This document shows positions 1 to 64,000 of a stretch of DNA of 64,000 nt, one piece after another. A model generated the notes under the pieces. That model saw only the letters and a program-made list of their open reading frames with translations, ran no database searches and was not told the origin of the DNA. The translations under genes were made by a program, and so were the position numbers. Numbering within the stretch: position 1 is the stretch's first letter; each line of letters starts with the position of its first letter. The stretch spans positions 133,686 to 197,685 of the forward strand of contig JAIORZ010000011.1 of NCBI GenBank assembly GCA_021107855.1. Direction: 5' to 3'. Source of the stretch: an archaeon. GTDB taxonomy: Archaea; Nanobdellota; Nanobdellia; Pacearchaeales; GW2011-AR1.

Positions 1-2
1 TT

Positions 3-1328
3 GATGATGTTAATGGGGTCGATTCCGTTGATTTGACGTATGTGGTTAGGACTTCGCAGGAGGGGATATATCCCTTTGATGGTTTTTATGGTTTGGATGG
101 GATGGACTCGGAGGAATTGATTAGTGGTCCGAGTTTAATAGTGGGAGAGGCCAGCGACGACGAGGCTCCGACTTTTAATTATACTAGGAGTGGTCCAGTG
201 AGTTATTCTGATTCTTTTTTGACGGATATTGATTTTGGTTGGGTTGATAATGTAGGGGTCACTCAAAGTTTTGTCGAGAATAATTTTTCGGGAGGTTTTG
301 TTAATTTTTCTGGGTCGAGTTGGTCTGGTGTTTTAGGTGCTGGTTCTTATAGTGTTCGAGGTTGGGCTAGGGATGCCGTGGGGAATTGGGGGGTTACTCC
401 TGTTTACGTTTTTAGTATCTTGAAGAGGGATGCTGATTTGAGTTTGAGCTTGAATGAAGTTGAAGGTGATGTTAGTATTGGGGTTGGTGGGAGCGTGAAT
501 GTTGAGGTTGAAGCTTTGAAAGATTTTGTTTTGTATGCAGATGGTATTGAAATAGAAGAGGGATTAATATATTGTCCTAGTAGTGGGTTGTTCAATTTAA
601 CAGCGGTTGTTTTAGAGGATGCGAATTATACTGGTGATAATTTGACTAGGTTTGTGAATGTTGAAGGTGTTTTGGAGGTTGTTGTTACCCTGAATCCTTC
701 TGGCTGGCTAGAGGGGACCACAGATTTTAGTAATGTTAATTTGAGTAATTTTTTGGGAAGATTTGTTAATGAGTTTGGGGAAATCTTATTTTTGGAGAAT
801 TTGAATGTTTTAAGAAGCTTGAATTTAGATTCTAAGATTGTTGTCGAAGATAAGAGGATTTTTGTTGATTCTGATTCGTTACCCGAATTTAATTTTTCTT
901 CTCGTTTGAAGTTTTTTAATGTGAATTTTACTAGTCCGATTGTTTTGAAAGATGGAGTCTTGTGTTCCTCTTGTACTGTTGTCAGTTATGTTGATGGGGT
1001 TTTGGTTGTTGATGTTGATGGGTTTAGTGAGTATCTTATTGTAGAGGAGGGTTATGAGCCTGACCCTGAAGATTGTGTTTCTGATTATTCTTGTGGAGAG
1101 TGGGATTCTTGTTTGAATGGGGTCGGAAAAAGAATTTGTGTTGATTTGAATGGGTGTAGCGATGATAAGGTCGAGGAGGTGAGTTGTGGGAGTAGTGAGG
1201 ATAAAGAGGACAATCGGCCGATATCTAATATTAGGTATTTGATTATTGGTTTTTCAATTTTGGGACTTATAGTTTTGTCTATTTGGACTTGGGTTAAACT
1301 TAAGAAGATTAGAAAAGTGGAAGAATAA
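3..1328 (+). CDS. Secreted/surface protein, 5' truncated by window edge; C-terminal TM helix and Cys-rich TSP1-like motif
   Basis: Frame is open to the window edge upstream of the listed ORF (..DDVNGVDSVDLTYVV); CVSDYSCGEWDSCLNGVGKRICVDLNGC motif; C-terminal hydrophobic helix then KKIRKVEE. Confidence 0.75.
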   Translation, partial: DDVNGVDSVDLTYVVRTSQEGIYPFDGFYGLDGMDSEELISGPSLIVGEASDDEAPTFNYTRSGPVSYSDSFLTDIDFGWVDNVGVTQSFVENNFSGGFVNFSGSSWSGVLGAGSYSVRGWARDAVGNWGVTPVYVFSILKRDADLSLSLNEVEGDVSIGVGGSVNVEVEALKDFVLYADGIEIEEGLIYCPSSGLFNLTAVVLEDANYTGDNLTRFVNVEGVLEVVVTLNPSGWLEGTTDFSNVNLSNFLGRFVNEFGEILFLENLNVLRSLNLDSKIVVEDKRIFVDSDSLPEFNFSSRLKFFNVNFTSPIVLKDGVLCSSCTVVSYVDGVLVVDVDGFSEYLIVEEGYEPDPEDCVSDYSCGEWDSCLNGVGKRICVDLNGCSDDKVEEVSCGSSEDKEDNRPISNIRYLIIGFSILGLIVLSIWTWVKLKKIRKVEE

Positions 1329-1349
1329 GGAGTAAAATTTATTTTAAAA

Positions 1350-2387
1350 ATGAAGAGATGTGTATATTTTGTGATTTTGGTTTTTTTATGTAGTGGTGCT
1401 TTGGCTCTCGAGGGGGTTGTGCCTGGGAGTTATGATGTTGAATTTGAGCCTGGGCTTGAGAGGGATTTTGTTTTTGATTTTGTTTTAGATGGCAAGGAAG
1501 AACTGTGGGTTGAGGGGGATTTGAGTGAGTATGTTGAGTTAGATAAGTTGGAGATTATGGGGAGGGGGGATGTTGTTGTGCATATGAAGTTGCCAGAGAG
1601 TTTGGAGAAGATTGGTGCGAATGAGGTTTGGGTTGTTGCGGGGGGTGTTAGAGGTTTGATTAGGGTTAATGTTGCTTATCCTGAGAGGTTTGTTGGGTTG
1701 GAACTTAGTGCGCCTAATGTGAATTTGGGTGAGGATGTTGAATTGAAATTGAAGGTTTTGAATTTAGGGAGGGAACGGGTTTTTGTGAATCCTAGTATTT
1801 TGATTTATAATCCTGACGGGGGATTGATTGAGGATGTTCCTTTCGAGGGTGGTTGGGTTAATATTTCTGGTGTTTTGAATTTTGAGGGAGTTTTAGTGAC
1901 TAGTAATTATTCTGCGGGGGATTATTTGGCTGTCGCTAGGGTTGATTATGGTGATGGGGTGATTAAGGAGGAGAATGTTTTTCGATTGGGGGAGTTTGGG
2001 ATTAGAATTTTGGATTATAGTAAGGAATTTTATGGGGGTAGGGTTAATCGGTTTGAGATTGAGGTAGAGAGTTTGTGGGATGGGAAGATTAAGGATGTTT
2101 ATGCTGAAGTTCGGGTTGTTGGTTCGGAACTGGGTTTTGATAGTGATATTGTTCAGTTAGGTGCGTGGGAAAAGAGGACATTGATTGGGTTTTTTGATGC
2201 GAGGGGATTAAATGAAGATGTGGATGTTGAGGTTGGGTTGTATTCGGAGGGCGAGGAGTTGTCAAGTGAGGTTTTGAGGTTAAGGTTTTTGGAGGGGTTT
2301 GATTGGGTTATTTTGGTTAAGATTTTGTTTATTCTGGTCGTTGCTGGGTTTTTGTTCTGGAGGATTGCTAGGAGATTTAATAAGTAG
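1350..2387 (+). CDS. Membrane-anchored extracellular protein (signal peptide, beta-rich ectodomain, C-terminal TM)
   Basis: 345 aa ORF, N-terminal hydrophobic signal, C-terminal VKILFILVVAGFLFWRIARRFNK. Confidence 0.75.
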   Translation: MKRCVYFVILVFLCSGALALEGVVPGSYDVEFEPGLERDFVFDFVLDGKEELWVEGDLSEYVELDKLEIMGRGDVVVHMKLPESLEKIGANEVWVVAGGVRGLIRVNVAYPERFVGLELSAPNVNLGEDVELKLKVLNLGRERVFVNPSILIYNPDGGLIEDVPFEGGWVNISGVLNFEGVLVTSNYSAGDYLAVARVDYGDGVIKEENVFRLGEFGIRILDYSKEFYGGRVNRFEIEVESLWDGKIKDVYAEVRVVGSELGFDSDIVQLGAWEKRTLIGFFDARGLNEDVDVEVGLYSEGEELSSEVLRLRFLEGFDWVILVKILFILVVAGFLFWRIARRFNK

Positions 2388-2417
2388 ATTTTTATATTAA
2401 GGATTGTTTGTTGATTT

Positions 2418-4406
2418 ATGGAAAAGAGGATGGTTGCGGTTTTGGTTGTTACTTTGTTTCTGTTTGGTTTTTTGAATTTTGGTTTTGTGACTTATGTTGG
2501 GGTACCGTTTTCTCCTGTTATTATTACTGGATTTGCTGTGAATGATACTGGGATTGTTCAGCTTTTTATTGGGGATATGCGGACTGTTACGATTCATTCT
2601 CCGGAAAACACCACTTATGATTTTAATAAGAGTGACCCTTATATTATTGCGTTGAATGTATCGGCGGATTTTAGTTCGGATGAATGGAGGTATTCGCTTT
2701 ATGATTTGGAGCATGATGTTTATGTTGAGACCAATATTCTGTTTGTGCCGAATAGTTCGATTACTGCTGTTCGTTGGGGGAATTTATTGACGGTGTCCGC
2801 GCACGAGACAGATGGGGAGTGGTGGAATGCGAGTGTTATTTTCTTTGTGAATGTTTCTAATTCGGCTCCTCTTTTGTGTAATATTAGTGATCCGATTTTG
2901 GTTTGCGAGGGGACTAGTTTGGACTATGGTTTTAATGCAACTGATGTTGACGAGGATGATTTGGTTGGGAGTATTTCTCCTAGTAATCCGTTTTATTTGG
3001 CTTCGAATGGGAGGGTTGTAAATATGAGTTTTTTTAGTGTTATTTCTGGAGCTTTGGGGAAGGGAGATGTTGGGAATCATAGTGAGAGTATTTCGGTGTT
3101 GGACCCTTTTGACGAAGTTGATAGTAAGGACACGACGATAGATGTTATTGAGATTAATAATGTGCCGGCGTTGGAGGATATTGGTGCGCAAACGGTTTGG
3201 TTGGTTGGGGATGATTCTACATTTTATCGTGTGGTTGATGTGGTAGATGTCGAGGACGGGAGTGCTCCTGATGGAAATTTGAGTTTTAATTTGACTTGGG
3301 CTGGAAATGAGGATTTATTTGATATTGGTGCTACTAATGGTACGATGAATTATACTCCGGTTGTTGGGCATGAGGGGTCGGTTTATTCGCTTTTAGTTTG
3401 TGTTGAGGATAATGCTTTGGGGAGTACGCATGAGAATATTAGTTTATGTGCTCCGCGTGGAGGGGATAAGGAGAGTGCTTGTGATAGTTTTACTTTAACT
3501 GTGACTGATGAGAATAGGGCTCCTGTTGTTGTGAACTGGACTCCACTTAGTAGTGTTTTTAGTGTTGCTGGGATGGTGAATGTTGGTTTTTATGCTGAGG
3601 TGTATGATGCGGATGGAACTATCCCGGATATTAATTGGTTTGTCGACGGTGTGTTAAGGGAACATAACGAGGATATTTCGACTGATACTTTTGTTCATAA
3701 TTTTGGGTGTGAAAATGGTGGTGCACATTGGGTTGAGGTTGTGACGACGGATGGTTTGCTTGATGATTCTCAGAGATGGGATATTTCGGTTTCGGAGGTT
3801 GAGTGTTCTGACCCGTCTGAGAGCGGAGGAGGGGCCGTGGGCGGTGGGGGTTATTGTATTGAAAATTGGTTTTGTGATGATTGGGAAGTTTGTCAGAATG
3901 TGAAGAGGTCGTTTGATGTGGGGATTTTGTCTGTAGAGGATTATGCTTTGGCTCAGGATGTTTGTTTGCAGAACGAGGAGGCTGATGATAGATTTTGTGG
4001 TTTTCAGCTTACGAAATGTTATGACTTGAATGCGTGTAATAGGAGTGACCCGATTTTGGAGCGTCCAATTGAGAGGAGATTTTGTTATTTTACGGAGAAT
4101 CCTAGTTGTTTTGATGGGTTTACGAATTGTCATCATGGGGAGTGTGAGTTGTTGGTTGATTGTGGCGGTCCGTGTAAGCCCTGTGCGACCTGTTCGGATG
4201 GTATACAAAACCAGGGTGAGGGTGGCGTTGATTGTGGTGGTCCGTGTCCTTATGTTTGTGAGCCGGCGGTTCCGTTTGCTTTACTTAGTAGTGTTTTGAT
4301 TGTGCTGGCAGTTGTGCTGACGTTGGTGATTATTTTTGTCTTGTGGAGATTGTTTTTGTTGGGGAAAAAGCAGGAAGACGAAGAAGTTGCAGTAGACGGG
4401 AAGTAG
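2418..4406 (+). CDS. Large surface protein with cadherin/Ig-like repeats, Cys-rich DCGGPC modules and C-terminal TM
   Basis: 662 aa ORF; CSDGIQNQGEGGVDCGGPCPYVC; terminal hydrophobic segment. Confidence 0.8.
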   Translation: MEKRMVAVLVVTLFLFGFLNFGFVTYVGVPFSPVIITGFAVNDTGIVQLFIGDMRTVTIHSPENTTYDFNKSDPYIIALNVSADFSSDEWRYSLYDLEHDVYVETNILFVPNSSITAVRWGNLLTVSAHETDGEWWNASVIFFVNVSNSAPLLCNISDPILVCEGTSLDYGFNATDVDEDDLVGSISPSNPFYLASNGRVVNMSFFSVISGALGKGDVGNHSESISVLDPFDEVDSKDTTIDVIEINNVPALEDIGAQTVWLVGDDSTFYRVVDVVDVEDGSAPDGNLSFNLTWAGNEDLFDIGATNGTMNYTPVVGHEGSVYSLLVCVEDNALGSTHENISLCAPRGGDKESACDSFTLTVTDENRAPVVVNWTPLSSVFSVAGMVNVGFYAEVYDADGTIPDINWFVDGVLREHNEDISTDTFVHNFGCENGGAHWVEVVTTDGLLDDSQRWDISVSEVECSDPSESGGGAVGGGGYCIENWFCDDWEVCQNVKRSFDVGILSVEDYALAQDVCLQNEEADDRFCGFQLTKCYDLNACNRSDPILERPIERRFCYFTENPSCFDGFTNCHHGECELLVDCGGPCKPCATCSDGIQNQGEGGVDCGGPCPYVCEPAVPFALLSSVLIVLAVVLTLVIIFVLWRLFLLGKKQEDEEVAVDGK

Positions 4407-4496
4407 ATTTTTTATTTTTGAGAGGGAAGGATTTAAATACTTTTAAAAGTACTTTCTTGGTATAAAATGTGGGTGAAAAAGGTATATTAAAGGGGC

Positions 4497-4661
4497 ATGG
4501 CTGAAACTATTTTTAGGGATAATAGCATCCAGACGGGGCATAGGATTAAAATACCTAAAGCTATTGTTGATACGTTGAATTTGAAGGTGAAGCAGAAGAT
4601 TGAAATTCGGTTTGATGCTGGGAAGAAGAAAATGATTGTGGAGGTGGTTGATGAGAAGTGA
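4497..4661 (+). CDS. Small AbrB/SpoVT-like DNA-binding protein (54 aa)
   Basis: Hand-translated MAETIFRDNSIQTGHRIKIPKAIVDTLNLKVKQKIEIRFDAGKKKMIVEVVDEK; absent from supplied ORF track because of length; AbrB-type swapped-hairpin pattern. Confidence 0.6.
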   Translation: MAETIFRDNSIQTGHRIKIPKAIVDTLNLKVKQKIEIRFDAGKKKMIVEVVDEK

Positions 4662-7600
4662 AGTGAAAGGTTTTTTTGCGTTGATTTTGATTGGGATGAT
4701 TGTTTTTGTTATTGCGTCGACACCTGTTTGGGTAGGATATGACGTTAATTATACTACAGCTGAAGATGCCGTTTATAATCATGATTTGAGTATGAATATT
4801 ACAGGATTTAATAATGATGTAACTTTCAATATAGATACAGATAAAGACGTTAACTGGACAAATGCTTCTGGAACATATTCAGTCGATTATTCTGCTGTCT
4901 CTTCTTGGATTTTAATTACTGATGAGAATAGTGGCAATTTAAAGATTAACGCGACCGAAGACAACGAGACGGGTTTATTCGAGTTCCAAATTCAAGCTAC
5001 TAATACGACGGACCAGCTTGGGTCTCTTGCTCCTTTTACTTTTATTGTTAATGCGACAAATGATGTTCCGAATTTTACCAATCTCAATTCTGGTTATGAT
5101 TTTACGCAAGATGCTCAGGGGGTTTTTACTATTAATGCGGACGATGAAGAAGAACATTATCCCTTAAATTTTAATTTAACTTTTTTGAATAATTGTACCC
5201 ATGCTTCGTGGTCGGGCCGTGGTGCGGGGGAGAATTGTAGTATTTTTAATTTAACTTATGATTCTAACACTTCGACTATTTTTAATTTTACTCCGATTCA
5301 TGATGAAGTTGGGACGTATTGGGCGAATTTTAGTGTTAGTGATTTTAATGGAACTTGTCCGCATGCTTATTGTGATGCTTCTGATTATGAGGAAAATAAA
5401 ACTAGTGGGTTTTATATTTTGGAGTTCAATGTTTATTCTACTTTGACTGTGAATGTTTCGAATTGTACTGGGGCGACGGTGATGGAGGGTGAGAGCTTTA
5501 ATTGTACTATTGAGGTGAATACTAGAAGCGAGGAGGATGAGTTGAATTTTTCTAGTTATGCGTTTTTTAGTAGTAATCCTGCGATGAGTTATGATTCTTC
5601 GAATAGGGACTGGTTTCATTCTGTGTCGACGGGGAACGCTTCTAATTTTTCTTACAGTTTGCCTATTTCTGTTACTCCAGTTAAGAAGGAGGTTGGGAAC
5701 TGGACGATTAATTTTAGTGTTTTAGATGTGTTGATGGCGAGTACTGTGGTGGAGCCGATTGAAATTTTTGTTAATTTTACGGAGTCGAATGTTTCGTTGG
5801 ATATTATTTCGGATAAGACGTTTTATGAGAATGGTAATTTTACTGCGAATGGGAGTGATGATGATTTGTGGATTTGGGATTCTAGTGTTAAGGAGGAGGT
5901 TTTGACTTTTAGTTCGAATACTTCTTGGGTTAGTCCTTCGAGTCCGGGTAGTTCGAGTCATAATTATAATTATATAATTTCTGATGTTAGTGTGGATTAT
6001 GATTATGCGTTGAGTACTTATGGCGAGATGAACCATAGTGTTAGGATTAATGTTACGGGTGATGTTGGAGATTCGGCTGAGAGAATTTTTGTTATTGGGA
6101 TTTTGAATGAGTCGGCGCCTGAGTGGAATACGAGTTTGGATAATCCTGTTGTTTTGGAATTGGTTGAGGGGGAGAATTTTGTTTATAATGTTAGTGTGAA
6201 TGTTAGTGATTCTGATGTAGGTGATACGATTAGTTTTTATTATGAAAATGTTTCTGCGGAATTTTGTTCTTTGAATGCTTCGAATTTTAATTCTAATGGT
6301 ATGATTAATTTTACGCCTGTTGATTGTGATGTTGGTTATCATGATGTTACTATTATTGCGACGGATGGAATGAAAAATAGTTCGTGGAGTTTTAATTTTA
6401 GTATTTCGAACGTGGCGGATGCGCCTACTATTAATACATTGACAGGAGAGAATAATACTGGGCAGTCTACTTTGATTGAAAGTTTTAATTTTGTTGTTAA
6501 CGAGGGTAACGTTATTAATTTTTCGTTGGTTATTGACGACGACGATTTTTTAATTCCTGTAGGTCAGAAAAACTATTATAACGAGTCTTTGGTGATTAAT
6601 ACGACGTTTACTAACTCCACGGGAGGGTTTGTTGATTTGTTTAATTTTTCTTTTGTTGAGTTTGAAGACCCGAATCCTCAGAGTGTTTTTTATAATGCTA
6701 CGTTTGTTCCTGGGGTTGCTGATGTTGGGAATTACATTGTTTTTGTCAATGTTTCTGATGCTGTTGGAAATTTTACGAATCGAACTTGGAATTTGAGTGT
6801 GGTTGAGAGTTTGGAATCTCCGGTTTTGAGTCAGATTGATAATGCTTCCTTAACTATTCATGATTATTTGAATTTTAGTGTTAATGCGACGGATGATGAA
6901 GATGATTATACTGGGTCAAGTTTGAATTATTCTATTGTTGCTTTGGATTCTGGTGCTCCTGATTTGACGATTGGTATTGTGAGTGGGAATGTGGAGTTTG
7001 ATATGAATTCTAATGTGTCGTGTGCTGGGGGATGGAGATATAATGTGACTGTTAATGACAGCGACGGAATGATTGATTGGCAGGTCTTTTGGGTTTTTAT
7101 TTATGGGACTGCTTCTCTTGTTTCTCCTGCGGAACAGTCTCCTTTTGATTTGGTTGAGAATATTTCGAGTGTTTTGAATTTTACGATTAACCATTCGGTT
7201 GGAGATAATTTGACTTACGAATTTTGGGCTGATGATATTTCTTGTGGTTTTCAGAATAAATCGGATTGTAGTTATGGGAATTTCAGTTTGAAGGAGATTT
7301 CGAGTTCGTTTGGTAACGGGAGTATTTTTGGCTGGGATTTTCTTCCTGATTTTAGCGATGAGACCTATGGGAGTTTGAAAAATTTAACGGTTAAGGTTTA
7401 TCCTAATACGACTGGTTTGAATCTTTCACAGAGAGAGTCTGTTGCTACGAATTTCAGTTTTAGATTGAATATTAGTCACACGAATGCACCTATGAGGAAG
7501 ATTGCGGATATTGGTTCTCATCAGGGGAATTATGGTACTAATATTAATGTTGATTTGAGTAATGGATTTGCGGACGAAGATGTAGATGATTCTTATTATT

Positions 7601-8508
7601 CGCAGAATGTTACTTTTGTGAAGTCGGATGGTCATGCGAATATTTTCGTTAGTCATTCAAGTGGGTGGACTGTTCAAGTTTTTACTAATTTGAATTCGGC
7701 TTTTACGGGTTCGATTTCTATTAATGGTAGTGATAATTTTACTTCGGATGTGATTGCGAATATTCCTATTGAGTTTACGTCTCCGAATATTGTTACGGTT
7801 CCTAAGAAAACTACTTCTACGGTGGTGAAGTTCTATTCTATTAGAATTATTGTGCCGGAGGACGTGATTATTTCGGATGAGGGATATATTGAGGTTCCAT
7901 TTGCGCTTGAAAATTCTGGGACCATGGACTTGAGCGGTATTGATTTGGCGAGTGAAGTTTTGTATAATAATGAATTTTCTGATGATATTAAGATTGAGTT
8001 GGGGACGACTCATATTAATGAATTGAAGGTGGGGGAGAGGAAGGATTATACTATGAAAATTATTGCGGATACGAGTAAGGCTGGAAGATACAAGGCGACT
8101 CTTTTTGCAGATATCTTTTCTCCAAAGTTTAAAGATTGGGGGGATTTCTTTATTGACTTGAGGAAAACGAATGAGAGTGAAGTTGAAGAAATGTTGATTT
8201 TTACTGAGAAGATTATTGCGGACAATCCTGAATGTTTGGAGTTGACTGAGATTTTTCGTAGAGCACAGGAGGCATTTGAGGCTGGGAACGAGGTTGAGGC
8301 TATGAAGTTGGCGCAGGAAGTTAGTGAGGCTTGTGAGGATGCGATTATGGCTAATGAGCAGATTAAGTATAAGGTTGAGGGTTTTGTTCAGAGGAGTTTT
8401 TATTACATCACTTTTGCGACTTTGATGATTTTTGTGATTGGGTTTATTTTTTATGTCTATAAAAGGGTAAGGTTTAATAAATCAGGAGAAGGTAAGTATA
8501 CTAGGTAA
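4651..8508 (+). CDS. Giant S-layer-like surface protein rich in N-x-S/T sequons, C-terminal TM
   Basis: ~1285 aa from the internal ATG at 4651 (overlaps AbrB-like stop); repeated Ig/cadherin-like segments; C-terminal TM and basic tail. Confidence 0.8.
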   Translation: MRSEVKGFFALILIGMIVFVIASTPVWVGYDVNYTTAEDAVYNHDLSMNITGFNNDVTFNIDTDKDVNWTNASGTYSVDYSAVSSWILITDENSGNLKINATEDNETGLFEFQIQATNTTDQLGSLAPFTFIVNATNDVPNFTNLNSGYDFTQDAQGVFTINADDEEEHYPLNFNLTFLNNCTHASWSGRGAGENCSIFNLTYDSNTSTIFNFTPIHDEVGTYWANFSVSDFNGTCPHAYCDASDYEENKTSGFYILEFNVYSTLTVNVSNCTGATVMEGESFNCTIEVNTRSEEDELNFSSYAFFSSNPAMSYDSSNRDWFHSVSTGNASNFSYSLPISVTPVKKEVGNWTINFSVLDVLMASTVVEPIEIFVNFTESNVSLDIISDKTFYENGNFTANGSDDDLWIWDSSVKEEVLTFSSNTSWVSPSSPGSSSHNYNYIISDVSVDYDYALSTYGEMNHSVRINVTGDVGDSAERIFVIGILNESAPEWNTSLDNPVVLELVEGENFVYNVSVNVSDSDVGDTISFYYENVSAEFCSLNASNFNSNGMINFTPVDCDVGYHDVTIIATDGMKNSSWSFNFSISNVADAPTINTLTGENNTGQSTLIESFNFVVNEGNVINFSLVIDDDDFLIPVGQKNYYNESLVINTTFTNSTGGFVDLFNFSFVEFEDPNPQSVFYNATFVPGVADVGNYIVFVNVSDAVGNFTNRTWNLSVVESLESPVLSQIDNASLTIHDYLNFSVNATDDEDDYTGSSLNYSIVALDSGAPDLTIGIVSGNVEFDMNSNVSCAGGWRYNVTVNDSDGMIDWQVFWVFIYGTASLVSPAEQSPFDLVENISSVLNFTINHSVGDNLTYEFWADDISCGFQNKSDCSYGNFSLKEISSSFGNGSIFGWDFLPDFSDETYGSLKNLTVKVYPNTTGLNLSQRESVATNFSFRLNISHTNAPMRKIADIGSHQGNYGTNINVDLSNGFADEDVDDSYYSQNVTFVKSDGHANIFVSHSSGWTVQVFTNLNSAFTGSISINGSDNFTSDVIANIPIEFTSPNIVTVPKKTTSTVVKFYSIRIIVPEDVIISDEGYIEVPFALENSGTMDLSGIDLASEVLYNNEFSDDIKIELGTTHINELKVGERKDYTMKIIADTSKAGRYKATLFADIFSPKFKDWGDFFIDLRKTNESEVEEMLIFTEKIIADNPECLELTEIFRRAQEAFEAGNEVEAMKLAQEVSEACEDAIMANEQIKYKVEGFVQRSFYYITFATLMIFVIGFIFYVYKRVRFNKSGEGKYTR

Positions 8509-8532
8509 GATAGTTCCTGAGATGATAGAGAT

Positions 8533-9549
8533 ATGGTGAGTAAAAAAGATGAAAAGATGGTGAGTAAAAAAGAAGATGAAAAAGTGGTTGCTAAAAAAGG
8601 TATTGATGTTGCGGGAGTTTTGGCTGCTATTGAGACGGAGATGTCGAAGATAATTGTTGGGCAGAAGAAGACTATTCATGGGATTTTGCGGGCGGTTCTT
8701 TGTGATGGGCATGTTTTGGTTGAGGGTGTTCCTGGGACTGCGAAGACTTTGATTGTTAGGTCTATGGCTACGATTCTTGGTTGTGATATGAAGCGGATTC
8801 AGTTTACTGTTGATTTGTTGCCGACGGATATTACGGGGATTATGAGTTATACTCCTCAGAAAGGATTTGAAATTCAGAAGGGTCCGATTTTTACTAATTT
8901 TGTTTTGGCTGATGAGATTAACCGTAGTCCGCCTAAGACGCAGTCTGCTTTGCTTGAGGCGATGCAGGAGAAGGAGGTTACGATTGCGAAGGAGACCCAT
9001 ACTTTACCTAAGCCTTTTTTTGTTATGGCTACTGAGAATCCGGTTGAGAATAGCGGGGTTTATACTTTGCCTGAGGCGCAGGTTGATAGGTTTTTGTTTA
9101 AGTTGCTGATTGGCTATCCCGAGGGTAAGGAGGAACAAGGGATTTTAAAGACGAATACGACTATTAGGACTTTTGAGAGTTATGATTTGAAGGCGATTTT
9201 GAATCCGGAGAGGATTGTTGAGTTGCAAGATAAGGTGAAGGAGGTTTTTACTTCGGAGGCGATTGAGGAATATATTGTTAAGATTGTTGAGGAGAGTCGG
9301 AATAAGAATTGGGAGATGGGTAAGTATATTTCTTATGGTGGTTCGCCGAGGGCTTCTATTGCTCTTTATATCGCGTCGAAGGCTGAGGCTATTATGAAAG
9401 GGAGGGATTATGTCACTCCGGAGGATGTAAGGGAGGTTGTTTATCCTATTTTGAGGCATAGGATTATTTTAAATTATGAGGCTGAAGCTGAGGAGATTAC
9501 GACGGATAAGGTCATAAAACGTATTCTTGCCAAGGTTAATGTTAAATAA
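8533..9549 (+). CDS. MoxR-family AAA+ ATPase
   Basis: HVLVEGVPGTAKT Walker A, LADEINRSPPKTQSALLEAMQE, ATENPVE motifs. Confidence 0.95.
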   Translation: MVSKKDEKMVSKKEDEKVVAKKGIDVAGVLAAIETEMSKIIVGQKKTIHGILRAVLCDGHVLVEGVPGTAKTLIVRSMATILGCDMKRIQFTVDLLPTDITGIMSYTPQKGFEIQKGPIFTNFVLADEINRSPPKTQSALLEAMQEKEVTIAKETHTLPKPFFVMATENPVENSGVYTLPEAQVDRFLFKLLIGYPEGKEEQGILKTNTTIRTFESYDLKAILNPERIVELQDKVKEVFTSEAIEEYIVKIVEESRNKNWEMGKYISYGGSPRASIALYIASKAEAIMKGRDYVTPEDVREVVYPILRHRIILNYEAEAEEITTDKVIKRILAKVNVK

Positions 9550-10452
9550 ATGGCTAGTGAGACGAAGGGTAAGTTTGTTTTGAATTTTCCTCGAGCGATT
9601 GCAGAGTTTGAGAATGCGATGCAGAAGTTTCCGGTTAAGAAAATTTTATATAAGAATATTTTTCGCGGGAAAGGTTTGGAGTTTGATGCTTATCGTGTGT
9701 TTGAGCCGGATGATGATGCGAGTTTGATTGATTGGAAGGCGAGCTTGAGGGCGAATCAGATTTTGGCTAGGAAGTATATTGAGGAGAGGGATTTGAATGT
9801 TTATTTTTTGGTTGATGTTTCTAGTAGTATGCTTTTTGGTTCTGGGGAAAAGTTGAAGGCGGAGTTTGCGGCGGAGTTTGTTGGGGCTCTTAGCCATTTG
9901 GTTTTGGGGGCGGGAGATAAAATTGGATTGGTAATGTTTAATGAGGATGTGGTTAAGATTTTGTATCCTTCTCGGGGGAAGAATCAGTTTGCGTTGTTTG
10001 CGAAGTTTTTGTCGGATGAGAGTTTGTATGGCGGGGGTTTTGATTTAGAAAAAGCTATTGTTAATGTTTTGAGAACTGTTAATTCGCCTTATACGGTTTT
10101 TATTTTGGTTTCGGATTTTATTAGTGCCAGAGGGGAGGATATTGGTAAGTTGAAGTTGATGGGAAGGCGGTTTGAGACTCTTGCGGTTATGGTTAGGGAC
10201 AAGTTGGATGGGGAATTGCCTACTACGAATTGTCAGATTGCGGTACAGGACCCTTATACGGGGAGGCAGATGGTTTTGGACCCGAATATTGCTCGGGATA
10301 GGTATCGGAGTAATGTTGTTAAGAGAAAAGATATGGTGAAGGATATGTTTAAAGATTCTAGGATTGATGTGATGGAATTGACGACGGACGAGGGATTTGT
10401 GATTCCGGTTTCGAGTTTTTTGAGGGGAAGGTCAAAGGGGGCACGGTTATAA
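9550..10452 (+). CDS. DUF58 domain protein
   Basis: F(R)GKGLEFDAYRVFEPDDDASLIDWKASLRANQILARKYIEERD signature; follows MoxR gene. Confidence 0.9.
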   Translation: MASETKGKFVLNFPRAIAEFENAMQKFPVKKILYKNIFRGKGLEFDAYRVFEPDDDASLIDWKASLRANQILARKYIEERDLNVYFLVDVSSSMLFGSGEKLKAEFAAEFVGALSHLVLGAGDKIGLVMFNEDVVKILYPSRGKNQFALFAKFLSDESLYGGGFDLEKAIVNVLRTVNSPYTVFILVSDFISARGEDIGKLKLMGRRFETLAVMVRDKLDGELPTTNCQIAVQDPYTGRQMVLDPNIARDRYRSNVVKRKDMVKDMFKDSRIDVMELTTDEGFVIPVSSFLRGRSKGARL

Positions 10453-11375
10453 TGGAATTAGTTTTTTTGTATCCGAAGTTTTTGGTTTTGTTGTTGTTGA
10501 TACCGTTTTTTGTTTTTGTTTATTTTTTTAGTCTTATTTACGGTAAAAAGAAAGCGGTGGTTTTTTCGAATTTTAAGGCGATGGAAAGGTTTTATGATAT
10601 TGAATTTTTTTCGAAGAATTTTTTGGCACTTTATATTAATTTGGCTGTTTTGATTTTGTTGATTTTTGCATTGGCTGGGACAGGGGTTTCTTTTATTGCG
10701 GATACTTCGGTTTTTTCGTATGTGATTGCTGTGGATTCTTCGAGTAGTATGTCGAGTGACGATTTTTCTCCGAGTCGGTTTGAGGCGGCTAGGGAGGGGG
10801 CGAAGAAGTTTGTTGATTTGTTGCCGATTGGCGTCGATGTGGGGGTGATTGAGTTTTCTGGGGATGCCCGGGTTTTGCATGTTTTGGATAGTAATAAGAT
10901 AAAGGTTAATATGGCGCTTGATAGGGCCGAGTATGGGGATGTGCCGGGCACGAATATTTACAATGCTTTGATAGCGGCGGATAAGTTGTTTGGTGACAGG
11001 CAGATGAAGGCGGTGATTTTGATTAGTGATGGGCAGTTGAATGTCGGAGATGTGCCACGGATTATAAATTATGTGAATAGGAATAATTTGGTTGTGAATA
11101 CGATTGCGGTTGGGACCGAGGAGGGTGGGGTGACTGGATTTGATACGATTTCTGAGGTTGATGAGGATGTTTTGAAGGCGTTGGCGTTTAATTCGGGAGG
11201 GGAGTTTTTTAGGGCTAGAGATGTTGAGGATTTTGATTTGTTGTTTGATACTTTGATGAATGAGACGAGTAAAGAGGTCACGGTTGATTTGAGTTTTTAT
11301 TTTTTAGTGGGGTCGATTTTGAGTTTTACACTCTTGTGGGTTTTGCATAACTTTCGATTTAGGGTAGTCCCGTAA
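10452..11375 (+). CDS. von Willebrand factor A domain membrane protein (BatA-like)
   Basis: AVDSSSSMSSDDF MIDAS motif, TM segments at both ends, cluster with MoxR/DUF58. Confidence 0.9.
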   Translation: MELVFLYPKFLVLLLLIPFFVFVYFFSLIYGKKKAVVFSNFKAMERFYDIEFFSKNFLALYINLAVLILLIFALAGTGVSFIADTSVFSYVIAVDSSSSMSSDDFSPSRFEAAREGAKKFVDLLPIGVDVGVIEFSGDARVLHVLDSNKIKVNMALDRAEYGDVPGTNIYNALIAADKLFGDRQMKAVILISDGQLNVGDVPRIINYVNRNNLVVNTIAVGTEEGGVTGFDTISEVDEDVLKALAFNSGGEFFRARDVEDFDLLFDTLMNETSKEVTVDLSFYFLVGSILSFTLLWVLHNFRFRVVP

Positions 11376-11477
11376 TTTCAATTTCTAGCGTTTTATACTT
11401 CGTTGGACGAACCCTCGCGTACCTTTGTACGCCACGGAACCGTCCGCCTTGTCTAAATCTGTTAGAAATTGGAATTG
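11374..11477. repeat. Nested inverted-repeat element, copy 1, with 23-bp core CTCGCGTACCTTTGTACGCCACG (11414-11436)
   Basis: Outer arms aatttcaatttctagc / gttagaaattggaatt; inner GGACG/CGTCC; hairpin GCGTAC-cttt-GTACGC; core shared with 54889-54911. Confidence 0.7.
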
Positions 11478-11512
11478 TTGGAAGCGGATGTTTTTGGTGA
11501 GCTGAGATTGTT

Positions 11513-12319
11513 TTATTTATTTGGAACTGCGTAGTAAGTTTGCCTCAAGAGGTCACGGTTGATTTTTTCTTTTCCCAGCGTTGTTTTTAGGGGGAGGAGT
11601 TTTTCAAGCCAGCTTTCTTGTTCCGGGGAGCCTGCTATTGCTGCGCTTAGACTTTTGATTTCTTTTGAAATTGTGTTTGCTTCGTCTAGAAGAGAGAGTG
11701 GAGTTTTTTTATGGAGGGATTTCGCCATTTTTTTGTGGTCTTGGATTTTCGCTAGTACTGGGACTTTGGAAAGAGTTTCGATTTCTCTTAAATTGTATTC
11801 GTGTCGTGGGGACCTTATCCTGTTTACTACGATTCCTTGGATTGGGGTTTTTTGTTCTTGGGCAATTTTTGCGGCTTTAAGGGTTGTGTGGAGTGTGACG
11901 TGGTCGGGGGATGAGACTAGGAATATTTTGTCTGCCGTCGCTATTACGGGTTTTAGCTCTTCGTAGTTTGGCGAGGTGTCTAGTATTATGAAGTCGTATC
12001 TGGATTTGTATTTTTGGAGGACTTTTTTTAGATTGTATGGGTCGATGTTTTTGTGGTAATTTAGGGATGATGGGATAATGTCGATTCCGTGGGCTTCATA
12101 GATTGCGTTTTGTGGTAGTGTTTGTCCGTTGAGGGTGTCTTGGAGAACGTAGTCTTTTGTGAGGTCTAGGTAGAGTGCGATGTTGGGTGCGGAGAAGTTG
12201 GCGTCGACTAGAAGGACTTTTTTGTCGAAGTGTTTTGCGAGCGAGACGGCGGTTTCAAGTGCTAGGGTTGTTTTGCCGACTCCTCCTTTGATTGATACGA
12301 ATGCTAGAATGTTTGTCAT
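11513..12319 (-). CDS. ParA/MinD-family P-loop ATPase
   Basis: MTNILAFVSIKGGVGKTTLALETAVSLAKHF deviant Walker A. Confidence 0.93.
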   Translation of the reverse strand: MTNILAFVSIKGGVGKTTLALETAVSLAKHFDKKVLLVDANFSAPNIALYLDLTKDYVLQDTLNGQTLPQNAIYEAHGIDIIPSSLNYHKNIDPYNLKKVLQKYKSRYDFIILDTSPNYEELKPVIATADKIFLVSSPDHVTLHTTLKAAKIAQEQKTPIQGIVVNRIRSPRHEYNLREIETLSKVPVLAKIQDHKKMAKSLHKKTPLSLLDEANTISKEIKSLSAAIAGSPEQESWLEKLLPLKTTLGKEKINRDLLRQTYYAVPNK

Positions 12320-12422
12320 TTTCCGACGGAACCAAGGTTCCCTACAGGTAGCCTCCTTTGAATTAGTTCGATCATTTTATCACCTAAAGTTGATGACGTT
12401 ATTGTGGTATATAAGATTAATG

Positions 12423-13040
12423 TTAGGCTGCGATGAATTTGTATAAAATGTGGTCGAAATATTCTTCGCCCTCTATTTTTTTCATTTTTGGTGAGTTAGC
12501 CCAGTCTGGGAATTTCCTCATATCTTTTGCGTGATAGTGATCTTGTCCGAAATTTAAATTTGCCCATTCATTATTTAGTAATCTTTCTGATAAAATTAAA
12601 GATTTTCTCCATGATTTGGAGTCATATTTTTTTGGATTTTTTAAAATTTTTAAATTTGGGTCCCACGAATTAAAACAACTGTATTGGTGGAAGATTTTTA
12701 TTTCTCCGTTTTCGTCTCTGATTAGGTTACCGTGTTTATTTCTGGAAGGTCCCTTTTTTAGTAATACTTGTTTTAGGTTTTCACCGTTCCATTTTACCTT
12801 ATCGTTGACTCGATTTATAGGGGTGTGCCCAATCATTATTGCTTCCGTTAATCCCCTCTTGAAGCTATTTCTTGTTTCTCCGAAAATTGTTCTTGCTAGC
12901 AGGGTTTTTTCGGAATCTTTTGAAAAATCGTAATGTTTGTTTTGAGGTGTTAATGCGGATAATGACAATGGCGAAGCTAGGGATATTGCTCCTGCGGTTA
13001 GTGTTTTTATGAAGTTTCTACGGGTGTATAATTTTTCCAT
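12423..13040 (-). CDS. Tat-signal SleB/CwlJ-type cell-wall hydrolase (Hydrolase_2-like)
   Basis: N-terminal YTRRNFIKTLTAGAISLASPLSLSAL; LLARTIFGETRN, PINRVND, QYSCFN, DHYHAKDMRKFPDWA motifs. Confidence 0.75.
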   Translation of the reverse strand: MEKLYTRRNFIKTLTAGAISLASPLSLSALTPQNKHYDFSKDSEKTLLARTIFGETRNSFKRGLTEAIMIGHTPINRVNDKVKWNGENLKQVLLKKGPSRNKHGNLIRDENGEIKIFHQYSCFNSWDPNLKILKNPKKYDSKSWRKSLILSERLLNNEWANLNFGQDHYHAKDMRKFPDWANSPKMKKIEGEEYFDHILYKFIAA

Positions 13041-13120
13041 TTTAATTTATTAGGATGATGGTTTATAAATTTTATTGTTTGTTACTACTATTTGGTACGT
13101 TAAATTACTCATCTAGAAAT

Positions 13121-13162
13121 GTGGGCTGCAGCCACTTGTCTAATAAGCAGAGGCTGGGAATC
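13121..13162 (-). pseudogene. Truncated tRNA-Cys-like tandem remnant
   Basis: gggctgcagccacttgtc plus exact 18-bp aagcagaggctgggaatc shared with tRNA-Cys 3' end at 13266. Confidence 0.65.
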
Positions 13163-13232
13163 TACTCAAACTTCACTCTAAAATTTTTCAGATAAATCTT
13201 TTGGAAAAATTCGAGCAAAGGTTTTCGCCCAG

Positions 13233-13266
13233 GAGCGCGAGTTGCAGTTGCTTGTCTTACTTAGGA
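13233..13266 (-). pseudogene. Second tRNA-Cys-like remnant (anticodon-arm segment) abutting the intact gene
   Basis: gagttgcagttgcttgtcttac vs cgggttgcagccgcttgccttac of intact tRNA-Cys. Confidence 0.6.
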
Positions 13267-13337
13267 AGCAGAGGCTGGGAATCGAACCCAGGATCAGCGG
13301 GTTGCAGCCGCTTGCCTTACCGCTTGGCTACCCCTGC
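13267..13337 (-). tRNA. tRNA-Cys(GCA)
   Basis: Reverse complement GCAGGGGTAGCCAAGCGGTAAGGCAAGCGGCTGCAACCCGCTGATCCTGGGTTCGATTCCCAGCCTCTGCT; acceptor, anticodon and T arms pair; U discriminator. Confidence 0.92.
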
Positions 13338-13381
13338 ATAAAAACCTCAAATAAAGAATTCTTTTAAACTTAACTAAAATA

Positions 13382-13396
13382 GCTCCCGGTTGGATT
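13382..13396 (-). repeat. Degenerate tRNA-Arg 3'-end copy
   Basis: gctcccggttggatt vs gctcccggcaggatt of tRNA-Arg. Confidence 0.5.
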
Positions 13397-13466
13397 CGTT
13401 GCGAGCTCGAGAGCAACGAGCAAGCTTCTCCGAAGCGCCACTTGGACCGTCGGTTCAAATCTTTAA

Positions 13467-13483
13467 CGCTCCCGGCAGGATTT
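13467..13483 (-). repeat. tRNA-Arg 3'-end copy (17 bp exact)
   Basis: cgctcccggcaggattt identical to 13581-13597. Confidence 0.75.
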
Positions 13484-13580
13484 TACTCACAATTTGCATC
13501 TCGCAACAATATTTTATTTGTGTTGCTCGAAGCGAATTGTTCGCCTGCGACACCGCAACTTCAAACAAGCCATCCGCGTA

Positions 13581-13655
13581 CGCTCCCGGCAGGATTTGAA
13601 CCTGCGGCTTCCAGCTTAGAAGGCTGGCACTCTATCCAGGCTGAGTTACGGGAGC
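13581..13655 (-). tRNA. tRNA-Arg(TCT)
   Basis: Reverse complement GCTCCCGTAACTCAGCCTGGATAGAGTGCCAGCCTTCTAAGCTGGAAGCCGCAGGTTCAAATCCTGCCGGGAGCG; cloverleaf pairs. Confidence 0.93.
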
Positions 13656-13728
13656 CTAGGATTAGATGTTAGATTTGATTTAAAAGTTTGTTGGCAAAGA
13701 ATAAAAAGTCTTTTTTAGTTAAGATATT

Positions 13729-14640
13729 ATGGCAGAGAGAATTGAATTAACGTTTTTGGGGACTGGGAGTGCTATTCCTACTAGAAGGCGGAATCATCCT
13801 GCAATGCTTTTGAAATATAAGACTGAGAATATTTTGATTGATTGTGGCGAGGGAACGCAGCGGCAGTTTCGGAAGGCTTCTCTTAATCCTTGTAAAATTA
13901 CGAAGATTTTGATAACGCATTGGCATGGGGACCATACATTTGGGTTGCCTGGGATTTTGAATACATTAAGATTGAATGGGTATAATAGAAAGTTGGAGAT
14001 TTATGGGCCGAGGGGGAGTAAGGAATGGGTGAGGAAGTATTTTGATTTGGTTGGGAAGAGGGGCGAGGATTTGGATGTTGTTGTTAAGGAGGTGGGGGAT
14101 GGAGTTGTTTTTAATGAAAAGGAATATTTTGTTGAGGCCAGGAAGATGAATCATGATTGCCCTGCTGTTGCGTATTCTTTTGTTGTGAGGGAAAAGTCTA
14201 GGTTGGATAGGGAGAAGTTGAAGAAGTTGAAGATTCCGAATTCTCCGCTTGTTGGTAAGTTGGCTGAGGGGAAGGTTGTTGAGATTGATGGGAAGAAAGT
14301 TGATGGGAAGAAGTTGTTGTATAGGGAGGCGAGTCGGAAGGTTGCGTTTGTGATGGATACGAGGGTGAATGAGAATACGGTGAAGTTGGCTAAGGGTGCA
14401 GATTTATTGGTTTGTGAGTCGACTTATTCTAAGGAAGAGAGCGAGGAGTTTTTGGGGAAGAGGGCGCATTTGAGTTCGGTTGAGGCGGCGGGGATTGCGA
14501 AGAAAGCGAAGGTGAAGGGGTTGGCACTTGTCCATTTGTCGCAGAGGTATGAGGGGATTCCGAAGGTGATTTTGGGGGAGGCTAAGAAGGTTTTTGGGAA
14601 GGTGATAATTCCTGAGGATTTGGATAAGGTTGTTTTGTAG
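13729..14640 (+). CDS. rnz: Ribonuclease Z
   Basis: FLGTGSAIPTRRRNHPAMLLKY, LITHWHGDHTFGLPGIL; metallo-beta-lactamase fold motifs of tRNase Z. Confidence 0.95.
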   Translation: MAERIELTFLGTGSAIPTRRRNHPAMLLKYKTENILIDCGEGTQRQFRKASLNPCKITKILITHWHGDHTFGLPGILNTLRLNGYNRKLEIYGPRGSKEWVRKYFDLVGKRGEDLDVVVKEVGDGVVFNEKEYFVEARKMNHDCPAVAYSFVVREKSRLDREKLKKLKIPNSPLVGKLAEGKVVEIDGKKVDGKKLLYREASRKVAFVMDTRVNENTVKLAKGADLLVCESTYSKEESEEFLGKRAHLSSVEAAGIAKKAKVKGLALVHLSQRYEGIPKVILGEAKKVFGKVIIPEDLDKVVL

Positions 14641-14901
14641 TTATTCACAAGGTGAAGTATATCTTTTTGTGCCGTTCCTGTTAAGAATTGAATATTTTCT
14701 AACCCAATTTATGTCCAAATGTGTTTCGTATTCGACTGAGATATGTTCTCCTATATCTATTCTGTGTCGGCTTGGTATGTTGAATTCTTTTAGTGGGAAG
14801 GTTTTCTTGGTTGAACCGAGCACTTCTATTAAAGTTGTTTCGCGTCCACATCCTATTATTCCACTTTTAGATTTATTTACAAGTCCTCGAAATTCTTTCA
14901 T
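14641..14901 (-). CDS. Hypothetical protein (86 aa)
   Basis: ORF with plausible composition in a gap between RNase Z and Sm genes. Confidence 0.45.
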   Translation of the reverse strand: MKEFRGLVNKSKSGIIGCGRETTLIEVLGSTKKTFPLKEFNIPSRHRIDIGEHISVEYETHLDINWVRKYSILNRNGTKRYTSPCE

Positions 14902-15010
14902 AATTTGTCTGATTTTTTAGATTATATAAGAATTATTACACTGGAGTTTTCACTGGTTGCAAATTCCTGAGAAGTGTTGTCTTGCGAAATTAATCAGACG
15001 AACGCTCAAA

Positions 15011-15247
15011 TTAGTTAGCTGAGGGTGAGATGAAGACGATTGTGTCGCCTCGGAGGAAAGTTAGGCCGTAGCTTGTTCTTTGTTCTCCGTCTTCTACTTC
15101 TTTGGCACCGTCGAGGACCACGTTGATGTGGATGTCGAAGGCTAGAAGTGTTCCGACGAATTGCTTGCCGGACTTCAGCTGAACTAAAATCTCTTTACCT
15201 TTTGCTGAATTCAGCAAATCCAAAGGTCTATCGATTCCGTTTACCAT
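15011..15247 (-). CDS. Sm-like (LSm/SmAP) RNA-binding protein
   Basis: RPLDLLNSAKGKEILVQLKSGKQFVGTLLAFDIHINVVLDGAKE..FLRGDTIVFISP Sm1/Sm2 motifs. Confidence 0.93.
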   Translation of the reverse strand: MVNGIDRPLDLLNSAKGKEILVQLKSGKQFVGTLLAFDIHINVVLDGAKEVEDGEQRTSYGLTFLRGDTIVFISPSAN

Positions 15248-15392
15248 GAAGTTGGGTGAGTGTTTTAGTTTTTAAGTCTTTCGCGCCAAAAGTCATTAAC
15301 TCACGGTCGCGCTTTGCTTACTTCTGCAAGCAAAGGATTGTGGTAAGCTTTTTATATTGGGTTGTCTTCGTGTTTTTTATGAGGTGTGTGTT

Positions 15393-16208
15393 ATGATTTC
15401 GCTGATGTCAGATAGTCGTGTGATGTTTTTGATTTGGTTTGTTGCGATTGCGATTGTTGTTGCGAGTATTTTGATTATTGTTGAGGTGAAGGTGAGGAAG
15501 AAGAAGCGGAGGTTGGAGGAGGAACGGAAGAATCTGACTCCGGCGCAGAAAGTGGAGGCTTTTTTGGCTGGGAAGAAAAGCTTGAGGGAGAAGTTGAATT
15601 TTGTTGGGGAGAATGCGAAAGATTATTTTAAGAATGAATATGGGGCTTCTTTGAGCTCGGATTATTCTGAGTTGGCTAAGGAGTTTAATAAGAAGGGGAA
15701 GGTTTTGGAAGTCGAGTTTTGTAAGAAGATGTTTAAGGCTTATTATTCAAACAAGGATTTTGGCGAGGATGATATTGGTGCGCTTGGTGAGTTGTTTGGA
15801 AAGATAGTTAAGGAGAAAGAGAAGGCTCCTAGTGCTCCGAGTTTTTTGGATAAGGTTGAGGATGGAGTTAAGGATAAGTTGATGGTCGTTCCTACTTGGG
15901 TTGGAGGATATGTTAGTGCGCGGCAGGAAAAAGAGGAGAGGACGAAGAGGATTGTCGCTAGGGAGGAGAATGAGACGACGCGTTGGGTTAGGACTGCGAT
16001 TCGGGAAGGGTATGACAGGTCAAAGCTTAAGGGAATGCTTGATGATGGGAAGAGGGATAAAAAAGAAGTGGAGAAAATTTTGGAGATTTATGATAAGGAG
16101 GTCGCTAAAGGTTCTGGTGGTTATTCTGGGTATGGAAGTGGAATTGCTGGAAAGATTATTAAGAAGGAGCAGGATCGTCTTGATGAAGCGGAAGTGTCGC
16201 ATGTATGA
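15393..16208 (+). CDS. Hypothetical protein with N-terminal TM and charged coiled region
   Basis: ORF from ATG at 15393; N-terminal hydrophobic helix then KVRKKKRRLEEERK. Confidence 0.65.
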   Translation: MISLMSDSRVMFLIWFVAIAIVVASILIIVEVKVRKKKRRLEEERKNLTPAQKVEAFLAGKKSLREKLNFVGENAKDYFKNEYGASLSSDYSELAKEFNKKGKVLEVEFCKKMFKAYYSNKDFGEDDIGALGELFGKIVKEKEKAPSAPSFLDKVEDGVKDKLMVVPTWVGGYVSARQEKEERTKRIVAREENETTRWVRTAIREGYDRSKLKGMLDDGKRDKKEVEKILEIYDKEVAKGSGGYSGYGSGIAGKIIKKEQDRLDEAEVSHV

Positions 16209-16290
16209 GATTAGGAGTTTTGTGTGGTCGGTCGTTTTTTGATATTGGAGCTTTAGAAGAGTAATTAAATGGGTTTTTCTTTGGAGTGTT

Positions 16291-17622
16291 ATGGATAGGA
16301 AATATTGGGTTTTTGCGAATTGGGGTGTTTTGTTTTTGGTGACTTTATTTGCGATTAGTATGGCTTGGGATTTTTCTTCGGAGATAGGGAAAGATAATGA
16401 TAAACCTATTGAAGAGTTTGTTGAAGAGTGTGTCGACGTGAAGAAGGCTTCGGGTTTTAAATATGATGCGTGTTATGATGCTTATTCTAAGATGATTTTT
16501 TTGAAGATAAGAAGGGCTTCGGCTGATTATGAGATTAATTTTTTGAAGATTTCGTTTGTTGATTTTGCTACGCGGTATTATGATTTGGATGATGTGCCTG
16601 GAGCGGGAGAAGATAGGGCGTATAAGCTTTCGGCTGAGAAAAATCCGAAGAGGATTGAGGTGAAGTTGGATGTTGTTAAGGATTTTCCAGAACCTATTTG
16701 CGGAGTAGGTGAGAGTGTGTTTATTGATTATTGTCCTGCTGTTCCCGTGGGTCCTTCAGGTGAGAATGGTGGCGCTTCTGTTAGTCCGATTGAAGGTGTA
16801 GAAATTACGGATTTTGTTGAAGTTAAGGATTCTTCTGATTTGGATTCTGATGTTTTTGATTTGGATTTGATTAGTGAAGATATGGTTTGGGATTCTGAGT
16901 GTAATTCGGATTGGGAATGTGGTGAGTGGGAGGCTTGTGTTGAGGGTGTTCAGCGTCGGGATTGTGAGGATGTTGTTAATTGTTTTGTTCCTAAGAATTC
17001 TCCTGCGACCGTGAGGGGTTGTGAAGGGCAGTGTATTGAAAATTGGGAATGTGAATGGGCGCCTTGCAAGGATGGCGTGAGTGTTCCGAACTGTAAAGAT
17101 TTGAATGATTGTGGGACGCGTTTTGATATTCCGGAGAAGTTGAATTGTGGAGGTGGAGGCAGTTGTGTTCCTGATGTTGAATGTGGCGAGTGGTCGAAGT
17201 GTGAGGTTGATTATGGTTTCCTTGATTTGATTGCTTCTGGGATTGCGGATTTGGAGGGGAGTAAATCGAGAGTTTGTACTGATAGGAAGGGATGTGTTTT
17301 GCCTAGTAAGGAGATGGCTGTTTGTTCGGTTAGTGTTGATATTTATGCTAAGAAGTTTGAGAGATGCGGAGGGGAGTATGTTGGAATCTATAATGTTTTG
17401 GACGATAAATTATTGGCGGTTGTTAGGGGTGGCACGAGGGGGAGTCCGTATTTGAATATTTATTTTGAGGAGCAGGTTGAGAATATAGAGTGTAGTTATT
17501 GTTTTGATAGGGTTATGAATGGGGACGAGGAAGGTGTGGATTGTGGTGGGAGTTGTCGAGAGTGTGTTGAGGATGTTGTTGCTGAGGAAGGATTTTGGGA
17601 TTGGATTCATGGGATTTTTTGA
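16291..17622 (+). CDS. Secreted Cys-rich protein with three TSP1-like repeats and a DCGG module
   Basis: CNSDWECGEWEACVEGVQRRDC, CIENWECEWAPCKDG, CVPDVECGEWSKCEV; MNGDEEGVDCGGSCREC. Confidence 0.75.
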   Translation: MDRKYWVFANWGVLFLVTLFAISMAWDFSSEIGKDNDKPIEEFVEECVDVKKASGFKYDACYDAYSKMIFLKIRRASADYEINFLKISFVDFATRYYDLDDVPGAGEDRAYKLSAEKNPKRIEVKLDVVKDFPEPICGVGESVFIDYCPAVPVGPSGENGGASVSPIEGVEITDFVEVKDSSDLDSDVFDLDLISEDMVWDSECNSDWECGEWEACVEGVQRRDCEDVVNCFVPKNSPATVRGCEGQCIENWECEWAPCKDGVSVPNCKDLNDCGTRFDIPEKLNCGGGGSCVPDVECGEWSKCEVDYGFLDLIASGIADLEGSKSRVCTDRKGCVLPSKEMAVCSVSVDIYAKKFERCGGEYVGIYNVLDDKLLAVVRGGTRGSPYLNIYFEEQVENIECSYCFDRVMNGDEEGVDCGGSCRECVEDVVAEEGFWDWIHGIF

Positions 17623-17663
17623 TATCGCAAGTCTTTTAAATTAAAATCGTTAGTGGTGGTTAT

Positions 17664-17735
17664 GGCTCTATAGCTCAGCGGTAGAGCGCCGCTCTCATGA
17701 GGCGGAGGTCGGGAGGTCAGCACTCCCTAGAGCCA
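17664..17735 (+). tRNA. tRNA with CAU anticodon (elongator Met or Ile2), atypical T-loop GTCAGCA
   Basis: GGCTCTATAGCTCAGCGGTAGAGCGCCGCTCTCATGAGGCGGAGGTCGGGAGGTCAGCACTCCCTAGAGCCA; acceptor, D, anticodon and T stems pair. Confidence 0.85.
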
Positions 17736-17784
17736 TGGTGCTTCTCTCTGAAGGCACAGTCTTACTTCGTTCGCTTTCGCACTA

Positions 17785-17812
17785 GAGGTCAGCATTCCCT
17801 AGAGTCATGGTG
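17785..17812 (+). repeat. Truncated copy of the tRNA(CAU) 3' end
   Basis: gaggtcagcattccctagagtcatggtg vs gaggtcagcactccctagagccatggtg (2 mismatches in 28), offset 72 bp. Confidence 0.8.
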
Positions 17813-17862
17813 TTCAAGGTCTATGTCATTAATTTTATATAGGATAGTAGTATTATTATTTT

Positions 17863-18108
17863 ATGGCAGAGGGGATGTTGGGTGGTTTGGGCGAATTGAT
17901 TTCTAACCTTCCTGTGGAGGCTGTTGAAAATATTAATGGACTTATTATGCTTTTGAAGGCTGTGAGTATTGTTGCTATTATTTATATTATTTATATGATT
18001 GGGATGGGGATTCTTACTTTTCGTAGGATGAAAAAGATGGAGCATATAGAGGAGAAGGTAGATTTAATTGATAAGAAATTGAATAAGTTACTTAAGAAAA
18101 AGAGTTAG
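17863..18108 (+). CDS. Small membrane protein
   Basis: 81 aa, one clear TM helix, Lys-rich tail. Confidence 0.65.
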   Translation: MAEGMLGGLGELISNLPVEAVENINGLIMLLKAVSIVAIIYIIYMIGMGILTFRRMKKMEHIEEKVDLIDKKLNKLLKKKS

Positions 18109-18467
18109 TTGTTTTTTAGGACGATTTCTATGACTGATACATTAACCATTTTTCCTTCTTTGTTTTCAAATTCTTCGCTTCCTATAGAAACTTTTTTTGT
18201 TGTAACATTTTTGTCTTCTAGGAATTTTCTTCGTGCCACTTCTGCGACATCGACTCCTTTTGATATGAATTTTCCTCGCGCTTTAACTGTTACTTCGGGT
18301 GCACCTTTGTTGAATTGTATGACTACACCGGTTACGTAGTTCATAAAGGGTTTGCCACCTATAAAGATAGAATGTTCTTCTGATTTTTTGGTTTCTTCTG
18401 TGCCTAGAAAACCAAGGTTTTCTCTGGCTTCACTTTCCTTTGAATTAGTTGTATTTTCTGTTGTCAT
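18105..18467 (-). CDS. albA: Alba DNA/RNA-binding protein
   Basis: SIFIGGKPFMNYVTGVVIQFNKGAPEVTVKARGKFISKGVDVAEVARRKF. Confidence 0.92.
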   Translation of the reverse strand: MTTENTTNSKESEARENLGFLGTEETKKSEEHSIFIGGKPFMNYVTGVVIQFNKGAPEVTVKARGKFISKGVDVAEVARRKFLEDKNVTTKKVSIGSEEFENKEGKMVNVSVIEIVLKNN

Positions 18468-18475
18468 TTTGTTAT

Positions 18476-18676
18476 TTAAGCGTCGTCTATGATTGTTTTT
18501 GTGTTTCGTTTGATTCTCGCAATATATCCTGCGATTTTGTTTCGCATTTTTTTACTTGGGAGTGTGTTTCCTAGTGCTTTTTTGTTTTCTTCGAATGTTT
18601 TTCCAAATGAGTCGGATGATTTTTCGATTAATTGTCTCGATGTTCTTTTCACCAGCGTTGGTTTTATTCTTCCCAT
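18476..18676 (-). CDS. rps17e: 30S ribosomal protein S17e
   Basis: MGRIKPTLVKRTSRQLIEKSSDSFGKTFEENKKALGNTLPSKKMRNKIAGYIARIKR. Confidence 0.93.
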   Translation of the reverse strand: MGRIKPTLVKRTSRQLIEKSSDSFGKTFEENKKALGNTLPSKKMRNKIAGYIARIKRNTKTIIDDA

Positions 18677-18736
18677 AATTATGGATAAAAAAATCAATTT
18701 ATAAGCATTGTGGTTTTCTTGAGATTTTCATAAATT

Positions 18737-19690
18737 TCAATTGCTCAATTTACTTATTTTTATGAGTTTTTGGTGTGCCGAGATTGTTTCTGATAGTTTT
18801 TTTGTGAGGTCGCCTTTGATTATGATTTGGTATGGGAGGTTTTTTTTGTTTGCTGTTTTGTAGCATTTTAAGAGTTCGGTTTCGTTTATTCGGATTTTGT
18901 TGAAGGCGAATAACATTGAGGGGGTTCCGTTTGATTCTACTATTGCTGTTACTTTTCTTTTGTCGACTTCTTCTATTGCTGTGATTGCTGTGTCTTGCTG
19001 TACTAAAAATTGTTCGATTCCTTTTAGAAAGGTTTTCGGGGGTGTTGATTTTTCTTTTGGTGTTTTTATGGATTCTTTTTTATCTTCGCTTGGGGTGGGT
19101 TCCTCTTTGAAGATGCTTTCTATTCTTTTTGATTTTTCTTTGGCTTCATGAATTTCTTCTTTTTTTACTTCCCATGCTTTTGGGACTTCGGGTTCACTGG
19201 TTGTAAGTGAGTCTTCTTCTTTGTCGGGGGTTGGTTCGGGTTTTTCTTCTATTTCTTTTTTTGGCGAGAGAAGTTCATTGATTTCTTCTTGTGGTGTAAA
19301 TGCATATTTCCATGTAATTTCATTTTGGAATTTGAAAGGAATTGCGAAATCTTTTATATTTCTTAGGGCAACTCTTATTGCGGGTTTTTCGTCTTGGTCG
19401 AAGATTACTTTTTTCGATTTTAGTTTTTCTTGTGCTTCTTTTTCTATTGATTTTAGGTTTGAAGTTTCTTCTTCTAGTTTTTGTTTTTGATTTGGGAGAA
19501 GGTATAAAGGAGATGACCCGATTTTCATGTGGCTGGTTTGAATTTCTCTTGCAGTTAAGAGTTCGGATAAGATTGCCGAAGCGAAAACTGGGTCCATTTG
19601 GATTGTTCGGGCAACTTGCACGGGTAGGGATGGTCCTGATGTTTCTAGAAATTCGAGTATCTTTCTTTTCTTTTCTGGGACGTCTATCAT
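18737..19690 (-). CDS. Conserved protein with N-terminal winged-helix-like domain
   Basis: KKRKILEFLETSGPSLPVQVARTIQMDPVFASAILSELLTAREIQTSHMKIGSSPLYLL; acidic/basic linker. Confidence 0.7.
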   Translation of the reverse strand: MIDVPEKKRKILEFLETSGPSLPVQVARTIQMDPVFASAILSELLTAREIQTSHMKIGSSPLYLLPNQKQKLEEETSNLKSIEKEAQEKLKSKKVIFDQDEKPAIRVALRNIKDFAIPFKFQNEITWKYAFTPQEEINELLSPKKEIEEKPEPTPDKEEDSLTTSEPEVPKAWEVKKEEIHEAKEKSKRIESIFKEEPTPSEDKKESIKTPKEKSTPPKTFLKGIEQFLVQQDTAITAIEEVDKRKVTAIVESNGTPSMLFAFNKIRINETELLKCYKTANKKNLPYQIIIKGDLTKKLSETISAHQKLIKISKLSN

Positions 19691-19728
19691 GTGGTTTAGA
19701 AATCAATTGGGAGTTATAAATATTTTTA

Positions 19729-19890
19729 TACCCTCACATATATATCTCAGATAGGTTGGGGCATGCTATACCCTCACATATATATCTCAGATAGGTTGGG
19801 GCATGCTATACCCTCACATATATATCTCAGATAGGTTGGGGCATGCTATACCCTCACATATATATTCCGAATGGGTTGGGTATGCTATGG
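19729..19890. repeat. Tandem repeat, 40-bp period, 4 copies (last one degenerate)
   Basis: ccctcacatatatatctcagataggttggggcatgctata; ccctcacata at 19731, 19771, 19811, 19851. Confidence 0.97.
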
Positions 19891-20406
19891 CCGAGTCCAT
19901 TTAATTTCGAAGTAAGAAACTTGTCCTTCTTCGTCTACGATTGCTAAGAGGAGGTTTTTTTTGCTTGAATGTGCTACTCGGTTTTTTGCTACGAAATTTT
20001 GCCATGTTGTTTTGGAATTTTCTGAGATGGGAAAGCAAATCCATTTTGAATGGGTATTTTCTATTTTTTTGCCTTTTTCGTAGATTCGGAATTCTGCACC
20101 GAATTTTAGTGCGGTTTTTACAATGTATCCTTTTGTTCGAAGGTCTTTGAAGACGATGTATTTTTGTAGAAAGTTTTTATCGAGTCGGTGGATTTTTTTC
20201 AGGGTTTCATTTTGGGTTAGAATTTTGCCACGGAAGTCTTGGAGGGACATTTTTTTATTTTCGATTAGGAAGAATGCTTCTGGGAGGGAATAGATTATTT
20301 TTTGGTTTAATTTCTCTCCGAATCTTGAGGCTGAAAATAGGCTGTGAGCTTCACTAGAATTGGAGGTGATTTTGTTTGATATTAGGGTGGCTTGGATTTT
20401 TTTCAT
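19885..20406 (-). CDS. endA: tRNA-splicing endonuclease EndA
   Basis: YIVFKDLRTKGYIVKTALKFGAEFRIYEKG..HSKW..RVAHSSKKNLLLAIVDEEGQVSYFEIKW; Y/H/K catalytic residues retained. Confidence 0.93.
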   Translation of the reverse strand: MKKIQATLISNKITSNSSEAHSLFSASRFGEKLNQKIIYSLPEAFFLIENKKMSLQDFRGKILTQNETLKKIHRLDKNFLQKYIVFKDLRTKGYIVKTALKFGAEFRIYEKGKKIENTHSKWICFPISENSKTTWQNFVAKNRVAHSSKKNLLLAIVDEEGQVSYFEIKWTRP

Positions 20407-20468
20407 GGGGTATTAAGGGTTGTTTGGATTATAAAGTTTTTTAAATGAGGGGTTTTTAATTTGGTTGT

Positions 20469-20482
20469 AGTCCCATAGTCTA
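20469..20482 (+). repeat. Truncated copy of tRNA-Gln 5' end
   Basis: agtcccatagtcta identical to 20522-20535, offset 53 bp. Confidence 0.75.
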
Positions 20483-20521
20483 AAGTAACATCAGAGATGT
20501 TTCGTGAATTCTATGGAACAA

Positions 20522-20594
20522 AGTCCCATAGTCTAGTGGTCAAGGATGCGAGACTCTGACTCTCGCGACCCAGGTTCGAATCCTGGTGGGGCTA
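20522..20594 (+). tRNA. tRNA-Gln(CTG)
   Basis: AGTCCCATAGTCTAGTGGTCAAGGATGCGAGACTCTGACTCTCGCGACCCAGGTTCGAATCCTGGTGGGGCTA; cloverleaf pairs. Confidence 0.92.
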
Positions 20595-20601
20595 TTGTAA
20601 A

Positions 20602-20907
20602 ATGAAGAGTTTTAATGAAAGATGTTATGAGGTTTTGAGGAAGGTACCTAGGGGTCGAGTGACGACTTATGGCGAGATTGCTCGGGTTTTGGGTTCGAAG
20701 GGTTTTCGGGCGGTTGGGAATGCGATGAATAAGAATCCTTATGCTCCGAGTGTTCCTTGTCATCGAGTTGTTGGTGCTGGGGGGAAGATTGGGGGTTTTG
20801 CGTTGGGGGCTAAGAAAAAGGTTGAGATGTTGAAGGTAGAAGGGGTTGAGGTTAGAGACGGGAGGGTTGTTGATTTTGAGAAGGTTTTTTTGGAATTGGC
20901 AGACTAA
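20602..20907 (+). CDS. ogt: Methylated-DNA-protein cysteine methyltransferase
   Basis: PRGRVTTYGEIARVLGSKGFRAVGNAMNKNPYAPSVPCHRVVGAGGKIGGF; PCHRV active site. Confidence 0.93.
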   Translation: MKSFNERCYEVLRKVPRGRVTTYGEIARVLGSKGFRAVGNAMNKNPYAPSVPCHRVVGAGGKIGGFALGAKKKVEMLKVEGVEVRDGRVVDFEKVFLELAD

Positions 20908-20939
20908 AACTTTATAAACTAAAATTTGGATTAGTTGAT

Positions 20940-21050
20940 ATGAAAAGATCTAGTAGAAGATGGAAGAAGAAAGGCCAGATGCGTTGGAAGTGGCAACGTA
21001 AGAGACTTAAGAAGGAAAAGAGGAAGAGAAAGTTGAAGAGGAATAAGTAA
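20940..21050 (+). CDS. rpl41e: Ribosomal protein L41e-like (36 aa; internal ATG at 20979 also possible)
   Basis: Hand-translated MKRSSRRWKKKGQMRWKWQRKRLKKEKRKRKLKRNK; L41e-type MRxKW(R/Q)KKRxR; TATA tttataaa upstream. Confidence 0.75.
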   Translation: MKRSSRRWKKKGQMRWKWQRKRLKKEKRKRKLKRNK

Positions 21051-21068
21051 AGGTTTAGTTAGTATATT

Positions 21069-21344
21069 TTACCAGGAGACTGTTTTTGGTTCTCGTTTAA
21101 CGTATTGGATATCTCCCTGTAATTCGTAAATTTCTATGGAACTTTCGATTTGGTCGTCGAAGTATCGGATTTGGTATTCTCTTTCGTTTGCCGGATTGAA
21201 AACTTCAATAATCATTTCTTTCATTTTTTTGTGGTCTTGAAATAGATATTGTTTGTCGACTTTCATTTCTGACCCGTTGATAAAGAAGCTATCTTTTTCT
21301 TTCAGTTCCCCTAAGGGCTTGCTTTGTTTTTCGATTTTTATCAT
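21069..21344 (-). CDS. Hypothetical protein
   Basis: ORF from MIKIEKQSKPLGELKEKDSFFING..; leader TATA-like tttataaag. Confidence 0.55.
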   Translation of the reverse strand: MIKIEKQSKPLGELKEKDSFFINGSEMKVDKQYLFQDHKKMKEMIIEVFNPANEREYQIRYFDDQIESSIEIYELQGDIQYVKREPKTVSW

Positions 21345-21376
21345 GATGTGAAAATGTCTCTGGAATTTATAAAGAT

Positions 21377-22825
21377 TTAGTACGTTCGTCCGACCCATAG
21401 CCAATAGTTTGCTGTTTTTCCACAAACGGTGCAACTTTTATTTTCGACACTTTTTTTCTCGGAATCGACGAATAGACTTTTTAATCCGGGCATGATTTCT
21501 TTCAGTTTCTCTTCACATTTTTCATTTTTACACATTGGAACACAGACCATGTTTTTTTCTTTAACTAATTTAACTACCTCATCTTTATTCTCACTTGTTT
21601 TCATTCGACTTTCTAATAATTTTTTCGCTGTGTTATATAGTTCGTTTTGCATCTCATTAAGTAATTTTGGTATCTCCTTTTTCAGGTCTTTGAATTTAAC
21701 TTCAATTTTATCATTTGTGTTTCTTTTGACAACAACGACTCGTTTCTTTTCTAAATCTTTAGGTCCCAATTCAATTCTGAGTGGTATACCTTTTAGTTCC
21801 CAACTATTAAATTTTCTACCTGGAGAAATGTCTTCTCTTAAATCAGTCAAGGGAGCAAAATTTTTTAATCCTTTTTTTAATCCTTCAGTTTTTTCTAAAA
21901 TTTCCTTTTTCGAATTACCAAATAAAATCGGGATGATTATAATTTTGTTTTTAGCTAATTTTGGTGGGATAACTAATCCTTTATTGTCTGAGTGAATTGT
22001 GAACATTGTCCCGAGCATTCTGGTGGAGACGGCCCAAGTGTTTTGGTAGACGAAATCTTCTTTGCCGTCCTCGCGGGTGAATTTGATGTCGTAAGCTTTT
22101 GAAAAATTTTGACCGTCGTAATGGAAGCATGGACCTTCAATTACTCGACCATTATTCATCATGTAATGTAATTTCTCAGAAGAAACTGCGCCAGCGAATT
22201 TTTCTTTTTCGGTTTTGAATCCGCGGATACTTGGTAGTGCCATCATTTCACTCACAACTTTTTCATACATTCCTAAAATATCGTTTCCTTCGGCTTTAGC
22301 TTCGGTTTCGCTGGCAAAAACACTATGTCCTTCATTCCACTGAAATTCTCTTGTTCTAAAAAATGGCACGGGATTATTAAATTCCCATCTTACAACCGAA
22401 TTCCACTGGTTATATCTCATCGGTAAATCGTTATGACTTCGAATCCATTTTGCGTAAGAATCATAGATAATTGCTTCGCTTGTAGGGCGGATTGCTAATC
22501 TTTCGTTCAATTTCTTTTTTCCGGCGTGAGTTACCCATGCGACTTCTGGCGCAAATCCCTTTACGTGATTTTCTTCTTTTAGTAATAAACTTTCTGGAAT
22601 AAACATGGGGAAATTTACGTTCTCAATCCCGGATTTTTTGAATAAGTCGTCTGTGGCCCTAGCAAATGTTTCCCAAATCCATTGTGATTTCGGCCTGAGA
22701 ACAATACACCCAGAAACTTTCGTGTAGTCTGCTAATTTAGCTTTAATCATCAATTGTTGATACCATTCACTGAAATTATCTTCCTTCTTAATGGTCAAAC
22801 CTTCTTTTGAAATCTTTTTTGTCAT
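21377..22825 (-). CDS. proS: Prolyl-tRNA synthetase
   Basis: Class II motifs; FPMFIPESLL, RPTSEAIIYDSYAKWIRSHNDLPMRYNQWNSVVRWE, FFRTREFQWNEGHS. Confidence 0.97.
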   Translation of the reverse strand: MTKKISKEGLTIKKEDNFSEWYQQLMIKAKLADYTKVSGCIVLRPKSQWIWETFARATDDLFKKSGIENVNFPMFIPESLLLKEENHVKGFAPEVAWVTHAGKKKLNERLAIRPTSEAIIYDSYAKWIRSHNDLPMRYNQWNSVVRWEFNNPVPFFRTREFQWNEGHSVFASETEAKAEGNDILGMYEKVVSEMMALPSIRGFKTEKEKFAGAVSSEKLHYMMNNGRVIEGPCFHYDGQNFSKAYDIKFTREDGKEDFVYQNTWAVSTRMLGTMFTIHSDNKGLVIPPKLAKNKIIIIPILFGNSKKEILEKTEGLKKGLKNFAPLTDLREDISPGRKFNSWELKGIPLRIELGPKDLEKKRVVVVKRNTNDKIEVKFKDLKKEIPKLLNEMQNELYNTAKKLLESRMKTSENKDEVVKLVKEKNMVCVPMCKNEKCEEKLKEIMPGLKSLFVDSEKKSVENKSCTVCGKTANYWLWVGRTY

Positions 22826-22896
22826 GTTAACCAACCACAAAAAGACTATATAAAATTAATGAGAAACCTTAAAATAACTTGCTTCTATGTAGGGGG

Positions 22897-23586
22897 ATGG
22901 AGAGAGTTCAGAAGATAATTGCTAACTCAGGGTTTTGTTCTAGACGAAAGGCTGAGGAGTTGATTGAGCGGGGAGAGGTGCGGTTGAATGGTGGATTGGT
23001 GAAGCTTGGTGATAAGGCGGGTCTGGAGGATAAAATAACGGTGAGCGGTGTCCCATTGAATAAGCCGACAAAGAAAGTTTATTTTATTTTAAATAAACCA
23101 AAGGGAATTCTTGTTACGAAAGATGACCCGAAGAATCGTCGGACGATTTATAATTTGAGGTCTGTTTCGGCTCTTAATTTGAATTTGAATTATGTCGGGC
23201 GGCTTGATGCGATGTCGGAGGGGCTTCTTATTTTGACAAACGATGGTGACTTGATTCAGAAACTCACTCATCCAAAGTATCGTAAGACGAAAGTTTATCA
23301 GGTTAGGACTGAGTCTTCGATTAAGAAAGCTGATATTACGAATCTAAAATCTGGTATGATGATAGATGGTCGAAGGTTTTTTGCGAAGATTAGTAATATT
23401 AAGAATAATACTTTTTGTGTTTCGATTCAGGAAGGTCGGAATCGGATAATTCGTCGTGTGCTTGAGAAATTGGGGCATAAGGTGTATTTTTTGAAGAGAA
23501 TTTCGATGGCTAATATAAAGTTGGGGGACTTGAAGTCGGGTGAAGTTAGAGAGATTTCTGGGGAAGAGATTGGGCAATTAATGTGA
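22897..23586 (+). CDS. RsuA/RluB-family 23S/16S pseudouridine synthase (S4 domain)
   Basis: MERVQKIIANSGFCSRRKAEELIERGEVRLNG S4 domain; NKPKGILVTKDDP; GRLDAMSEGLLILTNDG catalytic motif. Confidence 0.95.
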   Translation: MERVQKIIANSGFCSRRKAEELIERGEVRLNGGLVKLGDKAGLEDKITVSGVPLNKPTKKVYFILNKPKGILVTKDDPKNRRTIYNLRSVSALNLNLNYVGRLDAMSEGLLILTNDGDLIQKLTHPKYRKTKVYQVRTESSIKKADITNLKSGMMIDGRRFFAKISNIKNNTFCVSIQEGRNRIIRRVLEKLGHKVYFLKRISMANIKLGDLKSGEVREISGEEIGQLM

Positions 23587-23633
23587 ATTTTTATCACAAT
23601 AATCCTTATAAAGTTTAATTTGGTTTTTTGAGA

Positions 23634-24629
23634 ATGGGCGATATTTATAATTCAGAGGTTTGGACGGAGAAGTATCGGCCGCAGGTTTTTGAGGATATGG
23701 TTGGGCAGGAGGAGATTCTTAAGCGGGTTAAGAGCCTTGTGGATTCTATGAATATTCCGCATTTGTTATTTGCTGGTCCGGCTGGCGTCGGGAAGTCGAC
23801 TTTGGCGTTGATTATTGTGAGGCGGTTGTTTGGGGCGAGTTGGAGAGAGAATTATTTGGAGTTGAATGCGTCGGATGAGCGGGGGATTGATGTTGTGAGG
23901 CAGAAGGTTAAGGATTTTGCTCGGACGAAGGCACTTGGGGATGTTCCGTTTAAGGTGATTTTTTTGGATGAGGCGGATGCTTTGACGAGGGAGGCGCAGC
24001 AGGCGCTGAGGAGGACTATGGAGAATTATACTTCGACTTGTAGGTTTGTAATGAGTTGTAATTATTCTAGTAAGATTTTGGATCCGATTCAGTCGCGGTC
24101 GGTTGTTTTTCGGTTTCAGTTGTTAGACAGGAAGGATATTAAGAAGAGAATTGATTTGATTGCTGAGAGGGAGGGGTTGGTGATTAGTAATGATGCGTTT
24201 AGTGCTTTGTATGAGGCGAGTGAGGGAGATTGTCGTCGGGTGATTAATTTGTTGCAGGCGACTGCGTCGATTAGTCCGAATGTTACGCCGGATTTGGTGA
24301 ATACGATTGTTTCGAAGGCTAAGCCGTCTGATATTAAGATTGTTTTGGATTATGCTTTGAGTGGGGATTTTGTGAATGCGAAGGAGAAGTTGTTGGAGAT
24401 TATGTTGAAGGAGTCGATTTCGGGGCAGGATGTGATTAAAGCGATTCAGAGGGAGATTTGGAATTTGCCAATTGATGATGGGGTGAAGGTTGCTTTGACT
24501 GAGAAGACTGGCGAGGCTGAGTTTAGGTTGGTTGAAGGGGCTGATGAGTTTATTCAGTTGGAGGCTTTGTTGGCTGGGTTTATTCGGGCGGGGATGGGTG
24601 ATGTTAAGGAAGTTAAGGGGGAGAACTAA
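23634..24629 (+). CDS. rfcS: Replication factor C small subunit
   Basis: WTEKYRPQVFEDMVGQEEILKRV, HLLFAGPAGVGKSTLAL, FLDEADALTREAQQALRRTME. Confidence 0.97.
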   Translation: MGDIYNSEVWTEKYRPQVFEDMVGQEEILKRVKSLVDSMNIPHLLFAGPAGVGKSTLALIIVRRLFGASWRENYLELNASDERGIDVVRQKVKDFARTKALGDVPFKVIFLDEADALTREAQQALRRTMENYTSTCRFVMSCNYSSKILDPIQSRSVVFRFQLLDRKDIKKRIDLIAEREGLVISNDAFSALYEASEGDCRRVINLLQATASISPNVTPDLVNTIVSKAKPSDIKIVLDYALSGDFVNAKEKLLEIMLKESISGQDVIKAIQREIWNLPIDDGVKVALTEKTGEAEFRLVEGADEFIQLEALLAGFIRAGMGDVKEVKGEN

Positions 24630-24634
24630 TTTCT

Positions 24635-25828
24635 ATGATGAATTTGAAGAATGTGCCGTGGTGTGAGAAGTATCGGGTGTATGAACTTGAAGATATTAAG
24701 GGACAAGATTTGGCGGTTGATAAGATTAAGGTTTTTTTGAAGAGTTTCCCTAAGAAGAGGGCGATTGTTTTACATGGGCCGCCTGGTGTCGGGAAAACGA
24801 GTTTGGCTTATGCCGTCGCTGGTGAGATGGGGGCTGAGATTTTGGAGTTGAATGCGAGTGATTTTCGGAATAAGGCGAAGATTGGGGAGATTGTTGGTCC
24901 GGCTTCTCGGCAAGCGAGTTTGTTTGGGAAGGGGAAGATTATTTTGATTGATGAGGTTGATGGGATTAGTGCGATGAAGGACAGGGGGGGGTTGGCTGAG
25001 TTGTTGGGGTTGTTGGCTAAAAGTGCGTTTCCGATTATTGTTACAGCGAATGATATTTGGAATAAGAAGTTTAGTTTGCTTCGGAAGAAGGCGGAGTTGG
25101 TTCAGTTGAAGGAGATTGATTCTAAGGTTGTGTTAAAGATTTTGATGGATGTTTGTGAAAAGGAAGATGTCGTTGTGACGGGTGAGGTTTTGAAGGGTAT
25201 TGCGATTCGGGCGCGTGGGGATATTAGGGCTGCGTTGAATGATTTGGAGGTTTTGTCGAAGATGGATTCAGAGAGTTTGATGCAGGAGGTTGGGGATAGG
25301 GATAGGGAGAAGTCGGTTTTTGATGCTTTGAAGAAAGTGTTTCAGGGGTCTGGGATTGATGAGGAGATGTTGAGGGTTTATGATGGCGTGAATATGCCGA
25401 TTGATGATTTGTTTTTGTGGGTTGAGGAGAATTTGGCGGTTGCGTATAAGGGCGAGGAGTTGTGTTTGGCTTTGGAGCGTTTGAGTTTGGCGGATGTTTA
25501 TCGGGGGCGGATTCGGAGGCAGAGGCATTGGAGGTTTATGGTTTATGAATATTTTTTGTTGGGGGCTGGGATTGCGAATGTTAAGAAGTATGATAGAAGT
25601 GGGTGGGTTCAGTATAAGAAACCGAGTCGGATTTTGAAGATTTGGTTGCAGAATCAGAGGGCAGCGAAGAAGAAGTCGATTTGTGTGAAGTATGCGAAGG
25701 CTTGTCATGTTTCGGTGAAGGGGGCGATGAAGGATTTTATGTTGTTGCGGATTATTTTGGGGGGGGAGAGCGTGAGGAAGGAGTTGGATTTGTCGGGAGA
25801 TGAGATTGCTTATTTGGATAAGGTTTGA
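24635..25828 (+). CDS. rfcL: Replication factor C large subunit
   Basis: WCEKYRVYELEDIKGQD, LHGPPGVGKTSLAYAVA, LIDEVDGIS; adjacent to rfcS. Confidence 0.95.
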   Translation: MMNLKNVPWCEKYRVYELEDIKGQDLAVDKIKVFLKSFPKKRAIVLHGPPGVGKTSLAYAVAGEMGAEILELNASDFRNKAKIGEIVGPASRQASLFGKGKIILIDEVDGISAMKDRGGLAELLGLLAKSAFPIIVTANDIWNKKFSLLRKKAELVQLKEIDSKVVLKILMDVCEKEDVVVTGEVLKGIAIRARGDIRAALNDLEVLSKMDSESLMQEVGDRDREKSVFDALKKVFQGSGIDEEMLRVYDGVNMPIDDLFLWVEENLAVAYKGEELCLALERLSLADVYRGRIRRQRHWRFMVYEYFLLGAGIANVKKYDRSGWVQYKKPSRILKIWLQNQRAAKKKSICVKYAKACHVSVKGAMKDFMLLRIILGGESVRKELDLSGDEIAYLDKV

Positions 25829-25913
25829 TTTTTTAGGATAACTTAAAAGTTAGGAGGAATTAGATTTTTAACTTGATGTAAAAGTTTATAAAGTGTCACT
25901 GCATAGTAATTAC

Positions 25914-26264
25914 ATGGTAAAGGGAAGAGATACTTTGGTTGAATATGTTTCTAATGAAGGGGAGCGTGTGAAGGTTGTTTCGGGTAGATATTTAAAAAAG
26001 TATGGAAGGGGCACGGGAGTTTGGTCTGTTTCTACTAGGGTTTATGTTGGTCGAGAACTTGTTGAGGAGTATGATAGCAGGAGTGGGGAGATAAACAATA
26101 AAGATATTCCATTGATTAGACCGCAGTTGGAAGTTCTTGCTGATGGCGGAGCTTCTTCTCGCGAGATAGTAAGCTTATTGGATGATTATGCTTTTACTTT
26201 CTATGAACTTAGAGAACATGCTGAAAATGGATTTGGGGATATTCCTTGGTTTGGTGAAGAATAA
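25914..26264 (+). CDS. Hypothetical protein
   Basis: ORF with upstream TATA tttataaag; start ATG 25914. Confidence 0.55.
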   Translation: MVKGRDTLVEYVSNEGERVKVVSGRYLKKYGRGTGVWSVSTRVYVGRELVEEYDSRSGEINNKDIPLIRPQLEVLADGGASSREIVSLLDDYAFTFYELREHAENGFGDIPWFGEE

Positions 26265-26267
26265 GAG

Positions 26268-27302
26268 TTAAACTCCGCAAGCCGCGTCGTTGTTTGCTGT
26301 CTCAGTTGTTGACCAGCCGAATCCTGGTGTTGGGGAAACTGCTTCGAATTCTGTGTTACATTCTTCTGGAGCTACATTGAAGGCTCCGCAGATTGCGTTT
26401 AGTAGAGATATGGAATCTCTTCCTGCTTGTGCTTTTACGCCGTTGATTATTAGTGTTGGGGAACCGCCTATTTGGTATTTTTCATTTTCTGCTTTGTGGA
26501 TATCGAATTTAGGGAATTTTCCACTTAGCCATGAGGAAGTGTCTTCTAGATTTGCTATTACGTTGAATGCTTTATCTGTTGCGTCGACACAGGCAGAGAG
26601 AGTTGCTTTATTTATTCCTGTCTCGTCGATACAGCCTGCTCCGTCTCCTGCCGTCAGGAAGCATATTAGGTAATCATTGAATTTGTCTTTCTCGTTTTTC
26701 TGGATACAGTATTGGTTAAGTTGTTCTTCTACTTCTCCGGCTGAAGGGTGCATTGCGTAGTATACGAATTTTAACTCGAAGTCTATTTTATCTCCTAGGA
26801 CTTCTACAACTGGGATTAGGCCTTTTTCGATTTGTGTTCCGTATGGGCAGTGTGACATGACGAATGCTTCTACGATTGGTTTATTTGATTGTGGGATGTT
26901 TGCTGGAGCTGGTGTTTCTTCCGCTGGAGCTGTTTCTGGTTCTGCGTCCAGTGGGATTGGCTGTGGGACTAGTGTCTTTCCGTCCTTTGTTACATATACT
27001 GGGATTTCTTGTCCGTCGATTGAGAGGACTATCTCGTATAGGGAACCGTCGTCTGATGCGCTTACGAATTCCGCTTCGGCTCCTTGTGCTTTTGCGAATT
27101 CTAGGACTTTTTGTCCGGCTTCGTCTGCACTGATTGTGGCTGCCCCTGTTAGTCCTCCGCAGCTTGTGAATGATACTACTAATAATAGAATTGCTAGGAC
27201 GACTGTTGAGAGCATCCAGTAATGTTGTGCTGGGATTTTGGCTTTAGAGGCTTCTTTAGGGGAAGTTTTTTTCGCGGGCGTGCTCTTTTTTGTCTTTTTC
27301 AT
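26268..27302 (-). CDS. Membrane-anchored DsbA/thioredoxin-fold protein
   Basis: N-terminal basic segment plus TM; KPIVEAFVMSHCPYGTQIEKGLIPVVEVLGDKIDFELKFV (CPYG) and Cys-rich tail. Confidence 0.85.
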   Translation of the reverse strand: MKKTKKSTPAKKTSPKEASKAKIPAQHYWMLSTVVLAILLLVVSFTSCGGLTGAATISADEAGQKVLEFAKAQGAEAEFVSASDDGSLYEIVLSIDGQEIPVYVTKDGKTLVPQPIPLDAEPETAPAEETPAPANIPQSNKPIVEAFVMSHCPYGTQIEKGLIPVVEVLGDKIDFELKFVYYAMHPSAGEVEEQLNQYCIQKNEKDKFNDYLICFLTAGDGAGCIDETGINKATLSACVDATDKAFNVIANLEDTSSWLSGKFPKFDIHKAENEKYQIGGSPTLIINGVKAQAGRDSISLLNAICGAFNVAPEECNTEFEAVSPTPGFGWSTTETANNDAACGV

Positions 27303-27352
27303 GTTGGATTGAAATTAGAATTCTTTATAAATCTTTTGGGGTAATTATTTTT

Positions 27353-28168
27353 ATGAATGTTGAAAATGTCGTTAAAGAAACTGTTAAAAAATATGGGCTG
27401 ATGAAGAAATCGGATAAGGTCGTCGTGGCTCTGTCTGGGGGGAAGGATTCGACGTCGGTGTTGTATATTTTGAAGGGGCTGGGTTATGATGTTCATGGGT
27501 TGATGATTGATTTGTATTTGGGGAAGTGGTCGGATGTTCATAGGGAGAATATGGTGAGGTTTTGTGGGGAGTTGGGTGTTCCTTTAACTGTTGTGGATTT
27601 GAAGGCGGAGATTGGGCAGGGAATTTGTTTTGTGAAGGCGGTTTTGGCGAAGAAGAAGGGGATGACTGGGTGTAGTGTTTGTGGGATTGTGAAGAGGTGG
27701 ATTTTGAATCGGTGGGCGCGGAAGTTGGGGGCGGATGTTGTTGTGACGGGGCATAATTTGGATGATGAGACGCAGAATGTTTTGATGAATTTTTTGAAGG
27801 GGAATGTTTCGCTTGGTGCGGGGATGGGGCCGGCGACTGGGAATGGCGTGAGTGGTGATGGGTTTGTGCAGAGGGTGAAGCCGTTGTTTTTTGTTCCGGA
27901 GAGCGAGGTTTTGAGGTATTCTAAAGATAAGGGTTTTGATATTTTGTATGACAGGTGCCCGTGTGCTTTTGGGACTTATCGGGTTGATACGAGGGAGTGG
28001 ATGGGTTGTTTGGGGGATGGTGAGAAGAGGAAGATTGTGGGTGGGTTTATGGGGGTTGTTGGTGGGTTGAAGGGGGATGAACGGGAGATGAGGAAGTGTG
28101 AGAGGTGTGGCGAGGTTTCGAGGGGGCGGGTTTGTAAGGCGTGTGCTATATTCTCTTGTTTGAAGTGA
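27353..28168 (+). CDS. TtcA/Ncs6/CTU1-family tRNA thiolation protein
   Basis: VVVALSGGKDSTSVLYIL PP-loop; CSVCGIVKRWILNRWARKLGADVVVTGHNLDDETQ; C-terminal CERCGEVSRGRVCKAC zinc motif. Confidence 0.93.
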   Translation: MNVENVVKETVKKYGLMKKSDKVVVALSGGKDSTSVLYILKGLGYDVHGLMIDLYLGKWSDVHRENMVRFCGELGVPLTVVDLKAEIGQGICFVKAVLAKKKGMTGCSVCGIVKRWILNRWARKLGADVVVTGHNLDDETQNVLMNFLKGNVSLGAGMGPATGNGVSGDGFVQRVKPLFFVPESEVLRYSKDKGFDILYDRCPCAFGTYRVDTREWMGCLGDGEKRKIVGGFMGVVGGLKGDEREMRKCERCGEVSRGRVCKACAIFSCLK

Positions 28169-28221
28169 TGTATGTGATGCAGGATATAATTGTTTATTAA
28201 TTGGGTAGATTGTGTGGGTTT

Positions 28222-28866
28222 ATGGCGAGAGACAAGGGTTTTTATATAACATTAGAAGGACCAGAGGGATCTGGTAAGTCGACACAGATAAAGGGAGTTC
28301 GGGATGGATTGATTGAGAGGGGATTGGAGGTTGTGGTCACGAGAGAGCCTGGGGGGACGAAGATAGGTAGGAAGTTTAGGGCAGTGTTGTTGGATCCGGA
28401 GAGTAAGAGAATAGTTCCGAAAGCAGAATTGCTTGGTTATATTGCCGATAGAGCTCAGCATTATGAGGAGAGAATAAAACCTTCTTTGGCTTCTGGGAAG
28501 TCTGTTTTGAGTGATAGGGGACCTGATGCGACCTTGTTATATCAGGGTTATGCGAGGGGGTTAGATCTTAAATTAATTGAACAATTAAATAATATTGCTC
28601 TTGATGGTCGTTTGCCGGATTTGACGATTTTTATAGCGGGTGATGCGGAATATTTTTTAAGGAGAGCATGGGAGTCGATTGATAAAACAAGTGATACTCA
28701 AACGCGATTTGAGCAGGAAGCCCTTGAATTTCATAAAAAGGTTGTTGATGGGATTTATGATCTTGCTCCAACAAATGAAAGGTATGTGATTGTTGAAGAT
28801 AATGAAGGGGATTCGATAAAAACTATCAATAAGAGAATAATGGAAGCAATTGATAGCCGTCTTTAA
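28222..28866 (+). CDS. tmk: Thymidylate kinase
   Basis: YITLEGPEGSGKSTQIKGV, VVTREPGGTKIG, LSDRGPDATLLYQG. Confidence 0.93.
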   Translation: MARDKGFYITLEGPEGSGKSTQIKGVRDGLIERGLEVVVTREPGGTKIGRKFRAVLLDPESKRIVPKAELLGYIADRAQHYEERIKPSLASGKSVLSDRGPDATLLYQGYARGLDLKLIEQLNNIALDGRLPDLTIFIAGDAEYFLRRAWESIDKTSDTQTRFEQEALEFHKKVVDGIYDLAPTNERYVIVEDNEGDSIKTINKRIMEAIDSRL

Positions 28867-29071
28867 TTTGAGGGCTTTAAATTTATTAAATATTTTTTCT
28901 ATTTCTCTTCGTGGATTTTGAAGATTTTATTTTTGATATTTTGCCTTCTTAAAGGTGTGTAATCATTCAAAAAAAGTGACTGTCCGTTTTCGATGTTAAC
29001 TATTGTTAACGAAAGTGTATCTTTTATGACAACAATCTTTAAATAGTTAAGATATTAGTTTTGTCCTGTAA

Positions 29072-29087
29072 CTACAATTTATTGTGG
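29072..29087. promoter_or_regulatory. Putative NrdR box 1 (CTACAATTTATTGTGG)
   Basis: Near-palindrome resembling the NrdR box aCaCwAtATaTwGtGt; 32 bp centre-to-centre from box 2; upstream of nrdR. Confidence 0.7.
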
Positions 29088-29103
29088 TTAAAAGGGGTGC
29101 GAG

Positions 29104-29119
29104 ATACAATATCTTGTAT
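29104..29119. promoter_or_regulatory. Putative NrdR box 2 (ATACAATATCTTGTAT)
   Basis: Near-palindrome resembling NrdR box; 4 bp from a TATA-like TATAAAATA. Confidence 0.72.
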
Positions 29120-29123
29120 TCAC

Positions 29124-29132
29124 TATAAAATA
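29124..29132 (+). promoter_or_regulatory. TATA-box of nrdR-nrdD operon (tataaaata)
   Basis: tataaaata about 50 bp upstream of nrdR ATG. Confidence 0.5.
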
Positions 29133-29175
29133 ACTAAAATCATACTTTCATTCGGTTGAGAGTAAAAAGTCAAAA

Positions 29176-29616
29176 ATGAGATGCCCATACTGTAATTCGA
29201 GTGAATTGAAGGTCACGGATAAGCGGGATTCTGGTGCGGAGACTAGGAGGAGAAGGGAGTGTTTGAAGTGCAAGAAGCGGTTTACGACGTATGAGCGGGT
29301 GGAGTTGGATTTGAGTATTATTAAGAAGGATGGGAGGCGGGAGAAGTTTTCGCGAGACAAGTTGTTTAATGGGCTGATTAAGAGTCTTGAGAAGAGGCCG
29401 TTTTCGAGCGAGGAGATAGAGAAGCTTGTTGATGATATAGTCGCGAATGTTTATCGGGTTGCGAAAGATAAGGATATTAAGGGTTCGAGGGTCGGGGAAA
29501 TTGTGATGGCGAAGTTGAAGCGGTTGGATAAGGTTGCGTATATTCGGTTTGCGGCGGTTTATCGGGATTTCGCGGATATAGAGGATTTCAGGGAGGAGAT
29601 TAGGAAATTAAATTAA
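29176..29616 (+). CDS. nrdR: Transcriptional repressor NrdR
   Basis: MRCPYCNSSELKVTDKRDSGAETRRRRECLKCKKRFTTYERVE zinc ribbon plus ATP-cone. Confidence 0.97.
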   Translation: MRCPYCNSSELKVTDKRDSGAETRRRRECLKCKKRFTTYERVELDLSIIKKDGRREKFSRDKLFNGLIKSLEKRPFSSEEIEKLVDDIVANVYRVAKDKDIKGSRVGEIVMAKLKRLDKVAYIRFAAVYRDFADIEDFREEIRKLN

Positions 29617-29627
29617 AATGGTAAAAA

Positions 29628-31784
29628 ATGAAAAAGATTAGAAAAAGAGATGGAAGCGTTGTATTCTTTCAGGCGGACAAGATTGAGGGCGCGATTTGGA
29701 AGGCGGTTAGGGCTGTTGGCGGTAAAGATCGGGAGAGGGCGAAGGAGATTTCTGGAAAGGTTGTTGAGAAGTTGGAGCAGGTTTATGGGGAGCATGGGAT
29801 TTCTGATGTTGAGGATGTGCAGGATTTGATTGAGAAGGTTTTGATTGAGGAGGGGCATGCGAAGGTTGGGAAGGCGTTTATTTTGTATAGGAAGAGTCGG
29901 GAGGAGTTGCGGGACGTCAAGGGTTTGTTTGATACTATCGAGGCTGTTGAGGATTATATTGGGCTGAATGATTGGATGGTTAAGGAGAATTCGAATATGG
30001 GTTATAGTTTGCAGGGTTTGAATAATTATATTGCGACGAAGATTGTTGCGAATTATTGGATGAGGCGGATTTATCCTGAGGCGATTCGGAAGGTTCACGA
30101 GGCTGGTGATTTGCATGTTCATGATTTGGGGACGCTTGGGGCTTATTGTGTTGGTTGGGATTTGAAGGATTTGTTGATGGTTGGGTTTAAGGGAGTGAAG
30201 GGGAAGGTTGAGAGTAAGCCCGCTAAGCATTTGAGGACGGCGTTGGGTCAGATGGTGAATTTCTTTTATACGTTGCAGGGTGAGTCAGCTGGTGCGCAGG
30301 CGTTTTCCAATTTTGATACTTTGCTTGCGCCGTTTATTCGTTATGACAAATTGAGTTATAAGCAGGTGAAGCAGTCAATGCAGGAGTTCGTGTTTAATAT
30401 GGCTGTTCCGACTCGAGTTGGTTTTCAGACGCCGTTTACTAATATTACGATGGATTTGGAGGTGCCGAGTTATATGAAGGATGAGTATGTTGTTGTTGGT
30501 GGGGAGTTGAAGATGGAGAAGTATGGGGATTTTCAGGAGGAGATGAATATGGTGAATAGAGCGTTTGCGGAGTGTATGCTCGAGGGTGATGCGAGTGGTC
30601 AGGTTTTTACTTTTCCGATTCCGACTTATAATATTACGAAGGAGTTTGATTTTGATAAGCCTGAGTATGATTTGATTTGGGAGATGACGGCGAAGTATGG
30701 GATTCCGTATTTTTCGAATTTTGTGAACTCGGATATGAAGCCTGAGGATGCGAGGAGTATGTGTTGTCGGTTGAGGATTGATAATACTGAGTTGAGGAAA
30801 CGGGGTGGTGGTTTGTTTGGGGCGAATCCTCTGACTGGTTCGATTGGTGTTGTGACGATTAATATGGCGCGGCTTGGTTATGTGTCGACCAGCGAGGACG
30901 ATTTTTTAACGCGGCTTGATAATTTGATGGAGCTTGCTAAAGAGAGTCTTGAGATTAAGCGGAAGACTATTGAGAGGTTTACGGAGATGGGACTTTATCC
31001 GTATTCGAGGTTTTATTTGAGGAAGGTTCATGAGAGGTTTGGTGAGTATTGGAAGAATCATTTTGGGACGATTGGTCTTTTGGGAATGAATGAGGCTGTG
31101 AAGAATTTTATACCGGGTGATGATATTACGACGGAGAAGGGTAAGGCTTTTGCTTTGAAGATTTTGGATTTTATGAGGGAGCGTATGATTGAATATCAGG
31201 AGGAGACGGGGAGTATTTATAATTTGGAGGCGACTCCGGGAGAAGGGACGACTTATCGTTTTGCGCGGATGGATAAGAAGAGGTTTGGTCGGATTATTGT
31301 TGCGAATGAGGAGTCTGTTCAGGCGGGGGCTAAGCCCTATTATACTAATTCGTCGCAGTTGCCGGTTGATTTTACGGATGACGTTTTTGAGGCGCTTGAT
31401 TGTCAGGACGAGTTGCAGTGCAAGTATACTGGCGGGACGGTGTTTCATACTTTTGTTGGAGAGAAGATGACGACGGATGCTGTTAAGAGGGTGGTGGAGA
31501 AGATTTCGAGTAATTATCATTTGCCTTATTTTACGATTTCTCCGACGTTTTCGATTTGTCCGATTCATGGATATTTGAGTGGGGAGCATGAGTATTGTCC
31601 GAAGTGTGATTTGGAGGTTGCTAGAGGAGAAGTTAGTGCGGCTGATGATGTTGTCGCGGAAAAAGAAGTTGAGAAAAAGCTTGTTGAGATTGAGGTTAGT
31701 CCTAATAAGGTTGCTGAGAAGATTAGTGCATTTAGCGAAGAATCTAAAATAAAATTGGGAGGTGATACCAATGGCGAGGACTAA
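29628..31784 (+). CDS. nrdD: Anaerobic ribonucleoside-triphosphate reductase, catalytic part lacking the glycyl-radical segment
   Basis: N-terminal ATP-cone; SICPIHGYLSGEHEYCPKCD zinc site near C-terminus; no RVxGY motif in this frame. Confidence 0.96.
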   Translation: MKKIRKRDGSVVFFQADKIEGAIWKAVRAVGGKDRERAKEISGKVVEKLEQVYGEHGISDVEDVQDLIEKVLIEEGHAKVGKAFILYRKSREELRDVKGLFDTIEAVEDYIGLNDWMVKENSNMGYSLQGLNNYIATKIVANYWMRRIYPEAIRKVHEAGDLHVHDLGTLGAYCVGWDLKDLLMVGFKGVKGKVESKPAKHLRTALGQMVNFFYTLQGESAGAQAFSNFDTLLAPFIRYDKLSYKQVKQSMQEFVFNMAVPTRVGFQTPFTNITMDLEVPSYMKDEYVVVGGELKMEKYGDFQEEMNMVNRAFAECMLEGDASGQVFTFPIPTYNITKEFDFDKPEYDLIWEMTAKYGIPYFSNFVNSDMKPEDARSMCCRLRIDNTELRKRGGGLFGANPLTGSIGVVTINMARLGYVSTSEDDFLTRLDNLMELAKESLEIKRKTIERFTEMGLYPYSRFYLRKVHERFGEYWKNHFGTIGLLGMNEAVKNFIPGDDITTEKGKAFALKILDFMRERMIEYQEETGSIYNLEATPGEGTTYRFARMDKKRFGRIIVANEESVQAGAKPYYTNSSQLPVDFTDDVFEALDCQDELQCKYTGGTVFHTFVGEKMTTDAVKRVVEKISSNYHLPYFTISPTFSICPIHGYLSGEHEYCPKCDLEVARGEVSAADDVVAEKEVEKKLVEIEVSPNKVAEKISAFSEESKIKLGGDTNGED

Positions 31785-31893
31785 ATGCGAGGTGTGGAGT
31801 CGTGTCGTGGGATACTTGAGACCAACTGAGCGGTGGAATGACGGAAAGTTAGCTGAGTTTGGGGATAGGGCTGTATTTTCTAATAAGTGTTAA
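31771..31893 (+). CDS. Detached glycyl-radical domain of NrdD (40 aa)
   Basis: MARTKCEVWSRVVGYLRPTERWNDGKLAEFGDRAVFSNKC contains RVVGYLRP; SD GGAGGTGAT at 31758-31766; overlaps nrdD stop in another frame. Confidence 0.9.
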   Translation: MARTKCEVWSRVVGYLRPTERWNDGKLAEFGDRAVFSNKC

Positions 31894-31901
31894 TTCGTGA
31901 T

Positions 31902-31926
31902 AGCCTGAGGGGTCAGGCTGTTTTTG
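31902..31926 (+). terminator. Hairpin plus T-tract between glycyl-radical ORF and nrdG
   Basis: AGCCTGA-GGGG-TCAGGCT followed by GTTTTTGG. Confidence 0.6.
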
Positions 31927-31935
31927 GTTTTTACT

Positions 31936-32640
31936 ATGAAAATGAAAATTGCTGGTTTGCAGAAGGTTTCGACGATTGATTATCCGGGCGAGATTTGTTG
32001 TGTTATTTTTTTGTGGGGGTGTAATTTCAGATGTGGGTTTTGTTATAATCCTGATTTGGTGATTAAAGATAGTGAGGGTGGGTTTTCTGAGGGGAGGGTT
32101 TTGGAGTTTTTGAAAAAAAGGAGTGGTAAATTGGATGGGGTTTGTATTACTGGGGGTGAACCGTTGATGAGTTTGGATTTTGATTTTGTGAGGAAGATTA
32201 AAGATATGGGTTTTAAGATTAAGGTGGATAGTAATGGCAGTTTTCCGGAGAAGTTGAGGGAGATGGTTGAGGGTAAGTTGGTTGATTATATTGCGATGGA
32301 TGTTAAGGGGGCGAAGGAGGATTATGAGAAGATTGCGGGAGTTAGTGTTGATGTTGGGAAGATTGAGGAGGCGATTAGGATTGTGGATGATTTTGGCGGG
32401 GAGTTTCGGACGACGGTTGTTCCGGGGTTGCATGATGGGGAGAAACTGAAGAAAATGGGAAAGTGGATGGGCGAGGTTTGTGGGGGAAAGCCCAAGAGAA
32501 TTTTTTTGCAGGGGTTTAAAGGAGGTAAGGGGATGATTGACCCGTCGTTTGTTTCGAAGGACGAGGTTTTGGAGGAGGAGTTGATTCGGTTGAAGGATGG
32601 GTTGAAGGATTTGTTTGGCGAGGTTGGTGTTAGAGTATAA
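31936..32640 (+). CDS. nrdG: Anaerobic RNR activating protein (radical SAM)
   Basis: IDYPGEICCVIFLWGCNFRCGFCYNPDLV CxxxCxxC motif; GGEPLMSLD; follows nrdD. Confidence 0.93.
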   Translation: MKMKIAGLQKVSTIDYPGEICCVIFLWGCNFRCGFCYNPDLVIKDSEGGFSEGRVLEFLKKRSGKLDGVCITGGEPLMSLDFDFVRKIKDMGFKIKVDSNGSFPEKLREMVEGKLVDYIAMDVKGAKEDYEKIAGVSVDVGKIEEAIRIVDDFGGEFRTTVVPGLHDGEKLKKMGKWMGEVCGGKPKRIFLQGFKGGKGMIDPSFVSKDEVLEEELIRLKDGLKDLFGEVGVRV

Positions 32641-32674
32641 TAATTTTTATAAAGAGGGCTGATGTTGGTGAGGT

Positions 32675-32983
32675 ATGAAAGTGGATATTGCTAAAGTTCT
32701 TTGCGAAAGGTTTTATGAGAGATGTGCGGAGCCGTTTAAGAATCCAGAGGTGGTTAGTGCTTTTTTTGATAGGGTTGTGAAGTCAAAATGGGGAGATCGT
32801 ATAACTGCCTATAATATGTTTGTGTCTGCGGGCGAGATGTCAGAGAAAAACAAAGGGATTTATATTAGACATGCTAAAGAAATTGCGCGAGCGGGATTTG
32901 CGGTTGATGATTTTTGTGATAACATCATAGAGGGTGGAGAGAATACATTGGACAATTTATTGTCTTATCTTAAAGTGGAATAG
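32675..32983 (+). CDS. Hypothetical protein (102 aa)
   Basis: ORF with upstream TATA tttataaag. Confidence 0.5.
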   Translation: MKVDIAKVLCERFYERCAEPFKNPEVVSAFFDRVVKSKWGDRITAYNMFVSAGEMSEKNKGIYIRHAKEIARAGFAVDDFCDNIIEGGENTLDNLLSYLKVE

Positions 32984-33050
32984 TGGTTTGTGATTGTTGG
33001 TGTTATCGGTGATTACAAAAGGTTAAAAAGATTTGGGCGTGTTAGTAATT

Positions 33051-34268
33051 ATGAATTTTAATGAAGAGGCTTTGGTTTATCACCGAGGTAAAAAGAGAGC
33101 GGGGAAGATAGGGACGGAGATTTTGACTTCTGTTGCTGGGAAGGAGGATTTGAGTTTGGCTTATAGTCCTGGTGTTGCGGTTCCGTGTTTGGAGATTGTG
33201 AAAGATAAAGAGAAGGTTTATGAGTATACCGGAAAGGGGAATCGGGTTGCGGTTGTGAGTAATGGGAGTGCGGTTTTGGGGCTTGGGAATATTGGCGCGT
33301 TGGCGGGGAAGCCGGTTATGGAAGGGAAGGCTTTGTTGTTTAAACATTTTGGAGGGATTGATGCTGTGGATGTTGAGATTGACAGCGAAGCTGTGGATGA
33401 GATTGTGAGGACGGTTGAGTTGATTTCTCCAACGTATGGCGGGATTAGTTTGGAGGATTTTAAGGCTCCTGAATGTTTCGAGATTGAGACTCAGTTGAAG
33501 AAAAAGTTAGGTATACCAATTTTTCATGATGACCAGCATGGGACGGCAGTTGTTGTTGGTGCGGGTTTGTTGAATGCTTTGAAGATTGCTGGGAAGAACA
33601 TAGGAGACGTTAAGATTGTAATTAATGGGGCTGGGGCTGCGGGAATTGCAATTGGGAAGATGTTGTTTTCATTAGGCGCTGGAAAAGAGAAGTTGATTCT
33701 TTGTGATTCTAGGGGTGTTGTTTCTTCGAAGCGTAAGGGTTTGGATAAATCTAAGCTTGAATTTGCTGTTAAGATGGAAGGGGAATTGGAGAATGTTGTC
33801 GATGGTGCGAATGTTTTTATTGGAGTTTCGAAAAAAGATTTATTGACGCCGAAAATGTTGAAAAGTATGGCTAAGGATAGGATTGTTTTTGCTTTGGCGA
33901 ATCCGGATTCTGAAATTGCTTGGGATTTGGCGCACGAGACTTGTGATGATGTGATTATGGCGACGGGGCGGAGTGATTTGCCTAATCAGGTGAATAATGT
34001 TTTGGTGTTTCCTGGGATTTTTCGTGGGGCGCTTGATTGTCGGGCTAGGGAGATTAATGAAGAGATGAAAATAGGGGCGGTTGAGGCTTTGGTTGGTTTG
34101 GTTGGGGAGCCGACGAGGGAGAGGTTTATTGTTGATATTTTTGATGAGAGGGTTGTTGTTGAGGTTGCTTATGGTGTGGCGAAGGCTGCGGTTGAGTTTG
34201 GTGTTGCTATGAGTGGGTTTGATTTGGAGGGGTATTGGGGTAAATTAGAAAAGGAGTTTTTGAAATGA
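33051..34268 (+). CDS. NAD(P)-dependent malic enzyme
   Basis: DLSLAYSPGVAVPCLEI, VVSNGSAVLGLGNIGALAGKPVMEGKALLFK, IFHDDQHGTAVVVGAGLLNA, INGAGAAGIAIGKML. Confidence 0.96.
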   Translation: MNFNEEALVYHRGKKRAGKIGTEILTSVAGKEDLSLAYSPGVAVPCLEIVKDKEKVYEYTGKGNRVAVVSNGSAVLGLGNIGALAGKPVMEGKALLFKHFGGIDAVDVEIDSEAVDEIVRTVELISPTYGGISLEDFKAPECFEIETQLKKKLGIPIFHDDQHGTAVVVGAGLLNALKIAGKNIGDVKIVINGAGAAGIAIGKMLFSLGAGKEKLILCDSRGVVSSKRKGLDKSKLEFAVKMEGELENVVDGANVFIGVSKKDLLTPKMLKSMAKDRIVFALANPDSEIAWDLAHETCDDVIMATGRSDLPNQVNNVLVFPGIFRGALDCRAREINEEMKIGAVEALVGLVGEPTRERFIVDIFDERVVVEVAYGVAKAAVEFGVAMSGFDLEGYWGKLEKEFLK

Positions 34269-34330
34269 GAGTTAATATTTTAAATTGAAAGATAGATAAT
34301 TTTATATAATTTGTTAGTGATATATTTGTT

Positions 34331-35293
34331 ATGGTGAGCTTGAGAGTTGATGTGAGTAAAAAGGATTTTGTTTGGATAATTCCCTTGGTTACTATATTGA
34401 TTATTGGTATTTCTTATGCTTATGGTACTTCCGAGCCGTCGGTAATGGGACATAGCACTGGAGAATTAGAGTTGGGCCCAATTACATTATCGGGGAGTGA
34501 TGTTGGTATTGGGACAACAAGCCCGAGTCAAAGACTTGATGTTGTGGGGAATATAGAAGCAAATGGAAACATTAGGATTCCTGCTACAGCAGAACCTGGG
34601 AGGGCTATAGAAATAGGGACAGGTAGGACAGAGAATGGTTATGCGTATATTGATTTGATAGGAGATGCGACGTATACAGATTATGGGTTTAGACTAATAA
34701 GGAATAATAATGGTGCAAATGCGAATTCAAGAATAATTCATCGAGGCGCTGGAGCATTACAAATGATGGCCTTGGAATCAGGTCCGGTTTGGCTTGGGAG
34801 TGATGGGAGTGTTGATATGGCAATTATTTCTGGTGGCAATGTTGGTATTGGGACGATTAATCCTGTAGCGAGGTTTGAAGTTGCGGGGGGTCGGGTGGAG
34901 TTTACTGCTAATAGTGATGCTTCTGGTGCGGTAGGGTCGGGCACATTGGAGATAGCAAATGCTTTAAGGTTTGATGGAAACGAAATTATAACGAATACGG
35001 GTAGTACGCTTTATGTTCAAAATGACAATAATGGAGATTTGCAAGTAGATGGTTCTACTTTTGTGGTCGATGCGTCGACTAATAGGGTTGGTATTGGGAC
35101 GAGTAGTCCGAGTCAAAAACTTGATATTGTAGGGAATATAGAAGTGGATGGAATATGTTTCAAACCGATGAGATTGGTCAGATGTTATAATAGTCGGTCA
35201 GGAGACCATATGACGTGGCTGAATAGTGAGGCTGAGTGTAGTGGTGCAGGATATAATATAGAGGCTACTAGATGGATTCTTGCCCAGTGTTGA
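34331..35293 (+). CDS. Membrane-anchored surface/fibre-like protein with GNVGIGT(T/I)(S/N)P repeats
   Basis: DVGIGTTSPSQRLDVVGNIEANGNIRI, GGNVGIGTINPVARFEVAG, RVGIGTSSPSQKLDIVGNIEVDG; N-terminal TM. Confidence 0.75.
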   Translation: MVSLRVDVSKKDFVWIIPLVTILIIGISYAYGTSEPSVMGHSTGELELGPITLSGSDVGIGTTSPSQRLDVVGNIEANGNIRIPATAEPGRAIEIGTGRTENGYAYIDLIGDATYTDYGFRLIRNNNGANANSRIIHRGAGALQMMALESGPVWLGSDGSVDMAIISGGNVGIGTINPVARFEVAGGRVEFTANSDASGAVGSGTLEIANALRFDGNEIITNTGSTLYVQNDNNGDLQVDGSTFVVDASTNRVGIGTSSPSQKLDIVGNIEVDGICFKPMRLVRCYNSRSGDHMTWLNSEAECSGAGYNIEATRWILAQC

Positions 35294-35332
35294 TGAGGAT
35301 TGGAAGGAGAGTTTTTGAAGGATATAAATTGG

Positions 35333-36442
35333 TTATTTAGAAAGAAAATGCTTTCCTAGTCTTATTCCTTTTTGTCCTTGGTAGCTTGTGTTTAATCCAT
35401 TTTGTCCATATGTTCTAATAGGTTTGTCTTGTAAGTTAAAAAAATCTACACCTGCGATGACTTGTCCGTGTGTAAAAGAAAAGGGGGCACCTAGGTTTCT
35501 GACTTCTGCGACAATTTGACCTGTAAAACCAGGGTCGAAGAATCCGGCATAATGTGATCTGAATTCACCAACGGAGGTTTTTATGTCAATCATTTCGGCG
35601 CAATAATCAGCAGGTATTTTTAACATCTCTTGTGTTCCAAAAACGCAAAAAGCATTTTCGGGTATTATATATTCTCCAAATTTGTTTAAATGAATTTCAT
35701 CGAAATAATCTTTCCAGCTAGTTGCTCTTTGTATCCAATTTACTCTTGGAGCGTTCGGTTTTGCGATATATCCCTTAATTTTTCCTTTTAGATTTATGGT
35801 TAATGGGAAAAATCCATTTTTTAGGTTTTCTTCGAATTTGGATTGTTTAATGGGGTAGCTATTTTTATTGATGATTAATCCATTATGTCTGTGGGCGTAA
35901 TTTAATTCTTCTATTGACATGGATTTTGTGGGGTTGTCTTGAATTCTTAGTTGGCTTAAGGAATCACCTTCTCTTAATTCTAAATCAAATGAGCGAGGGA
36001 ATATTTCTATCCATAATTTTCCTTTATATCCAGAGGGTATTTTGTCGAATTCTCTGCCTTTTCCGGTTAGTATTCTGACATGCACGTCGCTTCTTCCCGA
36101 GGAGCTTTTGGGATTTGTTCTTCCGCATAGATAATCAGGTAAGTTTAATTCTTCTAGAATGGGGGCGACATATATTTTTCCTTTATGTAAAAAGTGGGAT
36201 GGGTCTAAAAATGTGTTAAAAGAATTGCATCTTTCGGTTAGAAATTTTTCGAAATTGGAACCTCTGGGAATTTCTGAACTGGGCATATTGTAAATGTAGC
36301 CACCACCGATTTTCAAATCTAATGAGGAGGGCTGTATTTGTGAGCTGTTGATTTCCTTATGGTTGTTCCTATAAGGGGTTCTCGTTTTTATGGATTTGTT
36401 TTTAATTAATTTTTCTAATCCTTCGTCCGATAAAACTCCCAT
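35333..36442 (-). CDS. dCTP deaminase-like protein, long (tandem-domain) form
   Basis: SSQIQPSSLDLKIGGGYIYNMPSSEIPR; GRTNPKSSSGRSDVHVRILTG; second domain with GEFRSHYAGFFDPGFTGQIVAEVRNLGAPFSFTHGQVIAGVDFF. Confidence 0.85.
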   Translation of the reverse strand: MGVLSDEGLEKLIKNKSIKTRTPYRNNHKEINSSQIQPSSLDLKIGGGYIYNMPSSEIPRGSNFEKFLTERCNSFNTFLDPSHFLHKGKIYVAPILEELNLPDYLCGRTNPKSSSGRSDVHVRILTGKGREFDKIPSGYKGKLWIEIFPRSFDLELREGDSLSQLRIQDNPTKSMSIEELNYAHRHNGLIINKNSYPIKQSKFEENLKNGFFPLTINLKGKIKGYIAKPNAPRVNWIQRATSWKDYFDEIHLNKFGEYIIPENAFCVFGTQEMLKIPADYCAEMIDIKTSVGEFRSHYAGFFDPGFTGQIVAEVRNLGAPFSFTHGQVIAGVDFFNLQDKPIRTYGQNGLNTSYQGQKGIRLGKHFLSK

Positions 36443-36539
36443 TCCCATGAGGAGATATGTTGATTCTGGTTTTAAAATAAATATGTCTTGAGATATATAG
36501 GTTAAGGATAGTTTTTTAAATTGAAATTTTATTTAATTT

Positions 36540-36555
36540 ATATGGCTCCGTAGCT
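36540..36555 (+). repeat. Truncated copy of tRNA-Lys 5' end and its flank
   Basis: atatggctccgtagct identical to 36613-36628, offset 73 bp; intervening hairpin-rich GC sequence. Confidence 0.8.
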
Positions 36556-36616
36556 TCCCGCCGGGATGACCCGCTTTGCGGCCCTCAGCCTTAATAGGAC
36601 TTCGCAGTCGCCATAT

Positions 36617-36691
36617 GGCTCCGTAGCTCAGCCTGGTCAGAGCACTGGACTTTTAATCCAGGTGTCGGGGGTTCAAATCCCCTCGGGGCCA
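36617..36691 (+). tRNA. tRNA-Lys(TTT)
   Basis: GGCTCCGTAGCTCAGCCTGGTCAGAGCACTGGACTTTTAATCCAGGTGTCGGGGGTTCAAATCCCCTCGGGGCCA; cloverleaf pairs. Confidence 0.95.
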
Positions 36692-36737
36692 TTTTGATTT
36701 GGGATAATTTTATAAAGTTGTTGGGATTGTAGAGCGT

Positions 36738-37547
36738 ATGGGTAAATTTTCTAATGCGGATATTGGAATGCCGGTTAAAGATACTAAGAAGAGTGTTCCA
36801 AAAGATATATCTGGAAGAGGAGGAAAAGGTTGGAAGGTTCTTAAGAGAGCGGGGGATACTTATGCTAATTGGAGGAACAGGAAGCCGTTAGTTTACGGCA
36901 GAGAGGAAGAAGGAGAGGAGCAGAAGGTTTCTAAAAAAGCGGGGGATACTTATGCTAATTGGACGAAACGGAAGCCGCTGGTTTATGGGAGACCAGGGGA
37001 GGCTCCTGGAGAAGGAGAGGAGCGAGGCATTCTTTATAATAATAGAGTTTCATTAGAAGAATTCAAAAAAAATTTAGGACATTACGGCGCAGCCGTAAAG
37101 GTGACTGAAGGGATTCCTAAAGTTGTATCAAGAGAAGGAAGTTCTATTGGTATTTCTGTAGAGAGAGATGCTTATAAAAAAGATTTTGTGAAATTGGAAG
37201 AGATACATAAAGTTGCGGATGAATTTTATGGCGGCTTTAAAAGCGGAGAACATAGGTTGCCGCCAGGGGTTTCTCGAGATGAAGTGAAAAGTGAAAAGCA
37301 AATTTATGTATCTTTAGCGGGGGAAAAAGCAATAAAGGCCATGAGGGGCAAGGGGCTTGAGGCGACGTTGGTTCTTGCGGGTCTTTTTGTTTTTTCGTTT
37401 GCGGGGATTCTCTTGACGATGCAGAAATCGGGACTTACTGGTTTTACGGTGGCTAATTTGGCGGATAGTACTATTAACACTGGTGTTGTTTTGTGCATTT
37501 TGGGGATAATTGGGCTGTTAATTTATAGATTTAAGTTTAGTGATTAG
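36738..37547 (+). CDS. Hypothetical membrane protein with internal repeat (AGDTYANWxxRKPLVYGR)x2
   Basis: KRAGDTYANWRNRKPLVYGREEE and KKAGDTYANWTKRKPLVYGRPGE; two C-terminal TM helices. Confidence 0.7.
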   Translation: MGKFSNADIGMPVKDTKKSVPKDISGRGGKGWKVLKRAGDTYANWRNRKPLVYGREEEGEEQKVSKKAGDTYANWTKRKPLVYGRPGEAPGEGEERGILYNNRVSLEEFKKNLGHYGAAVKVTEGIPKVVSREGSSIGISVERDAYKKDFVKLEEIHKVADEFYGGFKSGEHRLPPGVSRDEVKSEKQIYVSLAGEKAIKAMRGKGLEATLVLAGLFVFSFAGILLTMQKSGLTGFTVANLADSTINTGVVLCILGIIGLLIYRFKFSD

Positions 37548-37662
37548 AGTTAAATTTTGTTGCCGTTTTTGACCCGAACTACTTTGGAATGGCAAAGGTC
37601 GAAAGGTTTTTAAAGGGAGTTTTGATATTTTTGTTATCTAAAGGGATATTCTAAAAGGTAAG

Positions 37663-37857
37663 ATGCACGTACTCCAACCAAAGCACACGAAACTGGCTCC
37701 AAAAGAAGTTGAAAAACTCTTGGAAAAGTTCAATATCGCGTCGACGCAGTTGCCGAAAATTTCTAAAAAAGATCCAGCGCTTCCTGAGGGTTGCGAGACT
37801 GGGGACATTGTGAAGATTTCTAGAGCCGATGAAGAATATTTTAGGGTTGTTATTTAA
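37663..37857 (+). CDS. rpoH: RNA polymerase subunit H (Rpb5-like)
   Basis: MHVLQPKHTKLAPKEVEKLLEKFNIASTQLPKISKKDPALPEGCETGDIVKISR. Confidence 0.95.
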   Translation: MHVLQPKHTKLAPKEVEKLLEKFNIASTQLPKISKKDPALPEGCETGDIVKISRADEEYFRVVI

Positions 37858-37858
37858 G

Positions 37859-40800
37859 ATGGCCGAGCACGTCTTAGTTAAAAATTTTCTGAAAAATCAT
37901 TCTCTTGTGGAGTCCAACATTAAGTCGTTTAATAATTTTATTAATAAGAGGATGCAGGAGATTGTGACGGAGTTGTCTGATGCTTTGCCGAACGAGGATT
38001 TTGAGATTAAGCTTGGGAAGATTAGGGTCGGTAAGCCGAATATGATTGAGAGCGATGGTTCGTCTAAGCCGGTTACGCCTGCCGAGGTTAGGCTTAGGAA
38101 GTTGACTTATTCTGCTCCGATTTGGATGGAGATGATGATTAATTATGCGGGGCAGGTCGAGACTGAAGAGGTTGAGTTGGGTCGGATTCCTGTTATGGTG
38201 AAGAGTGAGGTTTGTAATTTGAGTGGGATGAATGAGCAGGAGTTGGTTGAGAATTATATTGACCCGAGGGATTATGGTGGGTATTTTTTGATTAATGGGA
38301 ATGAGCGAGTTATGGTTATGTCGGAGGAATTGGCGTCGAATCAGACTTTTGTTGAGTGGCAGAAGATTAAGAGTAGGATGATTTTGAGGATGTTTTCGCA
38401 AAGGGGGGCTTATAAAATTCCGGTTTCTTTAGTCGAGAGTGTCGAGGGGATTATGGAGATTTCGTTTTCTAGGTTTCGGGATATTCCGGCGATTGTTTTG
38501 TTGAAGGCGTTGGGGATTACGAGTGATGCTGATATTGCGAAGTTGGTTGGGAAGCAGACAGATAGTTTGGTTGTGAATTTGTATGAGTATGCTGATGTTG
38601 GGAATGTGAATGACGCTTTGATGTGGATTGCGGAGAAGAGTAGTTTGCAGGGGACGAATAAGGAAATGTTGGATAGGGTGAAGCAGAGGATTGATTCGTA
38701 TTTTTTGCCGCATATTGGGTTGAATAAGAAGGCGCGGCTTGAGAAGGCTCGGACTCTTTGTAAGTTTATCAAGCAGTTTTATATTGCGAAGGAGAACCCT
38801 GGCGAGGCGATGACGGATAAGGACCATTATGCGAATAAGAGGGTTCGGTTGTCGGGTGATTTGTTGGCGGATTTATTTAGGGTTAATATTAATATTTTGT
38901 TGAGGGAGGTTCAGCATACTTTGCAGAAGACGGTGAGGAGACGGAAGTTTTATTCGATTAAGACGATTGCGAAGTCGACGCTGTTTACGCATCGTGTTGA
39001 GTCGGCGATTGCTACTGGTTCTTGGATTGGGGAGAGGAGTGGAGTTACTCAGAATATAGATAAGAATAATTCGTTTGCGGTTATGTCGCAGTTGCAGAGG
39101 GTGACTTCGACTTTACCTGGAGAGCAGGAGAATTTTGCGGCGAGGACTGTTCATCCTACGCATTATGGTCGGTTTTGTCCGATTGAAACGCCTGAGGGAA
39201 CTGAGATTGGTTTGAGGAAAAATTTGGCGTTGTTAGCTCGTGTTTCGACTCGGACGACGATGTATGACGATGATATTTTGAAAGTTTTGAGAGATGTCGG
39301 GATGAAGGATGAGGGTGAGTTGGATGTGTTTTATAATGGTAGGTTTGTTGGTGCAACTGAGAATGTTGATGTTTTTGTGAAGGATGTTAAGGAGCAGAGG
39401 CGTGAGGGGAATTTGCCGGTTGAGATGTCGGTTAGGTTTGATAGGTTTTTGGATACGGTTTATATTAGTTCGGAGATTGGTCGGGTGATTCGTCCGTTGG
39501 TTATTGTTGATGATGGGAAGTCTCGGTTGACTCCGGAGCATTTGGCTTTGGTTAAGGGCGGTGCTTTGAGTTGGGAGAATTTATTTGAGGAGGGTGTTTT
39601 GGAATATTTGGATGCTGCTGAGGAGGATGATTGTTATGTTTGTTTGGAGGCGGATAAGTTGACGTCGGAGCATACGCATTTGGAGGTTGATAGGATGGAT
39701 ATTTTTGGGGTTAGTGTTTCGTTGATTCCGTTTGGGAATAATGACCCGCCTGCTCGTATGGTTAAGGGTGGTTCGAGGGCTTATCGTCAGGGACTTGGTC
39801 TTTACGCCGCAAATTTTCCGGTGAGGATTGATACCGATGTTTCACTTTTGCATTATGCACAGAAGCCACTAGTTAGGAGTTTTACTTATGATATGCTTAA
39901 TGTTCATCCGGTTGGGCAGAATGTTGTTTTGGCGGTCATGCCTTATGAGGGTTATAATGTTGACGATGCTATTGTTTTGAATGGTGGTTCGGTTGACCGT
40001 GGTTTTGGTCGGAGCAGTAGGTTGAAGCCTCATGTTTCGGTTGAGTTGAATTATGCTGGTGGTCTTCGGGATGAGGTTTGTATTCCGGATAAGGATGTTT
40101 CGGGTTATAGGATGGAAGAGAGTTATAGGTTTTTGGAGGATGATGGTGTTGTTTATCCTGAGGCTGAGTTGGTTGAGGGTGAGGTTGTGATTGGGAAGAC
40201 TACTCCTCCGAAGTTTTTGAGTGAGGCTCGTGATATTTCGATTCAGACGAAGAAGGAAGGTTCTGTTGCGATTAAGCAGGAAGAGAAGGGGACTGTCGAC
40301 GCTGTTTTTATGACGCATGATAAAGAAGGGAATCGGATTATTCAGGTTAGGACGCGGGAGCTTCGGGTGCCTGAAGTTGGGGATAAGTTTTCGGTGCCTC
40401 ACGGACAGAAGGGTATTGTTGGCATGATTGCTCCTGAGTCGGATGTGCCTTTTGCGGTTAGTGGTATCAAGCCGAATATTATGTTTAATCCGCATGGTGT
40501 CCCTTCGCGTATGACTATTGGTTATTTGATGGATGTTTTGGCTGGGAAGGTTGCGGCTTTGAGTGGTTCTATTGTTGACGCTTCTAGTTTTTCTGGTGAG
40601 ACGATTGGGAGTTTGGAGGATGGTTTGAAGAAGCTTGGGTTTAGGGCGGATGGTAAGGAAGTTATGTATAATGCGATTACTGGGGAGAGGATGCCGATTA
40701 AGATTTTTGTTGGGAATATGTTTTATTTGAAGTTGAAGTATATGGTCGCGGATAAGATGCATGCTCGGGCTTCGGGGAAAGTTGCTTTGTTGACTCGTCA

Positions 40801-41110
40801 GCCGATTGCTGGTCGTGCTCGTGGTGGGGCTTTGAGGTTGGGAGAGATGGAGCAGGAGGCGCTTGTTGGTCATGGCGCGTCGCTGTTGTTAAAAGAGCGG
40901 TATGATTCTGATAAGGTTGTGATTGATATTTGTAGTAAGTGTGGTTCGATTGTGATTGATGACCAGATTCATAATAAGAGGGTTTGTTCGCTTTGTCATT
41001 CGAATCAGGTTGAGCCGGTTGAGGTTTCGTATGCGTTTAAGTTGTTGATTGAGGAGTTGCAGGGTTTGCATTTGTTAACTAAATTTGAGTTGAAGAATAA
41101 ATACGAATGA
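37859..41110 (+). CDS. rpoB: RNA polymerase subunit B (unsplit)
   Basis: Full-length B; HPTHYGRFCPIETPEGTEIGLRKNLALL, VGQNVVLAVMPYEGYNVDDAIVLN, C-terminal zinc motif CSKCGSIVIDDQIHNKRVCSLC. Confidence 0.97.
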   Translation: MAEHVLVKNFLKNHSLVESNIKSFNNFINKRMQEIVTELSDALPNEDFEIKLGKIRVGKPNMIESDGSSKPVTPAEVRLRKLTYSAPIWMEMMINYAGQVETEEVELGRIPVMVKSEVCNLSGMNEQELVENYIDPRDYGGYFLINGNERVMVMSEELASNQTFVEWQKIKSRMILRMFSQRGAYKIPVSLVESVEGIMEISFSRFRDIPAIVLLKALGITSDADIAKLVGKQTDSLVVNLYEYADVGNVNDALMWIAEKSSLQGTNKEMLDRVKQRIDSYFLPHIGLNKKARLEKARTLCKFIKQFYIAKENPGEAMTDKDHYANKRVRLSGDLLADLFRVNINILLREVQHTLQKTVRRRKFYSIKTIAKSTLFTHRVESAIATGSWIGERSGVTQNIDKNNSFAVMSQLQRVTSTLPGEQENFAARTVHPTHYGRFCPIETPEGTEIGLRKNLALLARVSTRTTMYDDDILKVLRDVGMKDEGELDVFYNGRFVGATENVDVFVKDVKEQRREGNLPVEMSVRFDRFLDTVYISSEIGRVIRPLVIVDDGKSRLTPEHLALVKGGALSWENLFEEGVLEYLDAAEEDDCYVCLEADKLTSEHTHLEVDRMDIFGVSVSLIPFGNNDPPARMVKGGSRAYRQGLGLYAANFPVRIDTDVSLLHYAQKPLVRSFTYDMLNVHPVGQNVVLAVMPYEGYNVDDAIVLNGGSVDRGFGRSSRLKPHVSVELNYAGGLRDEVCIPDKDVSGYRMEESYRFLEDDGVVYPEAELVEGEVVIGKTTPPKFLSEARDISIQTKKEGSVAIKQEEKGTVDAVFMTHDKEGNRIIQVRTRELRVPEVGDKFSVPHGQKGIVGMIAPESDVPFAVSGIKPNIMFNPHGVPSRMTIGYLMDVLAGKVAALSGSIVDASSFSGETIGSLEDGLKKLGFRADGKEVMYNAITGERMPIKIFVGNMFYLKLKYMVADKMHARASGKVALLTRQPIAGRARGGALRLGEMEQEALVGHGASLLLKERYDSDKVVIDICSKCGSIVIDDQIHNKRVCSLCHSNQVEPVEVSYAFKLLIEELQGLHLLTKFELKNKYE

Positions 41111-41418
41111 TGGTAAGAAAAGAAAGTCATTTTGATAGTCGTGGGAGTTGTTATGATTGGAGCACTTCGATTATGGAAGATGTTGTTTATAGCCCTGGTG
41201 CTAAGTGTGTTTTTGAATTAAATAGTGGGAGAAAAGTTTCTGGGCTTTTGAGTTCTCTTATATTGGCAAAATCAAATGAAGGTGCGAAGATTGGCGTTAG
41301 GAGTTCAGCTGAGAAATTTTATTCTGTAAGTGAGATTGATGGTGATGCTCGTGTTTTTTATTCTAAGCTAAAAAACGATTTGGTTTTATCTTTGGGCGAG
41401 AAGGAGGCTGTTGAGTAA
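41107..41418 (+). CDS. Unrecognised small protein between rpoB and rpoA
   Basis: 103 aa ORF overlapping rpoB stop. Confidence 0.6.
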   Translation: MMVRKESHFDSRGSCYDWSTSIMEDVVYSPGAKCVFELNSGRKVSGLLSSLILAKSNEGAKIGVRSSAEKFYSVSEIDGDARVFYSKLKNDLVLSLGEKEAVE

Positions 41419-41419
41419 T

Positions 41420-41695
41420 ATGGAAGGTTCAGATTTTTTAGCTATGGAAAAGAAAAGTTCGGATCCTCGTACGATGGGGAGAGGGATTAAGGCTGTTATC
41501 GGGACTGAAAGTGATGCCGTTCTGGGCATAATGAAAAAAAGAGGGATTAATAATTCTCATGGTTGGGATGTTTGTCCGAATGCGAATGAAGGTTGTCTTA
41601 TTGCTAGAAATGGAGAAATATTCCATGAAATTTGTTCTGTTGATTATAGGAATTGCGAGATAAAATATTTTCAAGATAGAGGAGGTAGTCAATGA
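41420..41695 (+). CDS. Unrecognised small protein between rpoB and rpoA
   Basis: ORF from ATG 41420, overlaps rpoA start; Cys-containing. Confidence 0.6.
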   Translation: MEGSDFLAMEKKSSDPRTMGRGIKAVIGTESDAVLGIMKKRGINNSHGWDVCPNANEGCLIARNGEIFHEICSVDYRNCEIKYFQDRGGSQ

Positions 41696-44600
41696 GACCG
41701 GTTAAGAAGAAAATTAGTGAGATGAGGTTTTCGTTGCTTAGTCCTGAGCAGATTAAGAAGTTGAGTGTTGCGAAGATTGTGACGCCGGAGCTTTATGATG
41801 TTGATGGTTATCCGGTTGATGGTGGGTTGATGGATTTGAGGCTTGGTGCGGTTGACCCGGGTGTTCGGTGTAGGACTTGTGGTGGTCGGTTGAAAGAGTG
41901 TCTTGGGCATCCTGGTATTATTGAGTTGGCTCGTTCTGTTGTTCATATTAAGTATTTGCCGATTATTGATTTGGTTTTGAGGTCGACGTGTGAGGCGTGT
42001 GGGAAGGTTTTGATTAAGGACGAGAAATTTTTGGCTAAGGGTTTAGTTGATAGGATTAAGAAGGCTAAAGATGGGAAGAAGTGTCCGCATTGTTCGATTA
42101 TTCAGGAGAAGGTGAGGCTTGAGAAGCCGACGTCTTTTAGAAGTGGTCGGAGGAGGTTGTTTCCGTCGGAGATTCGTGAGAGATTGGTTAAAGTTAGTGA
42201 TGAGGATTTGAAGGTTTTGGGCATTAATCCTGAGACGCTTAGACCGGAATGGGCGATTTTGACGCAGCTTCTTGTTCCGCCGGTTACTGTTAGACCGTCG
42301 ATTACTTTGGAAAGTGGGGAGAGGAGTGAAGACGATTTGACTCATAAGTTGTCGGATATTATTAGAAGTAATCAGAGGTTGTGGGAGAATTTGAATGCTG
42401 GTGCGCCTGAGGTTATTATCGAGGATTTGTGGGATTTGTTGCAGTATCATGTTACGACGTTTTTTGATAATTCGATTGCGAAGATTCCGCCGGCTCGTCA
42501 TCGTAGTGGTCAGCCATTGAAGACGATTGAGGAAAGGATTAAGGGGAAAGAGGGTCGGATTAGGAAGAACTTGGCTGGTAAGCGTGTTAATTATTCGGCT
42601 CGTACTGTGATTTCGCCGGACCCGACGTTGAAGTTGAACGAGGTTGGTGTGCCGTTTGAGGTTGCTAGGATTTTGACTGTTGCTGAGAAAGTGACGTCGA
42701 TTAATATTGATAGGATGAAGAAGTTGGTTGCTAAGGAGGATTATCCTGCGGCTAATTATATTATTAGGACGGATGGGAAGAGGAAGAAGATTGTTGGTGA
42801 GCTTCGTGAGGAGTTGATTGATGAGTTGGAAGTTGGGTATACCGTCGAGAGGCATTTAATTGACGGAGATGTTGTTTTGTTTAATAGGCATCCGTCGCTT
42901 CATCGGGCGAATTTGATGGCGCATTTTGTTAAGGTGATTCCGGGTAGAACTTTTAGAATTCATCCTGCGGTTTGTGGTCCTTATAATGCGGATTTTGATG
43001 GTGACGAGATGAATATTCATGCGCCGCAGACCGAGGAAGCTCGGGCTGAAGCTGAGGTTTTGTTGAATGTTAATACGAATTTATTTTCTCCGAAGAATAG
43101 TATGAATTTTTTCGGTTGTATTCAGGACGCTGTTTCTGGGAATTATATGTTGAATGAGGGCGAGATTTCTAAGGAGGATGCTTCGCAGTTGTTGCATCAG
43201 GTTGGTGCGAGTGATTTTAGTTTGAATAAGATGAATAAGGGTGGGGATATTATTAAGAAAATTGTTCCTAAGAATATTGCGTCTGAGGATATTAATTATG
43301 AGGGTTTTAAGAGTGGAAAGGGTTATTTGGTTAAGGCTAGCGATAAGGCGCTTGGCAGGGATGAGACGATGGAGCTTATTGGAAAGGTTTTTGCTTTAGG
43401 GACTGTCTTTTTGTCGAGGAGTGGTTTTTCAATTTCGTTGGAAGATTTGGATGTTCCTGAGAGTGTTAAAGTTGCGAATAAGAAGATTATTGATTTGGCT
43501 GGGGTTAAGGTGGAGAAGATTATTGAGAGTTATTACGATAAGAGTTTGGAGTTGATTCCTGGTTTTAGTGCGGAGGAGACGCGGGAGAATAAGATTTTGC
43601 AGGTTTTGAATGGGGTTAGGACTGATGTTGGTAAGATTGTTAAGGATGGGTTTTCGAAGGATAGTTTGGCAAGTAAGATGATTACTTCTGGGGCGAAGGG
43701 TAGTATACTGAATATTTCGCAGATTGCGGGTTCGGTTGGACAACAGGTTCTTAATGGCAGAAGGATTGATTTTGGGTATACTGGTAGGACGCTTTCCTGT
43801 TTTAAGAAGGGCGATTTGAGTCCTAGTGCTGGTGGGTTTATTTATAGTTCTTATATGGCGGGGATGAAGCCTGAGGAGTTTTTCTTTGGTGCGATGACGG
43901 GTCGGGATGGTTTGATGGATACTGCTCTTAGGACGCCGAAGTCTGGTTATTTGTATAGGCGACTTGCGAATGCTTTGCAGGATTTGATTATGGCTTATGA
44001 TGGGACGGTTCGGGACGCTTCGAATAATGTTGTTCAGTTTACTTATGGACTTGATGGTGTTGATATTTCGGCTAAGCATTTGGATAAGAAGGTTGCTCCG
44101 GGCGAGGCGATTGGGGTTGTGACTGCGCAGAGTTTTGGTGAGTCTTCGACGCAGATGGTTTTGAATACTTTTCATTCTGCTGGTGTTGCGGAGGTTCAGG
44201 TTACTACTGGTTTGCCGAGGATTGTTGAGATTTTAGATGCGAGGAAAATGCCGAAGACTCCGTCTATGGAGATTTGGTTAGATAAGGATTTTAATAATGA
44301 GAAGTCTGCTCGGACGATTGCGGAGAAACTTAAGGAGATTAAGTTGAAGGAGATTATTTCTGATATTGCGATTGATTTTGGGTCTAAGAAGATTAAGATT
44401 GGTGTGGATGCAAAGTCTTTGAAGAGTGTTCATATTTCTTTGGATAAGGCCATTGAGGTTCTGAAGGAGAAAGGTTTTGAGGTGAAGAAGTTGAGCGATG
44501 GTATGGTTTTGGATATGAGTAAGGAAGATTTTAAGACTATTTATAAAATTAAGGAGAAAATTAAGGAGGTTATTTTGACGGGGGTTAAAAAGATTACGCA

Positions 44601-45105
44601 GGTTTTGGTTGTGAAGCGTGGTAAGGATTATGTGATTTTGACTGCGGGTTCGAATTTGAAGGATGTGATGGCGTTTAAGGGTGTTAATAAGGATAGGGTT
44701 GTTAGTAATGATTTGCATGAGACTGCGAGGATTTTAGGGGTTGAGGCGGCTAGGTCGTTGGTTGTTCAGGAAATTAACAAGGTTATTGATTCGCAGGGTT
44801 TGGCTGTCGATGGTAAGCATGCGATGTTGATTGCGGATACTATGACTGCTTCGGGGGCTGTTAAGGGTATTACTCGTATGGGTATTATTGGGGATAAAAA
44901 TTCGATTTTAGCTAGAGCTTCTTTTGAGACTCCGGTTAAGCAGTTTGTTCAGGCTACGAAGACGGGTAAAAGAGATAGATTGAGGTCAGTGATTGAGAAT
45001 ATTATTTTGAATCAGCCGGTTCCTGTTGGGACGGGTTTGCCTGGGTTGTTGGTTAAGGTTACTGGGAATTTGGCGAGTAAGGATAAGGAGAAAAAAGTAG
45101 CATGA
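41692..45105 (+). CDS. rpoA: RNA polymerase subunit A, A' and A'' fused in one ORF
   Basis: Contains NADFDGDEMNIHAPQT (A') and VAPGEAIGVVTAQSFGESSTQMVLNTFH..GRDGLMDTALRTPKSGYLYRRL and C-terminal A'' motifs in 1137 aa; SD gaggaggtag upstream. Confidence 0.97.
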   Translation: MRPVKKKISEMRFSLLSPEQIKKLSVAKIVTPELYDVDGYPVDGGLMDLRLGAVDPGVRCRTCGGRLKECLGHPGIIELARSVVHIKYLPIIDLVLRSTCEACGKVLIKDEKFLAKGLVDRIKKAKDGKKCPHCSIIQEKVRLEKPTSFRSGRRRLFPSEIRERLVKVSDEDLKVLGINPETLRPEWAILTQLLVPPVTVRPSITLESGERSEDDLTHKLSDIIRSNQRLWENLNAGAPEVIIEDLWDLLQYHVTTFFDNSIAKIPPARHRSGQPLKTIEERIKGKEGRIRKNLAGKRVNYSARTVISPDPTLKLNEVGVPFEVARILTVAEKVTSINIDRMKKLVAKEDYPAANYIIRTDGKRKKIVGELREELIDELEVGYTVERHLIDGDVVLFNRHPSLHRANLMAHFVKVIPGRTFRIHPAVCGPYNADFDGDEMNIHAPQTEEARAEAEVLLNVNTNLFSPKNSMNFFGCIQDAVSGNYMLNEGEISKEDASQLLHQVGASDFSLNKMNKGGDIIKKIVPKNIASEDINYEGFKSGKGYLVKASDKALGRDETMELIGKVFALGTVFLSRSGFSISLEDLDVPESVKVANKKIIDLAGVKVEKIIESYYDKSLELIPGFSAEETRENKILQVLNGVRTDVGKIVKDGFSKDSLASKMITSGAKGSILNISQIAGSVGQQVLNGRRIDFGYTGRTLSCFKKGDLSPSAGGFIYSSYMAGMKPEEFFFGAMTGRDGLMDTALRTPKSGYLYRRLANALQDLIMAYDGTVRDASNNVVQFTYGLDGVDISAKHLDKKVAPGEAIGVVTAQSFGESSTQMVLNTFHSAGVAEVQVTTGLPRIVEILDARKMPKTPSMEIWLDKDFNNEKSARTIAEKLKEIKLKEIISDIAIDFGSKKIKIGVDAKSLKSVHISLDKAIEVLKEKGFEVKKLSDGMVLDMSKEDFKTIYKIKEKIKEVILTGVKKITQVLVVKRGKDYVILTAGSNLKDVMAFKGVNKDRVVSNDLHETARILGVEAARSLVVQEINKVIDSQGLAVDGKHAMLIADTMTASGAVKGITRMGIIGDKNSILARASFETPVKQFVQATKTGKRDRLRSVIENIILNQPVPVGTGLPGLLVKVTGNLASKDKEKKVA

Positions 45106-45338
45106 GCGTTAAAGAATTAAGGGAAGGAATTGAAGCGGGAAAGGTTTTTTTTGGGATTAGGCAAGCTTTGAAGTTGGGAAAAAAGGCGAAGAATATTTTT
45201 ATTGCTAAAGATACTCGGGATGAGACGGTTGAAAAATTGGAGAGTGCTGGATTGGAATTTGATGTTTTGAAGTCGAAGGCTGATTTGACTAAGGAACTAA
45301 ATCTTGATTTTGGTGCGGAAGTTTTTACTTTGAAGTAG
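45102..45338 (+). CDS. rpl30e: Ribosomal protein L30e (short)
   Basis: GKVFFGIRQALKLGKKAKNIFIAKDT.. between rpoA and nusA. Confidence 0.85.
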   Translation: MSVKELREGIEAGKVFFGIRQALKLGKKAKNIFIAKDTRDETVEKLESAGLEFDVLKSKADLTKELNLDFGAEVFTLK

Positions 45339-45339
45339 G

Positions 45340-45699
45340 ATGGGAGCTTATAAGGTCGAAAGAATTAAGAAGGAATTTCCTGACCATGTGGTTATGGTAA
45401 AAGTTGATGAGGGGTTTTATGCTTTTTTGAATAAAAATTTTACAGGCAAGGGACGAGAGAGAGTTCCTTATCTTAATAAAAAAAACGAGGTTAGAAATTT
45501 TGATGCGAATCTTCTTAAGCATAATAATACGGGCAAGGTTTATGCGATAGGGGCACTTTCTGATTATTCTGCTTCTGGGAACTTTTTTACGGTTGGTATT
45601 TTGAATGTTGGAGAGAATAATCCTGAAGATTTAGGGGAAGAAATTGAGGGCGTTTTGTCTGACTTAGAGAAAGCCGCTTTAGCGGAGGTTGGGGGATAG
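45340..45699 (+). CDS. Unrecognised protein between L30e and NusA
   Basis: 119 aa ORF, plausible composition. Confidence 0.6.
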   Translation: MGAYKVERIKKEFPDHVVMVKVDEGFYAFLNKNFTGKGRERVPYLNKKNEVRNFDANLLKHNNTGKVYAIGALSDYSASGNFFTVGILNVGENNPEDLGEEIEGVLSDLEKAALAEVGG

Positions 45700-45700
45700 T

Positions 45701-46126
45701 ATGGCTGGCGTGATTGATATGCAGTTGATGAGGCACATTAATTTGTTTGCGCGGACGACGAAGGTCGCGACGACGAAAGTTTTTTATTATAATAATCAGA
45801 TTGTTTTTGCGGTGCCGAAAACGAAGGTGTCTTTGGCGATTGGGAAAGGGGCTTGTAATATTAAGAGGATGAGTGAGACCTTGCGGAAGAAGATTCGTGT
45901 TGTTTCTATGCCTGCTGTTGATGATGTCGAGGGGATTAAGAAGTTCGTCGAGGACGTTGTTGCTCCGATTGAGTTTAATGGGGTTGAAATTAAGGGGGGC
46001 AGTCTTGTTGTGAATGCTGGTCGGCAAAGTAAGGCGGCTTTGATTGGTAGGAATAGGATGAGGGAGAAAGAGTTGGCGGATGTTTTGAAGGATTTTTTTG
46101 GGATTAACAAATTTCGGATTGCTTGA
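45701..46126 (+). CDS. nusA: NusA-like KH-domain transcription factor
   Basis: QIVFAVPKTKVSLAIGKGACNIKRMSETLRKKIRVV..LVVNAGRQSKAALIGRNRMREKEL KH motifs. Confidence 0.88.
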   Translation: MAGVIDMQLMRHINLFARTTKVATTKVFYYNNQIVFAVPKTKVSLAIGKGACNIKRMSETLRKKIRVVSMPAVDDVEGIKKFVEDVVAPIEFNGVEIKGGSLVVNAGRQSKAALIGRNRMREKELADVLKDFFGINKFRIA

Positions 46127-46172
46127 TTTATAATTAGAAAATTATTTATAGTAAATTCTATTAAAATAGTTT

Positions 46173-48521
46173 ATGGTGCTAAAAAGAGTAATTTTATTAT
46201 CCAGTATTTTTTGCCTGATATTATTTAGTTTTTCAATAATTGTGGAAGCAGCAACGCTGTGCAACCGAGCAGATATTAACGAAGACAACATTGTTGACAT
46301 GGAAGAACTTGTGTTATTTATTTCGCAATGGAAGCAGAGTAGCCAGGGGTACCTTTTGTGGGAGGTCATGGAAACCATGAATTTGTGGAAGAATGGGTGC
46401 ACGGTTTCTGTTTGTGGTAATGATATCTGTGAAGGTGGTGAAACCATCGAGAATTGTCCTGAGGATTGTTTAGAGAAAAAGGTCTTTGCAAGTCACATGG
46501 TCTGGTTTCCATTATTTGTCTTTCACAATCCTGAATCATATCCAACAATGAAGGACACGCCAATGCATCTATCAGCAATGGCTCCTGGATGCGCCTCTAC
46601 TGATGATCGTGATAATAACTTGTGTCCACCTAATCAATGGAACGAAGCAGATGTGATTGAGGATTATAAGACTGAAATTATAGACGCGTTTGAGCATGGT
46701 ATTGATGGGTTTGTTTTTTATGGTATAGGTGAAAATTTTGTACAGCAGCCTGAGAAACTTGGGCGCATGCTTACTGCTGCGGAAGAGGCCAGTGCAATAA
46801 TTGGTGAGAATTTTGAAATCATGTTTGCTCCAGATTTTTCTACAGAGATTCCTTTAGATAACTTTGTATCAAGTTTAACCAACACACTTTCTATACATAA
46901 AGACCATCCAAACCTCTACAAAGAGAATGGGGTTATAACTATTAATGGGTATTTAGCTGACAACTACAGTGTCAGTGAATGGGAGCAAGTCATACAGAGT
47001 CTGGGTTCAGCAGGTATAGATCTTGCAGTTATTGGCCACATCTATCCAAATAATAACTATCATCTTGGAATCACTACTGAAGGAGAGAATAAGATTAGGG
47101 ATTACATGACTGTCTTAGAGGGGGTATCTAGTTTTAGTCCTAATTTTAGACAAGAGCATCAGGAACCTGTCTCCAATCAATTGAAACAAATTCTCGACTC
47201 AGATGACAAAATATATATGCCGCAGGTGCATCCTGGTTATTATAGTGTTTTTAATGATGGACGTCCTAATTGGTATGTAGATGGGGACCTATCACGTTTC
47301 TTCAGAGATAATTGGGAGTTGGCAATTTCCCAGGATGTAGATTTGATTAATTTAGTCAGTTGGAGTGATAATTTTGAGAATCACCACATCAGCTCGTCAG
47401 TCAATCATAACTGGGTATATTTGGATATAACAAAATGGTACAGTCATATTTTCAAATACGGAGAAACTCCTGTCGTTGATGAAACCAAGCTTTATCTTGG
47501 GCACCATGGTTCAGTATACACCCATTATCCCATAGAAATTGAGGTCGTCGGGCTTGTTTCTGATGATCACGATCAAACCTCATGTGATCTTTCGGTCACT
47601 GGCAGTATGGATGGTTTTAGTAAGGGTGACTTTTCTATTTCCATGTGGTACGAATTTCCTGTCGGGGCAGCTAATTCTAAATGGAGCCTGAGCAAGGGTG
47701 ATGCATGGAGTCCTGGGAGTAAAGGCTTTGGCGTAGCTCATTGGACAGAGTCAGATCCAGTCACACCTGAACTTTTTCTAAATGACGGCACAAATAGGCT
47801 AGATCTCGGTGGAGGCAGCATTAACCGAGGAGAATGGGGGCATTTTGTATGGACTATTGACAGAGCAACTGGCTTAATGAAATCTTATAGGAATGGTGCT
47901 TTCCAGGGAGAGTTGGACATCTCTGATTTGGATGATATCAGCAACACAACAAGTCCGTTGGTTGTGGGTGAGTTGTTGGATAGTTATTTTATTGGGTCGA
48001 TGGATGAATTGAGGATATACAACAGGGTGTTGGATACGGCAGAGATTCAAGCATTGTCTAACAAGCAAACAGACGGAAGCCTGGGAGAAGGTTTAGTGTC
48101 CTTATTTTCGTTTGAGGATGATTTTTCGGATTCAGTCGGAAATGATGTGGTTATGAACGGGGACCCAACATTTGTTGCTGGCATCAGTGGCTTTGCGTTG
48201 GATTTTAATGGGGGAGATAATTTACTAACGACATTTGTTCCAGTTACTATATCAGATGAGCATATTGTATTGGAGAATGGGCTATTCGTCTATGAGGATT
48301 CGATTAGTGGGTGTGGGAGCGATGCAACAATTCACTTGACTTGTGGTTCATATGAGATAACAGAAGTTGTCCATGTAAGTGACCTATATTATGAATACAA
48401 GTGGCATACTGATTCTGAACTTTCTGTTTATGATTGCAACCACGGTTGTGGCGGAATCCGGTTGGGTGAGAATTATGCGCACATAATAGATATGTCGACC
48501 ATCTTTAAGAGGATCATATGA
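46173..48521 (+). CDS. Secreted GH71/GH99-like glycosidase with dockerin-like EF-hand, Cys module and LamG/ConA-like domain
   Basis: Signal peptide; ADINEDNIVDMEELVLFISQW; CGNDICEGGETIENCPEDC; VFASHMVWFP..AFEHGIDGFVFYGIGEN..EIMFAPDFS; FSISMWYEFP..SIDELRIYNR-type LamG motif; codon composition unlike neighbours. Confidence 0.75.
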   Translation: MVLKRVILLSSIFCLILFSFSIIVEAATLCNRADINEDNIVDMEELVLFISQWKQSSQGYLLWEVMETMNLWKNGCTVSVCGNDICEGGETIENCPEDCLEKKVFASHMVWFPLFVFHNPESYPTMKDTPMHLSAMAPGCASTDDRDNNLCPPNQWNEADVIEDYKTEIIDAFEHGIDGFVFYGIGENFVQQPEKLGRMLTAAEEASAIIGENFEIMFAPDFSTEIPLDNFVSSLTNTLSIHKDHPNLYKENGVITINGYLADNYSVSEWEQVIQSLGSAGIDLAVIGHIYPNNNYHLGITTEGENKIRDYMTVLEGVSSFSPNFRQEHQEPVSNQLKQILDSDDKIYMPQVHPGYYSVFNDGRPNWYVDGDLSRFFRDNWELAISQDVDLINLVSWSDNFENHHISSSVNHNWVYLDITKWYSHIFKYGETPVVDETKLYLGHHGSVYTHYPIEIEVVGLVSDDHDQTSCDLSVTGSMDGFSKGDFSISMWYEFPVGAANSKWSLSKGDAWSPGSKGFGVAHWTESDPVTPELFLNDGTNRLDLGGGSINRGEWGHFVWTIDRATGLMKSYRNGAFQGELDISDLDDISNTTSPLVVGELLDSYFIGSMDELRIYNRVLDTAEIQALSNKQTDGSLGEGLVSLFSFEDDFSDSVGNDVVMNGDPTFVAGISGFALDFNGGDNLLTTFVPVTISDEHIVLENGLFVYEDSISGCGSDATIHLTCGSYEITEVVHVSDLYYEYKWHTDSELSVYDCNHGCGGIRLGENYAHIIDMSTIFKRII

Positions 48522-48546
48522 TAAATAGATGTAAACTAAAAATTTA

Positions 48547-49320
48547 ATGGTAAATTCAAAAAAGAAAAAAAGAATTAGGTTTATTTTTTATAATACAGAA
48601 TATTTTGAGGGTCTTCAGGGTGTGAGGTGGAAGTATCTTGAGGTGTGGAAGAGGATTTTTGGGACAAAGCGGAATCTTTTGAAAATATGTAAGGAGATTT
48701 CGGCGTATAAGCCGGATGTTTTGGCGTTTATTGAGATTCAGGCGAAGTCTTTTTTTAGGAGGGAGAGGTATGATAATATTGTTAGGAAAGAAATGAAGAT
48801 GAAACATTCTTTGATAAAACCGAAGTATTTTTTTCACGGGCTTACTAGGATACTTAAGTATACCCCTGGAATTAAGGACCAGTCGAATGCTCTTTTTTCT
48901 AAAAAAAGTTTTTGTGATTCTGAGTTTGTTTATTTTAAAGAGGGGGTTAAAAAATTAATTATAAAAGCTTCGGTAAAAGTTCCTAAGAAAATTACTTTTC
49001 TTATTGTGCATTTGGCTTTGGCTAAAGGTTCTCGTCAGAAGCAGATGGAGGAATTGGCTGAGATTGTTAGAGGTGTTAAGACTCCGATTGTTCTTGCTGG
49101 AGATTTTAATACGTTTGGCGGGAAGGAGGAACTTGATGTTTTGATAAAAAACAGTCGATTGCGTAAGGTGAAAGAGTCGCTTACTTTTCCGGCGTTTCAT
49201 CCCAATAAAGTTCTGGACCATATTTTGATTTCTCCTGAGATTCGGGTTAAGAATTATGAGGTTCTGAAGTTGAAGTTGTCGGACCATCTTCCGGTTATGG
49301 TGGATTTCGAGGTTAGGTAG
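48547..49320 (+). CDS. Endonuclease/exonuclease/phosphatase-family protein
   Basis: DVLAFIEIQAKS, PIVLAGDFNTFGG, LDHILISPEI, LSDHLPVMVDFEVR. Confidence 0.88.
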   Translation: MVNSKKKKRIRFIFYNTEYFEGLQGVRWKYLEVWKRIFGTKRNLLKICKEISAYKPDVLAFIEIQAKSFFRRERYDNIVRKEMKMKHSLIKPKYFFHGLTRILKYTPGIKDQSNALFSKKSFCDSEFVYFKEGVKKLIIKASVKVPKKITFLIVHLALAKGSRQKQMEELAEIVRGVKTPIVLAGDFNTFGGKEELDVLIKNSRLRKVKESLTFPAFHPNKVLDHILISPEIRVKNYEVLKLKLSDHLPVMVDFEVR

Positions 49321-49428
49321 AATTTTTGCGAGGGTTCATGGTAAGTTTTATAAGAGTAACATTAAAAATGTTTCACGTAAAAATTGTTGGCAAAAGTTTT
49401 TAAAGCAAATTTTCACTTAATTATTACG

Positions 49429-49851
49429 ATGGGTTTAATGAGTGGACGGAAGATGAAGAATAAGCGGAAGAAGTTTCGTGATAATAGGTTGCCAGATAAG
49501 AAGAAGCGGCTTGGAATTAGTTTGAAGTTTGACCCGATTGGTCGTGCTGCGCAGGCTAAAGGAATTGTTGTTAAGAAGATTCAGAAGGAAGCGAAGCAGC
49601 CTAATTCTGCTATGAGGAAGTGTTGCAGGGTTCAGTTGATTAAGAATGGTAAGGAAGTGACTGCGTTTATTCCTGGGAATTTGGCGCAAAAGTTTGTTGA
49701 TGAGCATGACGAGGTTGTGATTGAGAGAATTGGTGGAAAGCAGGGTCGGACGAAGGGGGATTTGTCTGGTGTTCGGTTTCAGGTTATTAAAGTAAATGAT
49801 CAGCCTTTGGCGCGACTTTGGTGTGGGAAGATTGAGAAGGGGAGGCGTTGA
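49429..49851 (+). CDS. rps12: Ribosomal protein S12
   Basis: KEAKQPNSAMRKCCRVQLIKNGKEVTAFIPG, DEVVIERIGGKQGRTKGDLSGVRFQVIKVN. Confidence 0.95.
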   Translation: MGLMSGRKMKNKRKKFRDNRLPDKKKRLGISLKFDPIGRAAQAKGIVVKKIQKEAKQPNSAMRKCCRVQLIKNGKEVTAFIPGNLAQKFVDEHDEVVIERIGGKQGRTKGDLSGVRFQVIKVNDQPLARLWCGKIEKGRR

Positions 49852-50189
49852 TGGGGATTGGAAGCTGTGGTGGAACTGGATTTGGTGGTTATGATTTTGA
49901 GAAGGAAGGATTGGGAGTTTATGGTGAGGGTGCTGGATGTGGGCGTCCTATAGGGGAGATAGGGGAGGGTTGGCCGCTGGTGAAAGAGAGGGGCGATAGA
50001 TATAATGAATTGGTTAGGATTATGGGGAGTGAGCCTAGAGAACTTTATTTTATTGTTTATGAGCATATGGATGGCGAATCGACATCTGGCAGGGTATCAT
50101 ATGTAGAGAAATTGACTGGTAGGGTTTCGGGTTTTAGAAGGCATAGTGGTATTTCTTTTGATGATTTTGTTGAGGGGGTTTTTGATTAG
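49848..50189 (+). CDS. Unrecognised Gly-rich small protein between S12 and S7
   Basis: 113 aa ORF overlapping S12 stop. Confidence 0.55.
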   Translation: MMGIGSCGGTGFGGYDFEKEGLGVYGEGAGCGRPIGEIGEGWPLVKERGDRYNELVRIMGSEPRELYFIVYEHMDGESTSGRVSYVEKLTGRVSGFRRHSGISFDDFVEGVFD

Positions 50190-50190
50190 G

Positions 50191-50409
50191 ATGGGGGAAT
50201 TAGTCAAGTTTATGAGCGCTGAAGATATGTCCGGGATTGTGGAGGAAGATTTTGAGAAATATGATTCCATCGTAGTAAGGGGATTGCCTGATTGTGAAAA
50301 GGTAGTAGCTACGATTGGTAATGGGTTTTTGGGTGTAGATAGTACTGTTCCTAAAACGGGTGAAGGCTATGTGGTTTTAAGGCCGGATAATACGGGGGGT
50401 TCTTCATAA
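50191..50409 (+). CDS. Unrecognised small protein between S12 and S7
   Basis: ORF from ATG 50191 (MGELVKFMSAEDMSG..), directly after preceding stop. Confidence 0.55.
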   Translation: MGELVKFMSAEDMSGIVEEDFEKYDSIVVRGLPDCEKVVATIGNGFLGVDSTVPKTGEGYVVLRPDNTGGSS

Positions 50410-50410
50410 G

Positions 50411-51007
50411 ATGGTAGAGATGAAGGTTTTTGGTTTGTTTGATGCTTCTGAGGTTAGAGTTGAGGACCCGGGCTTGAAAAAGGTTGTGAATTTGAATGCT
50501 AAGTTGATGTTGAAGAGTCATGGGCGGATTAAGTGGGATCCGGCTCGGACGAAAGTTAATGTTGTTGAGAGGTTGATTAATTTGTTGCAGGTTCCTGGGT
50601 CGCGGGGGAAGAAGCATAGGATTATTACTGGTTGGATTACTGGGAAGCAGACGAAGTGTACGGGGATTGTGATTGATGCGTTTAAGATTATTGAGAAGAA
50701 GACTGGGGAGAATCCGTTGAAGGTTTTTGTTCGGGCGATTGAGAATGGTGCGCCGAGAGATGAGACGACTACGATTGTTATGGGTGGTTCGAAATATCCG
50801 CAGTCTGTTGATGTTTCTCCACGACGGAGATTGAATTTGGTTTTGAGGTATTTTGTTAATGGGTCTTATGATAAGGCGTTTAATAAGAAAGCGACGATTG
50901 TTGAGGCTTTGGCGAAGGAGATTATGTTGGCTGCTGATAATTCGGGGGAGAGTTATGCAGTTAGGAAGAGAAGCGACACGGAAAAGCAGGCTGACGCGGC
51001 TCGGTAA
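50411..51007 (+). CDS. rps7: Ribosomal protein S7
   Basis: VNVVERLINLLQVPGSRGKKHR..NPLKVFVRAIENGAPRDETTTIVMGGSKYPQSVDVSPRRRLNLVLRY. Confidence 0.95.
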   Translation: MVEMKVFGLFDASEVRVEDPGLKKVVNLNAKLMLKSHGRIKWDPARTKVNVVERLINLLQVPGSRGKKHRIITGWITGKQTKCTGIVIDAFKIIEKKTGENPLKVFVRAIENGAPRDETTTIVMGGSKYPQSVDVSPRRRLNLVLRYFVNGSYDKAFNKKATIVEALAKEIMLAADNSGESYAVRKRSDTEKQADAAR

Positions 51008-51061
51008 TTTTGTTAACTTAAGTATAATTGTTTTTATAAAGTTTGATTTGATTTTGTTTTT

Positions 51062-51244
51062 ATGAATAAATATTTTAGTTATTGTATCGGGTCAAATGGG
51101 AGGTTTTATTATGGCTGTGAGCGAAGGGATGGATGTAGTGGTTCTTGTGATTTATCTGAGGGTGGTGATAAGAAAGAGATGGGGGGAGTAGAGAGGAGTT
51201 GTTCTTCTATTGAGGAAGAAGGGCTTATGTCGTCGGAAAATTAA
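51062..51244 (+). CDS. Small Cys/Ser-rich ORF between S7 and EF-2
   Basis: 60 aa ORF with TATA tttttataaag upstream. Confidence 0.4.
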   Translation: MNKYFSYCIGSNGRFYYGCERRDGCSGSCDLSEGGDKKEMGGVERSCSSIEEEGLMSSEN

Positions 51245-51292
51245 TATTTAGTAGGGCAAAGTTTTATAAAAGGATTTTTCAATTTATTGTTT

Positions 51293-53464
51293 ATGGCACC
51301 CGACATGACGAGCAAAGTTAAGGAATTACAGAAGGACCCGACGCATATTCGGAATATTGCGATTTGTGCGCATATTGACCACGGGAAGACGACGTTTTCT
51401 GATAATCTTTTGGCTGGTGCTGGGATGATGAGTGAGGCATTGGCGGGGAAGGCGAGGACTTTGGATTTTCATGAGGATGAGGCGGAGAGGGGAATTACGA
51501 TTGATTCAGCGTCGGTGTCTATGGTTCATAATGTTAATGGCGATGATTATCTGATTAATTTAATTGATACACCTGGGCACGTTGATTTTGGTGGGGATGT
51601 TACTCGGGCTATGAGAGCTGTGGATGGTGCGATTGTTTTGAGTTGTGCGAGTGAGGGTATTATGCCGCAGACCGAGACTGTTTTGAGGCAGGCTTTGAAG
51701 GAGAGGGTTCGTCCGATTTTGTTTATTAATAAGGTAGATAGGTTGATTCGTGAGGTTAAGTTGACGCCGGAGGAGATGCAGAAGAGGTTTGTTGATATTA
51801 TTAATAATGTAAATAAGTTGATTGCGGAGATTGCCGAGCCTGAATATAAGCAAAAGTGGCAGGTCGGCGTCGCTGATGGTACGGTTGCTTTTGGGAGTGC
51901 GTTTCATAATTGGGCTTTGAGTATTCCTTATATGCAGAAGCACGGGATTAGTTTTAAGGAAATTATTGAGGCGTATGAGAAGGGTGGCGAAGAGTATAAG
52001 ATTTTGGCGAAGAGAGCTCCGATTCATGAGGTTATTTTGGGAATGGTTGTTGATAATCATCCTGACCCTGTGACTGCGCAGTCTTATAGGATTCCGAAAA
52101 TTTGGCATGGTGACTTGGAGAGTGAGGCAGGGAAAGATCTAATGAGTTGTAATATTGATGGCGAGGTTGCGTTTGTTCCGATTAAGATTGTTGTTGACCC
52201 GCATGCGGGGGAGGTTGCGGCTGGTCGTTTGTTTGGTGGGAAGATTAAGCAGGGTGACGAGTTGTATATGAATATTGCGGGGACGAACGTTAGGGCTCAG
52301 CAGGTTTCGATTTACAAGGGTGCTTCGAGGGTTCAGCTTGATGAGGTTGTTGCTGGGAATATTGTTGGGATTGTTGGGTTGAGGGATGTTGTCGTTGGGG
52401 AAACTGTTTCGAAGAATCCGATTGAGCCGTTTGAGGCTATTAGTCATTTGTTCGAGCCTGTTGTTACAAAGTCGATTGCTGCGAAGAGGACTGCGGACTT
52501 GCCTAAGTTGATTGAGATTTTGAGGCAGATTGGGAAGGAAGACCCGTCGCTGAGGATTGAGATTAATGAGGAGACTGGGGAGAGTTTGATGAGTGGGATG
52601 GGGGAGTTGCATTTGGAGATTATTGAGAATAGGATTAAGAGCGAGAAGGGGCTGGAGATTGAGATGGGTCCGCCGATTATTGTTTATCGTGAGTCGGTTG
52701 CGAAGGTGAGTGATGTTGCTGTCGGACGTTCTCCGAATAAGCATAATGATTTTTTTATTACGGTTGAGCCCTTGGAGGAATCTATTATTGAGGCTATTGC
52801 TGATGGAACTTTGCCGTCGGGTAGAATTAAGAAGAAGGATAAGGCTTTGGACGAGACTTTGGTTGGGTTGGGAATTAGTCGGGATGAGGCGCAACAGTAT
52901 AGGAATATTTACAAGGGTTCGATTTTTTTGGATAGGACGAAGGGGATTGTTCAGATTGGGGAGGTTATTGAGTTGTTGCTTGATGCGTTTGAGCAGGTTA
53001 TGGATGCTGGTCCGTTGGCGAGGGAGCCTTGTCATAAGATGAAAGTTTCTGTTGTTGATATGAAGTTGCATGAGGATGCGATTCATCGTGGTCCAGCGCA
53101 GGTATACCCGGCTGTTCGTGATGCGATTAAGGAGGGTTTTGCTAAGGCTGTTCCTGTTATTTTTGAACCGGTTCAGGTTCATCAGATTGAGGCGCCTATT
53201 AATTTTATGGGGGCTGTGACTTCTCTTGTTTCGACGAAGAGGGGGACTTTGGTTGATGTTCAGCAGGATGAGACTGGGGTTACGATTCGGGCTGAGTTGC
53301 CGGTTGCTGAGATGATAGGATGGACGAGTGATTTGAGGAGTGCGACTGAGGGGAGAGGGGTTTCTAGTTTGGTTAGTCAGACTTTTAAGAGATTGCCGGG
53401 GGATATGCAGGGGAAGGTTATTAGGACTATACGTTCTCGGAAGGGTTTGAGTGAGAATCAGTAG
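51293..53464 (+). CDS. fusA: Translation elongation factor 2
   Basis: ICAHIDHGKTTFSDNLL, IDTPGHVDFGGDVTRAMRAVDGAI, HEDAIHRGPAQVYPAVRDAI diphthamide loop. Confidence 0.97.
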   Translation: MAPDMTSKVKELQKDPTHIRNIAICAHIDHGKTTFSDNLLAGAGMMSEALAGKARTLDFHEDEAERGITIDSASVSMVHNVNGDDYLINLIDTPGHVDFGGDVTRAMRAVDGAIVLSCASEGIMPQTETVLRQALKERVRPILFINKVDRLIREVKLTPEEMQKRFVDIINNVNKLIAEIAEPEYKQKWQVGVADGTVAFGSAFHNWALSIPYMQKHGISFKEIIEAYEKGGEEYKILAKRAPIHEVILGMVVDNHPDPVTAQSYRIPKIWHGDLESEAGKDLMSCNIDGEVAFVPIKIVVDPHAGEVAAGRLFGGKIKQGDELYMNIAGTNVRAQQVSIYKGASRVQLDEVVAGNIVGIVGLRDVVVGETVSKNPIEPFEAISHLFEPVVTKSIAAKRTADLPKLIEILRQIGKEDPSLRIEINEETGESLMSGMGELHLEIIENRIKSEKGLEIEMGPPIIVYRESVAKVSDVAVGRSPNKHNDFFITVEPLEESIIEAIADGTLPSGRIKKKDKALDETLVGLGISRDEAQQYRNIYKGSIFLDRTKGIVQIGEVIELLLDAFEQVMDAGPLAREPCHKMKVSVVDMKLHEDAIHRGPAQVYPAVRDAIKEGFAKAVPVIFEPVQVHQIEAPINFMGAVTSLVSTKRGTLVDVQQDETGVTIRAELPVAEMIGWTSDLRSATEGRGVSSLVSQTFKRLPGDMQGKVIRTIRSRKGLSENQ

Positions 53465-53570
53465 ATTCCTAAACCACTAACTTTAAAAACCAAAATCTAT
53501 ATCTTAATTTGTATCGTTAAGAGTAAAATCCCTCGATGCAATCAGATTAACTAAATTGAAAAAATATAAT

Positions 53571-54857
53571 ATGGCTAAAGAAAAACCTATACTGAATGTT
53601 GTCTTTGTTGGACACGTTGACCAGGGGAAGTCTACTTGCGTAGGGCGAGTGTTCTTTGATGGCGGTGCGGTCTCTGAACAAGAGATGAAGAAGTTTAAGG
53701 AAGAAGCAGAAAAGCATGGTAAAGTTGGATTTGAGTTCGCTTATGTGATGGATAATTTAAAGGAAGAGCGAGAAAGAGGGGTTACTATTAACCTGTCTTA
53801 CAAGAAGCTTATGACTAAGAATTTTGAAGTTACTATTATCGACGCTCCGGGGCATAAGGATTTTGTTAAAAACATGATTACTGGTGCTTCGCAGGCAGAT
53901 GCGGCTTTTTTAGTTGTTGGATGTGAAGACGGGGTACAGCCTCAGACTAAGGAGCACGTTTGGTTGTTGAGGACTATGGGTGTGAAATCACTTGCGGTTC
54001 TTGTTAACAAGATGGATGTTGTTGATTATAACGAGGATAAGTACAAGAAAGCTGTCGAGGACGTTAAAGGTGTTATTAAGCAGGCTGGATATAAGCCTGA
54101 TGAAACTACTTTTATCGCGGGTTCCGCTCTTATGGGCGATAACATTGCGAATAAGTCTGATAAGATGGCGTGGTACAAGGGACCAACTGTTCTAGAACAG
54201 ATTGATAAGTTTCCTGCACCAGAGAAACCAACTGGATTACCAATGCGTATGCCAATTCAGGATGTCTACGATATCACTGGTATTGGTACTGTTCCTGTAG
54301 GAAAGATTGAAACTGGAATTATGAAAATCGGCCAAAAGGTCGTTGTTCTACCGGGGAGATCTGGAACTGGAATCACGGGTGAAGTTCGAAGTATCGAGGC
54401 TCACCACGAGCAGTTGAAAGAAGGCGAAGCTGGAGATAATGTTGGTATCAACATCAGAGGTGTTGGTAAGAAAGACATGGCTCGAGGCGACGTTATTTGT
54501 GACGCTGCTAATCCAGCAAAAATAGTTGAAGAATTTGAAGCACAAGTTGCTGTCATTAATCATCCGACTGTTATTGCTAAAGGGTATACACCAGTTTTCC
54601 ATGTTCATACGGCTCAGGTTCCATGTCAATTTGTGGAATTGAAAGCTAAGTTGGACCCGGCTACTGGACAGGTTGCTGAAGAGAACCCTGATTTCCTAAA
54701 GAATGGGGATGTTGCTATTGTTAAGATTAAGCCGGTTGGCAATCTAGTTTTGGAGTCTGCTGATAAGAATCCGAATATGGCTAGGTTTGCTATCCGAGAT
54801 GCTGGTGTTACGGTAGCTGCGGGTGTCTGCAAGTCTCTTGTCGAAAAGAAACTTTAA
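53571..54857 (+). CDS. tuf: Translation elongation factor 1-alpha
   Basis: [53 protein letters not shown]. Confidence 0.97.
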
Positions 54858-54947
54858 TTTTATTTGGAAATTTCTTGGTAAAAGAATTCTCGCGTACCAT
54901 TGTACGCCACGAATTTTTTTACACTTCGAAATTTCCTAACTAAAATT
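54856..54947. repeat. Nested inverted-repeat element, copy 2, with 23-bp core CTCGCGTACCATTGTACGCCACG (54889-54911)
   Basis: Outer arms aattttatttggaaatttc / gaaatttcctaactaaaatt; second arms aaaagaatt/aattttttt; hairpin GCGTAC-catt-GTACGC. Confidence 0.72.
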
Positions 54948-54980
54948 AAACTTTTTCCGACGCTTTTTTTTATTTTTTTG

Positions 54981-55001
54981 CCCGGGATTTTCCGGGTTTT
55001 T
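54981..55001 (+). terminator. Hairpin CCCGG-gatttt-CCGGG with T-tract
   Basis: cccgggattttccgggtttttgg downstream of tuf. Confidence 0.55.
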
Positions 55002-55039
55002 GGAATTTTTTTATTAAATTAAGGGATATTAGAGGAAAA

Positions 55040-55395
55040 TTATTCATTGCAATATTTTTCTAAATTATCTATTTCCTTTCTATAGGCGCCTTTTTTAGAG
55101 AGGAAAGCCTGATTAAAATAGTCTTTAAATAAATCGTAAGCATGATTGGCTGATTGTATAGATATCTCTGGGTTTATTAGAGGATTTGTTGAGGATCTGG
55201 GTTTTTCGAGGTCGATAATGGGGGTATCTTGTCTCCATATAGCATTGCCGTTTTGAAAAGAGAGGGAAGCATCTAAAAAAAATATGATTCATTCATCTTT
55301 TTATCAAGTAACTTTTGAGTTTTGGAGATAAATTTATGTTCGTATTCTCGGTCTATTCCGTCAGACATTCTTTGTAGCTGTTTACCTATTTCCAT
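55040..55395 (-). pseudogene. Small gene split by a single-nt frameshift in an 8-nt homopolymer
   Basis: Reverse strand MEIGKQLQRMSDGIDREYEHKFISKTQKLLDKKMNESYFF*; with one extra T it continues LDASLSFQNGNAIWRQDTPIIDLEKPRSSTNPLINPEISIQSANHAYDLFKDYFNQAFLSKKGAYRKEIDNLEKYCNE*. Confidence 0.65.
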
Positions 55396-55537
55396 TTTTT
55401 ATTATTCTTATTTTGCTAATTATATATACTACTTAAATATTTTGTTTTAAGTGTCTTTTGCTAGTAGTTACAATGTTATTTTTCAAATAGATACCTACCA
55501 CGATAATTCTTAAAAAGTCGTTATTGTTTTTTGTTTA

Positions 55538-56095
55538 ATGACAATCCAAGTCAGAGAAAAAACAATCGAAGAGATGGAAACGAAGTTGCTTTCTATGAAT
55601 ACGGCTTTGAATAAGATTAATTATTTGGAGTCGGCGTTGAAGGCGGTTGGCGGGAGTTTTGAGATTAAGCGGTTTATTTGGGGCGAGTTGGCGAAGTTGT
55701 ATGAGGAGAGGGCGATGTTTGAACGGGCGGCGCGGGCTCTTGGGAATTTGGCTTCTATGGAACCGATGTTTCGGGATAGGATGGATTCTTATGTTATGGC
55801 GGCTGAGATGTATTGTCGTATTGGGAAGGTGGATGACGCGGATGATATGTTTAGTAAGGCGATTCGGGATGCGACTGGTGCTGATAAGGCGAAAATTGTG
55901 TTGGCTCGGAAGAATATTTATTTGGGTGCGGCTAAGGAACTTGAGGGGAAGGCGAAGAGGGCGAGTGCGGTGAAGTTTTATGAGAAGTTGGTTAAGATGA
56001 AGTTGGAAGATATTGAGAGGGAAGAGATTTTGGGTAAGTTGAGAGAGTCGTATAAGGCACTAGGTATGTTTCGTGAGGCAAAATTATTGGGATGA
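55538..56095 (+). CDS. TPR-like helical repeat protein
   Basis: FIWGELAKLYEERAMFERAARALGNLASMEP, YVMAAEMYCRIGKVDDADDMFSKAIRDA. Confidence 0.75.
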   Translation: MTIQVREKTIEEMETKLLSMNTALNKINYLESALKAVGGSFEIKRFIWGELAKLYEERAMFERAARALGNLASMEPMFRDRMDSYVMAAEMYCRIGKVDDADDMFSKAIRDATGADKAKIVLARKNIYLGAAKELEGKAKRASAVKFYEKLVKMKLEDIEREEILGKLRESYKALGMFREAKLLG

Positions 56096-56140
56096 GATGG
56101 AAGTTTCTATAAAAAAAATAGAAGAAAAAAAATAAATTGG

Positions 56141-56224
56141 CTAAAGGTCTTCTTCGAGGTCTAATGCGCTTTCGCCGAGACTTTCTTCGTCGTATTCGTC
56201 ATTTAGGCTTTCCGGTTTTGTCAT
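56141..56224 (-). CDS. Acidic microprotein (27 aa)
   Basis: Hand-translated MTKPESLNDEYDEESLGESALDLEEDL. Confidence 0.4.
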   Translation of the reverse strand: MTKPESLNDEYDEESLGESALDLEEDL

Positions 56225-56237
56225 TTTTTATTTTGGG

Positions 56238-56345
56238 CTAGTCCTCGTCCTCAAGCTCTTCTTCATCGTCGAATTCTTCTTCTTCGATGTCGTCGTCGTC
56301 TTCTTCGATGTCGTCGTCTTCTTCGTCTTGTTGTTCGATTTCCAT
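56238..56345 (-). CDS. Extremely acidic microprotein (35 aa)
   Basis: Hand-translated MEIEQQDEEDDDIEEDDDDIEEEEFDDEEELEDED; ATG to TAG; rich in D and E. Confidence 0.5.
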   Translation of the reverse strand: MEIEQQDEEDDDIEEDDDDIEEEEFDDEEELEDED

Positions 56346-56621
56346 TTGTTGCCCTCTTTTTATTTGAGAGTTGGTGAGAGAATATCTTTATAAATATTTG
56401 TGAGAGATTTTTTGATTTTTGAAGAGGGCAAAAGGATTTAAAGGGAGATTTCGTTGAGATTTTTGTGTTTTTGGTTTAAAGGTTGGAGTGCAAAAGTTTT
56501 TAAATGAAAGATATTTTTTCTGTTTGTTAGAGATAGCTGGATAGAGTTTATTATCATCACATTCATGTTTGCAGGTGGGGGAAAGATATTTCTAATTGTA
56601 ACTAAATGGAGAAAGAAAAAT

Positions 56622-57779
56622 ATGGCTAAAATAAGTCCAACGTCGATAAAGTATCAGATTATTGCTAAGTTTAACGCTGACGGACCGTTTCAGAAACCTG
56701 ATGTAATTGGGGCTCTGTTCGGACAGACAGAAGGTTTACTTGGTGCTGACATGGAATTGCGTGAGCTTCAGAAAGAAGGAAAGATAGGTAGGATTGAGGT
56801 AGATTTGACTACGGAAGGTGGGAAGACTACTGGAGAGATTACTATTCCGACTGCGCTTGATAAGACGGAAACGACTATTATTGCGGCTTCGCTTGAGACG
56901 ATTGATAAGATTGGTCCGACGGACGCGACTATTAAGATTACGGATATTTCAGATGTTCGTGGTGGCAAGAGGGATTATATTATGGAGAGAGCGAAAGCTC
57001 TTTTGGCGGGTATTTCGAATGAGGGTATGGATTCGACGGAGATGGAAAGTGAGCTTCGTGAGTCGACTCGTATTTCGAAGGCTGTTACGTATGGTCCTGA
57101 GGGTTTGGCTGCTGGTCCGAATATCGACGCTGAGAAAGAATTGATTGTTTGTGAAGGTCGAGCTGATGTTGTGAATATGTTGAAGCATGGTATCAAGAAT
57201 GTTATTGGTATGGAAGGAACTAAGTTTCCTAAAACTATCGCTACTCTTGGAGAGACGAAGGAATTGACTTTGTTTGTCGATGGAGATAGGGGCGGTAAGT
57301 TGATTGCTCAGAACGTTTGTGATAATGCTAAGATTGTTTACATCGCTAGTGCACCCGACGGTAAAGAAGTTGAGGAGTTAGCTGGTAAGGAGCTTTTGAT
57401 ATGTTTACGGAAGAAGGTTCCGGCTGCGGTTTTTTTGAAGAATGGTTCTGGTCCTGTTAGGACTGTGGCTCGTAGAGCTGAATCTGTTGAAGAAATTGTT
57501 AGGCGAGAGTTGACTGATGATGATATTTCGAAACTTCGGAAGTTAAGCTCTGAGATTAAGGGAAAGAATGTCTTGGTTGTTAATGAAGATTTGGAAGTTG
57601 TGAAGAATGTTTCACTTTTAAGGCTGGGTTCTATTGGTGCGAAAGAGGCTTTTGTGTTGATGGTTTCCGAGGCTGGTGGCGTTGTTATTCAGGCTGCTGA
57701 GAGATTGCAGTCTAAGGCAGTTGCGGCGAAGAGCTTTGGCAAGGTTCCTGAGAGCAACATTAAACTAATTTCCTTGTAG
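56622..57779 (+). CDS. dnaG: Archaeal DnaG primase
   Basis: KISPTSIKYQIIAKFNADGPFQKPDVIGALFGQTEGLLGADMELRELQKEGKIGRIEV; TOPRIM LIVCEGRADVVNMLKHGIKN, LFVDGDRGG. Confidence 0.96.
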   Translation: MAKISPTSIKYQIIAKFNADGPFQKPDVIGALFGQTEGLLGADMELRELQKEGKIGRIEVDLTTEGGKTTGEITIPTALDKTETTIIAASLETIDKIGPTDATIKITDISDVRGGKRDYIMERAKALLAGISNEGMDSTEMESELRESTRISKAVTYGPEGLAAGPNIDAEKELIVCEGRADVVNMLKHGIKNVIGMEGTKFPKTIATLGETKELTLFVDGDRGGKLIAQNVCDNAKIVYIASAPDGKEVEELAGKELLICLRKKVPAAVFLKNGSGPVRTVARRAESVEEIVRRELTDDDISKLRKLSSEIKGKNVLVVNEDLEVVKNVSLLRLGSIGAKEAFVLMVSEAGGVVIQAAERLQSKAVAAKSFGKVPESNIKLISL

Positions 57780-57787
57780 GAATTTAT

Positions 57788-57808
57788 GCCTCTTTTTGAG
57801 GCTTTTTT
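57788..57808 (+). terminator. Intrinsic-terminator-like hairpin after dnaG
   Basis: GCCTC-TTTTT-GAGGC-TTTTTT. Confidence 0.65.
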
Positions 57809-57843
57809 ATTTTTTGAGTTAATTTTATATAGTTAATTCTGTT

Positions 57844-58368
57844 TTGTGTATGATGAAGAAAGAGGAGAAGATAGAGACTGAGAAGATAGAGAAAAAAAGT
57901 ATAAAGAGGGGGACAGAACGGCGTTTTCATTGGAGGACTGTTTTGCTTTTTGTGGTTGTGATTGTTTTGGGTTGGCTAGTTTTTCAGGTTTTTTTTAGTT
58001 ATGAAGATTGTAAAAGTAGGCAGTGTTTTGATGAGAATTTGAGGGATTGTGATAAGGCGAAGTTTGTGGCGGGCGAGGATATGATTTTTGAGTATGTGAT
58101 TAAGGGTAAGGGTGGAGGAGGTTGTGAGGTTAGTGTTGAGTTGTTGCAAGGGGAGTTGAATAATGCGGATTCTAGGAAACTCGAGGGGCAGAAGATGCTT
58201 TGCACGTTGCCGTTGGGTGTTGTGATGAATCCGGAGAGTGATGTTGGGGTTTGTCATGGGTTGTTGAAGGAGGGGTTGCAGGATTTGATTATTGCTAAGT
58301 TGCATACTTATTTGGTTCAGAATTTGGGTAGGTTGAATTTGGAAATGTTGGGTATTCCGGAAGTTTAG
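57844..58368 (+). CDS. Hypothetical membrane protein
   Basis: TM helix TVLLFVVVIVLGWLVFQVFF; Cys-containing ectodomain. Confidence 0.65.
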   Translation: MCMMKKEEKIETEKIEKKSIKRGTERRFHWRTVLLFVVVIVLGWLVFQVFFSYEDCKSRQCFDENLRDCDKAKFVAGEDMIFEYVIKGKGGGGCEVSVELLQGELNNADSRKLEGQKMLCTLPLGVVMNPESDVGVCHGLLKEGLQDLIIAKLHTYLVQNLGRLNLEMLGIPEV

Positions 58369-58402
58369 GTAGATTTAAATTATTGAGGTTCTTTTTTTTG
58401 TT

Positions 58403-59191
58403 ATGAGTAAAATTAGGTTTGGTCCTGGGGGTTTGGGTCCGGTGAATGATGCGGTTGAGAATTTGGAAAAGTTTCATGAGTTGGGATTGAGGGCTTGTGA
58501 GATTGAGTTTACTTATGGTCCGTATATTAAGAACGAGGAGGACGCGAAGAGGATTGGGGAGAAGGCTAAAGAGCTTGGGATTTATTTGTCGATTCATGCG
58601 CCGTATTTTGTGAATTTGAATTCTAAGGAAGAGGAAAAGGTTGAGGCGAGTAAGAAGAGGATTTTGAGATGTTGCGAGATTGCGTCGTGGCTTGGGGCGA
58701 AGCGGGTTATTTTTCATGCGGGGTTTTATATGGGGATGGATAAGGATGAGGTTTTTGATAAGATTAAGGGTGGTATCGTTGAGGTGATGAAGGTGGTTAA
58801 GAAGGAGGGTTGGGATGTTGAGATTTGTCCGGAGGTGATGGGGAAGGTGAATGTTTTTGGGTCGATTGATGAGATTTCCAGGTTGGTTAAGGAGACGGGG
58901 TGTGGGGCTTGTATTGATGTTGCGCATGTTTTGGCGAGATATAAGAAGTATGAGTTTGATGAGATTGAGAAGGTGTTTCCAGGGAAGAAGTGGCATGTCC
59001 ATTTTTCGGGGATTGAGTATGGGGAGAAGGGGGAGCGGAAGCATGTGAAGACGGAGAAGGGAGAGTGGCGGAAGGTTTTGGGTTGGTTGAAGGGGTTGGA
59101 CAAGGATGTTGTTTTGATTTGTGAAGCTCCGGATCCGGTTGGGGGTTCTGTCGAGGGGTTGAAGGTTTGGTCTCAAACGACATACCATTGA
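58403..59191 (+). CDS. Endonuclease IV-like TIM-barrel protein
   Basis: RFGPGGLGP, LSIHAPYFVNLNSKEEEK, VIFHAGFYMG, ICPEVMGKVNVFGSIDEI, CIDVAHVLAR, WHVHFSGIEY. Confidence 0.88.
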   Translation: MSKIRFGPGGLGPVNDAVENLEKFHELGLRACEIEFTYGPYIKNEEDAKRIGEKAKELGIYLSIHAPYFVNLNSKEEEKVEASKKRILRCCEIASWLGAKRVIFHAGFYMGMDKDEVFDKIKGGIVEVMKVVKKEGWDVEICPEVMGKVNVFGSIDEISRLVKETGCGACIDVAHVLARYKKYEFDEIEKVFPGKKWHVHFSGIEYGEKGERKHVKTEKGEWRKVLGWLKGLDKDVVLICEAPDPVGGSVEGLKVWSQTTYH

Positions 59192-59238
59192 GTGGCACGA
59201 GAACCTGCGAGTAGGTGACCCTGGTGGTCCCGAAAGAT

Positions 59239-59502
59239 TTATAGTTCGAATTCGTCGATGAAGTTTATTATTGTGAGATATTTCTCTAGATATTTTTGAC
59301 CTTTTTCTGTTAATGTGATTGTTTTATTTTTTCCATATGTTTCTTTTATGAATTTTTTGTTTAATAATTCTAAATAGTATTTTTTGAATTGAGAGGACGA
59401 GAGGTTTGATTTTCTGAGTAGTGGCGTTGGTCTTATTGAGTGATTGTTTTGGATAATTTTTAAAATGTCTCTTATAATTTCTAACTTGTTTCTTTTTGCC
59501 AT
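59239..59502 (-). CDS. Winged-helix transcriptional regulator
   Basis: EIIRDILKIIQNNHSIRPTPLLRKSNLSSSQFKKYYLELLNKKFIKETYGKNKTITLTEKGQKYL. Confidence 0.85.
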   Translation of the reverse strand: MAKRNKLEIIRDILKIIQNNHSIRPTPLLRKSNLSSSQFKKYYLELLNKKFIKETYGKNKTITLTEKGQKYLEKYLTIINFIDEFEL

Positions 59503-59503
59503 T

Positions 59504-60211
59504 TTAATTTGTTTTTTTGATAACCTTATATAAAATTGATAGGAATATTCCGAGAGATGTTAGGTAGATGAATAATTGGAATGTTTGTAGAAAATTGGGG
59601 ACGAGGATGTCTATGATGTTGAGTATCCAGAAGAAGAAAAGCATTAGGTAGATAATGTAGAGGTTGGTGGGTTTTTTCTTTTTGGGTTGTTTGTGGGATA
59701 GGTATACTGTGAGGGAAATGAAGGCGAATAGTAGTATGTTTATGATTAGATAGGCGGTTGGACTTCTAAATAGGATAGTTGTTGTGGCTATAGCGAGTGA
59801 GGTTAGGTGGAAGAGAAGTATTGTCGATTTCCATTTCCATTTTTTCCACATTACACTATAGAGGAGGTAGAAGATTGCCATTGAGCTGAAGTACATGAAC
59901 ATGAAGAGTGTTATGCTTCCGAAGATTGGGAAGAAGGTTAGGAGTTCGCTTTTTTCGAAATAGAACAAGATGATTTTTATGAAGGACCTGAAGAAATAGG
60001 CGAGGGCGAAGAAGAGGAAGGCTTGTCTGAAGTATTTTATTCCTTTGTGGGAGGTTAAATTGTATAGTTCTTTTGTGCCGAAGTAAATCATTAGGCTGCA
60101 GGCGATTATTATGAAGGAGTAGATTATTTCTCCTTGTATCCCGGAGTTCATTATTTTTCCGAGACCTTGTCCCATGCCTTGTTCGATTGCTCGTCCTGTC
60201 ATTGGTGCCAT
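59504..60211 (-). CDS. Polytopic membrane protein paired with wHTH
   Basis: Multiple TM helices; directly upstream of wHTH on same strand. Confidence 0.75.
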   Translation of the reverse strand: MAPMTGRAIEQGMGQGLGKIMNSGIQGEIIYSFIIIACSLMIYFGTKELYNLTSHKGIKYFRQAFLFFALAYFFRSFIKIILFYFEKSELLTFFPIFGSITLFMFMYFSSMAIFYLLYSVMWKKWKWKSTILLFHLTSLAIATTTILFRSPTAYLIINILLFAFISLTVYLSHKQPKKKKPTNLYIIYLMLFFFWILNIIDILVPNFLQTFQLFIYLTSLGIFLSILYKVIKKTN

Positions 60212-60311
60212 TTTTGTATAATGTGTTCTAGGTTTAAATAGTTTTAAGGGGGGTGGATTTGAAGTCCATCTTTTTTATAAAGAAATTTTATTTTAGTTGA
60301 TTAATTAAATC

Positions 60312-60740
60312 ATGGGAGGTAAAATGAAAATGAAAAATAGAAAAACAATGAGTATGTTGGCCTTGGGAATAGTTGCTCTTTTGGGGGTTGGCTTTGTTGC
60401 TGCTTACCAAGGTGATTATTCAGTGAAAGGATCGGACTATTCGGAAGATAGACATGAGGCCATGGAAGAAGCTTTCGATAATCTTGATTACGATGCGTGG
60501 GTTGCTTTGATGGCTGAAACTGGAAGGCACTCTAGAGTTATGGAAGTTGTAAATGAAGGCAATTTTGCGGTGTTCGTGGAAGCTCACGAGGCTGGAGAGG
60601 TTGGAAATCTTGAACGTGCTGCTGAATTGAGAACTGAACTTGGTTTGGGTAATGGACAGGGTTCTCGAAATGGGTCTGGTTTTGGAGGCGGACAGGGCAT
60701 GCATAAAGGTTCGATGCAAGGAGCTGGAATGAGGAGATAA
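60312..60740 (+). CDS. Small secreted protein with Gly-rich tail
   Basis: Signal MLALGIVALLGVGFVAAYQ; C-term GNGQGSRNGSGFGGGQGM. Confidence 0.65.
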   Translation: MGGKMKMKNRKTMSMLALGIVALLGVGFVAAYQGDYSVKGSDYSEDRHEAMEEAFDNLDYDAWVALMAETGRHSRVMEVVNEGNFAVFVEAHEAGEVGNLERAAELRTELGLGNGQGSRNGSGFGGGQGMHKGSMQGAGMRR

Positions 60741-60849
60741 GGAAACTGATTCGGGTATATTTTTTTAATCTATAAATGGACGACAAATCCATAATGTTTA
60801 TAATGTTCAAATTGTGTTTAATTGGCAAGAGCTATAAGGAGGTAACTTA

Positions 60850-61500
60850 ATGAAAAAAATATTTATAATTATTGGTGTTGTTTTGATGTTGGGGCTGGTT
60901 TTTGCTGCGGAGAGTCCTGGTATTCATGAGCCTGGGACTGGGCTTGCAAATCCAGAGTTGATGGCACAAGGTAGCGGACAAGGGGGCGTGAATGGCACGC
61001 AGCTTAGTAATATTGGCGAAGGTCAAAAGATTCAACTTCAGGCTGGGGAGCATATTGGAGAGGATGGTCAGCGGATGATGATTCAAACAGAATCAAATAA
61101 TCAGATGAGGTTAGAAGTTGGTGGAGAATCTGCTAAGACTTCGATGAAGATTGACCAAGAGATGACTAACGGAAAAACTAAGTTGACCACACAGCTTTCT
61201 AATGGGAAGAACGCGGAGATTAAGGTTATGCCTGATGTTGCTTCTAATACTGCTCTGGAAAGATTGAGGTTGAAAACTTGTTCTGAGGAAAATGGATGTT
61301 CTATTGAATTGAAGGAAGTTGGAGCTGGAGATAAGGCGAGTCTTGCTTATGAGGTTAAGACAGAAAGACAGTCTAGGTTTCTTGGAGTTTTCGGAGCTAA
61401 GATGCAAGTTCAGGCTCAGGTAGATGCTGAAACTGGGGAGGTTTTGGATATCAAAAAGCCTTGGTGGGCGATTTTGGCTAGTGAACCAGCAGAGGAATAA
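60850..61500 (+). CDS. Secreted hypothetical protein
   Basis: Signal peptide; SD aaggaggtaac upstream. Confidence 0.65.
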   Translation: MKKIFIIIGVVLMLGLVFAAESPGIHEPGTGLANPELMAQGSGQGGVNGTQLSNIGEGQKIQLQAGEHIGEDGQRMMIQTESNNQMRLEVGGESAKTSMKIDQEMTNGKTKLTTQLSNGKNAEIKVMPDVASNTALERLRLKTCSEENGCSIELKEVGAGDKASLAYEVKTERQSRFLGVFGAKMQVQAQVDAETGEVLDIKKPWWAILASEPAEE

Positions 61501-61564
61501 TCTTTAAAAGAATTTTTTTATTTTTTTAACTTAATTTTAAATAGTGTCTTGATTTTAAGGCACT

Positions 61565-62173
61565 ATGAAATTAATTTTTATTGGACCTCAGGGTTCAGGT
61601 AAGGGGACGCAGGCGAAGATGATTGCTGAGAAGTTTGGGCTTTGTCATATTTCTGTTGGGGATTTATTGAGAAAAGCTAAAGGGAAGATAAAGGAGGAGA
61701 TAGATAAGGTGATGAATGCTGGGAAGCTTGTGCCGGATGAGTTTGTTGAGGAGCTGTTGTTGAAGAAAGTTTCTGGGAATGGATGTGCGAAGGGATATAT
61801 TCTTGATGGTTATCCTAGGAATGTTAAGCAGTTGGATTTTTTTGAGAAGAATTTTGATGTCGATAAGGTTTTTGAAATTTCGATTAGTGATGATGAGAGT
61901 GTGAGGCGGATTTTGGGTCGGAGAAGTTGTTCAAAATGTGGGGCGATTTTTAATGTGAATAGTTTTCCTAAGCCTAAGGTTGATGATGTCTGTGATAACT
62001 GTGGTGGGAAGTTGATAAAAAGGAAGGATGACAATGAGGGGGCTTTGAGAAAGAGGTTGGGGATTTATCATAGGGAGACAGAGAGGATTTTGAAGATGCA
62101 TGATTTTGTTAAGATCGATGGAGAGCAAGATATTGAGAAAGTTTTTGAGGATATTGTTAAGGTTTTAGGTTGA
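61565..62173 (+). CDS. adk: Adenylate kinase
   Basis: MKLIFIGPQGSGKGTQAKMIAEKFGLCHISVGDLLR; GYILDGYPRN; LID zinc CSKCGAIFNV..CDNCGG. Confidence 0.96.
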   Translation: MKLIFIGPQGSGKGTQAKMIAEKFGLCHISVGDLLRKAKGKIKEEIDKVMNAGKLVPDEFVEELLLKKVSGNGCAKGYILDGYPRNVKQLDFFEKNFDVDKVFEISISDDESVRRILGRRSCSKCGAIFNVNSFPKPKVDDVCDNCGGKLIKRKDDNEGALRKRLGIYHRETERILKMHDFVKIDGEQDIEKVFEDIVKVLG

Positions 62174-62175
62174 GA

Positions 62176-62451
62176 TTATTTTAGCTGGTTTTCTTTTTCC
62201 AAGTCTTCTTTTTGCTGGCGTTCTTCTTCTATCATTCTGTCTCTTAATTCGGAGATTCTTTCTAGGATTCGTTTTGCTTTTTCTGGGGAGTCTCGTGCGG
62301 TGTTTAGGACATATAATATCTTTCTTAGAATATCATCATAGGATTCTCGTTTATGTTCTCGAAGTTTTTCAATACGTATTTTCGTTTCTTCTAGGAGTTT
62401 TATCGTCGTGATTTTCTCTCCCGGAGTTTTCTTTTTCTTTTTGTTACTCAT
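62176..62451 (-). CDS. Ribbon-helix-helix-like/antitoxin-like small protein
   Basis: EKITTIKLLEETKIRIEKLREHKRESYDDILRKIL. Confidence 0.65.
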   Translation of the reverse strand: MSNKKKKKTPGEKITTIKLLEETKIRIEKLREHKRESYDDILRKILYVLNTARDSPEKAKRILERISELRDRMIEEERQQKEDLEKENQLK

Positions 62452-62567
62452 TTTTACGATATAATGTATACCAAAGTATACTTTTTAAACTTTTTCGTCT
62501 CTGCGGAATTACAACAAACGTAAGGTTTATATAGCTTTTGGGGGTTAAAATATTAACTAAATTCAAA

Positions 62568-63764
62568 ATGAAAAATATGAAAAGAAATGTACTTTTGATT
62601 CCTTTTGTTGCAGTTTTAACTTTGTTAGTTGCTACTTTCGCTTCGGCTGGGTTGGCTACTAATATTTACACCGAGTTTAATGGTGTTACGTTGGGTTCTA
62701 ATACTGTGGTTGGCGATGTTGATAATGTTGTTCCTGTGAGGGTTACGTTTGATTCTATTGCTGATGAGGAAAATGTTAGAGTAAAAGTTTATATGGAAGG
62801 TCACCGGGACGATGTCTCTGTCCGTACGGATAGGTTCGATATTGAAAATGGTAACACTTATACTAAGCTTTTGTCTTTGAGATTGCCTTCTGATTCTAAT
62901 GATTTGTCTGAGGAATATACTCTTTATGTAGAGATTATTTCTAAGGATGATCAGACTGAAGAGACGTATACTATTAGTATGCAGCGAGAATCTTATACTT
63001 TTGAAGTTTTGTCTGTTGACTATTCTTCGAAGGTTGTTGCTGGTGACGTTTTTCCTGTTTCTGTCGTTGTAAAGAACGTCGGTTATAATAGGATGGATGA
63101 CACATACGTTCTTGTTTCTATCCCTGCTTTGGGTGTTTCCACTCGAGGTTATGTTGGCGATTTGATTCCAACTGAGGATTACGTTGACTACGACGATGAA
63201 GAAGATTCTATGTATCGTACTGTTTATTTGAAGATTCCGTCTAGCGCCATTAGTGGTGTTTATGATATGGAAGTTGAAGTTTACAATAGCGATGCTGAAA
63301 CTACTGTTACTAAGTTGATTAGTATTGGTAGTTCTGTCTCTAGTTCTGTCTTGGCTGCTGTAAAGAATCAAGATTTGATGAAGGGAGAAACTGTAACTTA
63401 CGATATGATTATTGTTAATTCTGCGGATGACATTAAGGTTTTCAATATTAAGACTATCTCTGGCGATGCTTTGATTGTGTCGGCTCCTGCGGTTGTTACT
63501 GTTGGTCCAGATGCGAGCGAGACTGTCCAGATTAGTGTTACTGCGTCCAGCGACGCTGAAATTGGAACTTATACCTTCTCTGTAGATGTTGATGGTAGTC
63601 AAACTGTTTTCGGCGCGAATATTGTTGGGACTTCGGTTTCGACTTCTGTTGTTGCTTTGACAGTTATCCTTGTGATTATCTTTGTTGTACTTCTGGCTGT
63701 TTTGGTTATTCTTCTTACTAAGAAAGAAAAGCCGATAGATGAAGTAGAAACTAGTTACTATTAA
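62568..63764 (+). CDS. Secreted S-layer-like (COG1361-style) protein with C-terminal TM
   Basis: Signal peptide; repeated CARDB/NEW1-like beta domains; C-term VVALTVILVIIFVVLLAVLVILLTKKEK. Confidence 0.75.
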   Translation: MKNMKRNVLLIPFVAVLTLLVATFASAGLATNIYTEFNGVTLGSNTVVGDVDNVVPVRVTFDSIADEENVRVKVYMEGHRDDVSVRTDRFDIENGNTYTKLLSLRLPSDSNDLSEEYTLYVEIISKDDQTEETYTISMQRESYTFEVLSVDYSSKVVAGDVFPVSVVVKNVGYNRMDDTYVLVSIPALGVSTRGYVGDLIPTEDYVDYDDEEDSMYRTVYLKIPSSAISGVYDMEVEVYNSDAETTVTKLISIGSSVSSSVLAAVKNQDLMKGETVTYDMIIVNSADDIKVFNIKTISGDALIVSAPAVVTVGPDASETVQISVTASSDAEIGTYTFSVDVDGSQTVFGANIVGTSVSTSVVALTVILVIIFVVLLAVLVILLTKKEKPIDEVETSYY

Positions 63765-63794
63765 TTAAGAATTTTTTATTTTTATTTTTATTTT

Positions 63795-63820
63795 GCCCTC
63801 ATTTGGGGGCTTGATCCTTT
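63795..63820 (+). terminator. Intrinsic-terminator-like hairpin
   Basis: GCCCTC-ATTT-GGGGGC then ttgatccttttt. Confidence 0.5.
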
Positions 63821-63863
63821 TTGGGTTGGGTAATTTTATAAAGTTGGGTTTCCTGTTGTTTTT

Positions 63864-64000
63864 ATGAGGATTGGAAATCGTGGCTTGTCGCCTTTGATTG
63901 CGAGTGTTTTTTTGATTGTGTTGGCTTTGGTTATATCGTCTTTGGTTTATTCGTGGTCGTATGGTTTTATTCGTGGGAAGGCGGATGTGAATGGTCTTTC
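63864..64000 (+). CDS. Archaeal pilin/flagellin-like N-terminus, truncated by window end
   Basis: MRIGNRGLSPLIASVFLIVLALVISSLVYSWSYGFI, class III signal-peptide-like. Confidence 0.65.
   Translation, partial: MRIGNRGLSPLIASVFLIVLALVISSLVYSWSYGFIRGKADVNGL

What the first reader, a model, noticed from the sequence alone, without database searches (positions are those of the whole stretch)
31740..31893. Split anaerobic ribonucleotide reductase: glycyl-radical domain in its own 40-codon ORF
nrdD (29628-31784) carries the ATP-cone and zinc site (CPIHGYLSGEHEYCPKC) but terminates before any RVxGY motif. The motif (EVWSRVVGYLRPTERWNDGKLAEFGDR) is encoded from 31771 in a different frame. It has its own ATG and an SD (GGAGGTGAT), and it overlaps the nrdD stop by 14 nt. 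The small frame is closed by a TAA 7 codons upstream of its ATG, so only a frameshift in a very short window could fuse them. The active radical would then have to be supplied in trans, conceptually like the stand-alone glycyl-radical cofactor GrcA/YfiD for pyruvate formate-lyase. NrdD also has an extra ~55 aa acidic linker after the zinc site, which could act as docking surface.
Basis: partly seen in the sequence, partly recalled or inferred. Interest (0 to 1): 0.9.

Follow-up and report, generated by a model that had tools for sequence, protein, structure and literature searches.

The report
Ribonucleotide reductase with separate radical subunit
In this anaerobic archaeon the enzyme that makes DNA building blocks is encoded as two proteins, a large catalytic core and a 40-residue piece that must carry the essential radical, and the same two-part design recurs in many archaea, CPR bacteria and cultured Halanaerobiales, which turns a 'one-chain' radical enzyme into a plug-in system that can be tested.

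Summary
In this Candidatus Pacearchaeota genome, nrdD (29628-31784) has the ATP-cone, the catalytic barrel and the zinc site but stops before the glycyl-radical loop. A 40-aa ORF (31771-31893, own ATG and GGAGGTGAT) encodes exactly that loop. It is not an assembly error, pseudogene or frameshift. The split is kept in all nine genomes of the genus where both parts can be read, in 87 distinct stand-alone ORFs that I collected, and in 34 of 36 NrdD-bearing Halanaerobiales species. In Halanaerobium the complete nrdG gene lies between the two. A tree needs at least 10 split/fused changes. The small ORFs have Shine-Dalgarno sites (70/87 against about 15 expected) and evolve under purifying selection. 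The fourth zinc cysteine sits on the core (51 pairs) or on the small protein (18), never on both. No class I/II reductase was found in the genome. Best reading: a two-polypeptide class III ribonucleotide reductase whose NrdG-activated glycyl-radical subunit docks in trans, an obligate subunit, not a GrcA-like spare. The acidic tail as docking surface is unsupported. Stand-alone NrdD-type radical domains also occur beside intact NrdD and on many viral contigs, as candidate spare parts. No biochemistry exists; I found no prior report in the papers held.

The parts
29176..29616 (+). nrdR, NrdR transcriptional regulator (zinc ribbon + ATP-cone), first gene of the apparent operon
   Evidence: TIGR00244 E 4.6e-50; Pfam Zn_ribbon_NrdR and ATP-cone
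29628..31784 (+). nrdD core subunit: ATP-cone, 10-stranded barrel with finger-loop SMCC, zinc site, no glycyl-radical loop (718 aa)
   Evidence: Pfam NRDD positions 1-528/562 and ATP-cone; NF006126 E 0, covering 2-659/684; Foldseek to solved class III RNRs E 7.6e-31
31557..31607 (+). zinc site CPIHGYLSGEHEYCPKC (C-x2-H ... C-x2-C), all four ligands on the core in this lineage
   Evidence: sequence; comparison with fused and split relatives
31608..31781 (+). C-terminal tail of the core (about 58 aa), genus-specific, variable length, predicted disordered
   Evidence: pLDDT below 50 for residues 666-718; length variation
31758..31766 (+). Shine-Dalgarno sequence GGAGGTGAT of the small ORF, inside the nrdD 3' end, kept across the genus
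   Evidence: statistics
31771..31893 (+). stand-alone glycyl-radical subunit, 40 aa (MARTKCEVWSRVVGYLRPTERWNDGKLAEFGDRAVFSNKC); radical glycine in RVVGY
   Evidence: Pfam NRDD 531-562; purifying selection; conservation
31939..32640 (+). nrdG, radical-SAM activase (NrdG2 type) that would install the glycyl radical
   Evidence: TIGR02495 E 2.5e-54, above its cut-off; Radical_SAM

Best explanation
This is a two-polypeptide class III (anaerobic) ribonucleotide reductase. The NrdD core binds substrate and effectors and carries the finger-loop cysteine and the zinc site. A separate small protein carries the radical glycine. NrdG is inferred to abstract hydrogen from the glycine of the small protein, free or loosely docked. 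The small protein then inserts its RVVGY loop into the barrel, where the glycyl radical generates the catalytic thiyl radical. Near the break the two chains meet at the zinc site; in many relatives the small protein itself supplies the fourth (or the third and fourth) zinc ligand, so zinc would staple the subunits. Shown here: the split, its conservation, separate translation signals, selection on the small protein, zinc-ligand complementarity, linkage to nrdG, absence of another NrdD or class I/II enzyme in this genome. Inferred: physical assembly, radical transfer in trans, exchangeability of an oxygen-damaged small subunit.
For: The two ORFs tile the NRDD profile, 1-528 and 531-562. The own genome has only these two NRDD matches and no class I/II large subunit; the genomes of L061, L063, L064, L087, L102, L105 and L111 also gave no class I/II match. 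All nine readable genus members show the same overlap and SD. Over 87 distinct stand-alone ORFs: 37 overlap the core gene, 40 lie 0-100 nt away and 7 further; 70 of 87 have an SD of 5 nt or more against a null mean of 14.7 and maximum of 26. Differences by codon position in the genus: 0.17/0.12/0.51. Halanaerobiales: 36 of 38 genomes carry NrdD, none has a full-length fused match, and 34 have a separate domain; the order is nrdD-nrdG-small gene in Halanaerobium kushneri and six further species. Tree: 13 split/fused changes, at least 10 forced by well-supported branches. Zinc complementarity: 51 core-only, 18 small-only, 0 both, 5 neither. Fused relatives have only a short linker at the break, mostly 2-3 residues.
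Against: No protein, activity or EPR data. The readthrough model placed the small domain at low confidence only (pLDDT about 57-66) and no docking geometry was measured, so assembly is not shown structurally. The genome is about 85% complete, so another enzyme could be missing. Zinc complementarity partly reflects where each ancestral gene broke, and the pairs are not phylogenetically independent; the Fisher p of 5e-13 is therefore too small.
Confidence: 0.88

Rival explanations
1. The two frames are joined during expression, by programmed frameshift, stop readthrough or RNA/protein splicing, and the functional enzyme is a single chain.
For: In the window the ORFs overlap by 14 nt in +1 frame, so a shift within about 30 nt could fuse them; in some relatives the small ORF is in frame after a stop.
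Against: The junction varies in all three frames, from long overlaps to intergenic gaps. In Halanaerobiales the complete nrdG gene lies between the two; in G717 the small ORF is 31 kb from the core and in G877 and G915 it is on another contig. SD plus start codon is present in most.
Confidence: 0.05
2. Sequencing or assembly error, or a decayed gene.
For: A single indel could create such a frame break.
Against: The same break occurs in nine genus members and in cultured isolates with independent assemblies; the small ORF is under purifying selection.
Confidence: 0.01
3. The small protein is only a repair part, as GrcA is for pyruvate formate-lyase, and a complete NrdD elsewhere does the routine work.
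For: Stand-alone NrdD-type radical domains next to or apart from a fused NrdD do exist in other genomes (L116; G960, G898, G924, G882, G806).
Against: In this genome, in the genus and in Halanaerobiales the only NrdD lacks its own radical domain; the small ORF matches NRDD and not the GrcA/PFL Gly_radical family.
Confidence: 0.04

Closest known systems
Class III ribonucleotide reductase NrdD with NrdG (Prevotella copri 8p23, Thermotoga maritima 4coi, phage T4 1h78)
   Same: Same core fold, ATP-cone, finger loop, zinc site, RVxGY radical loop and adjacent NrdG activase
   Different: In solved members the radical domain is the C-terminus of the same chain (P. copri residues 676-739, PMC11226230); here it is a separate 40-aa protein
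GrcA/YfiD and phage T4 Y06I, spare-part proteins of pyruvate formate-lyase (PMC8683613)
   Same: A small autonomous glycyl-radical protein acting in trans on a barrel enzyme, activated by the partner's radical-SAM activase
   Different: GrcA rescues an oxygen-cleaved but originally complete enzyme and has PFL-type sequence; here the core never has a radical domain and the small protein is NrdD-type. That paper says only PFL spare parts have been validated and asks whether others exist
Split class II reductase NrdJa/NrdJb and split class I NrdA of phage Aeh1 (PMC9669993, PMC3653736)
   Same: Ribonucleotide reductase encoded as two chains that assemble
   Different: Different classes and break points; the radical-carrying residue is not what is separated
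Fragmented nrdD of Aeromonas phage phiAS4 and intron/intein-split phage nrdD (PMC3653736)
   Same: nrdD coding region in pieces
   Different: Phage-specific interruptions; not a conserved stand-alone radical subunit

Membership tests
Class III ribonucleotide reductase (NrdD) | NRDD catalytic barrel and finger-loop cysteine | tested here: met
   NRDD 1-528/562; SMCC invariant in alignment A2; Foldseek to class III structures
Class III ribonucleotide reductase (NrdD) | C-terminal zinc site of four ligands | tested here: met
   CPIHG...CPKC present; metal binding itself not testable here
Class III ribonucleotide reductase (NrdD) | glycyl-radical RVxGY loop on the same polypeptide | tested here: not met
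   the loop is on a separate ORF
Class III ribonucleotide reductase (NrdD) | dedicated NrdG radical-SAM activase | tested here: met
   nrdG2 at 31939-32640
Class III ribonucleotide reductase (NrdD) | glycyl radical formed and NTP reduced | not testable with these tools
   needs EPR and activity assay
GrcA/YfiD autonomous glycyl radical cofactor | PFL-type Gly_radical domain sequence | tested here: not met
   the small ORF matches only NRDD in Pfam and NrdD models in NCBIfam
GrcA/YfiD autonomous glycyl radical cofactor | partner enzyme has its own radical domain that is repaired | tested here: not met
   single core without radical domain in the genome
Split intein or trans-spliced protein | intein halves at the break | tested here: not met
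   only ATP-cone and NRDD found in the core; in this lineage the small ORF starts only 9 residues before RVVGY, with no room for an intein half

The most novel reading that the evidence does not exclude
NrdD-type glycyl-radical domains are exchangeable radical cartridges: obligate subunits in split enzymes, oxygen-damage spare parts beside fused NrdDs, and virus-encoded parts that act on the host reductase during infection. They would be the first spare-part system for a glycyl radical enzyme other than pyruvate formate-lyase.
Probability: 0.45. Interest if true: 0.9.

Novelty: new variant of a known kind. Interest (0 to 1): 0.8.

Why it matters
Glycyl radical enzymes are thought of as single chains in which the radical loop must leave the barrel, be activated and return. 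A natural enzyme with the radical on a detachable 40-aa protein allows direct tests: whether the activase works on the free domain, whether one radical protein serves many cores, what stoichiometry is needed, and whether oxygen-cleaved radical domains are simply replaced. It is the only ribonucleotide reductase detected in several of these small genomes, and the design recurs in cultured Halanaerobium and Orenia, so it can be tested at the bench. Gene finders and family models can miss or mislabel the 40-aa gene, so such genomes may look as if they carry a broken reductase.

Tried and rejected
Frameshift/readthrough fusion: rejected because the junction varies in frame and distance and nrdG intervenes in Halanaerobiales. 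Assembly error or pseudogene: rejected by relatives and selection. Intein or intron origin of the break: no intein signature at the break. The acidic tail as docking surface: not conserved and predicted disordered. The structure model of the Uhrbacteria locus L112 read through its stops gave low confidence for the radical domain and does not prove docking. Ten literature searches and targeted reading found no report of a split NrdD with a separate radical domain; only open-licence papers are held. A first SD test did not correct for picking the best start codon; it was redone with that correction. The first quick tree contained long branches and was replaced.

Full report
What is in the sequence. 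The nrdD gene at 29628-31784 encodes 718 residues with an ATP-cone (3-92) and Pfam NRDD positions 1-528 of 562; the ORF at 31771-31893 encodes 40 residues matching NRDD 531-562. The genome holds only these two NRDD matches. Upstream is nrdR and downstream nrdG2, so the apparent operon is nrdR-nrdD-small ORF-nrdG. NCBIfam and Pfam returned no dedicated model for a stand-alone NrdD radical domain; the small ORFs match only the C-terminal ends of full NrdD models.

The host. The closest named relatives are Candidatus Pacearchaeota / Nanoarchaeota MAGs; the window's assembly is 0.94 Mb, 14 contigs, about 85% complete. No class I/II large subunit was found in it, nor in the genomes of seven other split loci tested, including CPR ones; L075, Orenia and, weakly, the two Halanaerobium genomes do have a match.

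The split is conserved. In the genus, nine genomes show the same overlapping arrangement with GGAGGTGATA-like SD; only the overlap length changes (8 to 71 nt). Across family, order and class the break recurs with a 4-nt ATGA overlap, short gaps or long gaps. My ORF census classed 74 of 150 distinct core sequences as split and 75 as fused, with 87 distinct stand-alone radical ORFs. Split loci include Pacearchaeota, Woesearchaeota, Diapherotrites, Micrarchaeota, several CPR groups, Spirochaetes, and cultured Orenia metallireducens, Halanaerobium kushneri and H. salsuginis. In the order of H. kushneri, 36 of 38 genomes carry NrdD, none has a full-length fused match and 34 have a separate radical domain. 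In H. kushneri and six further species the order is nrdD, nrdG, small gene, which excludes frameshift or readthrough there. In CPR genomes both states are common.

The small ORF is a gene. Of 87 stand-alone ORFs, 70 have an SD match of at least 5 nt; shuffled upstream regions, maximised over the same candidate starts, give a mean of 14.7 and a maximum of 26. Within the genus the differences per site at codon positions 1, 2, 3 are 0.17, 0.12, 0.51.

How often it arose. A careful tree of 87 cores needs 13 changes between split and fused (bootstrap range 11-14), with at least 10 forced by well-supported branches. Direction cannot be read from an unrooted tree; the sampled Bathyarchaeota and Bacteroidota homologues are fused, so repeated splitting, some re-fusion and gene transfer are all possible.

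Where the break falls. In fused relatives the last zinc cysteine and the radical motif are separated by a very short linker, typically 2-3 residues (CPKCGAKCEVYSRVVGY). Three break positions are seen. (1) After the fourth ligand (this genome): the core has C-x2-H ... C-x2-C. (2) Before the fourth ligand: the small protein begins, for example, MKCNKKTEVYSR with cysteine in exactly the register of the missing ligand. (3) In a distant NrdD group the core ends with one CxxC and the small protein begins with the other. For types 1 and 2 the fourth cysteine is on the core in 51 pairs, on the small protein in 18, on both in none and on neither in 5. This is what one expects if the two chains still form one zinc site. 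It is not independent evidence per pair, because the break point is inherited.

Mechanism. From established knowledge of class III enzymes, NrdG abstracts hydrogen from the glycine, and the buried glycyl radical generates a thiyl radical on the finger-loop cysteine. Here that glycine must come from the small protein, because the genome offers no other. Inferred steps: activation of the small protein, docking into the barrel, zinc-supported assembly, and possibly exchange after oxygen cleavage. GrcA is the functional precedent for in-trans radical delivery (PMC8683613, PMC12338860). The structure model of the core matches solved class III enzymes. The tail 666-718 is predicted disordered, and its counterpart in other split NrdDs is often short, so it is unlikely to be the general docking surface. 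The model of a readthrough NrdD plus radical domain gave only moderate to low confidence for the latter.

Beyond split enzymes. Some genomes with a fused NrdD carry an additional NrdD-type radical domain, as GrcA does for PFL (L116, G960, G898, G924, G882, G806). E. coli-type NrdDs in Bacillota and CPR are also split in places, with 95-150 aa radical proteins beside nrdG, beside the core or far away. In viral contigs, of the best 80 loci for the radical-domain alignment, 74 stand-alone ORF hits had no NrdD core in the locus, and in 30 whole contigs checked the radical domain was the only NRDD match. One such ORF lies directly before a terminase-like gene (L251). The search was seeded with stand-alone domains and kept the best 80, so the proportion is biased, and most contigs are fragments. 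Andorfer et al. state that only PFL spare parts are validated and ask whether others exist (PMC8683613); these are concrete candidates.

Verdict. A real, recurrent, previously unreported (as far as the open literature held here shows) two-polypeptide form of class III ribonucleotide reductase. It belongs to the class III family by core, zinc site and activase but fails the one-chain feature; it works like GrcA without being a GrcA.

Noticed in passing
L227-L306 (viral contigs), e.g. L251, L228, L288: Many viral contigs encode a stand-alone NrdD-type glycyl-radical domain without NrdD, often with an N-terminal zinc ribbon; L251 has it directly upstream of a terminase-like ORF.
   Followed up: partly
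L223:1424-1945 (same contig as L249): A Halanaerobiales contig, also listed as viral, has a radical domain fused to a SLOG (YAcAr) nucleotide-binding domain, next to a DnaB-like helicase gene.
   Followed up: partly
L116:6204-6470: A Moraniibacteriota genome has a complete fused NrdD followed by a second, zinc-ribbon plus radical-domain ORF: a candidate spare part for class III reductase.
   Followed up: partly
L207/L208, L209/L210, L211, L218/L219: E. coli-type NrdDs are also split, with 95-150 aa radical proteins that may be adjacent, on another contig or 31 kb away from the core.
   Followed up: partly
L168 (core): One split NrdD has lost the zinc cysteines (SIDPVHGY...FSPY), suggesting assembly without zinc.
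   Followed up: no
L038, L043, L045: Several relatives carry large in-frame insertions in NrdD (one ORF of 1800 aa), probably inteins, at profile positions near 157, independent of the C-terminal break.
   Followed up: no
L035 (G009): One genus member has a C-terminal tail of about 380 acidic, repetitive residues on the NrdD core before the overlapping small ORF.
   Followed up: no
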